NCBI GenBank assembly: GCA_013151915.1
Contig: JAADHJ010000001.1
Span: 1-50,287, forward strand
Direction: 5' to 3'
Length of the DNA: 50,287 nt
From: Deltaproteobacteria bacterium
GTDB lineage: Bacteria > BMS3Abin14
Below the pieces are notes generated by a model. That model made no database searches and was not told the DNA's origin. It worked only from the letters and a program-made list of their open reading frames with translations. Below, in pieces: positions 1 through 50,287 of this stretch. A program made the position numbers and the translations under genes. How positions within the stretch are numbered: position 1 is the stretch's first letter; every line of letters begins with the position of its first letter.

Positions 1-318
1 CAGGTCAGGTGGTAAGGATATTCAGTCTGGAGTATACGAAGCGGTCTTCCCATACACGGGTACTATCACAATTCGTGCCAACTGCTCCGTGGGAGAAAAA
101 AGGTGTCAGAGACAGGGGTGGGGGGTTGGCCTTTAAGGGAGGGGAAAAGAAAGGAGGTGGCTTTTTATAGGAGTATCGAGGTGTCGAAGTGTCCCAGATC
201 TTAGACCCTGCTTCCAGGAACGTGAAGCCCACTGAAGGGCTGATTGTTAATAGAATTAACAGGTCGCTCCTTCCCTGATTTGTATTTCGTCGATTCGGGC
301 CCGGCAGTCGCGGGACAC
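1..318. other. Gene-free left edge of the window
   Basis: No convincing gene is seen here. The minus-strand reading frame across 5-232 has no recognisable domain, a proline/lysine-rich low-complexity stretch and no credible ribosome binding site. The stretch holds a 16-base word (103-118) that recurs at 16522-16537, and a perfect 7-base inverted repeat with a 3-base spacer at 245-261 (TGTTAAT AGA ATTAACA). It lies downstream of the minus-strand nitroreductase gene. I see no clear rho-independent terminator for that gene. Confidence 0.5.
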
Positions 319-891
319 CTAAATGTCCAGGATTAGTTCATCCAGGCTTCGTTTCGGGACATGGTGGACCCCTTTTTCGTCCCTCCAGTACCTGATGCTT
401 CCATCCTCGCCTAAGGGGTCGATGGATATTTCTTCCCTCGGTTTTCCGATGGCTATCGCGAGGAGAATCCCGTAATGTTCCGGGATTTTCAGGGCGGCCC
501 GGAGGGAATCCCTTTTAATGGAACTGATCATGCATCCGCCAAGCTCCTTTTCCACGGCTCCGAGGAGAATGGTCTGGGCAATAATTCCATAGTCGCAGGC
601 GAAAGAGCTGGTTATCCTCGAATCACCCAGGAGAACGATGTATGCGGAGGGGCGTTCTCCCTCGGAGGGGCCGCTCCAGTCCGTAAGATATCCGGCCCAG
701 GCAAGATGGGGAAAGATGCGGGCATTTTTCTCGGGGTCCCGGGACAGGATGTACCGAATGGGCTGCCTGTTGGCGCTGGACGGAGTCAGCCTTGCCAGGC
801 CGATGAACCACTTCAAGGTTTCTTCAGATATCCTGTGGTCCTGGTGAAAGCGCCGGTAGCTGCGGTTGGATCGAACAAGTTCCTCAATCAT
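319..891 (-). CDS. Nitroreductase family flavoprotein
   Basis: Encodes about 190 residues of the nitroreductase fold, which binds FMN and uses NAD(P)H to reduce nitro compounds, quinones or other acceptors. The substrate cannot be told from sequence. The N-terminal RSNRSYRRF motif (arginines that contact FMN phosphate) and the LTPSSANRQPIRY stretch (flavin-binding SxxNxQP) are typical, as is the C-terminal AIGKP segment. An upstream in-frame ATG at 921 has no ribosome binding site. The ATG at 891 directly follows AAGGAGGGA and fits the family's usual N-terminus, so 891 is chosen, although the spacing is short. It lies 66 bases downstream of fumC on the same strand and may be cotranscribed with it. 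The family is confident; the physiological role is not. Confidence 0.85.
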   Translation of the reverse strand: MIEELVRSNRSYRRFHQDHRISEETLKWFIGLARLTPSSANRQPIRYILSRDPEKNARIFPHLAWAGYLTDWSGPSEGERPSAYIVLLGDSRITSSFACDYGIIAQTILLGAVEKELGGCMISSIKRDSLRAALKIPEHYGILLAIAIGKPREEISIDPLGEDGSIRYWRDEKGVHHVPKRSLDELILDI

Positions 892-957
892 TCCCTCCTC
901 CTTCCTAACATCCCGGATCATACCCCGAAAAAAGGGCTGGAAAAAGGGTTTTGTGGG

Positions 958-2337
958 TCAGTTACCGACCATCCCGGCGGGGTCCAGCGCCTTTTTTATC
1001 TCGGCTTCGGTGAGGATGCCCTTTTCTCTCACAAGCTGTCGAACGGTCTTCCCGGTCAGACCAGCCTCCTTTGCGAGGCGTGATGCCTCATCGTACCCAA
1101 TGACCTGCGCCAGAGGAGTAACCAGGGCCAGGCTCTGCTCCACAAGTTCCTCGCACCGTTCAATGTTGGCTGAAATACCGTCCACGCACCTTTTCGCCAG
1201 CAGCAGGGCGGTGTTGGTGAGAAGGGTGAGGGACTCCATCATCACATGCGCCAGAAGGGGCATCATGACATTAAGTTCAAGGTTCCCCGACGCATTGGCC
1301 AGGGTTACGGTCACATCGTTCCCCATGACCCTCGTGGCGGCCTGCAGGGCCGATTCCGGTATGACCGGATTGACCTTGCCCGGCATTATGGAGGACCCCG
1401 GCTGGAGGGCGGGGATAGTTATCTCCCCGATGCCGCAACGAGGGCCGCAGGCCAGGAACCGGATATCGGACGCGATCTTGTAAAGGGATGAGGCGTAGGC
1501 CGCCAGGGCCTTGTGAAGGAAAACCAGCGCATCTTTGCCGCCCATCGCTGCGAACCGATTCCGGGCTATGGCAAATGGAATTTTCGTTTGCGACGCGATC
1601 CGTGATACGACCATATCGGCGAAACGCGGGTGACTGTTGAGGCCGGTGCCTACTGCCGTCCCGCCAAGTGGTATTTCCTCCAGGTGTTTAAAGGTATTCA
1701 TGATGGCCTCCATGGCGTGTTCGACCTGGGAGGCGTAGCCGGAGAATTCCTGTCCCATGGTAATGGGAACCGCGTCCTGCATGTGCGTTCTGCCGACTTT
1801 GACCACTTCGGAGAATTCCTTCGACCTGTCGGATAGAGAACCCTTGAGCGTCTCCATTGCCGGAAGAAGGGATTTTCCAGCGTACACCCTCGCCGCGATG
1901 TGAATCGAGGAGGGTATAATGTCATTGCTGGACTGGCCGAGGTTGACGTGGTCATTGGGGTGCACGGGGGTTTTCCCCTGGCGTTGGGACCCCATGATTT
2001 CGTTGGCTCTGGCCGAGATGACCTCGTTCATGTTCATATTCGTGGAGGTGCCCGACCCGGTCTGGTAGACGTCAAGGGGGAACTGGCCCTGGAATTTTCC
2101 CTCCATAACCTCTGTAGCGGCATCGTCTATGGCCGAGGCGACCTCGCCGGTCAGGAGCTCCAACTCTTCATTGACCCGGGCCGCCGCTTGTTTTATCAGG
2201 GCCAAGGCATGAAGGACCCTGTCCGGCATCGTGGTGTCAGAGACAGGGAAGTTGAGGATAGCCCTTTGGGTGGAGGCGCCGTAGTAGGCATCTTCCGGAA
2301 CCATCATATCTCCCATGGAATCGCTCACTTTAATCAT
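958..2337 (-). CDS. fumC: Class II fumarate hydratase
   Basis: 459 residues, normal length for the iron-independent homotetrameric class II fumarase that interconverts fumarate and L-malate in the TCA cycle. Visible family motifs are GSGTSTNMNMNEV near residues 92-104, HPNDHVNLGQSSND near 126-139, and the fumarase/aspartase signature GSSIMPGKVNP near 315-325, whose mobile loop carries the catalytic serine. The ATG at 2337 is preceded by AGGGAGGG at good spacing. The related enzyme aspartase shares the signature, but the N-terminal region (MGDMMVPEDAYYGASTQRA) and overall look fit FumC. It is divergent from dgt, and the nitroreductase gene follows it. Together with acnB at 9199-11793 it gives two TCA-cycle enzymes in the window. 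Confidence 0.95.
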   Translation of the reverse strand: MIKVSDSMGDMMVPEDAYYGASTQRAILNFPVSDTTMPDRVLHALALIKQAAARVNEELELLTGEVASAIDDAATEVMEGKFQGQFPLDVYQTGSGTSTNMNMNEVISARANEIMGSQRQGKTPVHPNDHVNLGQSSNDIIPSSIHIAARVYAGKSLLPAMETLKGSLSDRSKEFSEVVKVGRTHMQDAVPITMGQEFSGYASQVEHAMEAIMNTFKHLEEIPLGGTAVGTGLNSHPRFADMVVSRIASQTKIPFAIARNRFAAMGGKDALVFLHKALAAYASSLYKIASDIRFLACGPRCGIGEITIPALQPGSSIMPGKVNPVIPESALQAATRVMGNDVTVTLANASGNLELNVMMPLLAHVMMESLTLLTNTALLLAKRCVDGISANIERCEELVEQSLALVTPLAQVIGYDEASRLAKEAGLTGKTVRQLVREKGILTEAEIKKALDPAGMVGN

Positions 2338-2621
2338 TATTTCCCTCCCTTTTAACTCATTCTCTCACGCTCGCTCGTCAGATAATGCAGGCTGACTCAC
2401 TAAAGACGCAAAGCTCGCGAAGAATTGCGTAATTCCGATAAGTTAACTCTTTTCTTTCATTAATGACAACCTCGTGGTTCCAAATTCTCACCATTTGCGG
2501 CTTTGCGTGAGACATGGATCCGACCTTTTCTGCGAAAGTCTTTTCAGACCCGTAAGATCCGTGATAATCTTGTGACCCCATCTCATTATGGATCTGCTGA
2601 TCACAACCATGAGGACAAGCG
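2338..2621. other. Divergent intergenic region between fumC and dgt
   Basis: 284 bases between the divergently transcribed fumC and dgt genes. It must hold the promoters of both. The middle part (about 2395-2520) contains degenerate words of the CGCAAAGCTCGCGAAG / TTTGCGGCTTTGCGTGAGA kind. These look like a decayed dispersed intergenic repeat, and the reading frame across them (2378-2581, minus) is not credible as a gene. The dgt ribosome binding site GAGGA sits six bases before its ATG. Confidence 0.4.
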
Positions 2622-3770
2622 ATGCTGCGTGTGGATAGAGAGAAAAAAGAAGCGGCGGACCTGGCGCCCTATGCGGCGCTCAACTCCCTTTCCAGGGGCC
2701 GCCGGCATCCCGAGGAAGAGCACCCTTACCGCCTGCCTTTCGAACGGGACAGAGACCGCATAATACACTGCAGCGCTTTCAGGCGAATGGAGTACAAGAC
2801 CCAGGTATTCTTCTACCACGAGGGCGATTATTTCCGGACTCGGCTGACCCATTCCCTGGAAGTGTCTCAACTCAGCCGTTCCGCCGTCCTCGCCCTGAAT
2901 CTCAACGAGGTTCTCGCCGAGGCTGTCGCGCTGGCCCACGATCTTGGGCACACCCCGTTCGGCCATGCCGGGGAAAGAGCAATGGACGCGCTCATGACGG
3001 GCGAAGGAGGTTTTGAACACAACCTTCAAACCCTTCGGGTGGTAGACCTCCTGGAATATAGATATCCCGGGTTTCCCGGTCTGAACCTATCATGGGAGGT
3101 CCGGGAGGGGATCGCCAAGCACAGCACTGATTATGACCGACCGGATAGCTCGGTTTTCGGACCCACCCAACCGAGCCTGGAGAGCCAGATCGTTGAGCTG
3201 GCCGATGAAATCGCCTACAACAACCACGATCTCGATGATGGCCTGACCTCAAAGCTGATTACACCCGATCAATTGGAGGAGATCACAATCTGGCGGGAGG
3301 TCAAGCGGAAGGTTCTGAAGGAAATGCCGCGGATCTCTCCCTCCATGCTGCGCAACGAGGCTATCAGGAGGATTATTAACTGGCAGGTGACGGATCTCAT
3401 CTCCACAATTGCCGGAAACCTCAAATCGATGGGTATTTCGAACCGTAGCGAACTGGCCCAAGCTCCTTCGAGGGCAGCCGCTTTCAGCGCGGAGATGGAT
3501 GGTATGAACAGTGAACTGAAGTCCTTTCTGAGGGAAAACCTTTACGGTCATTACCGTGTTGTGCGAATGGCCGAAAAGGCACAGAGGATACTCAAGGACC
3601 TGTTCATGGCCTACTGTGAAAAGCCCAAACAGCTTCCCCCTCATGTTTACGGGAAGATAGAAAAAGACGGCAGTACCGTTCGGGTGATATGCGACTACAT
3701 GGCGGGAATGACGGACAAGTTTGCTCTCGATGAGCATAGAAAGCTTTTCGATCCGTTGGCGAGGGTTTAG
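2622..3770 (+). CDS. dgt: dGTPase-like dNTP triphosphohydrolase (HD domain)
   Basis: 382 residues of the dGTPase/HD hydrolase family, which cleaves deoxynucleoside triphosphates to the nucleoside plus tripolyphosphate and so controls dNTP pools. The N-terminal part has the family segment HCSAFRRMEYKTQVF. The metal-binding HD motif is spread over RLTHSLEVSQ (near residue 73) and AHDLGHTPFGHAGE (near 105-118), with a further ADEIAYNNHDLDD segment that supplies the second aspartate. The length matches the shorter type 2 dGTPase-like proteins rather than the E. coli type (about 500 residues). The ATG is preceded by GAGGA at six bases. True nucleotide preference cannot be read from sequence. Confidence 0.9.
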   Translation: MLRVDREKKEAADLAPYAALNSLSRGRRHPEEEHPYRLPFERDRDRIIHCSAFRRMEYKTQVFFYHEGDYFRTRLTHSLEVSQLSRSAVLALNLNEVLAEAVALAHDLGHTPFGHAGERAMDALMTGEGGFEHNLQTLRVVDLLEYRYPGFPGLNLSWEVREGIAKHSTDYDRPDSSVFGPTQPSLESQIVELADEIAYNNHDLDDGLTSKLITPDQLEEITIWREVKRKVLKEMPRISPSMLRNEAIRRIINWQVTDLISTIAGNLKSMGISNRSELAQAPSRAAAFSAEMDGMNSELKSFLRENLYGHYRVVRMAEKAQRILKDLFMAYCEKPKQLPPHVYGKIEKDGSTVRVICDYMAGMTDKFALDEHRKLFDPLARV

Positions 3771-3940
3771 ATTGAATACCTGCTTGTCAATGCCGGGAAA
3801 TGATCTTGATATGAACCTCCTTCCATGCTAAAGTTCCCATAAAGCATTAAGTATGACTTGACGGTTACGCGGATAGCGTCGCAACGTAGGTCGCTGTGCC
3901 CGTGGCTCGCGTTTTCCCCGTCCGGTCATGGAAGGTGTCT

Positions 3941-6900
3941 ATGAAGCTCAAGCGTCTCGAAATACAGGGGTTTAAATCATTTCCGGACCGGACGGTGTTC
4001 GATTTTCACCCCGGAGGACTTACCGTCGTCGTCGGACCCAACGGGTGCGGCAAAAGCAATATCGTTGATGCCGTCAGATGGACCCTCGGTGAGCAGAGTG
4101 CGAAACTTCTCAGGGGCCAGATGATGGAGGACGTCATATTCAACGGGAGCGACCGGCGCAAACCCATGGGGCTCGCGGAGGTAACGCTCCTCTTCGATAA
4201 CGACGGCTCCCTGAACGGCCAGTGGAAGGATTACGCTGAAATATCCATTTCCAGGCGGCTCTACCGGACGGGGGAGAGCGACTATATCATCAATGGGGTT
4301 CCATGCCGCCTCAAGGACGTGAAGGAACTCCTGGCTGATGCCGGTGGAAGCAGTCGTGGTTACTCCATTGTCGAGCAGGGGCGTATTTCTCTCCTTGTCA
4401 ACTCAAGACCCGAGGAGAAGCGGGCTCTTATTGAAGAGGCTGCGGGGGTTTTAAAATACAGGATGCGGCGAATTGAGGCCGAGCGGAAGCTTGAGAGGAC
4501 GAAACAGAACCTCCTTCGGGTCAGCGACATTATCCGGGAGGTCAAGCGTCAGCTGGATTCCCTCAAAAGAAGCGCGGCCAAGGCAAGACGCTACCGAAGG
4601 TTCAGGGACGAACTTGCGGGTCTCGTCCTGCGGCTTCGCTTCGTGGAGTTTGGAGGGATCGACGGTGAACTCGGCCGTTTGGAGGAGGAACTTTCCGTAA
4701 AGACGGGTATGCTCGAGGCAAAAGAGGTGGCGCTCAGTGGTCTTGAGGCCAGGGAGGAAACCCTCCGTGTGGACCTGGCGGCAGGCGAGGACCAGATAGC
4801 CGGTTTTTATGAGACGGTTCGCTCCATCGAGTCCGAGATCGCCAGGCTGGAAGGGGATATTTCCGTACGTGAAAGCTCCATTAGCTCCCTTGAGGAGCGG
4901 ATAATCAGGCTGAACGGGGATGAGGCCCGGCTCCGGGAAAAATGCGAGATGGAACGTACCGAGCGGGTTCAACTTGAGCTTGAGCTCAAGGGTATCGAGG
5001 ATGAGTATCTCCGTTACGATGAGGAATTGAAGGAAGCCCTGTCCCTTTTTGAAGAGGTTGAGGCGGAACTGAAAGCCGCCCGCGAATCCATGGATGAGAG
5101 TCGATCCAACCTTTTTACTATCGAGTCGGAACGGTTGCGTCTGGTATCCGAAATCGAATCGGGGAGGCGTTCCCTGGAGAGTATTGAAAGAAGAAAAAAT
5201 GAGATTCTCCATCGGGAGGAGGAATTGGGTGCAAGGTTCCGGAAGGCCTGCGATTCCATCTCCCATGGCGAATCACATGTTGAACAGTCCAGGAACGACA
5301 GGGATAAACTGTCAGGCGACCTCCGGAACCACAGGGATGCGCTGTCGAAAAGCAGGGAGGAGCTGTCGATCCTGGAGGAAGAAATCTCTTCCGTCTCCGA
5401 AAGGCTGGCGGAAGTCAGGGGACTCCAGAAGACCCTGGCCTCGATGGAGGATGAGATGGAGGGATTCTCCGACGGGGTACGGGGGGTGATGACCGAGTTT
5501 GCCGGGTCCGATTCTTCAGGGGTTCTTGGGGTAGTCGCCGATTATATCGAGGTGCCCCAGAAGTTTGAAATCGCCGTCATGGCGGTTCTTGGAGAACGGC
5601 TTCAGCACGTCATAGTTGACAGGCCCGAGAGGGGTCTTTCCGCGGTGGATTACCTGAAGGAACGGTCGATAGGCAGAGGAGGCTTCATTCCCATGTCGCC
5701 GAGATCAGGAGATTCTCCGCACGATGGGCTCAGAAATGTGAAGGGTGACGGGGTTCTCGGCCCTCTCTCCGACAAGGTGGCCTTTTCAGACAAGCTGAAC
5801 GGTGTGGGAGAGTTTCTTCTTGGAAACACCCTTGTCGTCGAGGATCTCGGCAAGGCCCTGAATCTATGGAAAAGGAATGGTTTTTCCGCAACCATGGTGA
5901 CCCTTGACGGTGATGTGGTGGAGGCGACAGGTGTTATAACCGGAGGGGCCATGGAGGGAGGGGAAGGCGACGTTCTGGTTCGCAGGAGACGGCTCAGGGA
6001 GGTGCGGCAGGCTTCAGAGTCTCTGGAGGCGGAACTGGATAAAGCCCGGGCCGGGAGGAAACACGTCAGAGCCAGGATAACGGAGCTTGATGCCCTCCTG
6101 CTGGAACTGGAGAAACGCCACCGGGACGTGGACAGGAAGTGTCTGGATGAGGATGGAAACCTGGTTGTTCTCAGGAAGGAACGGGATCATCTCAACAGGG
6201 CGCTGGAGGATCTTCAGGCGGAGCGTGGGATGGTAGAGGAGGAGGAAGCCGGCATCAGGGAGCACCTGGCCGCCGGACAGGCGAGACAATCGCAGGTGGA
6301 GCAGGAAGAGCTTGCCGCCAGGAAGACCATGGAGGCAAATGAGAGGAAGTCTCAACAGCTGGGCACCCTCGTGGAAACACGCAGAAAACAGCTTGAAGAG
6401 GCGAGGCTCAAGGTCAATACGGTCACCTTGAGAAAGGAAAACTTCCATCGTGTACTCCAGACCGCCATGGACCGTTCCCAGGAGGTTGATGTAAGGCTGG
6501 AACGGATCCATGAGGAGATTGAAGAATCGAAAAAACGCATTCTACTCCATCGTGCAGAGATGAAGGCCGGTGCCGAGGCGGTGGAGATGTCCGCCTCCGA
6601 TCTGCAGGAAAAGAAGGGACACCTCGTTTTGATGCGTGAGAAACAACAGGAAGCCAGATCCGAGGCTGTGCTTCTGGCCGGCAAGGCCCGGGAAACAAGA
6701 TCAGAAGCGGGGGCTATCCGCGCTGAGTGTTCATCCATTGACATCAAGGTCCATGAATTGAGGACGGAGAGACAGAACCTCATACAGCGGGTCAGGGAGG
6801 AACACGACCTTGACCTGGCTTCGCTGACGGCGGCTGACTTTGAGGGACAGGAATTTGATCAGGACATCGCCCGCGAAAGGATAGGCAGCCTGAGACAGAA

Positions 6901-7513
6901 GATCTCCACCCTGGGAGAGGTGAATCCCGGTGCGGTGGAAGAGTTCGAGGAGCTTAACCAGAGATACGATTTCCTGACATCCCAGAAGGAGGATCTGGAG
7001 GAATCAATCGATTCCCTCGAAAAGGCCATCCGAAAGATCAATCGGAAGAGCAGGGAGAAGTTCCTGGAAACTTTCAGGGAGGTCAATGAGAACTTCATCA
7101 AGCTTTGCCCGGTTTTACTCGACGGTGGTACGGGGAGGATGGTTCTCCTTGACGAGAGCGACCCATTGAACACGGGGGTGGATATCCAGGTGGAGCCACG
7201 GGGCAAGAAGCTGAAAAACATGCAGCTCCTGTCCGGTGGCGAGAAGGCCCTCATAAGCCTTATCATGATCCTCTCAATGTTCCTGGTCAGGCCCAGCCCA
7301 TTCTGTATCTTTGATGAGGTTGACGCCCCCCTCGACTATGAGAATCTGGAGCAGTTTTCCAGGATCGTAAAGGACCTTTCCGCAACCTACCAGGTCCTCC
7401 TCATTACACATAACAAGACAACAATGGAAGCCGCCGATGTCCTTTACGGAATTACCATGAGGGAGCCGGGGGTTTCCCAGGTGGTCTCCGTGAAGATGGT
7501 GGACGTTGCCTGA
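3941..7513 (+). CDS. smc: Chromosome segregation protein SMC
   Basis: 1190 residues from the ATG at 3941, which follows GGAAGGTG and begins MKLKRLEIQGFKSF, the standard SMC N-terminus. The frame is open for 15 more codons upstream, but that extension has no family counterpart. Walker A is GPNGCGKSN near residues 32-40. Two long coiled coils (about 170-515 and 680-1040) flank a hinge starting at GVLGVVADYIEVP near 526 and ending near TGVITGGAMEGG around 675. The C-terminal head has the ABC signature LLSGGEKALISL near 1096 and Walker B FCIFDEVDAPLD near 1122. The protein forms the ATP-driven ring that compacts and segregates chromosomes with ScpA/ScpB, which are not in this window. It overlaps the next gene by one base (TGATG), so the two are probably translationally coupled. 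Confidence 0.97.
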   Translation: MKLKRLEIQGFKSFPDRTVFDFHPGGLTVVVGPNGCGKSNIVDAVRWTLGEQSAKLLRGQMMEDVIFNGSDRRKPMGLAEVTLLFDNDGSLNGQWKDYAEISISRRLYRTGESDYIINGVPCRLKDVKELLADAGGSSRGYSIVEQGRISLLVNSRPEEKRALIEEAAGVLKYRMRRIEAERKLERTKQNLLRVSDIIREVKRQLDSLKRSAAKARRYRRFRDELAGLVLRLRFVEFGGIDGELGRLEEELSVKTGMLEAKEVALSGLEAREETLRVDLAAGEDQIAGFYETVRSIESEIARLEGDISVRESSISSLEERIIRLNGDEARLREKCEMERTERVQLELELKGIEDEYLRYDEELKEALSLFEEVEAELKAARESMDESRSNLFTIESERLRLVSEIESGRRSLESIERRKNEILHREEELGARFRKACDSISHGESHVEQSRNDRDKLSGDLRNHRDALSKSREELSILEEEISSVSERLAEVRGLQKTLASMEDEMEGFSDGVRGVMTEFAGSDSSGVLGVVADYIEVPQKFEIAVMAVLGERLQHVIVDRPERGLSAVDYLKERSIGRGGFIPMSPRSGDSPHDGLRNVKGDGVLGPLSDKVAFSDKLNGVGEFLLGNTLVVEDLGKALNLWKRNGFSATMVTLDGDVVEATGVITGGAMEGGEGDVLVRRRRLREVRQASESLEAELDKARAGRKHVRARITELDALLLELEKRHRDVDRKCLDEDGNLVVLRKERDHLNRALEDLQAERGMVEEEEAGIREHLAAGQARQSQVEQEELAARKTMEANERKSQQLGTLVETRRKQLEEARLKVNTVTLRKENFHRVLQTAMDRSQEVDVRLERIHEEIEESKKRILLHRAEMKAGAEAVEMSASDLQEKKGHLVLMREKQQEARSEAVLLAGKARETRSEAGAIRAECSSIDIKVHELRTERQNLIQRVREEHDLDLASLTAADFEGQEFDQDIARERIGSLRQKISTLGEVNPGAVEEFEELNQRYDFLTSQKEDLEESIDSLEKAIRKINRKSREKFLETFREVNENFIKLCPVLLDGGTGRMVLLDESDPLNTGVDIQVEPRGKKLKNMQLLSGGEKALISLIMILSMFLVRPSPFCIFDEVDAPLDYENLEQFSRIVKDLSATYQVLLITHNKTTMEAADVLYGITMREPGVSQVVSVKMVDVA

Positions 7514-7875
7514 TGCCTTTCAAGGGGCCCCTTGAGAAGGCTGTTACCAGGGCTTCGGGCGCGTTGGGGATCGTTTTCGTCGCCGAGGATGGGGAAACCA
7601 TAGATCAGTATACCTCCGGCGGTCTTTGTGACATCCGGCTTGCCGGAGCCCATAATGGAATTGTCCTTCAGATAGTTCAAAGATCGCTGGAAAACATATC
7701 CGCCAACGGGGACATGCTCCGCGAAATTTCCATCACTTCCGACAAAAACATCTATACGCTGCTTCCGGTCCTGGATGGTAACTTTCTCGTACTGGTCCAG
7801 GATCGTACCGGTATCCGCTCCCAGGGGCTGAGGGTTCTCCGTGAAGCGGTAGAGGAGATCGCCGCGCTGATCTAG
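7513..7875 (+). CDS. Roadblock/LC7 domain protein (MglB-like)
   Basis: 120 residues that look like a single roadblock/LC7 domain: the N-terminal helix and first strand (GALGIVFVAEDGETIDQY), a central helix (LQIVQRSLENISANG), then paired strands (EISITSDKNIYTLLPVLDG and NFLVLVQDRTG) and a final helix. Bacterial roadblock proteins such as MglB act as partners or GTPase-activating proteins of small Ras-like GTPases. No such GTPase lies next to this gene. Its start overlaps the smc stop by one base and ftsY begins 39 bases later, so it probably forms an operon with a chromosome-organising ATPase and the SRP-receptor GTPase FtsY. Whether it acts with either is unknown. The fold assignment is fairly confident; the function is open. 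Confidence 0.75.
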   Translation: MPFKGPLEKAVTRASGALGIVFVAEDGETIDQYTSGGLCDIRLAGAHNGIVLQIVQRSLENISANGDMLREISITSDKNIYTLLPVLDGNFLVLVQDRTGIRSQGLRVLREAVEEIAALI

Positions 7876-7914
7876 CCGGATTTTGCACCGGCCTTTACAC
7901 GCCAAGAAAACCCC

Positions 7915-8856
7915 ATGACGACAGAAGCCGAAAAAACGAAGTATGAAAAGGGACTGGAGAAGACCCGTGGATCACTCATGGGTCGTATGCGGTCCATTTT
8001 CGGTGGGAAGGCGTCCGTCAGCGAGGAGGATCTGGATCGCCTGGAGGAGGTCCTTATCCAGGCGGATGTGGGGGTGGCCTATACCACCAGAATGATAGAC
8101 GAAATGAGGAAGGCCCTGGTCAGTCGAAAAAGCTGGGATGAGAGGGACTTCCGGTCGTTCCTGTTGAACTGGGTGGTACGGGCGGTCACCGATCAAGGTG
8201 GGGAAAACGGCCGCGGGTTCTTCGGTTCCCGGGATCCGGCTGTACGTCCGGAAGTGATCCTTTTCGTGGGAGTCAACGGTACGGGGAAGACCACCACCAT
8301 CGGAAAACTGTCGCGGTTTTTCATGACGGAAGGGCGGGGAGTCATGCTTGTGGCTGGAGACACCTACAGGGCGGCCGCGGCGGAACAGTTGGAGGTCTGG
8401 GCAAAAAGATCCGGCGCCATGTACCATAGGGGGCCCGAAGGCGGGGACGCGGCCTCCGTGGTGCACGATGCGTTAACCAGGGCCTGCTCCGCTTCCCTGG
8501 AGACTGTTCTGGTTGATACGGCGGGGCGCCTCCATACAAAAGAACCGCTGATGAGGGAACTTGAAAAAATAACAAAGGTTGCCTCCAGGGTGGTGGATGG
8601 GGCGCCGCACCAGGTCGTCCTTGTGTTGGATGCGACAACCGGACAGAATGCCCTCGTCCAGGCCCGATCATTTATGGAGGTTGTAGGCGTGACCGGGATA
8701 ATAATCACCAAAATGGACGGCTCGGCCAAAGGGGGAATTCTCATCCCCATTTCCTGTGAACTGGGGCTTCCCATCTATTTTGTCGGGATGGGGGAAGGTA
8801 TCGATGACCTGGTACCCTTCGATCCGGGCGCCTATGCCGAAGCCTTGATTGGTTGA
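7915..8856 (+). CDS. ftsY: Signal recognition particle receptor FtsY
   Basis: 313 residues, a compact FtsY made almost only of the N and G domains. The long acidic A domain of E. coli FtsY is missing, as in many other bacteria. FtsY is the membrane-associated GTPase that docks SRP-ribosome-nascent-chain complexes at the Sec translocon. GTPase motifs are clear: G1 GVNGTGKTTT at 119-128, the SRP-specific DTYRAAAAEQL at 149-159, G3 DTAGRLH at 201-207 and G4 TKMDGSAKGG at 265-274. Ffh is excluded by the absence of a methionine-rich M domain and by the GMGE-x-DDLVPFDP ending typical of FtsY. It lies downstream of smc and the roadblock gene on the same strand. Confidence 0.96.
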   Translation: MTTEAEKTKYEKGLEKTRGSLMGRMRSIFGGKASVSEEDLDRLEEVLIQADVGVAYTTRMIDEMRKALVSRKSWDERDFRSFLLNWVVRAVTDQGGENGRGFFGSRDPAVRPEVILFVGVNGTGKTTTIGKLSRFFMTEGRGVMLVAGDTYRAAAAEQLEVWAKRSGAMYHRGPEGGDAASVVHDALTRACSASLETVLVDTAGRLHTKEPLMRELEKITKVASRVVDGAPHQVVLVLDATTGQNALVQARSFMEVVGVTGIIITKMDGSAKGGILIPISCELGLPIYFVGMGEGIDDLVPFDPGAYAEALIG

Positions 8857-8867
8857 GGGCAGCCCGG

Positions 8868-9008
8868 GTGAAAAATAATATGACCGTCAAAGGTGATAAA
8901 CAGACAAAAAGAAAACTTCTTGAGGGGTTGGGGTGCTTTTTATATCTTGTGGCGGCGGCGCTGTTGGCAGGTGTTTTTCTGAGCCGCTGTGGAGAGGTGT
9001 TTCGTTGA
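8868..9008 (+). CDS. Small single-pass membrane protein, 46 residues
   Basis: A short frame starting 11 bases after the ftsY stop, with a GTG start eight bases after GAGGG (an internal ATG at 8880 is the alternative). The product has a lysine-rich N-terminus (about residues 1-17, including KGDKQTKRKLL), one hydrophobic stretch (CFLYLVAAALLAGVFL, about 23-38) and a short tail with a cysteine (SRCGEVFR). The positive-inside rule predicts N-in, C-out. I recognise no family. Its position right behind ftsY and its own ribosome binding site argue that it is translated. Its stop (9006-9008) overlaps the -35 box of the tRNA-Met promoter. Confidence 0.5.
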   Translation: MKNNMTVKGDKQTKRKLLEGLGCFLYLVAAALLAGVFLSRCGEVFR

Positions 9009-9033
9009 CTTTTCAGGTGAATAGGGGTAATTA
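9005..9033 (+). promoter_or_regulatory. Sigma-70-type promoter of tRNA-Met
   Basis: TTGACT at 9005-9010 and TAATTA at 9028-9033 are separated by exactly 17 bases. Transcription would begin about seven bases past the -10 box, roughly five bases before the mature tRNA 5' end at 9045. Confidence 0.7.
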
Positions 9034-9044
9034 GGTCCGTTCCC

Positions 9045-9121
9045 GGCGGTGTAGCTCAGGTGGTTAGAGCATGCGGCTCATATCCGCAGTGTCCGGGGTT
9101 CGAGTCCCTGCACCGCCACCA
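9045..9121 (+). tRNA. tRNA-Met (anticodon CAT)
   Basis: 77 bases with CCA encoded (9119-9121). The acceptor stem GGCGGTG pairs with CACCGCC. The D-arm is GCTC/GAGC, the anticodon stem TGCGG/CCGCA with loop CTCATAT, and the T-arm CGGGG/CCCTG with one G-T pair. The acceptor begins with a normal G1-C72 pair and the anticodon stem lacks three stacked G-C pairs, so this is not initiator tRNA. Elongator Met is most likely. The CAT-anticodon isoleucine tRNA modified by TilS (gene at 20884) cannot be fully excluded without a model. Confidence 0.93.
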
Positions 9122-9126
9122 ACCAA

Positions 9127-9158
9127 TAAAAAAGCCCCCTTTTCGGGAGCTTTTTTTT
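9127..9158. terminator. Bidirectional rho-independent terminator
   Basis: An A-run, the arm AAGCCCCC, a TTTTC loop, the arm GGGAGCTT and a T-run make a hairpin with one mismatch and a U-tract on either strand. It sits between the plus-strand tRNA-Met and the end of the minus-strand acnB gene (9199), so it can serve both. Confidence 0.8.
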
Positions 9159-9198
9159 ATCTGTGGCATCTCGCAAGACCTGCGGATGCGCTGGACCG

Positions 9199-11793
9199 CT
9201 AGAACGCCATTGGTGTTGAGATCTCCTTCTCAATCGGCCCGACCTTTTCCTTATAAACAGCCCGGTATTCCTCGAGGGTCGGGATTTTTCCTTCCAGGGC
9301 GGACATCGCGGCCACGATGGAGGATCCGAGAAAGACCTGAGCCCCGGTTCCCATCCTGTTGTCGAAGTTCCTGGTGCTGGTGGAGACCACCGTGGCTCCG
9401 GTGGCGACCTGGGCCTGGTTTCCCATGCACAGGGAGCATCCAGGGACGTGGACGTTGGCGCCGGTCGACAGGAGGGTCTGATGCACCCCCTCGTCGGCGA
9501 GCTTTGTGTTGCTCTCCCTGTCAGGTGGAACGGTCCAGAAGCGCATGGCCGGCGGTAGGAGTTTTCCGTCCAGGATCTTGGCCACGGCCCTGAAATCGGT
9601 GATATCCGTCATGCAGGATCCTACAAATACCTCGTCGATAGCTGTCCCGGCCGCCTCCGAAAGGGTGACGATCTTGTCCGGATCGTTGGGAGCGGCGAGA
9701 AGAGGCTCCGTAATGGTGTTAAGATCCACATCGAGGATGTCGGCGTATGGCGCGCCTTCATCGGCTTCCATAACCTCCGGCGCCGCCAGCCACTTCTCCA
9801 TCAGGTTGATTATTACCTGGATCTGTTTGGAGGGGTTCCTTTTCTTGAAGTTTTCTTTCAGGAACTTCAAGTTGTTCCGGACATACTCGATTATCCTGTC
9901 AGGGTCGTGCGCAAAGGTACACGCAGCGGAGGAGCGTTCAGCGGAGGTGTCGGTGAATTTGTAGGAATCCATCACGGATATGTGCTCAAGTCCCTGGATC
10001 TCCAGTATTCGGTCCGCAAATACGTTGATTTTGCTGTCGCCCTTTTCCAGGTTGAGTTTTCCCTGCTGTAGGGCGGCGTAAGGGATTGCGTTGACCAGGT
10101 CGCGGATGGTGATTCCGGGCTGCACCTCCCCCTTGAAGCGGACCAGCACTGATTCGGGCATGTCAAGAGGCAGGTAGCCCTGGCTTCCGGCGAAAGCCAC
10201 CAGGTCCGAACCGGCCGGGAAGCTTAGGCCGATGGGATACCGAGTGTGACTGTCTCCGCCGGTGCCGACGAAGTAGGGGAGCAGGAGACGGTTGCCGTTG
10301 ACGTGGATGATGCCGTCACCGGGCCTCAGCGCGATTCCACCCAGACGGTTGGTAAAGCGCGTCAGATTCGTCTGCATGGAGGCGTCCTTGCTTCGTGGCC
10401 CCGCGGCGGTGTGACAAAAGGACTGAATAAACACTGTGGCGAAATGGGTACACGCCAGCTCCTCTAGCTCCTGGCGGGTCATCTTCCCGGTGGTATCCTG
10501 GCTGAACACGATATGCGCCTGGGGCTCAACGTACTGTCCGGGGAGGATCCCCGGCAGGCCTGCCGCTCTTCCCACCAGTTTCTGGGCGAGGGAGAATGGC
10601 TGACCTTCGGGCAGCTCCGGTTTGCGTGGCAGGGTGACGGTGGGTTCTTTAACCTCGATGCCCTGTTTTGCGCATAGTTCCCTGGCGCGGGCCGTCAGTT
10701 TACGCCCGATAATCAGGAGATTTCTTCCCCCGGCTCTGGATTCCTCCATGATGGAGATTGGGTCCACGGAAAATCTGGCGAGAATATCGCCGGAACCTTT
10801 TTCGGTGACCGTTCCCTTGGAAAAATCAACCTCCACAACCTTTCCCTCCAGAAGGTTCCCCGACTGGCAGCGGACAGGAATGGCCCCGCAGCCCCTGAGG
10901 GTATTAAAAAAGATGGGGGCGATTTTCGAGGCCATTATGATTCCGCCGCGGCGTTTGTTCGGAGTCTGTGGAATGTCGTTTCCGATCCACCAGACCAGCG
11001 AGTTGGAGGCTGATTTACGGCTGCTGCCCGTTCCGACCACGTCGCCGGCGAAAAGGATCGGCATTCCGGGATGTTCTGACCTGATCTGTTCAAGGCGATG
11101 GAGAAAATCGGTATCGTTCGGGCTGGTGGACAGCATGGACAACGCATGGAACGGAATGTCGTCCCGGGTAATAGCTTCCTGCGCCGGGGACAGGAAATCG
11201 GTGTTGATCTCCCCGCTCGTCCTGATGATAACGCATTCAACCCTTTCGGGTACCGGCGGCATGTTCTCGAACCACTTGGCTTCGGCCCAATTGCGGAGAA
11301 TATCCAGCGCAAAGGGGTTGCCGTCCGACGCCAGTTCGGCGATTTTGGTGATCATCAAGGGAGAAATGAGGATGGTCAGGGATAGGGCTTTTGCAGCTGC
11401 GGCCGCAATGTCCTCACCGGCGTCAAGGGCTTCCACCAGGAAGGGGATGTTTGCACCGCCCCCCATCTGCCCAAGCATTTCCACGGCGTCTTGAGGGGAG
11501 ATGTATCTGGATGATTTCTCACCCCTAAGAATCCCGCCGAGAAATTCAGCCTTGACGTAGGACGCATCGGTAACTCCGGGAGAGACCCTCTCCCGGAGCA
11601 TGTAAAGGAGGGTCTGTGCGGTGTCTTCAAGGCCCGGCTTGACCATAGCCTTGGGATCAAGGCTGTTCGATTGCAGGGATTCACATACCGCTTTCGTCTC
11701 CTCATCGCTCAGAGGAAGGGGGGGGATTCCCTTGGATAGACGCTCCTCGACAGCCTTTAAATATTTTTGGAAAATAGGGTTCAGATTGCTCAT
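9199..11793 (-). CDS. acnB: Bifunctional aconitate hydratase 2 / 2-methylisocitrate dehydratase
   Basis: 864 residues, matching the AcnB type (E. coli 865), with an N-terminal HEAT-like domain, the swivel domain second and the catalytic Fe-S domains at the C-terminal end. It isomerises citrate and isocitrate in the TCA cycle. Cluster ligands are visible as Cys727 in GSCMTDITDF and Cys786 and Cys789 in CSLCMGNQAQ. Their spacing (59 and 3) equals that of E. coli AcnB (710, 769, 772). The ATG is preceded by GAGGAGG six bases upstream. The gene stands alone between two gene-poor stretches. A 15-base palindrome lies about 90 bases upstream of the start. Confidence 0.97.
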   Translation of the reverse strand: MSNLNPIFQKYLKAVEERLSKGIPPLPLSDEETKAVCESLQSNSLDPKAMVKPGLEDTAQTLLYMLRERVSPGVTDASYVKAEFLGGILRGEKSSRYISPQDAVEMLGQMGGGANIPFLVEALDAGEDIAAAAAKALSLTILISPLMITKIAELASDGNPFALDILRNWAEAKWFENMPPVPERVECVIIRTSGEINTDFLSPAQEAITRDDIPFHALSMLSTSPNDTDFLHRLEQIRSEHPGMPILFAGDVVGTGSSRKSASNSLVWWIGNDIPQTPNKRRGGIIMASKIAPIFFNTLRGCGAIPVRCQSGNLLEGKVVEVDFSKGTVTEKGSGDILARFSVDPISIMEESRAGGRNLLIIGRKLTARARELCAKQGIEVKEPTVTLPRKPELPEGQPFSLAQKLVGRAAGLPGILPGQYVEPQAHIVFSQDTTGKMTRQELEELACTHFATVFIQSFCHTAAGPRSKDASMQTNLTRFTNRLGGIALRPGDGIIHVNGNRLLLPYFVGTGGDSHTRYPIGLSFPAGSDLVAFAGSQGYLPLDMPESVLVRFKGEVQPGITIRDLVNAIPYAALQQGKLNLEKGDSKINVFADRILEIQGLEHISVMDSYKFTDTSAERSSAACTFAHDPDRIIEYVRNNLKFLKENFKKRNPSKQIQVIINLMEKWLAAPEVMEADEGAPYADILDVDLNTITEPLLAAPNDPDKIVTLSEAAGTAIDEVFVGSCMTDITDFRAVAKILDGKLLPPAMRFWTVPPDRESNTKLADEGVHQTLLSTGANVHVPGCSLCMGNQAQVATGATVVSTSTRNFDNRMGTGAQVFLGSSIVAAMSALEGKIPTLEEYRAVYKEKVGPIEKEISTPMAF

Positions 11794-11880
11794 GGATTGC
11801 CTCCTCAGTGCGATGTAGACCTTTTCCTAACTGGTGAATGCAAATAACGGGACACGGGTCCCGGAGATTGGGACTGTCTC

Positions 11881-11895
11881 TGTATACTGTATACA
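11881..11895 (-). promoter_or_regulatory. Palindromic operator-like site upstream of acnB
   Basis: TGTATAC-T-GTATACA is a perfect 7+7 palindrome with a one-base centre, 88 bases upstream of the acnB start. Read on the minus strand, the second half provides a TATACA -10 box with TTTTCA 18 bases before it, so a regulator bound here would cover the promoter. The GTATAC half-site style resembles sites used by GntR-family regulators. That link is only inference. Confidence 0.45.
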
Positions 11896-12001
11896 ATTTT
11901 TGGGTGAAAATAAAGGGTTTCATATGGTATTCCGGGGTCTAAGGTCCTGAAAGCAGGGTCCATGATCTTGGGTCTAGGGTCCAGGAAACTTCGACCTGTC
12001 A

Positions 12002-12474
12002 CGGGATTGCCGCGTCACTCTCGTCTGCCTCGATGCTCCTCGCAATGACAGCGAAATAATAAATGTACGCATTAACCGGATGAACCGACTTCTAAGGCTT
12101 ACTAACCGCTGATGCACGCTGATTCTCGCTGATAAATCTAAGTCTAAACCTTAGGGGTTGAACTTAATCCGCGTCCATCTGCGTTCATCCGCGGTAAATG
12201 ACTTCAAGACTTATTGGCCGCTGATGCACGCTGATTTCCGCTGATAGATCTAAAACTGAACCATAATATGGGGGGGTGTCTCCAGTGAGACAGCGAACGG
12301 GTGGTGAAATAATGTGCCTTGTTGCGGAGAGCAGCTCTTTAACCCGAAAGATTTCAGGTTTTATCCGCTTCCGATGTTTGCCTTATCCCTTCCATCCCCT
12401 TCATCCCTGTTAGACCAAGCCTTTGCATCCGCTTTTCCCCTCTGGACACTGGACTCTGGACTGATTTACCCCGT
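12002..12474 (-). repeat. Composite intergenic repeat block, copy 1 (inverted relative to copy 2)
   Basis: Three repeat words stand in series and, read on the minus strand, keep the same order as at 36450-36760. First (12374-12463) is a word holding GTCCAGAGTCCAGTGTCCAG and GGATGCAAAGGCTTGGTCTA. Second (about 12106-12252) is two copies, at 12106-12140 and 12218-12252, of a 35-base unit CCGCTGATGCACGCTGATT...CGCTGATA, with TCCGCGTCCATCTGCGTTC between them. Third (12002-12060) is a word with TCATTGCGAGGAGCATCGAGG. No coding potential is seen. Confidence 0.75.
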
Positions 12475-12485
12475 TGAACGTTCTT

Positions 12486-13511
12486 TCAGGGTCGTGGGTC
12501 CATAATCTCGATTTTGGCCTTTGATCGAAGCACCTCCACAAGTTCGGAAATCATTGCCCTGGCCTTTTTTCGCCGCAATTTTGCGACGATTTCATCGCGG
12601 ACCTCGTTAAGCGGTCGATAGGCTGAAGGTCGGTAGGATACGACCTTGAAGATGCGAAAGCCTCCTCGCGTCTCAACAGGTGGACTGATCCCCCCCTCAG
12701 GGAGGGAAAAGACGATTTTTTCGATGGAGTTGTGAAGGTTGCCTTCCTGAATGAGTCCCATGTCGCCGGCGGTGGCTCCGGCAGCCGGATCCTGGGAATA
12801 TTTCCGTGCGAGGGATGCGAAATCGGAACCTTTCTCCGCTTCGTTGTGGATCAACCTTGCTCTGGAGAGGGCGGAATGGACCTCGGATTTGTTTTTCCAT
12901 GTTTTGACCCGTATGAAAATCTGGTTTACATGGGCAGCCCTGGCAACGCGATACATCTCCAGATTCGCACTGTAAAAAGGTTCGATCTCCGCAGGTGACA
13001 CATGGATCCTGGAGTAGACAGCTTTATCCAGATAATGGTTGATAACCAGATTCCTGAAGATGTTCTTTTTTAGATCCCGAATATCCATGTTTATGCAGCT
13101 AAGGGCCGCGGAGAGACGCTCCTTTCCACCTATTCTGGCGAGCTCCATCCGGTAGCGGCGCTCGACCTCTTTATCCAACCCCGGGAAACTCTGTTTGAGC
13201 CCTTCCTGGTAGAGAAGCTCTATGTCAATAAGGCGCCTCAATGCCCTGTTATTGTCGGGGGCCGGGGGTTTTCCATCTTGCGATAGTTCTTTTTGAGCCG
13301 GTCCCTGCCGTACGAGAGATGCCTCCAATGCGCAGCTGATATCAGACCGATAAATAGGCATCCCGTTCACCTTTGCAACCGCCTGGGGTGATGACTGGGA
13401 ATAGGCCGGGGGAACAAGCAGGAGGCACAAAAAAACCAGGAAAAACACGGGACCCGTTGACAGGCCGATATGGAAAGGGTGGATAATCTGTTTTTGTGAC
13501 CTGGATAGCAT
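12486..13511 (-). CDS. Secreted PpiC-type (parvulin) peptidyl-prolyl isomerase, SurA-like
   Basis: 341 residues. A hydrophobic stretch at about 22-38 (FFLVFLCLLLVPPAYS) looks like a Sec signal peptide. A SurA_N-like region follows (VAKVNGMPIYRSDI near 43), then a parvulin domain at about 196-300, seen in VNQIFIRVKTW, GSDFASLARKYSQDP, AGDMGLI and GGFRIFKVVSYRP. Such proteins fold or chaperone exported proteins in the periplasm. No strong ribosome binding site precedes the chosen ATG and the exact start is uncertain. The gene follows a terminator that closes the upstream nadE-ppiC unit, so it probably has its own promoter. It is paralogous to the neighbour at 13654-14778. Confidence 0.85.
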   Translation of the reverse strand: MLSRSQKQIIHPFHIGLSTGPVFFLVFLCLLLVPPAYSQSSPQAVAKVNGMPIYRSDISCALEASLVRQGPAQKELSQDGKPPAPDNNRALRRLIDIELLYQEGLKQSFPGLDKEVERRYRMELARIGGKERLSAALSCINMDIRDLKKNIFRNLVINHYLDKAVYSRIHVSPAEIEPFYSANLEMYRVARAAHVNQIFIRVKTWKNKSEVHSALSRARLIHNEAEKGSDFASLARKYSQDPAAGATAGDMGLIQEGNLHNSIEKIVFSLPEGGISPPVETRGGFRIFKVVSYRPSAYRPLNEVRDEIVAKLRRKKARAMISELVEVLRSKAKIEIMDPRP

Positions 13512-13542
13512 TATTACGTTAATCCTGTTCCGAGAAAAGAAA

Positions 13543-13567
13543 GGGGCGGCCCTTTCAGAACCGCCCC
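13543..13567 (-). terminator. Rho-independent terminator of the PpiC lipoprotein gene
   Basis: A perfect 7-base GC stem, GGGGCGG/CCGCCCC, with an 11-base loop. On the minus strand it is followed by a pyrimidine run (TTTCTTTTC). It lies about 86 bases past the stop at 13654 and just upstream of the next minus-strand gene. Confidence 0.75.
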
Positions 13568-13653
13568 TCCATTTCTTTACTAACCCAACCGGACCGATTT
13601 GTCAATGCAACTGTCGATAATCCATAAGGCCGATGGGGTTTCCCGACAGGCTC

Positions 13654-14778
13654 CTAGTTCGATGGCGGGTGCCCTGGAGGCAGTCCCGGCCGGCCGCTGT
13701 GGGGGGAGAGCCCGCTTTGTGGGGACGGCTTGAACAGAATCTGAATGTCGGCCCGGCCGGCAAGCTCCTTGATCTTCTTTCCAATCGCTTCGTTAATCCT
13801 GGAGTTCGTGAGGTCTGAGACGATTTTGCCTTTAACCTCCTCAAAAGGTACAATTCGTGCTTCCTTTCGATCGGTAAGCTTGATGACGTGATACCCGAAC
13901 TGGGTAAGCACCGGGTCGCTTACCTCTCCCACCTTCATCCCGAAGACGGCTTCTTCAAACGGTTTAACCATTCTTCCCCGCCCGAAATATCCCAGGTCAC
14001 CACCGGAAGGGCCGCTGGGCCCTTCAGAGTTCTCCCGTGCCAGGGCGGCGAAATCGGCACCCTTCTCCCGGGCCTTTTTCGCAATCTCTCTTGCGCGTGC
14101 GAGGGCCTTGCCCTTTTCCTTTTCGGACGCGTCTTTGGCGACATTGATCAGAATGTGACTGGCCTTCACCTGCTCGTCTTTGCGGAAGGAGTCAGGATTG
14201 CTGTCGTAGTTTTTCTTTGCCTCATCGTCCGTAACCGCAATGCCGGAGATGATGGTTTTGTTAAGGAATCCCTGAATAGTCAGCTGTTTTTTAATGTTGG
14301 TCTTGAGGGAGTCTTCGGTGAAGCCTCGTTTCACCATCTCGGCATTGAACTGGTCCCTGGTTGGAAATTGGCCCGCGAGTTTATTGAACGATTCGTCCAC
14401 CTTTTCCTTGGATGCTTTGAAACCTTCCTTGGTGGCTTCTTGATAAAGCAGTTCTCCGGAGACCAGCTGGTCCAGAATCCTGGGGCCGAGTTGATTCATC
14501 AATGCCTCCGTGGACACGTTCTCACCCCCACTCATTCCGATGGCTGTGTTTCTCACCGCCGTTTCAACCGCGCTCAGGGGTATTGGATCGCCGTTGACGA
14601 GGGCGGCAACTCCACTGCCGGCTACAGCTGTGGTCTTTCCGGCCGATACCGCCTCCGATGGGGCGTTGGGCGGGGATACCTCGGTGGACGGCTGTCCCCC
14701 ATCCTTGGCACAGGAGACCACCGGCAGGGTAATTAGAAGCGCCATGGTACAGGCGAAAAGGTAACGGAATAATTTCAT
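13654..14778 (-). CDS. PpiC-type peptidyl-prolyl isomerase lipoprotein (PrsA/SurA-like foldase)
   Basis: 374 residues. The N-terminus [16 protein letters not shown] ends in a lipobox VVSC (Cys23), so the mature protein should be a lipid-anchored envelope protein. After a low-complexity linker comes a SurA_N/trigger-factor-like helical region ([17 protein letters not shown] to about residue 190). A clear parvulin domain at about 205-305 follows, with [35 protein letters not shown] and [12 protein letters not shown] Pro/Gly-rich tail ends the protein. It catalyses prolyl isomerisation and assists folding of exported proteins. The start has AAGGA eight bases upstream. It begins 18 bases after nadE and is probably cotranscribed with it. 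Confidence 0.9.
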
Positions 14779-14796
14779 GGTTGGATCCTTTCTTAA

Positions 14797-16446
14797 CTAA
14801 TAAAGCCTGTATTTGGCAATAGGATACCGTCTCCCGAGTCCGAATGCATTCCAGCTGACTTTGATTCCGGGGGCGGCCTGCTGTCTCTTGTACTCGTTGC
14901 CCTCCACCATGTTCAAAATGGAACGCACAAGGTCCTCCTTATACCCCAAACCGACGATTTCCGACAGAGTTTTGTGGTCCTCGATGTACGCTTTCAATAT
15001 GGGATCCAGGAGGACATAGGGGGGGAGTGAATCCTCGTCTCGCTGGTTGGGACGCAGCTCGGCGGATGGCTCCTTGGTAAGTACTCTGCCAGGTATCAGC
15101 TCTTCGTTCCGGTTGAGATACCTGCAGATCTCATAGACTTCCCCTTTGTAAAGGTCGCTGATGACCGCCAGCCCGCCGGACATATCCCCATAGAGTGTGC
15201 AGTATCCCGTGGCCAGTTCCGATTTATTCCCGGTGGACAGTACGAGATGGCCGAAGCGGTTGGATAGGGCCATGAGGATATTTCCCCTGATCCGTGCTTG
15301 GATATTTTCCTCGGTAACGTTACCAGGCAGGCCCTCAAGACCATCAGATAATTCATTAAGGTAAGACGTATAAATATTTGATATGTCTATTTTTTTTATA
15401 TTAATTTTTAGATTGTGAGCCAGGGCCTGCGCATCCGTTACGCTCTCCCGGGACGTGTAGGGAGAGGACATGAGGATACCGAGGACGTTTTCAGGTCCCA
15501 GGGCGTCGGCAGCCACCGCGGCCGTCAGGGACGAATCAATGCCACCTGAAAGCCCGAGGACCGCTGAAGGGAAACCGCACTTCAAGGCGTAGTCCCCAAG
15601 GCCCCTCACCAGAGCCCTGTAGACGGCCTCGGTTCCGTCCATGTCGGGGATATCGGTGACAGGTGAGGGTAGGTCAACAAGGTCAACGAGGAGCATATCC
15701 TCCTCGAATCCTTTAGCCAGCGCCACGATCCGGCCGTTTTTATCCATTACCAGGCTTCGCCCGTCGAAAACCAGGGAATCGTTTCCTCCAACCTGGTTGA
15801 CGTAGATCACCGGGACTTCAAAACGCCTGGCGATATTGGCCAGCATCTCTATTCTCAGGTGCCCCTTGCCCCGGCTGAAAGGCGAGGATGCGATGTTGAT
15901 AAGCGGCACAGGGTTAGAGGAGAGGAATTCCTCAACGGGGTCCAGGTGGTACTGCCTGGTGAGCCAGAATGTCTTGTCGTTCCAGGCATCTTCACATATG
16001 GAGACGCCCGCTTTCGAACCTTCCAGATCAAAGGAGGTAAGCTTCCGTCCGGGCTCGAAGTAACGGCTCTCATCGAAGACATCGTAAGTGGGAAGCAGGA
16101 CCTTCCGGTGAATGTCAAGTATACGCCCATCTCTGATCAGGACTGCCGAATTGTGCAGGGGCTTGCCCTCTCCCGGTGTATCGCTGGGCAGGATGGTTCC
16201 AACAAGCAGGGACAGTCCCAGGCCCGCAGTCCGTTCAACGAGGGTCCGGAGGGCATCCGCGGTCTGCCGGGTAAAGTTCGGGTTGGTCAGCAGGTCCAGG
16301 GGGGGGTAGCCGGTAACGGACAGTTCCGGGAATATGGCCAGAGATGACCCGGATTCACGGGCCTTCCCGGCTTCGGAGAGGATCTTCCCGATGTTTCCGG
16401 AAAAATCCGCAACGGTCGTGTTGACCTGGTGAAGAGAGATCTTCAT
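14797..16446 (-). CDS. nadE: Glutamine-dependent NAD+ synthetase
   Basis: 549 residues from the ATG at 16446 (MKISLHQVNTTVADF, the family's usual start). An upstream in-frame ATG at 16488 adds 14 residues without family support, and neither start has an ideal ribosome binding site. The N-terminal carbon-nitrogen hydrolase domain (1-260) carries the triad Glu41, Lys115 and Cys151 that frees ammonia from glutamine. The C-terminal synthetase domain has the PP-loop SGGIDSS at 300-306. The enzyme amidates deamido-NAD to NAD in the cytoplasm. A very AT-rich patch of about 50 bases (15360-15412) encodes INIKKIDISNIYTSYLNEL within the synthetase domain. The frame is intact there. Confidence 0.96.
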   Translation of the reverse strand: MKISLHQVNTTVADFSGNIGKILSEAGKARESGSSLAIFPELSVTGYPPLDLLTNPNFTRQTADALRTLVERTAGLGLSLLVGTILPSDTPGEGKPLHNSAVLIRDGRILDIHRKVLLPTYDVFDESRYFEPGRKLTSFDLEGSKAGVSICEDAWNDKTFWLTRQYHLDPVEEFLSSNPVPLINIASSPFSRGKGHLRIEMLANIARRFEVPVIYVNQVGGNDSLVFDGRSLVMDKNGRIVALAKGFEEDMLLVDLVDLPSPVTDIPDMDGTEAVYRALVRGLGDYALKCGFPSAVLGLSGGIDSSLTAAVAADALGPENVLGILMSSPYTSRESVTDAQALAHNLKINIKKIDISNIYTSYLNELSDGLEGLPGNVTEENIQARIRGNILMALSNRFGHLVLSTGNKSELATGYCTLYGDMSGGLAVISDLYKGEVYEICRYLNRNEELIPGRVLTKEPSAELRPNQRDEDSLPPYVLLDPILKAYIEDHKTLSEIVGLGYKEDLVRSILNMVEGNEYKRQQAAPGIKVSWNAFGLGRRYPIAKYRLY

Positions 16447-16516
16447 GCGAGGGCCATAATCATAGATAAGGCCCCTTCTGTCAACCATAGCCTCTTGTCG
16501 ACCGAAGCTCTATGCA

Positions 16517-16537
16517 CCCCTGTGTCAGAGACAGGGG
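16517..16537. repeat. Inverted repeat sharing a 16-base word with the left edge
   Basis: CCCCTGT-GTCAGAG-ACAGGGG is a perfect 7-base stem. GTGTCAGAGACAGGGG (16522-16537) also occurs at 103-118, and its first 15 bases occur at 2234-2248 inside fumC. It lies between the divergent nadE and csoR genes. Its role is unknown. Confidence 0.5.
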
Positions 16538-16545
16538 GGGAATAT

Positions 16546-16576
16546 TTTACTTGTATACCATAGGGGGGTATGGTAT
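16546..16576 (+). promoter_or_regulatory. Promoter and CsoR-type operator of the copper operon
   Basis: TTTACT (16546-16551) and TATGGT (16569-16574) are spaced by 17 bases. Across the spacer and -10 box lies ATACCATA-GGGGGG-TATGGTAT (16555-16576), a perfect 8-base inverted repeat around a G-tract. Known CsoR operators are pseudo-palindromes with a G/C-tract centre flanked by TAC/GTA, so this fits self-repression by the adjacent csoR, relieved by Cu(I). Confidence 0.7.
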
Positions 16577-16600
16577 TTTCGTCAAAAGGAGGGTGTGACA

Positions 16601-16879
16601 TTGGAGAAGAAAGTGACGACCCATTTAGAGCAGGTGCCCAGGCTTAACCGAATTGAGGGACAGGTCAGGGGGATCAAGCGGATGATAGAGGAAGAGCGAT
16701 ACTGTGTGGATATCCTGATCCAGTTAAAATCCATATCCAGCGCACTGGCCAAGGTCCAGGAGAATATCTTTCGCCACCATCTGGAAAGCTGTGTGAAAGA
16801 TTCATTAAGCGGAAGCAAACAGGAGGATAAAGAAAAAAAAGTGGAAGAGGTCATCAGACTTCTGGGCAAATTCCGGTGA
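16601..16879 (+). CDS. csoR: Copper-sensing transcriptional repressor CsoR
   Basis: 92 residues, all-helical CsoR/RcnR/FrmR (DUF156) family. A GTG at 16595 is in frame but only one base from AGGAGGG. The TTG at 16601 has seven-base spacing and is preferred. The metal-ligand set is Cys35, His60 and Cys64 (YCVDIL and HHLESC), the Cys-His-Cys pattern of Cu(I)-sensing CsoR. RcnR would have His at the last position, and FrmR lacks this set. The neighbours, a Cys/His-rich small protein and a Cu ATPase, support copper. Without Cu(I) it should bind the operator at 16555-16576 and repress its own operon. Confidence 0.92.
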   Translation: MEKKVTTHLEQVPRLNRIEGQVRGIKRMIEEERYCVDILIQLKSISSALAKVQENIFRHHLESCVKDSLSGSKQEDKEKKVEEVIRLLGKFR

Positions 16880-16922
16880 TCCAAGTCTTTCCAATATCTC
16901 TCCCAGCGATAGGAGACAGGAT

Positions 16923-17084
16923 ATGACGTCTGGAAATATTATAACGATACTTTTGGTTGTAGGCTTCGGTTACATGATGTTCCGCGGCGGGTGCTGCGGA
17001 GGTCATGGCGGAAAGCACGGGGGGAAAAAACATGACTCCAACGAGAATAAGGAAGAAGAATCTATGGAAAATGAAGTAGATTAA
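16923..17084 (+). CDS. Small Cys/His-rich membrane protein of the copper operon, 53 residues
   Basis: An ATG with AGGAG eight bases upstream, 43 bases after csoR and 43 bases before the Cu ATPase. Residues 4-20 form one membrane segment ([17 protein letters not shown]). This is followed by [18 protein letters not shown], a compact run of two cysteines and three histidines, then an acidic tail ([13 protein letters not shown]). The layout suggests a membrane-tethered metal-binding peptide that could hand Cu(I) to, or buffer it near, the ATPase. Similar short His/Cys-rich membrane proteins are often seen beside Cu ATPases, but I cannot name a family with certainty. Copper binding is inferred from motif and context. 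Confidence 0.7.
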
Positions 17085-17127
17085 ACCCGGTGAACATTGC
17101 CGGATAGTCCTGGATAAGGAGACGTTA

Positions 17128-20025
17128 ATGGCACGAGATCCTGTGTGCAATATGGAAGTGGATGAGAATACGGCACTGTCCGGCGAAAAGGACGGAAAGA
17201 GATACTATTTCTGCAGCGAGGGGTGTAAGGAGGAATTTTTAAGTCCAACGTCCGTAAATTCTGAGGCTGATTCCCAAAACATGACACCTGAAAGCCTGAC
17301 CGAGGGTGAGGCATGTAAAGTCCCGCTCGGTGGTGCCGAGGAAACTGAAAGTGTTCATACCCGGAAAATCACCTTGGGGATCACCGGAATGCACTGCGCT
17401 TCTTGTGCGGTGAATACTGAAAAGGCCCTTGGTAAGGTTCCCGGCGTCACGCAGGCCTCTGTGAACTATGCCGCAGAAACCGCAACGGTCCAATTCGACA
17501 TGGAAAAAACCTCCAGTGATGATCTCACCAGGGCGGTCGGAGAAATTGGTTACTCCGCCTTTGTGAGGGAACAGGAGGTGGAAAGCCTGACCATCGGAAT
17601 CACGGGGATGACCTGTGCCTCGTGCGCGGCCAACATCGAGAAGGCATTAAAGAAGATGCCCGGTGTGGTGGAGGCGTCTGTGAACATCGCCTCGGAATCC
17701 GCCGCCCTTCGCTTTGACCCCGATATCGTCTCTCCGGAAGACATCATGGCCAAGGTCCGGGAGGTCGGATATACGCCTCACCCGAGAGGGAATGGCAATG
17801 AAACCCTCAACCTTTCCATCGGTGGGATGACCTGCGCTTCCTGTGTGGCCAATACCGAGAAGGCCGTCAAGGCTTTGAATGGAGTTTCAGACGCCCGTGT
17901 GAACCTGGCGTCCGAGTCGGCGGCCGTGGATTACGACCCATCGGTAGTGTCTCCCGAATCAATCATGGAAGCCATAAAGGCACTCGGCTTTACACCATTG
18001 GAACGTGTTGCGGCAACGGTTGACAGGGAGAAGGAGGCCAGGGCGAAGGATATACGGACTACCAAACTCAAATTCATCATCTCGGCACTCCTGGGATCTC
18101 CCCTCATGTACCTGGCAATGGCGCCCCACCTCGGTTTTCCCATGCCTGACATTTCCGACCTCTGGATGGCCATACTCCAGTTTTCCCTGGCTACGCCCAT
18201 TCTGGTAGTAAATTACCAATTCTACACCCGGGGCATCCTGGCGGTGATAAAAACACGTATGGCCAGCATGGACACACTCGTGGCTTTGGGGACTGGGGCC
18301 GCCTGGATTTATTCAGTGGTCGTGTCTATTTCGATCTGGTCCGGCGGTGGAACGTTTACCGCCCAAAACCTCTACTTCGAGGTGGCCGGGATTCTTATCG
18401 TCTTCATCCTGTTGGGGAAGTGGCTCGAGGCTCTGGCCAAAGGAAAGACTTCCGAAGCCATAAGGGCTTTGATGGGGCTTCAGGCAAGAATGGCCACCGT
18501 CGTCAGGGATGGGGTGGAAATGGAAATCCCGATAGAAAAGGTGCATACGGGCGATGTGGTTCTGGTAAAGCCCGGGCAGAAGATTCCCGTTGATGGGACC
18601 GTTCTGGAGGGTCACTCAACGGTGGATGAGTCCATGCTCACGGGCGAGAGCATCCCTCTGGAAAAAGCACCTGGAGACCAGGTCATCGGCGCCACCATCA
18701 ACAGGACCGGTTCTTTCCGGTTCGAGGCAACTAAAGTTGGAAGCGATACGGCGCTTGCCCAGATCATCCGGATGGTGGAGGATGCCCAGGGGTCAAAGGC
18801 ACCTATCCAGGCCCTTGCCGACCGCATTTCCGCCTATTTTGTTCCTGTTGTTGTGGGTCTTGCCATACTTACCTTCTTTGTATGGATCATTGCGGGACAA
18901 AGCTTCATCTTCGCGCTTACAGTCTTCATCTCGGTCCTGATTATCGCCTGCCCATGCGCTCTTGGCCTGGCCACACCTACCGCCGTAATGGTGGGAACAG
19001 GGCTGGGCGCCAAGAATGGGGTGCTGATCAAAACAGCCGAAGTGCTGCAAACCGCGCACAAGGTTGACACCGTGGTCTTTGACAAAACCGGTACACTGAC
19101 CAAGGGTGAGCCCAAACTGACCGATATCATCCCATCGGGCCGTTGGCAGGAAGATAAACTGCTCCGGGTCGCGGCCTCCCTTGAGAAGAACTCCGAGCAT
19201 CCCCTGGGGGACGCCATCGTGAAGGGGGCCGAAGAAAGAGGTCTGAATCTGACCCATCCGGAGAATTTCCGCTCCACAACGGGGAAAGGGATCAGCGGAA
19301 GGGTTGAAGGTAGTGAGCTGGTTATGGGAAACAGGGCTCTCATGGTCGAAATCGGGATTGATGTAGCCCCGGTTGAGGAGACCCTTAGGAGTCTTGAAAC
19401 ACAGGGAAAGACAGCGATGATCGTCGCTTCGGATGGGATCCTGGCAGGAGTCCTGGCGGTGGCCGATACCTTGAAGGAATATTCGAGGGAGGCAGTCAGC
19501 GCCCTGAAAAAAATGGGCAAAGAGGTAGTGATGATCACAGGGGACAACAGGAGAACCGGTGATGCCATAGCGAAGGAACTTGGAATCAAGAGGGTCCTTT
19601 CGGAGATATTGCCCCATGAGAAATCTGAAGAGATAATAAAGCTTCAGCAGGAAGGGCACCGCGTTGCCATGGTGGGTGACGGAATAAACGATGCCCCGGC
19701 TCTTACCCAGGCCGACGTGGGAATTGCCATCGGAAGCGGGACGGATGTCGCAATCGAATCCGGGGACATCGTTTTAATCCGCGATGACCTCAGGGATGTG
19801 GTCATGGCTATAGACCTTTCCAGGTATGCCATGATGAAGATCAAACAGAATCTCTTCTGGGCCTTCTGCTACAACAGCCTCGGCATCCCCATTGCGGCCG
19901 GAATCCTTTACCCCTTCACGGGTATCCTGCTAAGCCCCATCGTCGCCAGCGCGGCCATGGCCTTCAGCTCCGTCTCCGTGGTCACCAACTCCCTGACGAT
20001 GCGCAGGTACAGGCGGAAAATTTAA
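17128..20025 (+). CDS. copA: Copper-translocating P1B-type ATPase with YHS and three HMA domains
   Basis: 965 residues, longer than typical CopA (750-850) because of its N-terminus. Residues 1-40 are a YHS-type domain ([16 protein letters not shown]). Three heavy-metal-associated domains follow, with CxxC at 90-93 (GMHCASC), 163-166 and 236-239 (both GMTCASC). The membrane core carries the transport motif CPC at 608-610. The phosphorylated aspartate is Asp652 in DKTGTLT, and GDGINDAP begins at 850. CPC plus the CsoR context makes Cu(I) export the likely role. The ATG has AAGGAG six bases upstream. It is the last gene of the operon, and a tandem repeat begins 11 bases after its stop. Confidence 0.95.
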
Positions 20026-20035
20026 TCATCTTTTG

Positions 20036-20252
20036 ATAGGGTCGTAAAAAATCCATCCATTTTCGCGGCCCTGAGTGGGCGCGATGATAACTTCTTGCGA
20101 AGCCATCATCTTTGACAGGGTCGTAAAAAGCCCATTAATGGTTTTTTACTCCACGGAAAGCGAAAAGTGTCATTTTCACTTTCCTCACAAATCTTCGATT
20201 TGCGCGGCCCTGAGTGGGCGCGATGATAACTTCTTGCGAAGCCATCATCTTT
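20036..20252 (-). repeat. Tandem pair of hairpin-rich repeat element (family A), one internally deleted
   Basis: Two copies of the element found at 31655, 34711 and 35610, here in the opposite orientation. Copy 2 (about 20115-20252) is the fullest form. Read on the minus strand it has a hairpin GATGATGGCTTC/GAAGTTATCATC, then a GCGCCC/GGGC hairpin, then CAAATC-GAA-GATTTG, then the conserved TGACACTTTTCGCTTTCCGT word, and finally a hairpin GTAAAAAACCA/TGGGCTTTTTAC. Copy 1 (about 20036-20113) lacks the middle. A 50-base segment is identical in both (20064-20113 and 20203-20252). No coding potential. Confidence 0.8.
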
Positions 20253-20314
20253 CTCTGGAACGGATCGCCGGAAAATGATAGGTTCATGAAAAATTCAAAG
20301 GGGGTAGTAATACC

Positions 20315-20782
20315 TTGGCTGCAAACGTGAAAACCGGAGAGACGATCCTTGAAGCAATTAAAGCCGAGATGGAGGGAAGAGAGTTCTACCTTGCAGCGGC
20401 CCAAAAGGTCAAAAACCCGCTTGTTCGAAGGAGGCTTCTGGGCCTGGCCGAAGACGAACTGGAACACCGGAAGACCCTGAGCCGCCTCTACTGGGCGCAG
20501 ACGGGAATCGAACCGGGCGATGTGATGTCTGGAAACAGGGAAACAGTTGTTCCCGATATGGTGGAAATGTCTATGGAGAGTATCCTCCAGTTGGCGATGA
20601 AAAACGAAAAAGATGCCGCGGAGCGATACGATGAAATGGCCCACAAGGCTGACGATGCCCGGTCAAAGGGTTTTCTCGAGTACCTTGCCGATATGGAGCT
20701 GGGGCACTACGAAATCCTTTCAAGGGAACTTGACCTGATAAAAAGCAGGCCGGGCTGGGAGAATCAGGAGATCGAAAAATAG
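20315..20782 (+). CDS. Ferritin-like (rubrerythrin-type) di-iron protein
   Basis: 155 residues of a four-helix bundle with the repeated carboxylate pattern of ferritin/rubrerythrin proteins: EMEGREFY (about 19-26), EDELEH (about 46-51), NEKDAAERY (about 97-105) and DMELGHYE (about 127-134). These supply Glu and His ligands for a di-iron site. There is no C-terminal rubredoxin domain. Such proteins detoxify peroxide or handle iron in anaerobes and microaerophiles. The exact activity is not readable here. The start is a TTG at 20315 with AAAGGGGG upstream. It is transcribed alone between the repeats after copA and a terminator. Confidence 0.82.
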   Translation: MAANVKTGETILEAIKAEMEGREFYLAAAQKVKNPLVRRRLLGLAEDELEHRKTLSRLYWAQTGIEPGDVMSGNRETVVPDMVEMSMESILQLAMKNEKDAAERYDEMAHKADDARSKGFLEYLADMELGHYEILSRELDLIKSRPGWENQEIEK

Positions 20783-20828
20783 CCCGGCTTTGGCGATATT
20801 TCCAGAAACAATCTCCACCCATGGAATG

Positions 20829-20858
20829 AACCCAGAGCCCCAGGGCCCTGGGTTTTTT
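20829..20858 (+). terminator. Rho-independent terminator after the ferritin-like gene
   Basis: AACCCAG and GCCC on one side pair with GGGC and CTGGGTT on the other, with a short loop, followed by a run of six T. It lies 47 bases past the stop. Confidence 0.85.
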
Positions 20859-20883
20859 GTGAACGTCGATCTAAAAAAAGCAG

Positions 20884-22323
20884 GTGGTTGATTCTAAAGC
20901 AATGAAAGTGGAGAAACTTCAAAAGAAGGTGTCAGAGACCCTCGGGCGGTTGGGTGCTGAGCCCGGACACTGTCTTCTTGTTGCCGTATCCGGAGGGACT
21001 GATTCCCTTGCACTTCTTGGAATACTCTCTCGACTGCAGGCAGGCCGCTCCGGGATATTGACGGCTGCACATCTTGACCATGCTGTCCGGGGGGAGGATT
21101 CCAGGCGGGATGCCGTGGCTGTCGGGGAAATCTGCAGAACAATGGGCGTACCCCTTGTCACCGGCCTTCTCCGAAAAGAAGATGTCCGCGTGACGAGGAG
21201 TCGGTTGCGATCCATGGAGGCGGCCCTGAGGGAAATGCGCTACAGTTTCCTTTGTGATGCCGCCCTGAGGGTCGGGGCGAGATGGATACTGACCGGCCAC
21301 CAGGCCGATGACCAGGCGGAAACCGTACTCTTCCGCACCCTCAGAGCAATGGATTGGCGGTCCCTGGGCGGGATCAGTGAAAAGGAGGGGAAAGTTCTTC
21401 GTCCATTGCTTGGCGTTTTTCGTCGTGACACCGAGGAATACTGTGCCATGGAAGGGCTGATTCCACTGGAGGACAGTTCCAACCTCGATATCGTTTATTC
21501 CAGGAACAGGTTAAGACATCTCACCATCCCGGGGTTAAACAGTCTATTTAAAAAGGATATTTCCCCGTTGCTCGTGCGGCTTGGAAAAGCCGCCGCAGCA
21601 TTGACGGAATGGGAATCCCGGGCACTTGATCATTTGACCGGACAACGGCTTGACCCGTCAGTGGCTGCCGTAGACCGCGGGGCTATCGACCGCATTCCCC
21701 GGTGCCTGCTTGAGGGGGCCGCCATCAGAATGCTTCAGACGGTGATTGTGGGACATCCCAAGATGCCTCTTGTGCAACAATTTGTCAGATGTCTGAAGAA
21801 GGGAGCGGGAAAGGTCAGACTGTCTGACCGCCTGGAGATCGAGGTTTATCACGACAGGGTGGTCCTTGGAAACAGCCCTTGCCGTGGCCATGGCCCATCG
21901 CCCTTCCGTGAAAGGGAGTGGCGGGTGCCGGGGAGGGTCAATCTGCCGGAGCTGGGAGCTTTTCTGACAGCCTCTGAGGTGCTTTATGACGGCCAACGCA
22001 TCTTTCCACGGGGTTCGGAGGCCCTGGTTGCAAAAAAAGGCCTGAAAACGCCTCTTTTTGTCCGCCAACGAAGGTCGGGGGACCGGTTTCAGCCATTGGG
22101 GATGGGTCATTCGAAGACCCTGAAGCGTTTTCTCATGGACCGGAAGGTTCCCCGGCAGGACAGGGACTATCTTCCTGTTATTACTGATCGGGAAGGGGCT
22201 ATAATCTGGATCGGGGGTGTTGAAATCTCTCAAAGGATCGCCTTGAAGCCGGGAAGCCCATCCGAGGCCTATCTCCTCCGGCTTGATTCTTTCAGTTCAA
22301 AAGGGCCTGGGGAAACATCATAG
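20884..22323 (+). CDS. tilS: tRNA(Ile)-lysidine synthase
   Basis: 479 residues. TilS uses ATP and lysine to convert the wobble C of the CAT-anticodon isoleucine tRNA into lysidine. The N-terminal PP-loop is SGGTDS at 36-41. The TGHQADDQAETVLFR motif of the TilS family is present near 138-152. The C-terminal third (from about 345) matches the TilS substrate-binding domains, ending with PVITDREGAIIWIGG. The start is GTG at 20884. An internal ATG at 20902 is possible and neither has a strong ribosome binding site. It is followed by ftsH, the common order in many bacteria. Confidence 0.93.
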   Translation: MVDSKAMKVEKLQKKVSETLGRLGAEPGHCLLVAVSGGTDSLALLGILSRLQAGRSGILTAAHLDHAVRGEDSRRDAVAVGEICRTMGVPLVTGLLRKEDVRVTRSRLRSMEAALREMRYSFLCDAALRVGARWILTGHQADDQAETVLFRTLRAMDWRSLGGISEKEGKVLRPLLGVFRRDTEEYCAMEGLIPLEDSSNLDIVYSRNRLRHLTIPGLNSLFKKDISPLLVRLGKAAAALTEWESRALDHLTGQRLDPSVAAVDRGAIDRIPRCLLEGAAIRMLQTVIVGHPKMPLVQQFVRCLKKGAGKVRLSDRLEIEVYHDRVVLGNSPCRGHGPSPFREREWRVPGRVNLPELGAFLTASEVLYDGQRIFPRGSEALVAKKGLKTPLFVRQRRSGDRFQPLGMGHSKTLKRFLMDRKVPRQDRDYLPVITDREGAIIWIGGVEISQRIALKPGSPSEAYLLRLDSFSSKGPGETS

Positions 22324-22385
22324 ACGGTTTAATAGGGTCAAGCTGGAAAATTGTGGTTGTTACATAAGGTAAAATGTGGTAAATG

Positions 22386-22391
22386 TATAAT
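22386..22391 (+). promoter_or_regulatory. Possible -10 box upstream of ftsH
   Basis: A perfect TATAAT in an AT-rich stretch 30 bases before the ftsH start. The only TTG-type -35 word nearby (22357-22362) is 23 bases away, which is too far, so the promoter is weakly supported. Confidence 0.3.
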
Positions 22392-22420
22392 TTAACTAAA
22401 GAAAATGGAGGTAGCTACCC

Positions 22421-24367
22421 TTGAACAACTTCTTTCGTCATCTCTCATTATGGGTCGTTATCGCACTGGTAATGATCCTGCTATATAACCTTTTTTCCGT
22501 CCGGCCGCAGCAGATAACCGAATTGGGATACAGCGACTTCCTCTCCCGCGTCGAGAAAGGTGACGTCCAGGATGTCCTTCTCAAGGGAAAAACAATCACG
22601 GGCGAGTTTACCGATGGGGGGCACTTCAAGTCCTACGCTGCGGATGATCCCAATCTCGTCTCTTTCCTGAGGGGCAAGGCAGTAAAAATTAATGCAGCGC
22701 CGTCCCAGCAAAGTCCATGGTATGTAACCATCCTGGTTTCGTGGTTCCCCATGCTTTTGCTGATCGGGGTCTGGATCTTTTTTATGAGGCAGATGCAGGC
22801 GGGGGGCAGCAAAGCCCTTTCATTTGGAAAGTCGAAGGCCCGTCTGCTGACGGACTCCTCGGTAAAAGTCACTTTTGAGGATGTGGCCGGTGTAAACGAG
22901 GCCAAGGAGGAACTGGAAGAAATTATCGATTTTCTTAAGGATCCCCAGAGATTCCAACGACTTGGAGGCAAAATTCCCAAAGGTGTTCTGCTCATGGGGC
23001 CTCCAGGAACGGGCAAAACCCTGCTTGCCAAAGCAATTGCCGGTGAGGCGAGCGTCCCATTTTTTTCCATCAGCGGGTCCGATTTTGTGGAAATGTTCGT
23101 CGGCGTCGGAGCCTCCAGGGTCAGAGACCTCTTTGAACAGGGGAAGAAAAGCGCGCCGTGCATTATTTTTATCGATGAAATTGACGCCGTCGGTCGTCAC
23201 AGGGGAGCCGGCCTGGGAGGCGGGCACGATGAGCGCGAACAGACCCTCAACCAGCTTCTCGTTGAGATGGACGGGTTCGAATCCAATGAGGGGGTAATCC
23301 TTATTGCGGCGACCAACCGCCCCGACGTTCTGGACCCCGCCCTCATGAGGGCGGGGAGGTTTGACAGGCAAATAGTGGTCCCGAATCCGGATGTCAAGGG
23401 ACGGGAAGGTATCCTGCTGGTTCATGTAAAGAATATTCCCATGGATGAGGATGTGAACCTCGAGGTCGTCGCGCGAGGGACACCCGGTTTTTCGGGGGCG
23501 GATCTTGCCAATCTGGTTAACGAGGCTGCGCTGTTGGCGGCGCGCAGGGACCGGAAGGCTGTTGTCATGGAAGATTTCGAGGACGCCAAGGACAAGGTCC
23601 TCATGGGCGTCGAGCGAAAGAGCATGATTATCAGCGATGAGGAAAAGAGGATAACGGCCTATCATGAGGCGGGGCACACGCTTGTGGCCAAGATGATCCC
23701 CGGGACCGATCCCATTCACAAGGTTACCATTATTCCCAGGGGTAGAGCCCTGGGCCTCACTCAGCAGCTTCCCATCGATGAGCGGCACACGTATCCCATG
23801 GACTACCTGGTGGATCGGATTTCCATCCTCATGGGTGGCCGTGTTGCCGAGGAACTGGTGCTCAAACAGCAGACGACCGGTGCCGGAAACGACATCGAAC
23901 ACGCGACGGAACTCGCCAGGAAGATGGTGTGTGAATGGGGGATGAGCGAGACGATGGGACCGCTGACCTTTGGAAAGAAGGAAGAGCAGATCTTTCTGGG
24001 CCGTGAGATCAGCCAGCATCGCGACTACAGCGAAGGCACAGCCATCAAGATCGACGAGGAGGTCAAAAAACTGGTCCAGAATGCACATGACAGGGCAACT
24101 GAAATCCTGCGTGACAATATAGAGATCCTGCACAGTCTGGCCAACATTCTGCTGGAACGGGAGGTCCTCGACGGGGTTGAGATAGAGGCGATTATCAAAG
24201 GCGAAGAGCTGCCCGCGCCCAAGAGGAACAATACACATAAATCAGAGGAACAACAGATCGAGACACCGCCTGAAGACTCACCGGCAGAACCGTTGGAAGA
24301 GCCGGAGACCGATTCCCCGGAAAGTTCAGATGACACTGCGACCGAGAATCCTTCGTCTGACTCCTGA
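22421..24367 (+). CDS. ftsH: ATP-dependent zinc metalloprotease FtsH
   Basis: 648 residues. FtsH is a membrane-anchored hexameric AAA+ protease that degrades misfolded membrane proteins and short-lived regulators. Transmembrane segments lie at about 9-26 and 101-120, with the intervening loop in the periplasm. The AAA domain has Walker A GPPGTGKT at 193-200 and the second-region-of-homology arginines in [10 protein letters not shown]. The zinc motif is HEAGH at 415-419. The last 50 residues are an acidic, Pro/Ser/Glu-rich tail. The start is a TTG, clearly marked by GGAGGT eight bases upstream. The end overlaps folP by 38 bases. Confidence 0.97.
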
Positions 24368-25532
24368 AGGTGTCCGTGATGAAATGACCCGTCTGGGTGT
24401 TGATCCTGAGGGGAGCAGGATCATGCAGGGCAAGGCCTCCCACCGTCTGATTCGAGTTGATGCTTTGGATCTCAGAGCCGCCCTGATCCTCAAGCAGGAT
24501 ATGCTTTCCCTCGGCGGAGATGTGGCGCTGCGGCGTGACGCCGCGGGGTTGACCATTGACAGGACGCCGGCTTTGATCATGGGCACTTCCCGCCAGATTG
24601 GGAAGCTGATCAAAAAGCTGAAGGGGCAGCCGTTCGGTCTCGGGGACCTTGCCGACTCATTGGCTGAGGTCGTGAAAACCCTGGGTCCTTCCCGCCGTTT
24701 TGTCGTGAATGGCCGGAACCTCCTGGAGGATGGCAAGACCCTTGTCATGGGGGTTCTCAACGTCACGAAGGATTCCTTCTCGGATGGCGGACGCTACATC
24801 GATCCGGCAGCAGCTGTCGCCAGAGGATTGGAGATGATCCGGGAGGGTGCCGACATCGTGGATGTCGGTGGAGAGTCCACCAGACCAGGCGCTGATCGGG
24901 TGGACCCGGAGATGGAGTTATCCAGGGTAATTCCCGTTATTGAGGAATTGGCCGGTAAGGGGGTTCCCGTTATCTCTGTTGACACCACGAGGGCGTTGGT
25001 GGCCGGGAAGGCCCTTGCCTCCGGCGCCTCGATCATCAACGACATAAGCGGGATGTCCTTCGACAAAAGAATGAAGCCCGTAGTAGGGGAGGCTGGTGCA
25101 TCCGCCATCCTCATGCATACCAGGGGAAGGCCGCGGACCATGCAGGACAACCTCACATATGATGACCTCCTGGCGGAGGTTTACTCCTTTCTTGAAGGGG
25201 CTGTGTGTCAGGCGGAGGCGGCAGGGACCCCGCGCGAAAGGCTCTGTGTGGACCCGGGGGTCGGTTTCGGGAAAAACGTGGCCCAGAATGTGGAACTTAT
25301 CGCCAGGACGGGAGAATTGAGGTCCCTCGGGACAGCCGTCATGGTTGGGGTCTCCAGAAAATCGTTTATCGGAAGCATCATCGGAACCGAGGTGACCGAC
25401 AGGTTGGAAGGTTCTGTAGCCGCGGCGTCGGCAGCTGTGCTCAGTGGGGCCGACATGGTCAGGGTTCACGATGTGGCGCAGACGGTCAAGGCAGTGAAGG
25501 TGATTGACCGGATCAAGGTACGGGTAAACTGA
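24330..25532 (+). CDS. folP: Dihydropteroate synthase with N-terminal extension
   Basis: 400 residues, against about 280 for a standard DHPS. The TIM-barrel core begins near residue 134 and shows [14 protein letters not shown] (141-154) and [10 protein letters not shown], the pterin-binding motifs, ending with DMVRVHDV. It condenses 6-hydroxymethyl-dihydropterin pyrophosphate with p-aminobenzoate for folate. The first 130 residues (for example [20 protein letters not shown], then [13 protein letters not shown] and QPFGL) form an extra domain that I associate with deltaproteobacterial FolP proteins; its function is unknown to me. The ATG lies within the ftsH tail with GGAAAG upstream. The 38-base overlap suggests translational coupling. 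Confidence 0.93.
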
Positions 25533-26368
25533 TGTCGGCCGTTTTGGAGTTTCTCAAAAGCCTCAGGTGGCAGGATTTTGCCGACATCGCCGCCGTAACG
25601 GTGGTCCTCTACTGGCTTCTGGCCCTTATCCGAGGGACCAGGGCCATCCAGATGGTTTTCGGGCTCGTTATCCTTGGGATCGCCTATCTGTTCGCCCAGA
25701 GCACCGAACTCAATACACTCACCTGGATTCTTCAGAACTTCCTTGGATCCATCGTCATCGTCATCGTTATCCTATTCCAGAACGAGATAAGAAGAGCACT
25801 GGCCCTTGTCGGGTCCAACCCTTTGACAGGGACCAATCCGCGGGAGCAAAAGCATCTTATCGAGGAGGTTGCCAAGACCGTCGCGGCGCTATCGAACCGC
25901 CGTATCGGGGCACTGATCGTTCTGGAACGTTCCACGGGGCTGAAGAACTACATTGAGAAGGGATTGGCCATCAATGGAAATATCAGCAAGGATCTTCTTA
26001 TGTCAATCTTCATGCCCTTTTCGCCGATTCATGATGGCGCGGTAATAATAAGCGGCGGCACCGTGGCCGCGGCCCGCTGCTTTCTCCCCTTGACCCTTAA
26101 TCCCCGCCTGGAAAAGATCCTGGGGACACGTCACAGGGCCGCCTTGGGGCTTACAGAGGAGACAGACGCGGTTGTTGTCGTCGTCTCGGAGGAGACCGGG
26201 AAAATATCAACAGCGTGCGAGGGAAAGCTGTATTCGCGCCTGGAAACGGATGAACTGAAGAGAATGCTGGAAAAACTCCTGGCCGGAAGCGGAAGACCGC
26301 GGAAGCCCGGGCACTGGTGGGAGAGATTACGCCTTGCTGTCGGTACTGAAAAAAAACCTGCCGCTTAA
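25532..26368 (+). CDS. cdaA: Diadenylate cyclase CdaA
   Basis: 278 residues. CdaA makes the second messenger c-di-AMP from two ATP. Three N-terminal membrane segments lie at about 19-34, 38-56 and 68-84. The DAC domain has the catalytic DGA at 168-170 (IHDGAVIISGG) and the RHR motif at 200-202 (GTRHRAALGLT). The start overlaps the folP stop by one base (TGATG). The next gene encodes the YbbR-domain partner CdaR and glmM follows, the classic cdaA-cdaR-glmM module that ties c-di-AMP to cell-wall precursor synthesis. Confidence 0.96.
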   Translation: MSAVLEFLKSLRWQDFADIAAVTVVLYWLLALIRGTRAIQMVFGLVILGIAYLFAQSTELNTLTWILQNFLGSIVIVIVILFQNEIRRALALVGSNPLTGTNPREQKHLIEEVAKTVAALSNRRIGALIVLERSTGLKNYIEKGLAINGNISKDLLMSIFMPFSPIHDGAVIISGGTVAAARCFLPLTLNPRLEKILGTRHRAALGLTEETDAVVVVVSEETGKISTACEGKLYSRLETDELKRMLEKLLAGSGRPRKPGHWWERLRLAVGTEKKPAA

Positions 26369-27017
26369 ACTGTTTTCCCTGTTTTTAGCCCTTTTCCTCT
26401 GGGTCGTAATCAACAGGGGTACAGGGGGCAAAGAGATGGAGGTCAGCCTGGGAATTCCCCTGGAACTTCATAATCTTCCGTCGGAGATGGAGGTGGTTGT
26501 GGGGCCTGTGGAGAGGGTGGATGTCCGTATCTCCGGACCCAGAAGAATCGTCTCCCGAATATCCCAGATGGGGATTACCATTCCCCTGGACCTGAGCGGA
26601 GCCGTGGAAGGGGAGACGACTTTCGAACTTTATCCGGGGGATGTCAAGGTTCCGGAACGAACAACCGTAACGAGGATCAGTCCCTCTTCCGTGAGTCTCA
26701 AACTTGAGAGGACCATCCAGAAGCGGCTGCCTGTGCACCTTGTGGTTAAGGGCAAACCTGCTGAAGGGTTTATGGCAGGGGACCCTGTGGTCGATCCGCC
26801 GACCGTTGAGATCCGCGGCCCGAGCTCCCAGGTAAAGCCCGTCCGTTCGGTTAAGACAGCTCCGGTGATCATCGATAATGCGGTTGAGACCGTAACGATG
26901 GATGTGTCCCTTGTAATGCCTGATCCGTTGCTGCGTGTTGCGGGAAAGCCCAAGGTCACCGTCACCGTACCCATAACGCCCATAAAGACGAAGATCAAGG
27001 AAGGGAATCAAAATTGA
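26334..27017 (+). CDS. cdaR: YbbR-domain protein CdaR
   Basis: 227 residues. One N-terminal membrane segment (LFSLFLALFLWVVI, about 13-26) is followed by extracytoplasmic YbbR-type repeats of about 80 residues: about 35-120 (from SLGIPLELHNLPSEM) and about 121-210 (from RLPVHLVVKGKPAEGF). CdaR binds and modulates CdaA in other bacteria. Firmicute CdaR usually has four repeats; this form has two. The start is TTG at 26334, overlapping cdaA by 35 bases, with GGGAGAG about eight bases upstream. Confidence 0.88.
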   Translation: MLSVLKKNLPLKLFSLFLALFLWVVINRGTGGKEMEVSLGIPLELHNLPSEMEVVVGPVERVDVRISGPRRIVSRISQMGITIPLDLSGAVEGETTFELYPGDVKVPERTTVTRISPSSVSLKLERTIQKRLPVHLVVKGKPAEGFMAGDPVVDPPTVEIRGPSSQVKPVRSVKTAPVIIDNAVETVTMDVSLVMPDPLLRVAGKPKVTVTVPITPIKTKIKEGNQN

Positions 27018-27079
27018 TCAGAAAATGAAAGCCGCCTGGAAGAATATAGCTAATGTAAAAAATGAGGTAAATATCATAA

Positions 27080-28447
27080 ATGTCTAATAAAAGAGAGCTT
27101 TTTGGCACTGATGGAGTGAGAGGAGAGGCCAACCGATTTCCTGTTGTGCCTGAAATTGCCCTTAAACTGGGTATGGCCGCAGGGGTTTTTTTCCAAAACC
27201 AGAAGGTCAAACCGAGGATTATTATCGGAAAGGATACCAGGCTTTCCGGCTATATGCTCGAATCGGCCCTGATGTCCGGCATATGTTCCATGGGAACGGA
27301 CGTTTACCTGGTCGGTCCTTTGCCTACCCCCGCCATCGCCTTTATTACCCGTTCCATGCGGGCCGATGCAGGGATCGTGATTTCCGCATCCCACAATCCC
27401 TTTCAGGACAACGGGATAAAATTTTTCGGGCGTGACGGTATGAAGCTTCCCGATGCCGATGAGGCGCAAATAGAACAGCTCATGGATCGTGAAGACCTCC
27501 CCAGACCGACCCATTCTCACGTCGGACGGGCCTTCCGTTTAGACGATGCAGAGGGACGCTACATCGTTTTCGCCAAGTCCAGCATACCTAAGGATATGAC
27601 CTTTGACGGTATTAAAATTGTCGTGGACTGCTCCCACGGAGCCGCCTACAAAGTGGCCCCCGCCATCTTTTCCGAGCTTGGAGCCGACGTCATTACCATT
27701 GGCGACGATCCGGACGGCATGAACATAAACTCCGGATGTGGTTCAACCAATCCGGAGGTGATGGCCGGCAAGGTTGTCGAAACCGGGGCCGATCTGGGCC
27801 TGGCATTGGACGGTGACGGGGACAGGGCGATTCTGGCCGATTCCAGTGGTGAGATCGTCGACGGTGATGACGTCCTCTTTATTTGCGCCTCCCGGATGGA
27901 CGAGGGTAAACTTCTTTCGGGCCATACCATGGTTGGAACTGTAATGACAAACATGGGCCTTGAGATCAGCATGAACAGCAGGGGCATCAAGGTCATCCGA
28001 GCTCCGGTTGGAGACCGCTATGTTCTCGAGGAGATGATTCGCGCCGGCGCTGTTGTCGGGGGAGAACCCTCCGGACATATAATTTTCCTCGACCATACCA
28101 CCACGGGTGATGGGATAATCACCGCTCTTCAGGTTCTCAAAGTCATGGTGAAAACCGGCCTGACCCTCAGTGAGTTGAGAAGCGGATGGGTGCGATATCC
28201 CCAGGTCATGAGAAACCTCAAGGTTAAGAGTAAACCACCTCTTGAGGACCAGGCGTGGTATCGGCAGATCATCCTGGAGGCAAGAGAGGCCATGGGGGAG
28301 GGGCACCTCCTCAGCCTGAGGTATTCCGGAACCGAACCTCTCCTCCGTGTGACCGTATCGTGCGCTTCGGGACGGTTGGCCGAAGAGGTTTCCGAGCGGA
28401 TATGTGATGAGCTGTCCGGGCGCCTGGGGTGTGGAAATCCGGAATAA
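27080..28447 (+). CDS. glmM: Phosphoglucosamine mutase
   Basis: 455 residues, normal length. It converts glucosamine-6-phosphate to glucosamine-1-phosphate for UDP-GlcNAc, peptidoglycan and LPS. The phosphoserine loop is ISASHNPFQDNGIKFF, with the catalytic serine at about 104. The Mg2+ loop is LALDGDGDRA, and the C-terminal phosphate-binding motif is RYSGTEPLLRV. The N-terminal LFGTDGVRG is typical of GlmM rather than of phosphoglucomutase. It lies 62 bases downstream of cdaR on the same strand. Confidence 0.96.
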   Translation: MSNKRELFGTDGVRGEANRFPVVPEIALKLGMAAGVFFQNQKVKPRIIIGKDTRLSGYMLESALMSGICSMGTDVYLVGPLPTPAIAFITRSMRADAGIVISASHNPFQDNGIKFFGRDGMKLPDADEAQIEQLMDREDLPRPTHSHVGRAFRLDDAEGRYIVFAKSSIPKDMTFDGIKIVVDCSHGAAYKVAPAIFSELGADVITIGDDPDGMNINSGCGSTNPEVMAGKVVETGADLGLALDGDGDRAILADSSGEIVDGDDVLFICASRMDEGKLLSGHTMVGTVMTNMGLEISMNSRGIKVIRAPVGDRYVLEEMIRAGAVVGGEPSGHIIFLDHTTTGDGIITALQVLKVMVKTGLTLSELRSGWVRYPQVMRNLKVKSKPPLEDQAWYRQIILEAREAMGEGHLLSLRYSGTEPLLRVTVSCASGRLAEEVSERICDELSGRLGCGNPE

Positions 28448-28469
28448 GAGACTTTTTACGAGGTTGTCA

Positions 28470-28508
28470 ATGGGAAAACCCAGAAGAAAGAGGGTGACGG
28501 AATTATGA
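28470..28508 (+). CDS. Possible 12-codon leader frame coupled to pdxJ
   Basis: An ATG eight bases after an ACGAGG ribosome binding site opens a 12-codon frame (MGKPRRKRVTEL). Its stop TGA (28506-28508) overlaps the pdxJ start ATG (28505-28507). It could serve translational coupling. It is too short for statistical support. Confidence 0.25.
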   Translation: MGKPRRKRVTEL

Positions 28509-29251
28509 TGGGCGGAACCGCTGAAGGATACGTAAGACTGGGGGTCAATGTTGACCACGTAGCCACAGTCAGGCAGGCTCGGGGAATCCAGGTGCCCGAT
28601 CCGGTGGAAGCGGCTGTCCTGGCCGAATTGGCCGGGTGCGACGGGATTACGGTGCACCTGAGGGAGGACCGGAGGCACATTCAGGACCGGGACCTGTTTA
28701 TCCTGAGGAAGACGGTAAAAACCAGACTCAATCTCGAGATGGCAGCCACATCGGACCTGGTGAAGACCGCCTTGGAGGTAAAACCGGATTCCGCCACCCT
28801 GGTTCCGGAGCGCAGGGAGGAGCTGACGACGGAGGGGGGCCTGGAAGTGGGTATGAACGTCGACTTCCTCAAAAAAACCGTTCGTCTCCTCCAGGATGCC
28901 GAGATACGGGTGAGTCTTTTTGTGAATCCCGACATTGACCAGATCAAGGCATGTCACAGAATAGGTGCAGACGCTGTGGAGATCCACACGGGAAAATATA
29001 CCGATGCCAAATCCCCTGAGGATGCTGAGACCGAATTTCAGCGAATCCTTAACGCGGCCAAGGTCGCCAGCAAGCTGAGGATGGAGGTCGTGGCGGGACA
29101 CGGGCTTGATTACAGGAATGTTCGAAGGATCGTTGGTATTCCAGAGGTTATCGAGGTGAACATCGGCCACAGTATAGTAGCCAAGGCCATTATGGTCGGG
29201 ATTGAGAGGGCCGTCCGTGAGATGAAGACGGTGATAGGAGGGGCATCATGA
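28505..29251 (+). CDS. pdxJ: Pyridoxine 5'-phosphate synthase
   Basis: 248 residues. PdxJ closes the pyridoxine ring from 1-deoxyxylulose-5-phosphate and 3-amino-2-oxopropyl phosphate in the DXP-dependent vitamin B6 pathway. Family motifs are RLGVNVDHVATVRQARG at 11-27, GCDGITVHLREDRRHI near 48-63 and VVAGHGLDYRNV near 200-211. The start is one of two adjacent ATG codons (28505 or 28508), with GAGGG about ten bases upstream. The stop overlaps acpS by ATGA. Confidence 0.96.
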   Translation: MMGGTAEGYVRLGVNVDHVATVRQARGIQVPDPVEAAVLAELAGCDGITVHLREDRRHIQDRDLFILRKTVKTRLNLEMAATSDLVKTALEVKPDSATLVPERREELTTEGGLEVGMNVDFLKKTVRLLQDAEIRVSLFVNPDIDQIKACHRIGADAVEIHTGKYTDAKSPEDAETEFQRILNAAKVASKLRMEVVAGHGLDYRNVRRIVGIPEVIEVNIGHSIVAKAIMVGIERAVREMKTVIGGAS

Positions 29252-29625
29252 TTGTTGGCGTGGGGCTGGATAATGTGCAGACCAAACGTATGCAGGAAGT
29301 GCTCCTTAAGTGGGCCGACAGGGTGGAGAACCGCATATTTACGGAGGAGGAGTTAGCCTATTCCAGGACCAAGGGGGAGCCGCATTTCCACCTGGCGGCA
29401 CGGTTCGCCGCCAAGGAGGCCTTTTTCAAAGCGCTGGGCAAAGGATTGAGCGAGGGCATGTCCTGGACAAATGTTAATGTCCTGAACGATGAACTGGGAA
29501 AACCGTATATTACCCTCCGCGGACGGGCCAGGGAACTGGCGGATTCCATGGAGGTGAAAATTACACACCTGAGCCTGACGCATACCGACGAATCCGCCAT
29601 AGCGGTTGTCATTTTGGAGAAGTGA
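29248..29625 (+). CDS. acpS: Holo-[acyl-carrier-protein] synthase
   Basis: 125 residues. AcpS moves 4'-phosphopantetheine from CoA to the serine of apo-ACP. The metal-binding aspartate is in VGVGLDNV at the N-terminus and the second motif is ARFAAKEAFFKALG at about 51-64. The usual family start reads GIGIDIVEI; here it is GVGLDNVQTKRM, which keeps the aspartate. It overlaps the pdxJ stop by four bases (ATGA), the pdxJ-acpS pairing seen in many proteobacteria. Confidence 0.94.
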   Translation: MIVGVGLDNVQTKRMQEVLLKWADRVENRIFTEEELAYSRTKGEPHFHLAARFAAKEAFFKALGKGLSEGMSWTNVNVLNDELGKPYITLRGRARELADSMEVKITHLSLTHTDESAIAVVILEK

Positions 29626-29626
29626 T

Positions 29627-31180
29627 TTGAAGCTGGTCACCCCTGCGCAGATGAGGGAGATCGACTCCAGGGCCATACGGGAGCTCGGGATTCCATCCAT
29701 GGTTCTTATGGAAAATGCGGGTCTTTCTCTTGTTGAAGAGGTTGAGAAACGCCTTTCCGAAGGACCCGGGAAGATATCGGTTATCTGCGGGCCCGGGAAC
29801 AATGGAGGCGATGGCATGGTGGCTGCCAGGCACCTCGCTGACCGGGGGCACGAAGTGCTGGTGTTTCTGGCCGCGCGAAAGAGTTCCTTCCGTGGGGATG
29901 CGAGGGCCCAACTTCGCATTCTAAGGAAGCTGGGCATACCTGTCCGGGTAGTCGGTTCTCCCGCCGACGTGGAAATGGAGCGAAGGCGCCTGGAGAATTC
30001 CGACGTCGTCATCGACGCGCTTTTTGGTACGGGCCTCCACAGGGAGATCGATGGGCTGCCGGCGGAATCGGTCAGGGCCATAAACGCCTGTCCGGGCATT
30101 GTTATCTCCGCAGACATCCCCTCCGGTATCAACGGTAAAACCGGTTTTCCCATGGGTGAGGCTGTGACGGCTGACGTGACGGTGACTTTTGCCTACCCTA
30201 AACTGGGGCTCGTTCAATATCCTGGAGCTCATTTCGCCGGAGAAATCGTTGTTGCCGATATCGGCATCCCCCGGGCCGCGGAAATCGGAACGGAGTTTCC
30301 CGGGAAAATTTCGGGGCCCGAAACGGTCACTTCCGGCTTTTCCCGGCGATGGGAGGATTCCCATAAGGGTACCTTCGGACACCTTCTGGTCTGTTCCGGG
30401 TCCATAGGGAAAACCGGCGCCGGAATCCTTGCGGCAAAGGCCGCTCTTGGCTCCGGGGCGGGTCTGGTGACCCTCGCTCTGCCCGTGTCTGCGGTTTGGG
30501 CGGTGGATGCCGCAGTTCCGGAGGTTATGACGGCCCCGATTCCTGAAACCAGCGATGGAACCCTCTCCGCCAACGGGAAGAATGCCTTGAAACAGCTTAT
30601 CGGGGAGAGGGACGCCATGGCCATCGGACCGGGACTCACAGTGCAGGCAGAGACCGCGGCCCTGGTGAGGGATGTTCTCTCCTGGGACGGATTTCCCGTC
30701 GTGGTTGATGCCGATGCCCTGAACGCCCTGAGCGGAAATCCGGAATATCTGCGCAAAAGGAGAGGGGAAACGGTTCTGACACCCCATCCAGGGGAGATGG
30801 CCCGGCTGCTTGACTCAAGCACATCCATGGTCCAGGGGGATCGGGTGGGGGCAGCCCTCTCCTGCTCCAGCAGGTCCGATTGCGTTGTCGTTCTTAAGGG
30901 TGCCGGGACGGTTGTGGCCGCCCCGGATGGTAGATTTTTCATTAATCCCACAGGAAATCCAGGCATGGCGACAGCGGGCGCCGGTGATGTTCTGACCGGG
31001 ATGATCGGTGCTCTCCTGGCCCGGGGCGAGGATGCCCTTACAAGCGCTCTGGCTTCCGTTTATCTTCACGGGGTTGCCGGCGACCTGGCCGCTGAAGCGT
31101 TAACCCAGCACAGCCTGACGGCCGTCAGCATCCTTGACAACATCGGCCCGGCGTTGAGAAGCGAGGATGTGGATGGGTGA
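29627..31180 (+). CDS. nnrDE: Bifunctional NAD(P)HX epimerase / ADP-dependent NAD(P)HX dehydratase
   Basis: 517 residues from TTG at 29627, eight bases after GGAGAAG. An earlier in-frame TTG at 29606 lies inside acpS and lacks such a site. The N-terminal YjeF_N epimerase domain (1-215) has MREIDSRAIRELGIPS and GPGNNGGDGMVAARHL. The C-terminal ribokinase-like dehydratase domain (about 235-515) has GHLLVCSGS and GAGDVLTGMIGALLA, the latter near the nucleotide site. The protein repairs hydrated NAD(P)H. Fusion of both domains is common in bacteria. Confidence 0.94.
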   Translation: MKLVTPAQMREIDSRAIRELGIPSMVLMENAGLSLVEEVEKRLSEGPGKISVICGPGNNGGDGMVAARHLADRGHEVLVFLAARKSSFRGDARAQLRILRKLGIPVRVVGSPADVEMERRRLENSDVVIDALFGTGLHREIDGLPAESVRAINACPGIVISADIPSGINGKTGFPMGEAVTADVTVTFAYPKLGLVQYPGAHFAGEIVVADIGIPRAAEIGTEFPGKISGPETVTSGFSRRWEDSHKGTFGHLLVCSGSIGKTGAGILAAKAALGSGAGLVTLALPVSAVWAVDAAVPEVMTAPIPETSDGTLSANGKNALKQLIGERDAMAIGPGLTVQAETAALVRDVLSWDGFPVVVDADALNALSGNPEYLRKRRGETVLTPHPGEMARLLDSSTSMVQGDRVGAALSCSSRSDCVVVLKGAGTVVAAPDGRFFINPTGNPGMATAGAGDVLTGMIGALLARGEDALTSALASVYLHGVAGDLAAEALTQHSLTAVSILDNIGPALRSEDVDG

Positions 31181-31201
31181 TCTAGCCATATGGAGTTGCC
31201 G

Positions 31202-31657
31202 ATGTTAAAAGCGTCACAGATGATGAAAAAAACGTTCCTGACCGTTTCTCCCGATATGGGGGTTGAGGAACTCGCGCGGCTCTTTTCAAGGCGGCATATT
31301 ACCGGGGCGGTCGTGGTGGACAAGAAGGGTAAACTTCTTGGGGTAGTGACCGGAAGCGACCTCATCGCCAAAGAGAAGAACCTTCACCTGCCCACGGTCG
31401 TCTCGCTCTTCGATGCGGTGATCTACCTGGAGAGTTCCGAGCATTTCAAGGAAGAACTTCATCGGATGCTCGCCAGCAAGGTCGATGATATCTATACCAG
31501 GAACCCGGTTACCATCAAACCCGACACCACCCTGCCTGACATCGCCACCCTCATGACCGAGGATGGTATCCATTTTCTGCCCGTTATGGAGAACGGTCAC
31601 GCCACCGGTATTGTTGGAAAACGGGAAATTATCAAAGCTCTAGCTTCAACCGGTTGA
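31202..31657 (+). CDS. CBS-domain pair protein
   Basis: About 151 residues made of two CBS motifs: the first near 1-60 (MMKKTFLTVSPDMGVEELA to KLLGVVTGSDLI), the second near 95-150 (IYTRNPVTIKPDTTLPDIA to GIVGKREIIKAL). CBS pairs (Bateman modules) bind adenine nucleotides and regulate a partner. No catalytic domain is attached, so the partner is unknown. An ATG at 31190 is in frame, but the one at 31202 has GGAG at six-base spacing and is preferred. The stop codon TGA is the first three bases of a dispersed hairpin element (31655). Confidence 0.85.
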   Translation: MLKASQMMKKTFLTVSPDMGVEELARLFSRRHITGAVVVDKKGKLLGVVTGSDLIAKEKNLHLPTVVSLFDAVIYLESSEHFKEELHRMLASKVDDIYTRNPVTIKPDTTLPDIATLMTEDGIHFLPVMENGHATGIVGKREIIKALASTG

Positions 31658-31870
31658 TGACTTCGTAAGAAGTCATCAACTCAGCGAAAATCAGCGTGCA
31701 TCAGCGGCCAATAAGCCTTAAAAATTCCTTTACCGCAGATGAACGCGGATAATATTTAACCACTGCGCCCATTAAGGGGCGCCCAAATCGAAGATTTGTG
31801 AGGAAAGTGGAAATGACATTTTTCGCTTTCCGTGGAGTAAAAAGCCATAAATGGACTTTTTACGACCCTG
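31655..31870 (+). repeat. Family A hairpin element split by a second repeat
   Basis: The element begins at the CBS-gene stop with TGATGACTTC-GTAA-GAAGTCATCA (31655-31678, perfect 10-base stem). After TCATCAAC it is interrupted by 84 bases (31681-31764) of the TCAGCGTGCATCAGCGG / ACCGCAGATGAACGCGG repeat seen at 12106-12252 and 36582-36700. It then resumes with GCGCCC-ATTAAG-GGGCGC (31765-31782), CAAATC-GAA-GATTTG, the CTTTCCGTGGA word and the hairpin GTAAAAAGCCA/TGGACTTTTTAC (31837-31863). The tsaE start follows eight bases after the end of the element (31870). Confidence 0.8.
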
Positions 31871-31877
31871 CCAGAGG

Positions 31878-32366
31878 ATGAACGAGTCTGAGTCTCTTTG
31901 CATCACCGGGCCCGAGGAGATGCTGGTCCTGGGGATGACCGTTGGAAAGCATGTATTCGATGGCGCCGTCATTGGCCTCTCGGGGCCTATGGGTGTGGGG
32001 AAGACGACCCTTGTACGAGGTGTAGCGGAGGGTATGGGGATCACCGAGGGACATTCTGTTTCCAGCCCGACATTCACCATCCTGCAAAGCTATCCATGCC
32101 GTGAGTTGACCCTGTACCATCTTGACCTCTACCGGATTTCGGGAAGAGAGGACCTCGATTCCACCGGCTACCGGGATGTCTTCGGCGGCAGCGGAGTCAT
32201 CGTCATCGAATGGGTTGAACGGGAGCCGGACTCCATGACCCCCGAGAACCTGATAATTGAGATGGAATATGAAGAGATCGGCAGGAAGGTTGTTTTTTCC
32301 CCGAAAGGAGACGCATACAGATCACTGGCGTCCTCGGTTATTGACGAGTATCTCATACTTCATTGA
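31878..32366 (+). CDS. tsaE: tRNA threonylcarbamoyladenosine biosynthesis ATPase TsaE
   Basis: 162 residues. TsaE is the ATPase that works with TsaB, TsaD and TsaC in making t6A37 of ANN-decoding tRNAs. Walker A is GPMGVGKTT near 36-44, followed by SSPTFTILQSY and LYHLDLYRI, the family's conserved segments, and VIVIEWVERE. The frame is open upstream to 31851, but that part lies in the repeat element, so the ATG at 31878 is preferred despite a weak ribosome binding site (AGAGG directly adjacent). Confidence 0.93.
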   Translation: MNESESLCITGPEEMLVLGMTVGKHVFDGAVIGLSGPMGVGKTTLVRGVAEGMGITEGHSVSSPTFTILQSYPCRELTLYHLDLYRISGREDLDSTGYRDVFGGSGVIVIEWVEREPDSMTPENLIIEMEYEEIGRKVVFSPKGDAYRSLASSVIDEYLILH

Positions 32367-32435
32367 CACCTCCCGGGCCTGGTGATAAGAAAATGTCCTT
32401 CTTTGGTATGGATCAGCTCACGGAAAGGATTCCCA

Positions 32436-33605
32436 ATGGAAGAGTTCTACCGAATAAAAAGACTGCCGCCCTACGTTTTCAACATTGTCAACGAGCACAA
32501 ATACAAGGCCCGGGTCAGGGGTGATGATATCGTTGATTTCGGCATGGGCAACCCCGATCTTCCTACGCCTCCCCATATCGTTGAAAAGATGCTTTCGGCC
32601 GTAAAGGACCCACGGAATCACCGATATTCCGTCTCCCGAGGGATATATAAACTTCGATCCGCAATGGCCGACTGGTACGACAGAAGGTACAGCGTGAACC
32701 TGGACCCTGATACCGAGGTAGTTGCCACCATCGGTTCCAAGGAGGGTATTTCACACCTGATCCTCGCTATGGTAGCGCCCGGAGACACCGTGATTGTCCC
32801 GGATCCATGCTATCCAATCCATTTTTACAGCGCGGTCATCGCCAACGCCGACGTCAAAAGCGTCCCCAGTCTTGGCAATGAGGATGACTTCCTCGCGGGA
32901 GTGGAAGAAACGATCAAGGGTACATGGCCGAGACCGAAGATCCTCATGCTCAACTATCCCAATAACCCCACGACCTATACGGTCCAGCTTTCCTTTTTCG
33001 AAAGGGTAGTTGAATTGGCCAGGGAGTATGAACTGTTCGTGATCCATGATCTGGCCTACTCGGATATCGTCTTTGATGGCTACAGAGCTCCCAGCCTGCT
33101 TCAGGTGCCGGGTGCAAAGGATATCGGCGTCGAGATATTCACACTTTCGAAGAGCTACAATATGCCGGGGTGGCGTGTGGGGTTCGTTGTGGGAAACCCG
33201 AGGCTTGTAGGGGCCCTGGTCCGCATAAAGAGTTATCTGGACTATGGGATGTTTCAACCTATCCAGATAGCTTCCATAATAGCCCTGAACGGTCCCGAGG
33301 AGTGCGTCAAGGAGACGGTTGAAATTTACCGGCACCGCCGTGATGTCCTCGTTGAGGGGTTGAATCGGATCGGGTGGGAGGTGGAAAAACCTAAGGCGAC
33401 GATGTTCGTATGGGCCCCCATCCCCGAAAAATTTCGTGAGATGGGAAGCCTTGAATTTTCACTCATGGCCATGAAAAAAACCAAGGTGGCTGTATCTCCC
33501 GGGATCGGTTTCGGTGCCGGGGGTGATGGTCATGTACGGTTCGCTCTTGTGGAGAACGAACACAGGACGAGACAGGCTGTTCGCGGGCTGCGTGCGCTGT
33601 TCTAA
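32436..33605 (+). CDS. alaC: Alanine transaminase AlaC-type, PLP-dependent
   Basis: 389 residues of class I/II aminotransferase. The N-terminal [14 protein letters not shown], the [18 protein letters not shown] segment and the [20 protein letters not shown] and [20 protein letters not shown] stretches closely match E. coli AlaC, which makes alanine from pyruvate and glutamate. The PLP lysine is in [12 protein letters not shown]. Related LL-diaminopimelate aminotransferases share the fold but not this close a match. The ATG at 32436 has AAAGGA seven bases upstream; 18 upstream in-frame residues are disregarded. asd follows 51 bases later. Confidence 0.9.
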
Positions 33606-33656
33606 ACATAAGTAGAGAACATGGGACTCCGGTCCCTGGAACGAGGGGAAGTTCAG

Positions 33657-34679
33657 ATGGGCAAAAAAAATTTTTCGGTGGCTGTCGCCGGCGCTACCGG
33701 CGCCGTGGGAGAACTGATGATTAAAGTCCTCCAGGAGAGGAACTTTCCGGTCAGGGAGATCCGTTACCTCGCTTCGTCCCGTTCCAAAGGAAAAATCCTC
33801 AAGTGGAGGGGTGAAGATGTGTCCGTCAGGGAACTGACGAAAGACTCATTTTCCGGGGTTGATATCGCACTGTTTTCCGCCGGTGGTGAAAGAAGCCGGG
33901 AATTTGCCCCGGCGGCGGTGGAGGCCGGGGCGGTGGTCGTGGATAACTCGTCGGCGTTCCGAATGGACAGGGATGTGCCCCTGGTCGTCCCCGAGGTCAA
34001 TCCCGGGGACGCAGGACAGTTTGCAAAGAAAGGGATTGTGGCCAACCCGAACTGTACTACCATTATCATGGTAGTGGCGCTCAAGCCCCTTTACGACTAC
34101 AGTCGGATCAAAAGGGTTATCGTCTCAAGCTACCAATCAGCAAGCGGCGCCGGAGCCAAGGGCATCGAGGACCTGAAAAAACAGACGAGGGACTGGAGTA
34201 ACGGTAACCCACTGGAGGTCCAGGCATTTGCTCATCCGCTGCTCTTTAACGTGATCCCGCACATAGATTCCTTCCTTGAAAATGGCTATACCAGGGAAGA
34301 GATGAAGATGCACAACGAGACCCGCAAGATGTTCCATGACGATGAGATCCAGGTTACCGCAACCTGTGTCAGAGTGCCGGTTCTGACTGCCCATTCCGAG
34401 GCTGTGAACATAGAGACCGAAAACGAGATCACACCGGAAAAGGCCAGGGAAATTCTGTCGGCCGCTCCCGGGGTTGAAGTGCTCGACGACCCGGCGGGAA
34501 ATAAATATCCGATGCCCATCTATAGCGCCGGCGGTGACGTCTGCTACGTGGGAAGGATCAGAAAGGATTATTCCACAGGGAACGGCCTGGCATTCTGGGT
34601 TTCGGGCGACCAGCTTCGGAAGGGCGCTGCGACCAACGCCGTCCAGATTGCGGAGATCCTTGCCGAGAAGTACCTCTAG
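33657..34679 (+). CDS. asd: Aspartate-semialdehyde dehydrogenase
   Basis: 340 residues. Asd reduces aspartyl phosphate with NADPH, the branch point to lysine/diaminopimelate, methionine and threonine. The N-terminal NADP motif is AVAGATGAVGELMIKVL. The catalytic cysteine is in ANPNCTTIIMVVAL near 129, and the SYQSASGAGAKGIEDL segment follows. The ATG at 33657 has GAGGGG eight bases upstream, so 12 earlier in-frame residues are dropped. Length and motifs match the long-chain bacterial form. A hairpin element follows the stop, then ecfT and truA. Confidence 0.96.
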   Translation: MGKKNFSVAVAGATGAVGELMIKVLQERNFPVREIRYLASSRSKGKILKWRGEDVSVRELTKDSFSGVDIALFSAGGERSREFAPAAVEAGAVVVDNSSAFRMDRDVPLVVPEVNPGDAGQFAKKGIVANPNCTTIIMVVALKPLYDYSRIKRVIVSSYQSASGAGAKGIEDLKKQTRDWSNGNPLEVQAFAHPLLFNVIPHIDSFLENGYTREEMKMHNETRKMFHDDEIQVTATCVRVPVLTAHSEAVNIETENEITPEKAREILSAAPGVEVLDDPAGNKYPMPIYSAGGDVCYVGRIRKDYSTGNGLAFWVSGDQLRKGAATNAVQIAEILAEKYL

Positions 34680-34710
34680 GAGCCTGGTGGAGAACCCTGC
34701 CGGACTCCTA

Positions 34711-34780
34711 ACGCGCCCAGTGAAAATGACACTTTTCGCTTTCCGTGGAGTAAAAAGCCACGGATGGACTTTTTACGACC
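34711..34780 (+). repeat. Family A hairpin element, copy lacking the first hairpin
   Basis: Matches the copy at 35610-35702 from ACGCGCCCAGTGAAAATGAC to TTTTTACGA with very few changes. It keeps the terminal hairpin GTAAAAAGCCA/TGGACTTTTTAC (34750-34776) but not the TGATGACTT hairpin. It lies between asd and ecfT, and the T-run could help end transcription. Confidence 0.75.
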
Positions 34781-34802
34781 ATATCTAAAGTGGCCATAAA
34801 AA

Positions 34803-35612
34803 ATGCGCTGGTTTCAGGACATCACTCTGGGCAACTATTATCCTGCCGAATCGGTCGTGCACCGCCTTGACCCGCGTCTGAAAATGACCTCCATGGCCTT
34901 GTTGATGGGTATGACCTTCGCCGTCAGCAATCCGTGGGCTGTTTTGTTGCAATCATTCGCGCTTCTTGCGGCTGTATGGCTGTCCCGAATCCCCATGACC
35001 TATTTCCTGAGGAGCCTGAGGTTCTTTGTCTGGCTCTTTTTCTTCACGGCGGTTCTCCACCTGTTCTTCACCCCCGGAGAGCCCATTCCCGGCAGCCCTT
35101 TTCTGGGATTTATCCGGATCACACACGAGGGGATAGCTGAAGGCGGGCTCATATCATGGAGGCTTATTACGGTTATCGCCCTCTCTTCCCTCCTGACCGC
35201 CACCACTACCCCCCTTGAGATAACCAGGGGTATGGAATCCATCCTGTCACCGCTGGAGAAGCTGCGTTTCCCCGTTCAGGATTTCTCCCTCATGATGATG
35301 ATGGCCATCAGGTTTATTCCCGTGCTTTCGGATGAAACCCAGAAGATCTGGAAAGCGCAGAAATCCAGAGGGGCCGATCTGGGACACGGAGGGATAAAGA
35401 GAAGGGCCAACGCTCTTGTCTCCATCCTGTTGCCGGTTTTCGTCGGCCTCTTCAGACGAGCAGATGACCTGGCAAAGGCCCTGGAGGCGAGGGGATATGT
35501 GCCGGGGGGGCGCAGGACAAGCATGAAGCAGCTTCTCTGGACCGGCAGGGAGAGCCTGGCCCTTATCGTAATCCTTATCTGGGCATCGGCGATTCTGACC
35601 CTCCAGTTTTGA
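34803..35612 (+). CDS. ecfT: Energy-coupling factor transporter transmembrane protein EcfT
   Basis: 269 residues of the CbiQ/EcfT family, the scaffold subunit of ECF vitamin/metal importers. It has HRLDPRLKM at the N-terminus, hydrophobic segments at about 28-45, 70-85, 110-130 and 245-265, and the two Ala-Arg-Gly coupling-helix motifs AQKSRGADLG and ALEARGYVPG that bind the ATPases. No EcfA ATPase or substrate-binding S component is encoded nearby, so it must pair with subunits made elsewhere. Its place between asd and truA matches my recollection of deltaproteobacterial genomes. The TGA stop (35610-35612) is the first codon of a repeat element. Confidence 0.88.
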   Translation: MRWFQDITLGNYYPAESVVHRLDPRLKMTSMALLMGMTFAVSNPWAVLLQSFALLAAVWLSRIPMTYFLRSLRFFVWLFFFTAVLHLFFTPGEPIPGSPFLGFIRITHEGIAEGGLISWRLITVIALSSLLTATTTPLEITRGMESILSPLEKLRFPVQDFSLMMMMAIRFIPVLSDETQKIWKAQKSRGADLGHGGIKRRANALVSILLPVFVGLFRRADDLAKALEARGYVPGGRRTSMKQLLWTGRESLALIVILIWASAILTLQF

Positions 35613-35702
35613 TGACTTTGTAAAAAGTCATCAACGCGCCCAGTGAAAATGACACTTTTCGCTTTCCGTGGAGTAAAAAGCCACGAATGGACTTTTTACG
35701 AT
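35610..35702 (+). repeat. Family A hairpin element starting on the ecfT stop codon
   Basis: It begins with TGATGACTTT-GTA-AAAAGTCATCA (35610-35633), whose first three bases are the ecfT stop. It continues AC-GCGCCCAGTGAAAATGACA and the CTTTCCGTGGA word, and ends with the hairpin GTAAAAAGCCACGAATGGACTTTTTAC, which runs 35673-35699 with a one-base bulge. It lacks the CAAATCGAAGATTTG part seen at 20115-20252 and 31765-31870. truA begins 25 bases later. Confidence 0.8.
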
Positions 35703-35727
35703 CTAATTCAGATATGGCTTTGAACCC

Positions 35728-36501
35728 GTGAAAAGGCTTGTACTTACCATCGAGTACGACGGGACCTTCTTCCACGGCTGGCAGGTACAGCCCGGCCTTC
35801 GGACTGTCCAGAGGGATATGGAGAATGCGTTGACCTGTATGATGGGTCAAACGATCAGGGTGTCAGCCTCGGGAAGAACAGACGCCGGTGTTCATGCCCT
35901 TGCGCAGGTGGCCCACTGTGATGTTCCCAAAAGGATTCCACCTGAAAACGTAGCGCTGGGGTTAAACAGCCTCCTGCCCGGAGATGTGAGGGTGGTTGAC
36001 TGCAGATGGGCCCCCGAGGGTTTTCACTCGCGTTTCAGCGCAACTGGGAAAAGATACCGTTATCTTATCCTCAATCGTCGGAAACCCACGGCTCTCCTCA
36101 GAAACAGGGTATGGAATGTCCGGCATCCCCTGGATCTGGAGAGTATGAGGGCAGGCGCTTTTCACCTCATAGGGGAGAAAGATTTTTTCGCCTTCCGGTC
36201 CTCCGGAGATCCCGGAACAACTGTGAGGGAGATGAGGGAGATCTCCATCGAACAGAACGAAGATATCGTCACCATCTTCTTTGAGGCCAATGGATTTCTC
36301 AAACACATGGTCAGGAATATCACGGGCGCTCTCGTTGAAGTGGGAAAAGGCAGGATGTCGCCGGGGGACCTGAAGAAACTCCTGGATGCCGGGTCCCGCC
36401 TGAATGCTCCCCGTAAAGCTCCCGCCCAGGGGCTGACCCTGATGGAAGTGTATTACCAGTCCAGAGTCCAGTGTCCAGAGCCAACAGTCCAGAGTCTGTA
36501 G
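35728..36501 (+). CDS. truA: tRNA pseudouridine(38-40) synthase
   Basis: 257 residues. TruA isomerises uridines 38-40 in the anticodon arm. The N-terminal LTIEYDGTFFHGWQVQP and the catalytic-aspartate motif SASGRTDAGVHALAQV (Asp about 53) are clear. The C-terminal half has FLKHMVRNITGALVEVGKG. The start is GTG at 35728. The normal family end (GLTLMEVYY) is followed by 14 extra residues (QSRVQCPEPTVQSL) read from a dispersed repeat that also occurs at 12374-12463, so the stop codon is supplied by the repeat. The catalytic part is intact. Confidence 0.94.
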   Translation: MKRLVLTIEYDGTFFHGWQVQPGLRTVQRDMENALTCMMGQTIRVSASGRTDAGVHALAQVAHCDVPKRIPPENVALGLNSLLPGDVRVVDCRWAPEGFHSRFSATGKRYRYLILNRRKPTALLRNRVWNVRHPLDLESMRAGAFHLIGEKDFFAFRSSGDPGTTVREMREISIEQNEDIVTIFFEANGFLKHMVRNITGALVEVGKGRMSPGDLKKLLDAGSRLNAPRKAPAQGLTLMEVYYQSRVQCPEPTVQSL

Positions 36502-36810
36502 GGGAAAAGCGGATGCAAAGGCTTGGTCTAACATGGATGGAGGGGATAAGGCAAGCAATGGAGAAAAGCAGGCTATGGGCTATGGCCAATAAGCCTTAAA
36601 GTCATTTACCGCGGATGGACGCAGATGGACGCGGATAAGGTTTTGCCACAATGATCAGGTTTTAGTTTTAGACCTATCAGCGGAAATCAGCGTACATTTA
36701 TTATTTTGCCGTCATTGCGAGAAGCATCGAGGCAGACGAGAGTAACGCGGCAAGCATTGAACGTTCTTTTTCTCTGTCACGTTGAACTTTGAACGTTGAA
36801 CATTCTTTAT
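36450..36810 (+). repeat. Composite intergenic repeat block, copy 2
   Basis: Same series as 12002-12474 in the opposite orientation. GTCCAGAGTCCAGTGTCCAG and GGATGCAAAGGCTTGGTCTA come first (36458-36560). The GGCCAATAAGCC / TTTACCGCGGATGG / ATCAGCGGAAATCAGCG unit follows (about 36582-36700). CGTCATTGCGAGAAGCATCGA comes last (36708-36755), and then a run of degenerate GTTGAACGTTGAAC words extends to 36810. The first part overlaps the 3' end of truA. The rest is non-coding. Confidence 0.75.
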
Positions 36811-36957
36811 ACTGCACCTATAGCCTGTTTAATCCATGAGGGTGGCATCCCTATTGACGACTTCACAAAAAATCCTTATGCTTCCGCAAGGCCTTTTGTT
36901 TAATAGTCCGGGAAATTGGGATGGAGAAAACCAAACGGGATAAAATAGGAGAGGGTT
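36502..36957. other. Gene-free stretch between truA and livK
   Basis: About 455 bases. Most of it to 36810 is the composite repeat block; the remainder holds the liv promoter (36854-36882) and a leader of about 70 bases. No gene is seen. Confidence 0.6.
36854..36882 (+). promoter_or_regulatory. Sigma-70-type promoter of the liv operon
   Basis: TTGACG (36854-36859) and TATGCT (36877-36882) stand exactly 17 bases apart, 75 bases before the livK start. This is the best promoter match between truA and livK. Confidence 0.6.
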
Positions 36958-38121
36958 ATGATGAAGAAAAAAAGCTTGGTCTGGAAACTGGCATTAGTCG
37001 CAGTGGGGCTCACCTTTATTTTCGCTGCGTGTGCGAAGAAAAAGGAAGAGGCAAAGGTTGAAAAGGCGATTAAAATCCCTGTCGCTTCGCCCTTCACCGG
37101 GCCGCTCGCAACATTCGGTGAGGGTGTTAAGAACGCCGCCCTGCTGATGGGTGAGGAAGTTAACGCCGCAGGTGGGATCAACGGACGAAAGGTAGAGATC
37201 GTTCTCGGCGATGATCTCTGTGATCCAAAGGAAGCCGCCAACGTCGCCACCAAATTCGCCGCCGATCCTGATGTCTACATCGTCATCGGGCATCTGTGCA
37301 GTTCCTCCACCATGGCCGCCCTTCCCATCTATAAGGAAGCCAAGCTTCCGGCCATCTCCCCGGCGAGCACAAACCCCTCCATCGGGAAGATGAGCCCCTA
37401 CTACTTCCGCGACGTTTACAAGGATGATTTCCAGGGTGTTTTCCTTGCCAAGTACGTCAAAAAAGCCATGGGGTGGAATAAAATCGCTGTTTTTTACGAA
37501 ACCAACGATTATTCCATAGGTCTGAAGAACGCCTTCGAGGGCGAAGCCAAGACCCTGGGAATTAAGATCGTCGGCGAGGAGGCCTATACCAGCGATACGA
37601 CGGACTTCACCCCCCAGCTCACCAAGATAAAAAGTTCAAAACCCGACGCAATCTTTATCCCCGGATACGCGCCTCAGGCAACCCTCATTATCTCGCAGGC
37701 CGCCAAACTCGGAATGAAGGTAGGGTATTTCGGTGCCGACGGTCTGGATGACAAAATTATGCTGGAAAACCCCGATGCCGAGGGGCTCCTCATTACCAGT
37801 CCCTTCCTTCCCGACAAGGCCGGACCGGGCGCTCAGGGATTTATCAAAGCCTACAAGGCAAAGTACGGTGTGGAGCCGAACTGGTTTGCCGCCAACACCT
37901 ACGACGCCGTTGGGATGGCTGTGCAGGCTATCAGGAAAGTCGGCACGAACAGGGAGAAGATCAGGGATTACCTTGCGTCCATGAACTCTCCGGAGAAAGC
38001 CTACAAGGGCGTGACCGGCGCCACCTATTTTGACGAGAATGGAGACTGCCTTAAACCAGCTTTTGTCAAGACAATCCGCAACGGAAAATGGCTCAGCGCT
38101 GAGAAACAGATGACGGACTGA
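36958..38121 (+). CDS. livK: Branched-chain amino acid-type ABC transporter substrate-binding lipoprotein
   Basis: 387 residues, type I periplasmic binding protein of the Leu/Ile/Val family. The N-terminus MMKKKSLVWKLALVAVG ends in a lipobox-like FAAC (Cys about 25), so the protein is probably membrane-anchored. The mature start IKIPVASPFTGPLATFGEG and the motifs INGRKVEIVLGDDLCDP, SPASTNPSI and FYETNDYSIGLKNAFE are typical. Related receptors bind amides, urea or aromatic acids, so the ligand is not certain. It starts at an ATG after AGGAGAGGG. A strong hairpin follows the stop, so it is probably expressed above the permease genes. Confidence 0.92.
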   Translation: MMKKKSLVWKLALVAVGLTFIFAACAKKKEEAKVEKAIKIPVASPFTGPLATFGEGVKNAALLMGEEVNAAGGINGRKVEIVLGDDLCDPKEAANVATKFAADPDVYIVIGHLCSSSTMAALPIYKEAKLPAISPASTNPSIGKMSPYYFRDVYKDDFQGVFLAKYVKKAMGWNKIAVFYETNDYSIGLKNAFEGEAKTLGIKIVGEEAYTSDTTDFTPQLTKIKSSKPDAIFIPGYAPQATLIISQAAKLGMKVGYFGADGLDDKIMLENPDAEGLLITSPFLPDKAGPGAQGFIKAYKAKYGVEPNWFAANTYDAVGMAVQAIRKVGTNREKIRDYLASMNSPEKAYKGVTGATYFDENGDCLKPAFVKTIRNGKWLSAEKQMTD

Positions 38122-38147
38122 GTTCCGTGCAATTTGGACAGGAAGAA

Positions 38148-38188
38148 ACAGGCGGGTTCAGGCACCTTTTGCCCGCCTGTCTCTTTTT
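38148..38188 (+). terminator. Hairpin terminator/attenuator between livK and livH
   Basis: ACAGGCGGG pairs perfectly with CCCGCCTGT over a 15-base loop and is followed by CTCTTTTTG. It lies inside the liv gene series, so partial read-through would set a high binding-protein to permease ratio. Confidence 0.8.
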
Positions 38189-38244
38189 GTCTTTTTCAAG
38201 GATCCTTAACAATGTTAAATAGATATTAATGAGGTAAATCAAGA

Positions 38245-39162
38245 TTGTCCCACGCCTTTCTGGATTCCATCTCCCTTTTTGGACAGCAGGTAATAAATGG
38301 GATTACGTTGGGATCGGTATATGCTTTGATAGCAGTGGGCTACACCATGGTCTATGGTGTTATAGAACTCATTAATTTCGCCCATGGCGAAGTTTACATG
38401 ATGGGAGCGTTTTTCTCCTTCACCATGGTAACTTCCATGGGGTTGAGCATCTGGGTGGCGTTCCCGGTGGCCATCGCCCTCTGTGCCGTCATGGGGGTCA
38501 TCCTGGATATCGTGGCATATCGGCCCTTACGGAATGCGCCTCGATTAGCCGCCCTTATTACAGCCATCGGGATGTCGATTTTCCTTCAGAACCTTGCTCT
38601 TGTGATCTGGGGAGCGGAGATAAAATCCTTCCCCCGGGCCAAGTTGCCCCCCATTTTCTCAAAGGTCGCTTTAACCATCGGAAGCATACAGGTCACCTGG
38701 CTCCAGGTCTTTATCCTTGGCGTTGCAATCGTGATAATGGCCGGACTGCACGCCATAATCCACCGGACCAAGGTGGGAACCGCCATGCGTGCCATCGCCC
38801 AGGACAAGGTTACAGCTTCCCTTATGGGCATCAACGTCAATCGCGTCATCTCTTTTACCTTCGCCATCGGTTCGGGCATGGGCGGTGTGGCCGGCATCCT
38901 CGTGGGGATGTACTACAACGCCATCTGGCCCACCATGGGGTACATCGCCGGCATCAAGGCGTTTGCGGCCGCCGTGCTCGGGGGCATAGGTTCCGTCCCC
39001 GGCGCCATGCTCGGCGGCGGAATATTGGGCATGGCGGAGGTCATGGGCGCCGGATACATATCTTCGCCATACAGGGATGGGATCGCCTACGCTGTAATGA
39101 TACTTGTCATCATATTCAAACCGGCTGGTTTACTGGGCAAATCGACGGCGGAAAAGGTCTGA
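38245..39162 (+). CDS. livH: Branched-chain amino acid-type ABC transporter permease LivH
   Basis: 305 residues, about eight membrane segments, LivH family. The N-terminus GITLGSVYALIAVGYTMVYG with INFAHGEVYMMGAF is diagnostic. The cytoplasmic coupling loop GTAMRAIAQDKVTASLMGIN (near 178-197) contacts the ATPase. The start is TTG at 38245 with GAGGT about ten bases upstream. livM begins one base after its stop. Confidence 0.94.
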   Translation: MSHAFLDSISLFGQQVINGITLGSVYALIAVGYTMVYGVIELINFAHGEVYMMGAFFSFTMVTSMGLSIWVAFPVAIALCAVMGVILDIVAYRPLRNAPRLAALITAIGMSIFLQNLALVIWGAEIKSFPRAKLPPIFSKVALTIGSIQVTWLQVFILGVAIVIMAGLHAIIHRTKVGTAMRAIAQDKVTASLMGINVNRVISFTFAIGSGMGGVAGILVGMYYNAIWPTMGYIAGIKAFAAAVLGGIGSVPGAMLGGGILGMAEVMGAGYISSPYRDGIAYAVMILVIIFKPAGLLGKSTAEKV

Positions 39163-39163
39163 C

Positions 39164-40282
39164 ATGTCATTGAGCTTTCATAGGTTCAATCCAGGCAGAT
39201 TGCTGAGCGGAAAAACGGCTGCGGCCTGTTTTCTTTTTTTCGTAGTCATTTTCCCCCTCCTGCCCATGGGAAGCGGTAAATCCTATTTTCTCAGAATCCT
39301 CACCTTAACCATGCTGTACATGATCCTGGCATTGGGTCTCAATATTGTTGTCGGGTTCACCGGGCTGCTGGATCTTGGATACGTAGGTTTCTACGGGATC
39401 GGCGCCTATACGGCTGGGCTGCTGACTGTTCACTATGGGATCTCCTTCTGGGTGATACTTCCCCTGGCAGCCATGAACGGGGCCCTTTGGGGGATTCTTC
39501 TTGGTGCGCCCACCCTCAGGCTTACCGGGGATTACTTTGCCATTGTTACCTTCGGTTTTTCCGAGCTGGTGGTCCTCCTTATCAGAAACGAGATATGGCT
39601 GACCCGGGGTCCAATGGGATTGCCGGGGATTAAGCCCCCTGTTTTTTTCGGCCACGTTCTGAGGAGCGGATGGGAGTTTTACTTCCTTATCCTCGCCCTT
39701 CTCGGCCTGGTGCTCTTTGTTGTCCGCCGCATCGAGGACTCGCGACTCGGGAGGGCATGGTTCGCCATCAGGGAAGATGAGATAGCGGCCGAATGTGTGG
39801 GCATCAATATCATCAACTACAAGATTATCGCTTTTGCCATCAGTGCCTCCATCGGGTCTTTGGGCGGTGCGTTTTTTGCCCGATGGTTTCTTTTTATTCA
39901 CCCGGACATGTTCAAATTCTGGGAGTCCATCCTGATCCTTTGTCTTATTGTTTTCGGTGGTATGGGAAACATAAAAGGGGTCCTTTTCGGCGCCGGCATT
40001 CTTATCCCCATGACTGAGGTGCTCAGGTCCGTGCTCCAGAGTCTTCCTCGAATCATGTCTTATGTGGGTATCCACATACCGGTTGAAGCGGCCCAGAACC
40101 TGGTCCAGGCCAGGTACCTGGTTTTTGGACTTATCCTGGTATTGATGATGAGGTTCAGACCCGAGGGCCTTTTTCCCGTTGCCCGGATCAAGGCTGAAAT
40201 GCATCCGGATGACTCCGAGCGGGATGCGGAAGATGATTCTCTTTACGACATGAGGTCAATAGACAAGGTGAAGGACATCTGA
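39164..40282 (+). CDS. livM: Branched-chain amino acid-type ABC transporter permease LivM
   Basis: 372 residues from the ATG at 39164, right after the livH stop. A longer in-frame start inside livH is not supported. Diagnostic segments are LNIVVGFTGLLDLGYVGFYGIGAYT and the coupling loop SRLGRAWFAIREDEIAAECV. The C-terminus has an acidic cytoplasmic tail (about the last 30 residues, PDDSERDAEDDSLYDMRS) longer than in many LivM proteins. It pairs with LivH to form the membrane channel. Confidence 0.94.
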   Translation: MSLSFHRFNPGRLLSGKTAAACFLFFVVIFPLLPMGSGKSYFLRILTLTMLYMILALGLNIVVGFTGLLDLGYVGFYGIGAYTAGLLTVHYGISFWVILPLAAMNGALWGILLGAPTLRLTGDYFAIVTFGFSELVVLLIRNEIWLTRGPMGLPGIKPPVFFGHVLRSGWEFYFLILALLGLVLFVVRRIEDSRLGRAWFAIREDEIAAECVGINIINYKIIAFAISASIGSLGGAFFARWFLFIHPDMFKFWESILILCLIVFGGMGNIKGVLFGAGILIPMTEVLRSVLQSLPRIMSYVGIHIPVEAAQNLVQARYLVFGLILVLMMRFRPEGLFPVARIKAEMHPDDSERDAEDDSLYDMRSIDKVKDI

Positions 40283-40284
40283 CG

Positions 40285-41481
40285 GTGGTTGAGCGCAAAA
40301 CATTGCTTCAGGGTTCTGGTATCGGGAAGGTCTTTGGGGGGCTGGCGGCGCTGGAGAATGTTGATCTCACAGTCAACGAGGGTGAGATCGTAGGCCTCAT
40401 AGGACCTAATGGCGCGGGTAAAACCACCTTCTTTAACTGCCTTACAGGCATTACCATTCCATCCTCGGGAACGATCAATTTTATGGGTGAGGATCTGGTT
40501 CCGCCGCCGAGGATCAACCTTCTGACCCGGCTTGCCGGGATGAGCCGATTTTTTATTTTAACCTCTATACTATGGACAGTTCTCATGTTGTCCACCTACC
40601 TGGACAGTGTCGAGTTTCAGACTGAGTTTGTCATTGCGATGCTGTGTGTAGGAGCTTTCCGTCTTTTTCTCGGAGCAAGGCTTCGGCACGCTGTGCCCTG
40701 GACAAGAGGGGTTACCCTGCTTTTTGCCACCCTCGATGCGGGAATAGGCGCGGTTTTGCTGGTGAAGTTTGCCGAGTCGTATACCGATAAATCCTTCTTT
40801 GGATTTTTTCCTCTGGAGTATTTCATGATTCCCACGGCGATTCTCATGATCTCCTACCCGGGGTATTATTTTATTAACCTCCTGAGAAAGGACGTAAAAT
40901 CACTTTTTGGCATCTTCACCCGACCTGACGCGGTAACCAAACTCGGCATAGCCAGGACCTTTCAGAATATCCGTCTCTTTTCCAACCTGTCGGTTGTGGA
41001 GAATGTGATGCTGGGACGGCACTGCAGGACCTCAACCAACGTCTTTTCCATAGTTCTGGGCACAAAGTTTCAGCGTAAAGAGGAGAGGGAAACGAAGGAA
41101 TGGGCCATGGAAACCCTGAAGTTCGTCGGTCTTCGGCACAAGGCCGGGTTCCTGGCATCCAACCTGCCCTACGGTGAACAGCGCACCCTCGAAATTGCCC
41201 GGGCCCTGGCCACCAATCCAAAGGTTCTTCTGCTGGACGAGCCTGCCGCCGGAATGAATCCTCAGGAGACCGCCATGCTCATCCGGCTCATTGAGAGGAT
41301 CAGGAAAAGCGGTATAGCCATTCTCCTTATCGAGCATGACATGAAAGTGATCATGAAGATTTCAGATCGGATCATTGTGCTTGATCATGGCCAAAAAATC
41401 GCCGAGGGTGAGCCGGAGGTGATCAAATCCGACCGTCGTGTGGTAGAGGCCTATCTGGGGTCGGCATATGCGGCGAAGTAG
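40285..41481 (+). CDS. livG: LivG-type ABC ATPase with an inserted four-helix membrane domain
   Basis: 398 residues, against about 255 for LivG. Residues 1-75 are the normal start with Walker A GPNGAGKTT (40-48) and NCLTGITIPSSGTINFMGED. Residues 214-398 are the normal rest: Q-loop GIARTFQNIRLF (Gln227), signature LPYGEQRTLEIARAL (294-308; LP-YG is common in LivG), Walker B VLLLDEPAAGMNP (314-326), H-loop IEHDM and the LivG C-terminal tail. Between them, residues 76-213 are extra and carry four hydrophobic stretches at about 88-104, 113-130, 143-161 and 173-200. An even number keeps both ATPase halves cytoplasmic. The frame is continuous and all catalytic motifs are intact, so the protein should work. 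The start is GTG, two bases after the livM stop. Confidence 0.9.
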   Translation: MVERKTLLQGSGIGKVFGGLAALENVDLTVNEGEIVGLIGPNGAGKTTFFNCLTGITIPSSGTINFMGEDLVPPPRINLLTRLAGMSRFFILTSILWTVLMLSTYLDSVEFQTEFVIAMLCVGAFRLFLGARLRHAVPWTRGVTLLFATLDAGIGAVLLVKFAESYTDKSFFGFFPLEYFMIPTAILMISYPGYYFINLLRKDVKSLFGIFTRPDAVTKLGIARTFQNIRLFSNLSVVENVMLGRHCRTSTNVFSIVLGTKFQRKEERETKEWAMETLKFVGLRHKAGFLASNLPYGEQRTLEIARALATNPKVLLLDEPAAGMNPQETAMLIRLIERIRKSGIAILLIEHDMKVIMKISDRIIVLDHGQKIAEGEPEVIKSDRRVVEAYLGSAYAAK

Positions 41482-41742
41482 TCACGCCAATGGCGTGACC
41501 ACCACAGTGCAGCCACTCACAGGCTGCCCCACGGGGTTTAAAAACAGGGTTTAAAAGGAGGTAAATAAGGTTTAAAACTACTAATCTCTGGTTTTACCCT
41601 GTGTAACTCTGTGTAACCCTGTGGTGTGACCTTCGAACGGTCACGCTGTGGTAAATGGGCTTTGGAAGTGTCTATTATTTCACCATGGTTTCACATCAGG
41701 TATTCATTTACAGGATGATCCTTAACGAGGTTGTCAAAACCG
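41482..41742. other. Intergenic stretch with inverted repeats between livG and livF
   Basis: Right after the livG stop lies GTCACGCC-AAT-GGCGTGAC, a perfect 8-base stem. Further on come three GGTTTAAAA/GGGTTTAAAA words, a TACCCTGTGTAACTCTGTG / TAACCCTGTGG tandem, and GTGACC-TTCGAAC-GGTCAC. No gene is seen. The region separates two genes that are usually adjacent. Confidence 0.5.
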
Positions 41743-42447
41743 ATGCTGAAAGTTGATGGGATTCAGACCTTTTACGGAAACATTCAGGCCCTGAAAGGGA
41801 TCTCTTTTCATGTTGGTGCCGGCGAGATCGTCACCCTGATCGGCGCCAACGGCGCCGGGAAATCCACCACTCTCATGTCCGTCTCGGGGGTATATCACCC
41901 TAAAAAGGGGTCCATCATGTTTCAGGATGTGGAGATCGCCCGGTCTCAACCTGACGCCATAGTAAGGATGGGGATCTCACAGGTGCCTGAAGGAAGGCGT
42001 ATATTTCCCCATCTCACGGTGAGGGAAAATCTCCTCCTGGGTTCCTACATCCGCAAGGACAGCGAGGGTGTGAAAGAGAGCCTCGAAATGGTTTTTGAGC
42101 TCTTTCCGGTAATGAAGGAGAGAAGGAACCAGGATGGTGGCACACTCTCCGGCGGAGAGCAGCAGATGCTGGCAATCGGCAGGGCCCTGATGGCAAATCC
42201 GAAGCTTCTTCTTCTTGACGAACCATCTCTTGGACTCGCTCCCATTGTCGTTGAAAAGATCTTCACCGTCATTCAGGAGATCAACAAGCAGGGTACCACC
42301 ATCCTCCTCGTCGAGCAGAATGCCTTTATGGCCCTTCAGGTTGCCCAAAGGGGGTACGTTATCGAGACAGGGAATGTTGTCCTCGAGGACACCTCGGACG
42401 CCCTCCTGAGCAACCCCAAGGTCAAGGAAGCGTATCTGGGGGAGTAG
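41743..42447 (+). CDS. livF: Branched-chain amino acid-type ABC transporter ATPase LivF
   Basis: 234 residues, normal LivF length, with no insertion. Walker A is GANGAGKST near 34-42, then ISQVPEGRRIFPHLTVRENL with the Q-loop, signature LSGGEQQMLAIGRALM, Walker B LLLLDEPSLGLAP and VEQN as H-loop region. It powers import with LivG, LivH and LivM. The ATG at 41743 is chosen because the in-frame TTG at 41731 directly abuts the GAGG ribosome binding site. The real spacing to 41743 is then long (12 bases), so the start is uncertain by four codons. Confidence 0.94.
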   Translation: MLKVDGIQTFYGNIQALKGISFHVGAGEIVTLIGANGAGKSTTLMSVSGVYHPKKGSIMFQDVEIARSQPDAIVRMGISQVPEGRRIFPHLTVRENLLLGSYIRKDSEGVKESLEMVFELFPVMKERRNQDGGTLSGGEQQMLAIGRALMANPKLLLLDEPSLGLAPIVVEKIFTVIQEINKQGTTILLVEQNAFMALQVAQRGYVIETGNVVLEDTSDALLSNPKVKEAYLGE

Positions 42448-42478
42448 GTGAGCCGTCCCGGGGTGAAGGAGAGTTGTC

Positions 42479-43873
42479 ATGAACAGGATTCTCTTTGGAA
42501 TTACGCTACCGATTTTCGTCCTGTCAATGACGGTTGCGCCCGCTCCGGCCTACGAGCCTGTTTACCACAGCCTGGAGCAACCCCGTGGCCCCATGATGGG
42601 AGGACCATTGGAGTCTAACCCCATTGTTTATTTAAACGGGGATATGACGGGCGGCAAAAGCATAAGGATCAGGACAAACGAACGCCCCCGGTGGATCGTC
42701 TCGGGGGACCTTGACGGAGACGGGGCGGACGAGGCCCTGGTACTTTTCGATAATGGCTCGCTGCGCCTTCTGCGGCCCGAAGATAAAACCATCAGCACAA
42801 GGTGGACGGTTGAAGGGATCTCCGCACAAGCTCCACCCGTCATCCTTCATTCAAAAACCGTTGCAGTCAATGAAAAGATCATTGCCGTCAGTGATCATGG
42901 AGTCCTGCAAACGCTTGGTTCAGAAAGGGGCCGATCAAGCAGGATCGCCGATGGTTTTTCCCTTCTGACCCCTCCGGTTGCAGTCGATCTGGACGGGGAC
43001 GGGACCGACGAGATCGTGGGGGTTAGTGATGAAGGCCGCCTTACCGTCGTTACCGGCAGGAACGTCACAAGAACGGACAACAGCACGGTCCTCCTTCCCG
43101 ATACGCGCATTTCGGCGGCGGACCTTAACGGTGACGGAAAACTCGAGGCGGTTGCCTTTTCCATGCCTACCGACAGGTTCAGTTTTGGACGCCTGGGTGA
43201 TGAGACAGAGGCCCAAGGGGTCGCGGTCTTCTCCTGGGACGGAAGTATCATCAAGCTCCTGGATGAATTCAAACTGGATTCCTCAGAAGCCTTCGAGGAT
43301 CTCACGCCCGTTCTCGCGGATGTCTACGATGGACCTGGAAAGGAGATCCTGGCCACCGTCACCAACGAGGGGGAAGGGTCCTCGATCAGAGTCTTTTCAT
43401 TTGCAAAAAGACGGTTGACGGAAGTCAGGACGAGTCCTGTGGCAGCCGACAAATCATTTATTCAGGTCCTTGGAAAATCGGCATTTGGAGATGAGAACCG
43501 CCAATTTATTATTACAGTGGCCAACCCCTCGGGAATGGGCGATCTGGAGCTGTTCAGGACCGATCTGGCTACGACCCGGCTGGTCCGAAAGAACAGTATT
43601 TCAACCCATATTGCCGGATCACGTAATCTGGACCTGGCTCTCATAGGCGATTTCAACAATGACGGGTACAATGACCTGATCGCTCCTGATGAAACGGGAA
43701 AGACTCTTGAGCTCTTTTTCCTTGAGAAGAACCGTATCAAGGAAACGCCTATCCTTGTCAGCGGTAAAAGGCTTTCGACGAACCTGTGTTCGGGTGATTT
43801 TAACGGTGACGGGAAAGGCGACCTCGCGGCTGGATACGAGGACGGAACCATAGTCTTTCTACTGGGACGGTAG
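42479..43873 (+). CDS. Secreted FG-GAP/VCBS-like repeat protein
   Basis: 464 residues. A signal peptide ([20 protein letters not shown], cleavage likely after APAPA) is followed by a repeat region with five Ca2+-binding loops of the DxDxDG type: [11 protein letters not shown] (about 76-86), [10 protein letters not shown] (about 170-179), [10 protein letters not shown] (about 213-222), [11 protein letters not shown] (about 393-403) and [11 protein letters not shown] (about 443-453). This suggests a beta-propeller of FG-GAP type, made for binding outside the cytoplasm. No catalytic domain or anchor is seen. It starts 31 bases after livF and ends four bases before uvrB. Its partner and function are unknown. 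Confidence 0.75.
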
Positions 43874-43877
43874 GATA

Positions 43878-45905
43878 TTGAGTTTCCAGCTTGTTTCCGA
43901 CTATTCTCCCAGGGGAGATCAGCCTCGGGCGATAGAGGCCCTTTCCAGGGGAATTTCGGAAAAAAAGGATTACCAGGTCCTTCTTGGGGTCACCGGCTCC
44001 GGAAAGACATTCACCCTCGCCAACGTCATATTCGAAATCCAGCGTCCAACGCTTATCCTCGCTCACAATAAAACCCTCGCGGCGCAGCTCTACCAGGAAT
44101 TCAAAGCCTTTTTTCCCAACAACGCCATCGAATATTTTGTTTCCTACTACGATTATTATCAGCCGGAGGCCTACGTTCCGCAGACCGACACATTCATCGA
44201 GAAGGACAGTTCCATAAACGAGGTAATTGACCGTCTGCGTCATTCGGCCACGCGATCATTGCTCACCAGACGGGACGTCCTGGTTGTCTCTTCCGTTTCC
44301 TGCATTTTTGGCCTGGGTTCTCCGGCAGCGTACCGGGATATGCTGGTCAACTTCAAGGTTGGGGAGAAGGTAACCCGAGAGGGGATACTTTCGAGCCTCG
44401 TGGAAATGCGTTACGAACGGAATGACCTCGATTTTCACCGTGGGACCTTCAGGGTCAGGGGCGACGTGATTGACCTCTTTCCCGCCTACGAGGAGAACGG
44501 ACTGAGAATCGAGCTGTTTGATGACCATATCGAACGCCTGGTCTACCTGGACCCCCTGACCCTCAAAGCCTCGCAGGAAGTCGGTGATGTCAGCGTTTTT
44601 CCCGCCAGTCACTATGTTATTCCTGAGGCGGGGATGAAGGAAGCCATCCTTGGGATAGAGGATGAGCTGAAAGAGCGTGTCGAGTATTTCCGGTCTCGCG
44701 GCAGGCTTGTGGAGGCGCAGAGGATCGCTGAAAGGACCGCATTCGATCTGGAGATGATGCAGATCGTGGGTTACTGTAAGGGGATTGAGAACTACTCACG
44801 ACACCTGACGGGCCGAAGTGTGGGGGAGCCGCCCCCGACACTTCTTGATTACTTCCCCGGCGACAGTGTGATGGTTATCGACGAGAGCCACCAGACTGTG
44901 CCACAGGTTCGGGCCATGTACAATGGTGACCGGTCACGCAAAGAGAGCCTGATTGAGTACGGTTTTCGCCTGCCTTCGGCATTTGACAACCGCCCCCTTA
45001 CCTTTAGGGAATTCGAGGCTGTCAAACTCCCAAGGATCTTTGTCTCCGCCACCCCGGGACCATACGAACTGGGGAAGACCGGCGGTGAGATTGTCGAGCA
45101 GGTCATCAGGCCGACCGGGTTGATCGATCCAATGGTGATCATTGAGCCGGCGGGCCATCAGGTGGATAATCTCGTGGAACGGATCAAGGAGGTAATTTCC
45201 CGGGGCAGCCGTGTTATGGTGACCACACTTACGAAAAGGATGGCCGAGGACCTGACCAGCTATCTGGGGGAGTTGGATATAAAGGTCCAGTACCTTCATT
45301 CGGATATCGATACCCTTGAAAGGGTCCGGATCATACGGGAACTGCGCCTGGGGGTATTCGACGTGCTCGTTGGGATAAACCTTCTACGTGAGGGGTTGGA
45401 CCTGCCGGAGGTATCCATGGTTGCAATAATGGACGCGGACAGGGAGGGTTTTCTTCGCTCGGAGACATCCCTTATTCAGACCATGGGCCGCGCGGCGCGA
45501 AACGTGGAGGGGCAGGCCATTTTATATGCGGACGTGATTACCAATTCCATCAAGAGGGCGATGGCCGAAACCCAGAGAAGGAGGACCATTCAGATATCAT
45601 ATAACAACGAGCATGGAATAACACCCGAATCGGTCAGGAGCCGGATTCACGATGTTTTGTCCTCCGTCGAGGAGGTGGATTACGTGACCCTGGCCCAGGT
45701 TGAGGGTGATTTTCAACCGGAGGATCTCCAGGGGACCATCAAGGCCCTGGAGGCCGAGATGATGGATGCCGCGACCCGGCTCGAGTTTGAACGAGCCGCT
45801 GAAATCAGGGACAGAATTCGACAGCTTGAAGGCAGGCAGATAATGTTGGGCGCTCCTGCCAGGACGATTCAAGGGAAGGGCAAAAAGAGGAAAAAACAGC
45901 AGTAG
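43878..45905 (+). CDS. uvrB: UvrABC excinuclease subunit B
   Basis: 675 residues, normal length. UvrB is the damage-verifying helicase-like subunit of nucleotide excision repair. Walker A is GVTGSGKT at 37-44, the beta-hairpin [12 protein letters not shown] is near 92-103, the DEAD-like motif is DESHQT, and the helicase motif [14 protein letters not shown] and QTMGRAARN follow. The C-terminal UVR motif is [17 protein letters not shown]. The start is a TTG at 43878 with only a weak AGGA upstream. The N-terminus [17 protein letters not shown] matches the family, so the start is well placed. uvrC follows after ten bases. Confidence 0.97.
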
Positions 45906-45915
45906 GGATTCCCAT

Positions 45916-47760
45916 ATGGAAATGGATGAAAGGCTTACGGAACAGCTCAAGCATCTCCCAAGTACGCCTGGGGTCTATATATACCGGGACGCGGAAGGAA
46001 ACCCTCTGTACGTTGGGAAGGCCAAAAACCTGCGCAAAAGGGTCAAACAGTACTTCACTGGAAAGCAGAACATCCGGACGGCGGTCATGGTGTCAAATAT
46101 CGATTCGGTGGAAATCATCGTCGCCGAATCCGAAAAAGAGGCCCTCCTTATGGAGGCCAACCTTATCAAGACCCGCCGGCCCCGCTACAACATAGATCTC
46201 AAGGACGACAAGAGCTATCCCTATTTTCGAATTACGATCAGGGAAGAGTTCCCAAGGCTGGAGATCACACGACGTGTCCTCAAGGACGGAAGCGCCTATT
46301 TCGGTCCCTTCACCGATGTTGGTTCCGCACGCAGGATGATGAGGTACCTTCACAGGGCTTTTCCCCTCAGACGTTGCAAGGGCGCGAAGCCCGGCGGGCG
46401 GGCCACCCCCGGCCGCCCCTGTCTTGATTTCCAGATGGGTCGCTGCACTGGACCGTGCGGCGAGGAGATCGGCGCAGGGGAATACGGTAAGATGGTGGAT
46501 GGGGTTGTCGACTTTCTAAAGGGGAAGGGGAGACGAATCGCCGCTTCATGGGAAAGGGAGATGGTCAGACTTTCGTCGGACCTCCGTTTTGAAGAGGCGG
46601 CCGTTATACGGGACAGGGTCACGGCGTTAAACAGCATCCTCGAGGGGCAGAACGCGGTGGGAGACCCGGGAGATGACCTCGACATACTGGGGTACACGGT
46701 CTCCGAATCCCTGTCGGTCCTCATCTGTCTTTTCGTACGGTCAGGGCTCATCGTCGGGCGTAAGGAGATGGCCCTTGAGGGGCGGTACAGTGCGGAAGAA
46801 GCCATGGAGGCTTTCGTTTCTTCACACTATAGGAAAGGTGTTGCCGTACCCAACAGGATTCTTTTTCCCATTGGCCTGGAGTTTGCGCCGGAGCATGAGG
46901 AGATACTTTCGGAATTGGCGGGAAGGGCGGTCAGGATTCAGCGGCCTTTAAGGGGAAAGGGCGTCCGGCTGCTTCACCTGGCGGAGGAAAACGCCCGACA
47001 GGCTTTCGAGGCTTTCAGCGCAAGAAGGAAGACGGCCTCGAATCTCTCCTCGGAAATAGCCGCATCCCTAGGTATGGAGTCGTCCCCGAAACATATCGAG
47101 TGCATGGATATTTCCCATACATCAGGACGACTTGCGTACGGCAGCATCGTCTCGTGGAAAGCGGGTGAACTGGACAAAAGCGGATACCGGCTCTTTTCAA
47201 TCCGCGACGGCGGCGCTCCAGGTGATGATTACACGGCCCTGGAGGAGGTAATCACCCGGCGGTTCACCGGGTCGGCGGCAGGCGAACTCGAAACGCCGGA
47301 TCTCCTTCTGATCGATGGTGGAAAAGGGCAGCTTTCACGGGTTTCCGGGGTCCTGGGCTCCCTGGGGGTGGAGGCCCCTTTCCTGGCAGCCATCTCCAAG
47401 GCCAGGTCTGCGAAACAAAAAGAGGGCGCGAATGCCGTTGATGAGATCTATCTTCCCGGAAGGTCCAATCCGAAGCGCTTGCCCCGCAACTCCGGTGCCC
47501 TGCACGTTCTTCAGATGCTCCGGGATGAAGCTCACCGGTTCGCGCTGAAGGGCCACAGGAGCGGCAGGGGGAAGGCCGACCTCCTGAGCGTTCTGGATGG
47601 CATTGACGGGGTGGGGCCTGCCCGGCGAAGGGTCCTTTTGACGCACTACAGGTCGCTTAATGAGATCAAGGCGGCCCGCCTGGACGAACTTGCTTCTCTC
47701 AGGGGGCTGAACATGAAGGTTGCCGAAAAGATTAAAGAGACCCTGAAAGGGGACCTTTGA
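45916..47760 (+). CDS. uvrC: UvrABC excinuclease subunit C
   Basis: 614 residues. UvrC makes both incisions around a lesion. The N-terminal GIY-YIG domain has TPGVYIYRDAEGNPLYVGKA and LRKRVKQYF. The UVR motif FEEAAVIRDRVTAL is near 216-229 and contacts UvrB. The C-terminal RNase H-like endonuclease region (ECMDISHTSGRLAYGSIV, LLIDGGKGQL) is followed by a helix-hairpin-helix end (IDGVGPARRRVLL, LASLRGLN). It directly follows uvrB and overlaps mobB by one base. Confidence 0.97.
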   Translation: MEMDERLTEQLKHLPSTPGVYIYRDAEGNPLYVGKAKNLRKRVKQYFTGKQNIRTAVMVSNIDSVEIIVAESEKEALLMEANLIKTRRPRYNIDLKDDKSYPYFRITIREEFPRLEITRRVLKDGSAYFGPFTDVGSARRMMRYLHRAFPLRRCKGAKPGGRATPGRPCLDFQMGRCTGPCGEEIGAGEYGKMVDGVVDFLKGKGRRIAASWEREMVRLSSDLRFEEAAVIRDRVTALNSILEGQNAVGDPGDDLDILGYTVSESLSVLICLFVRSGLIVGRKEMALEGRYSAEEAMEAFVSSHYRKGVAVPNRILFPIGLEFAPEHEEILSELAGRAVRIQRPLRGKGVRLLHLAEENARQAFEAFSARRKTASNLSSEIAASLGMESSPKHIECMDISHTSGRLAYGSIVSWKAGELDKSGYRLFSIRDGGAPGDDYTALEEVITRRFTGSAAGELETPDLLLIDGGKGQLSRVSGVLGSLGVEAPFLAAISKARSAKQKEGANAVDEIYLPGRSNPKRLPRNSGALHVLQMLRDEAHRFALKGHRSGRGKADLLSVLDGIDGVGPARRRVLLTHYRSLNEIKAARLDELASLRGLNMKVAEKIKETLKGDL

Positions 47761-48266
47761 TGGTCCCGATCCTTCTTTTCGTGGCCCCATCAGGCGCTGG
47801 GAAGACGACCCTCCTGGAGAAGGTTGTCATTGGGCTGAAGGGTAGGGGGTATAAAGTCGGGGCCATGAAACACACGGGTCATTCGGTCGCCTTCGATAAA
47901 GAGGGGAGCGATTCATGGAGGTTCTCCAGGGCTGGAGCCGACGTAACCGTTATCTCCTCCCCCGGGTCCGTGGCGCTGCGAAGAAAGGCCGAGGAGGACC
48001 TTTCCATCGACGCCATGGTCCAACGGTATGGTCTGACGGATCTGGATATCATGCTGGTTGAAGGACACAAACAGGCTCCCTATCCAAAGATCGAGATCCA
48101 CAGGGAATGTCTGGGTCCGGAGCTCCTTTGCAGGGGTGGGACCCGTGACCCCTTTCTCGAGGCCATCGCAAGTGACACGCCCCTTGAGGTCGATGTTCCG
48201 GTTTTACCGCTTGATAATGCAGGCGTGGTCTGCGATTTTATTGTAAAGCGTTTTCTGGAAAGATGA
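47760..48266 (+). CDS. mobB: Molybdopterin-guanine dinucleotide biosynthesis protein MobB
   Basis: 168 residues. MobB is a P-loop GTP-binding protein that assists attachment of GMP to molybdopterin. Walker A is APSGAGKTTLLEKV near 8-21, followed by the MobB stretch GYKVGAMKHTGH and SDSWRFSRAGAD, then MLVEGHKQAPYPKIEIHR. The ATG at 47760 overlaps the uvrC stop by one base. No other molybdenum cofactor gene is near, so it seems to be carried along by the uvr operon. Confidence 0.92.
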   Translation: MVPILLFVAPSGAGKTTLLEKVVIGLKGRGYKVGAMKHTGHSVAFDKEGSDSWRFSRAGADVTVISSPGSVALRRKAEEDLSIDAMVQRYGLTDLDIMLVEGHKQAPYPKIEIHRECLGPELLCRGGTRDPFLEAIASDTPLEVDVPVLPLDNAGVVCDFIVKRFLER

Positions 48267-48340
48267 TGCCGCCGGGGCACAGAAACCAATTGGGTATTAA
48301 TTTTGCATTTCCACCATGGCACCGCACATGGAGGGGGTTG

Positions 48341-48415
48341 ATGACCGCGAAATGGCCCAAAAATGTCACCTGGCCGATGAAATTTTTCCATTATCATGGG
48401 GTATTCGTGCTTTGA
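48341..48415 (+). CDS. Possible 24-codon leader frame coupled to the lytic transglycosylase gene
   Basis: The strongest ribosome binding site in this gap, GGAGGGGG (48330-48337), lies six bases before an ATG that opens a 24-codon frame (MTAKWPKNVTWPMKFFHYHG and four more). Its stop TGA (48413-48415) overlaps the in-frame TTG (48412-48414) at which the lytic transglycosylase could start. It may be a translated leader that couples to the enzyme gene. It is too short to prove by composition. Confidence 0.35.
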   Translation: MTAKWPKNVTWPMKFFHYHGVFVL

Positions 48416-49005
48416 AAAGACCATGGACACTCATGTTTCTCCTGATTCTTCCGGTTTTCCTTGTCATGGCCACCGGAAACCGGGCCGGTGCGGATATCTA
48501 CCGTTATGTGGATGAGCGAGGGGTTGTAAACTTCACGGACAACCCCGGGAACGCCGGCTACGAGGTTTATCTCAGGGACGGCGTTTCCAGACCCCTTCTG
48601 GCAATCGGCTATTACCCTTACCGGGACGAGGTGCAAAATGCCTCCACTGTTTACAAGATCGAGGAGTCGCTCATCCGTGCTGTTATGGAAGTGGAATCCG
48701 ATTACAACCGTTTCGCGGTTTCCAGCACAGGTGCCAGAGGGCTGATGCAGCTGATGCCCGCCACCATGAGGTATCTGGGCGTCAGGAATCCCTACGACCC
48801 CAGGCAGAATATCATGGGAGGCACAAGGTATCTGAAGAGTCTCATGGGAAGGTTTTCCGGCAACCTGTCCCTCGCCCTCGCGGCCTATAATGCCGGCGCG
48901 GGAAATGTGGTGAAATACGGCCGGATTCCTCCCTTTCCGCAGACCCGGAGATACGTAACGAAGGTGATGGCCCGTTATCGAACCTACTCGGGCATCAGCG
49001 AGTAG
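48412..49005 (+). CDS. Lytic transglycosylase (SLT domain) with DUF4124 N-terminal domain
   Basis: 197 residues from TTG at 48412 (230 codons, including the stop, if read from ATG 48316). The shorter start gives a normal signal peptide (MKRPWTLMFLLILPVFLVMA), while the longer one would place about 32 residues ahead of it, so 48412 is preferred. After cleavage comes a DUF4124 segment (DIYRYVDERGVVNFTDNP), then the Slt/MltE-like catalytic domain. The catalytic glutamate is in AVMEVESDYN, followed by GARGLMQLMPAT and AAYNAGAGNV. It cleaves peptidoglycan glycan strands with anhydro-muramic acid formation in the periplasm. Confidence 0.88.
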   Translation: MKRPWTLMFLLILPVFLVMATGNRAGADIYRYVDERGVVNFTDNPGNAGYEVYLRDGVSRPLLAIGYYPYRDEVQNASTVYKIEESLIRAVMEVESDYNRFAVSSTGARGLMQLMPATMRYLGVRNPYDPRQNIMGGTRYLKSLMGRFSGNLSLALAAYNAGAGNVVKYGRIPPFPQTRRYVTKVMARYRTYSGISE

Positions 49006-49090
49006 GTTACTTTCCCCCGGAAGGGTAGTTAAGATACGGCTTTAAAATCAACGGTGGACAATACGCGGCATCTGATTTAACCTGTCACCC

Positions 49091-49675
49091 ATGCCCTTCA
49101 ATACTCTTCCCAACTGGTTTACCATCGGCCGTATTCTTTTCCTGCCGGCTATTCTGGTTCTCGCCTCCTTCCCCGAAAAGGGGTTCGGTGTCGCTGCGGC
49201 CATTGTGTTTTCCCTCGCGGCCATCACCGATTTTCTCGACGGGTTTATTGCCCGAAAGACGGGGCAGGTCAGTGATTTCGGGAGGCTGGTAGATCCCATC
49301 GCCGACAAGATTATCGTGGCTTCGGCCATGATAATGCTCGTCCACCTCGACAGGGTTCCAGCCTGGATGGTAGCCCTCATCATTTCCAGGGAATTCGCGG
49401 TTTCCGGCCTGAGGGCATATGCAGGCACCAAAAATGTGGTTGTTTCGGCCAGGTTCACGGGAAAGATCAAAATGACGCTCCAGGTCCTCGCCATCATTGG
49501 GCTTCTGGTCAACTATCATCTCTGGGGGTTCCCTTTCGGCGAGGTTGGTTTCGTCCTTTTCCTGGCGGCTTTCGCTGCCACACTGTGGTCCGGATATGAG
49601 TATTTCGCCGATTTTTTCAAGGATTTCCGGGGCCGGTCCGAGGAGGTTCAGGAGCAAACCACGCAGGATTCCTAG
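49091..49675 (+). CDS. pgsA: CDP-diacylglycerol-glycerol-3-phosphate 3-phosphatidyltransferase
   Basis: 194 residues, multi-spanning membrane protein. The CDP-alcohol phosphotransferase motif is complete: DFLDGFIARKTGQVSDFGR followed by LVDPIADK, matching D-x2-DG-x2-AR-x8-G-x3-D-x3-D near residues 42-64. The N-terminal NWFTIGRILFLPAIL is typical of PgsA, the committed step to phosphatidylglycerol and cardiolipin. No clear ribosome binding site precedes the ATG. tRNA-Gly follows, with its own promoter. Confidence 0.95.
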   Translation: MPFNTLPNWFTIGRILFLPAILVLASFPEKGFGVAAAIVFSLAAITDFLDGFIARKTGQVSDFGRLVDPIADKIIVASAMIMLVHLDRVPAWMVALIISREFAVSGLRAYAGTKNVVVSARFTGKIKMTLQVLAIIGLLVNYHLWGFPFGEVGFVLFLAAFAATLWSGYEYFADFFKDFRGRSEEVQEQTTQDS

Positions 49676-49725
49676 GAGCTTTTCGGAGTTCTACGCCATG
49701 CTTCAAGGAACAATGCAATGTGATG

Positions 49726-49754
49726 TTGAAAAGGGCCGTCTATTTTGTTATATA
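49726..49754 (+). promoter_or_regulatory. Sigma-70-type promoter of tRNA-Gly
   Basis: TTGAAA (49726-49731) and TATATA (49749-49754) are spaced by exactly 17 bases. The predicted start is about seven bases before the tRNA 5' end. Confidence 0.75.
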
Positions 49755-49767
49755 TACACCGCTTCCG

Positions 49768-49842
<75 letters not shown>

Positions 49843-49855
49843 TGCGTTTTTTCAG

Positions 49856-49878
49856 GCTCCCTCGTCGGAGCTTTTTTT
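49856..49878 (+). terminator. Rho-independent terminator after tRNA-Gly
   Basis: GCTCC-CTCGTC-GGAGC stem-loop followed by seven T, 13 bases past the tRNA 3' end. Confidence 0.85.
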
Positions 49879-49880
49879 CT

Positions 49881-49960
49881 GGTTCATTCGGTTAATGCGT
49901 ATCTTTATTGTTTTGCTGTCATTGCGAGCCCGAGTGAAACCGCAGGCGCGGCAATCTCAT
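49881..49960 (+). repeat. Third copy of the TCATTGCGAG intergenic repeat
   Basis: GGTTCATTCGGTTAATGCGT, a short AT-rich stretch, TGTCATTGCGAG and then GGCAATCTC match the minus-strand reading of 12000-12090 and in part 36700-36755. It has no coding potential. It lies between tRNA-Gly and the regulator gene. Confidence 0.6.
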
Positions 49961-50061
49961 GCGGAGCCGAAAAGGTAGACGGAAGCAATCCCGAAGGTCA
50001 AAATCCAACTTACCACAGCTTTTCTTAATGACCGGTCCCTACCGAATACCCGGAGAAAACA

Positions 50062-50287
50062 ATGAGATCATGGTCCCTTGAAGAAAAAGCAGACGAGATG
50101 GGGCGCTTTCCCCTGTTTGCAGGGCTGGACAGAACCCTGCTCCTGGAGCTTGCGCGCCTTTGCCGCATCGTCTCCATCCGGAAAAAAGCAGTTCTCTTCA
50201 AGGACGGGGACCCTGCTGTGGGATTCTACCTTCTGGTTGAGGGAAGGATCAAGCTTTCGAAGATAAGCGCAGGGGGCAGGGAACAGA
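50062..50287 (+). CDS. Crp/Fnr-family regulator, N-terminal part (cut by window end)
   Basis: 75 complete codons run off the right edge without a stop. The product has the start of a cyclic-nucleotide-binding fold: FPLFAGLDRTLLLELARLC, then KKAVLFKDGDPAVGFYLLVEGRIKLSKIS, which matches the Crp/Fnr effector domain strands and the glycine turns around them. The ATG has GGAG seven bases upstream. No Fe-S cysteines of the Fnr type are seen in the N-terminal part. Whether a DNA-binding helix-turn-helix follows is beyond the window. Confidence 0.85.
   Translation, partial: MRSWSLEEKADEMGRFPLFAGLDRTLLLELARLCRIVSIRKKAVLFKDGDPAVGFYLLVEGRIKLSKISAGGREQ

Follow-up and report, generated by a model that had tools for sequence, protein, structure and literature searches.

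A MITE-like hairpin repeat whose TGA-initial left end can coincide with the stop codon of the upstream gene in a deltaproteobacterial genome

Two perfect hairpins lie in the window (the whole stretch of 50,287 nucleotides that was analysed), at 31655-31678 (TGATGACTTCGTAAGAAGTCATCA) and 35610-35633 (TGATGACTTTGTAAAAAGTCATCA). Both have zero mismatches, and 100 shuffles gave 0 matches; a whole-window inverted-repeat search at the settings used did not recover the two. The first TGA of each hairpin is the stop of the upstream ORF, as the original prediction had claimed. These ORFs encode a CBS-domain protein (31190-31657; PF00571) and a CbiQ/EcfT protein (ecfT, 34803-35612; PF02361), while the genes downstream of the hairpins encode TsaE and a tRNA pseudouridine synthase, respectively (all by Pfam). 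The RNA of the left hairpin folds at −14.9 kcal/mol in copy 1 and −12.6 kcal/mol in copy 2. In both, a T precedes the TGA and an A follows the stem, giving a palindrome of 26 bp in these copies; the outer T-A pair is present in just 86 of 137 relaxed hairpins genome-wide, so that the element proper begins at TGAT. Each hairpin makes up only the left end of an element that extends further, and the following features were assigned in the window.

31655..31678, + strand: left-end hairpin of element copy 1; 31655-31657 is the TGA stop of the CBS-domain ORF 31190-31657
31679..31762 (approximate limits), + strand: second, unrelated repeat type (GATGCACGCTGATT / GCAGATGAACGCGGAT-like), nested in copy 1 directly after the hairpin, by comparison with the element consensus
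31763..31872, + strand: rest of the body and right end of copy 1 (hairpins 2-5; end CGACCCTGCC)
31873..31881, + strand: AGA GGA TGA, apparent remnant of the native CBS C-terminus and stop, from alignment with genome G001; its TGA overlaps the tsaE ATG at 31878
34710..34786, + strand: left-truncated copy lacking the left hairpin, upstream of ecfT and after ORF 33621-34679; 99% identity to copy 2 across 69 bases
35610..35633, + strand: left-end hairpin of element copy 2; 35610-35612 is the TGA stop of ecfT (34803-35612)
35634..35702, + strand: linker and right-hand hairpins of copy 2, internally shortened
20113..20247, − strand: full-length copy, first of a tandem pair
20034..20108, − strand: internally deleted copy, second of the tandem pair

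The CBS gene of G001 ends in ...ACC AGG GGA TGA at the place matching 31873-31881 of the window, and the protein ends as STRG-TGA in the nearest relative, as against STG at the element TGA in the window. In the sister species the CBS stop overlaps the tsaE start (ATGA), whereas in the window it lies 220 bp upstream of that start. Judged from these alignments, copy 1 together with the nested second repeat has evidently given CBS a new stop 1-2 codons early and parted the formerly overlapping CBS and tsaE genes by 220 bp. The element also supplies an in-frame ATG at 31851 upstream of tsaE (31851-31880), through which automatic annotation may lengthen TsaE by nine residues, mostly element-encoded. 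The second repeat type (CCGCTGATGCACGCTGATTCTCGCTGAT / GCAGATGAACGCGGAT) is itself interspersed, with a further instance at 12094-12265. At the other site, ecfT orthologues extend 1-2 residues beyond the ecfT of the window. At the same place, the 3' end of ecfT in G001 carries an apparent shortened or decayed copy, and that in G006, a genome of another genus (L117), carries a copy in the opposite orientation, within which a TAA ends ecfT. Repeated hits on the ecfT-truA gap are therefore probable.

The genome to which the window belongs (2,274,580 bases, 60 contigs) contains 99 zero-mismatch copies of the hairpin pattern, all of which were read; they form the basis of the distance table described below. 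A DNA search of the same genome with copy 2 as query returned 76 matched pieces, and relaxing the hairpin to ≤2 mismatches gave 167 forward and 158 reverse matches, in which palindromes are counted twice. From left to right, the element consists of the left hairpin, a G+C hairpin (GCGCCC...GGGCGC), CAAATC...GATTTG, GGAAAGTGAAAA...TTTTCGCTTTCC, GTAAAAAGCCA...TGGACTTTTTAC and the end CGACCCTATCA. The consensus RNA folds into five hairpins at −53.3 kcal/mol, compared with −28.7 kcal/mol for shuffled sequence (z −7.0). Copies with a clear right end fall into two main sizes, 134-136 and 154-155 bp, besides deleted forms, and tandem copies at 138-139 bp spacing are recurrent. Several contigs of this genome end in or near element copies (L083, L092, L099, L112 and others), where the repeat probably breaks the assembly. 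Twelve genomes of the family, this one among them, and 29 from outside it were sampled for the hairpin at ≤1 mismatch: 11 of the former and 0 of the latter contain it, and the one family genome without it, G002, is complete.

These properties are those of a MITE. The element is short, carries no transposase gene and is present in many copies (full copies of 134-155 bp, 99 copies). Its consensus start TGATGACTTCGCAAAAAGTC and end GGACTTTTTACGACCCTATCA form an imperfect inverted repeat with the termini TGAT.../...ATCA, the terminal sequence being TGATNNNNTCG(C/T)AAAAAGTC in inverted orientation. Target site duplication is indicated by the flank counts: of the 30 copies whose right end is clear, 9 have the same 4-mer on both sides (1.2 expected when flank pairs are shuffled; shuffle maximum 6) and 3 have the same 5-mer (0.34 expected). 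The 4-mers are identical in only those 9 of 30, many copies having decayed.

Other identities were considered and set aside. As most copies begin with (T)TGAT, insertion of the IS200/IS605 type 3' of TTGAT was examined; palindromic elements derived from IS200/IS605 are not known to have a target duplication, and the 4-bp flank duplications (9/30) argue against this route. Mobilisation by RAYT/Y1 proteins is disfavoured in that seven of the loci around Y1 matches (L268-L272, L277, L278) contain neither hairpin nor right end, and G002 carries Y1 genes yet 0 copies of the element. The GTAG/GTGG-type foot of RAYT-mobilised REPs is also lacking, as the hairpin begins with TGAT and its upstream flank is AANNT. 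An intrinsic terminator, which calls for a G+C-rich stem and then a U run, was rejected, as reading of the copies showed that A(C/T)GCGCCC, and no T run, typically comes after the left hairpin. The Rfam 15 covariance models gave 0 matches at E≤1 in 30000-37000, and the element consensus had no match in the plasmid collection. With regard to an autonomous partner, a check of the spacing of ends in the loci examined revealed no left and right ends bracketing a transposase.

The relation of the element to gene ends was elucidated by tabulating the distance from the upstream stop to the element TGA for all 99 copies, as the original prediction had proposed. In place of a standard gene finder, genes were called with a purpose-built scorer of frame-specific 4-mers, for which 30 window ORFs served as the training set; the stop position is independent of the start chosen by it. 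Orientation was set by the element body, ten copies being re-oriented in this way, and 13 of the 99 have no called gene on one side. The gene beside the left end is co-directional in 63 of 99 copies, and in 16 of these 63 the element TGA is the exact stop (distance −3). The other distances are −37 (four copies), −56 (two), 0 (one), +1 (one) and +3 (four), the remainder ranging from 11 to 1010. The concentration of 16 of 63 copies at one exact offset refutes chance coincidence, in which two among many intergenic copies would merely happen to begin on a TGA; just two cases are visible in the window, as such an account would have it, and its probability is considered negligible. Counting read-through cases, 33 of 99 left ends and 4 of 56 right ends are found ≤20 nt from where a co-directional gene ends (p 0.0002). 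Among the relatives, 4 of 28 co-directional copies (48 examined) lie at −3, one of them at a doubtful 35-aa ORF, so the exact class is weaker there.

In the −37 and −56 classes, the reading frames of six genes continue into the element and end in element-coded tails of 11-17 residues, which are of the form DDF(V/A)KSH..A(H/R) in L072, L081, L108 and L112, and MTSQKVI.AP..GR.N. in L093 and L097. As the L108 tail is also found in G001 (FDDFAKGHQSAH), element tails can persist. In L112, with the left end at 3827, the junction is one base off that of G001 (GGA-TGATGA vs GGAT-TGATGA), and the immediate stop becomes a DDDFAKSHHRAR tail.

The frame classes stand at 16 (the −3 class) : 4 : 2, which deviates from equal frames (p 0.0004). 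An insertion without any preference for stops has to be weighed here: the element would insert anywhere, only insertions at gene ends would survive, and the in-frame ones, ending at the element's own TGA, would seem aimed. All three frames are indeed found, a distance of −3 arises from any in-frame insertion, and the element TGA precedes the native stop by 1-5 codons in L094, in L081/2668 and in the two copies of the window. The comparison of C-termini with orthologues bears directly on this account. The 16 genes of the −3 class were compared, of which 13 were testable against an element-free reference; L080, which has no orthologue, and L055 and L066, for which only G001 was available and carries hairpin remnants there, were left out. 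The results for the 13 genes are as follows.

L042: ends at the exact native stop; reference G008, also G001
L088: exact native stop; reference G008
L102, L104, L105, L110: exact native stop; reference G001
L111: exact native stop; references G008 and G002
CBS: not exact; one residue shorter than in G001 and G008 and equal in length to G002, scored on G001
ecfT: not exact; two residues shorter than in G008 and G002
L081/2668: not exact; two residues shorter than in G008 and G002
L094: not exact; five residues shorter than in G001
L101: not exact; one residue longer than in G001, its own right flank (AGTTAAAAAG) suggesting an exact TAA
L062: not exact; tail encoded by the right end of the preceding element

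Seven of the 13 genes thus end at exactly the native codon, which is improbable under a null of 1/8, assumed uniform over the last eight codons (p 0.0004), and also under 1/5 (p 0.007); this argues against insertion without stop preference. Of these seven, L110 has TAG as its native stop and the other six have TGA, the L111 orthologue reading TGA in G008 and TAG in G002. L104 retains the native TGA just past the 4-bp flank of the element, reading ATCA-ACGT-TGAAAACGCCGG against GTT-TGA-AAGCACCGG in G001, or, in the shorter reading, ACGT-TGAAAACG against GTT-TGA-AAGC. In the six non-exact genes, the element TGA lies within about five codons of the native stop, or the tail is replaced. In L062, presumably panC, a minus-strand hairpin lies at 3848, and the C-terminal PLMDSLRHNQN apparently comes from the right end of one element and is stopped by the TGA of the next.

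The two readings offered at the outset, preferential insertion at stop codons and termination of genes by an in-frame TGA brought by the element, can be judged from these data. The first is supported by the seven exact native stops and by the target profile given below. The second is upheld by both window copies, which stop 1-2 codons early, by L094, which stops five residues early, and by six genes that stop inside the element. As far as sequence comparison can tell, insertion at native stops and element-supplied stops both occur.

To keep it free of circularity, the target preference was derived from 52 left and 38 right flanks, all belonging to copies that have no co-directional stop ≤20 nt away. 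This off-stop profile reads AANNT, followed by roughly TGAA. When applied to 598 gene ends of G001 over positions −9 to +12, it gave the top mean weight exactly before the stop, 12.0, with neighbours of 6.1 and 8.2. Of 48 non-tandem right ends, 9 have a TGA immediately behind the 4-bp flank, where the background is 1.7% per position (p 1e-7), and TGA-like sequence also follows 7 of 38 off-stop insertion sites. That a motif learned elsewhere peaks at stops, and that TGA-like sequence is found away from them, further speaks against indiscriminate insertion, which is regarded as unlikely. TAA stops score at least as high as TGA stops under the profile. The position just before the stop takes 5.8% of the profile weight between −24 and +60, 4.9-fold over uniform (598 G001 genes). 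As the motif alone predicts only about 6% of the insertions from −24 to +60 to lie exactly at the stop, fewer than observed, a second factor is required. The predicted ratio of the exact class and the classes one base to either side is about 12 : 6 : 8 as compared to the 16 : 4 : 2 seen (p 0.03), which suggests that tailed insertions have been lost.

A role of the element in the transcript was also weighed, whereby the mRNA stem in the entry channel of the terminating ribosome would slow termination, protect the 3' end or alter re-initiation. It accords with the 32 of 99 left ends lying inside or ≤15 nt from the end of an upstream co-directional gene, with the pairing of the stem at inner positions in 123-135 of 137 relaxed copies, and with a precedent in E. 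coli, where REPs ≤15 nt from a stop can stall ribosomes, as described in the available part of PMC12306157. In light of this stalling, the 32 copies would be good test cases. However, 66 of 99 left ends lie away from stops, and the general sense bias (51 vs 15) vanishes when the near-stop copies are removed (22 vs 15, p 0.32). Further, the stem changes are mostly one-sided, making covariation weak, and sister species lack the element, or have decayed copies, at orthologous stops. Such a function is accordingly rated as quite improbable.

These observations are probably explained by a MITE-like mobile element that favours TGA-like targets and restores the stop through its own TGA ends, together with selection against tails. 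Such an element, small and non-autonomous, of about 135-155 bp and with five hairpins, would have the hairpin described at the outset as its left terminus and would insert with a duplication of about 4 bp at AANNT plus a TGA-like site. Since a TGA stop and its context resemble this target, insertions would gather immediately 5' of stop codons, and since the element itself starts with TGA, the stop would be re-made in place. An insertion off by one base or a few codons would lead to an early end at the element TGA or to a tail of 11-17 residues, and selection against gene damage and tails would enrich the clean class. Transposition, by a transposase, would be the mechanism, with selection as the remaining factor.

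A stronger version, that the effective target of the element is the stop codon itself, mimicked by its termini, such that the end TGA and the target TGA are interchangeable and frame and stop stay intact, is put forward tentatively, its probability falling somewhat short of even. If true, the element has a built-in harmless landing through a universal 3-bp signal, allowing some hundred copies to settle in a genome of 2.3 Mb, tight operons included, and landing also parts formerly overlapping genes such as CBS and tsaE. The element shows how a repeat can spread at low cost in dense operons, where, owing to the sequence of its ends, the stop is a good landing site that is automatically repaired. 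It also offers, as natural examples, proteins with trimmed or extended C-termini and a gene pair that has lost its stop-start overlap (CBS/tsaE), in which effects on termination and coupling can be tested. Literature searches, by sequence strings in full text and for a stop-codon-directed MITE in titles and abstracts, a scope outside which subscription papers mostly fall, returned no account of this element or of such a MITE.

Tn7 at glmS and the integrases that re-make gene 3' ends are known cases of harmless 3'-end insertion with the coding end preserved, each relying on one specific site and a dedicated target-recognition protein. The present element is likewise harmless at the 3' end and keeps the coding end, but it is non-coding and inserts at a short, degenerate site. 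Among MITEs, as portrayed in the available parts of PMC2229807, PMC2759123 and PMC5896051, RU-1, RU-2/YPAL, Correia/NEMIS and QMITE2 are likewise short, with inverted repeats, target duplication, many intergenic copies and RNA hairpins, and some of those inserted at gene 3' ends encode the new C-terminus of the protein (RU-1 in ECA3499, QMITE2 in Coxiella enhC). Most MITEs in the accessible portion of PMC2229807 have a TA motif at their ends, in contrast to the TGAT/ATCA ends and AANNT...TGA flanks seen here. REP/BIME sequences with RAYT are likewise short palindromes of tens to hundreds of copies, often near ORF 3' ends, but their feet are mostly of the GTAG/GTGG type, in place of TGAT (PMC2817692, PMC12306157, from the parts available). 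Rickettsia palindromic elements, too, are palindromic repeats that become parts of proteins; they are read through in frame (PMC10969869, in part), while a gene hit by the present element most often stops at once, tails being limited to six in 99 copies. In the available parts of PMC2229807, PMC2759123, PMC5896051, PMC10969869, PMC2817692 and PMC12306157, the repeats documented at the 3' ends of genes extend the protein by some residues or take a stop away, and an element re-making the stop is not described. As compared with the MITEs known from these sources, a sizeable fraction of the copies of the present element starts exactly on a native stop and makes that stop anew.
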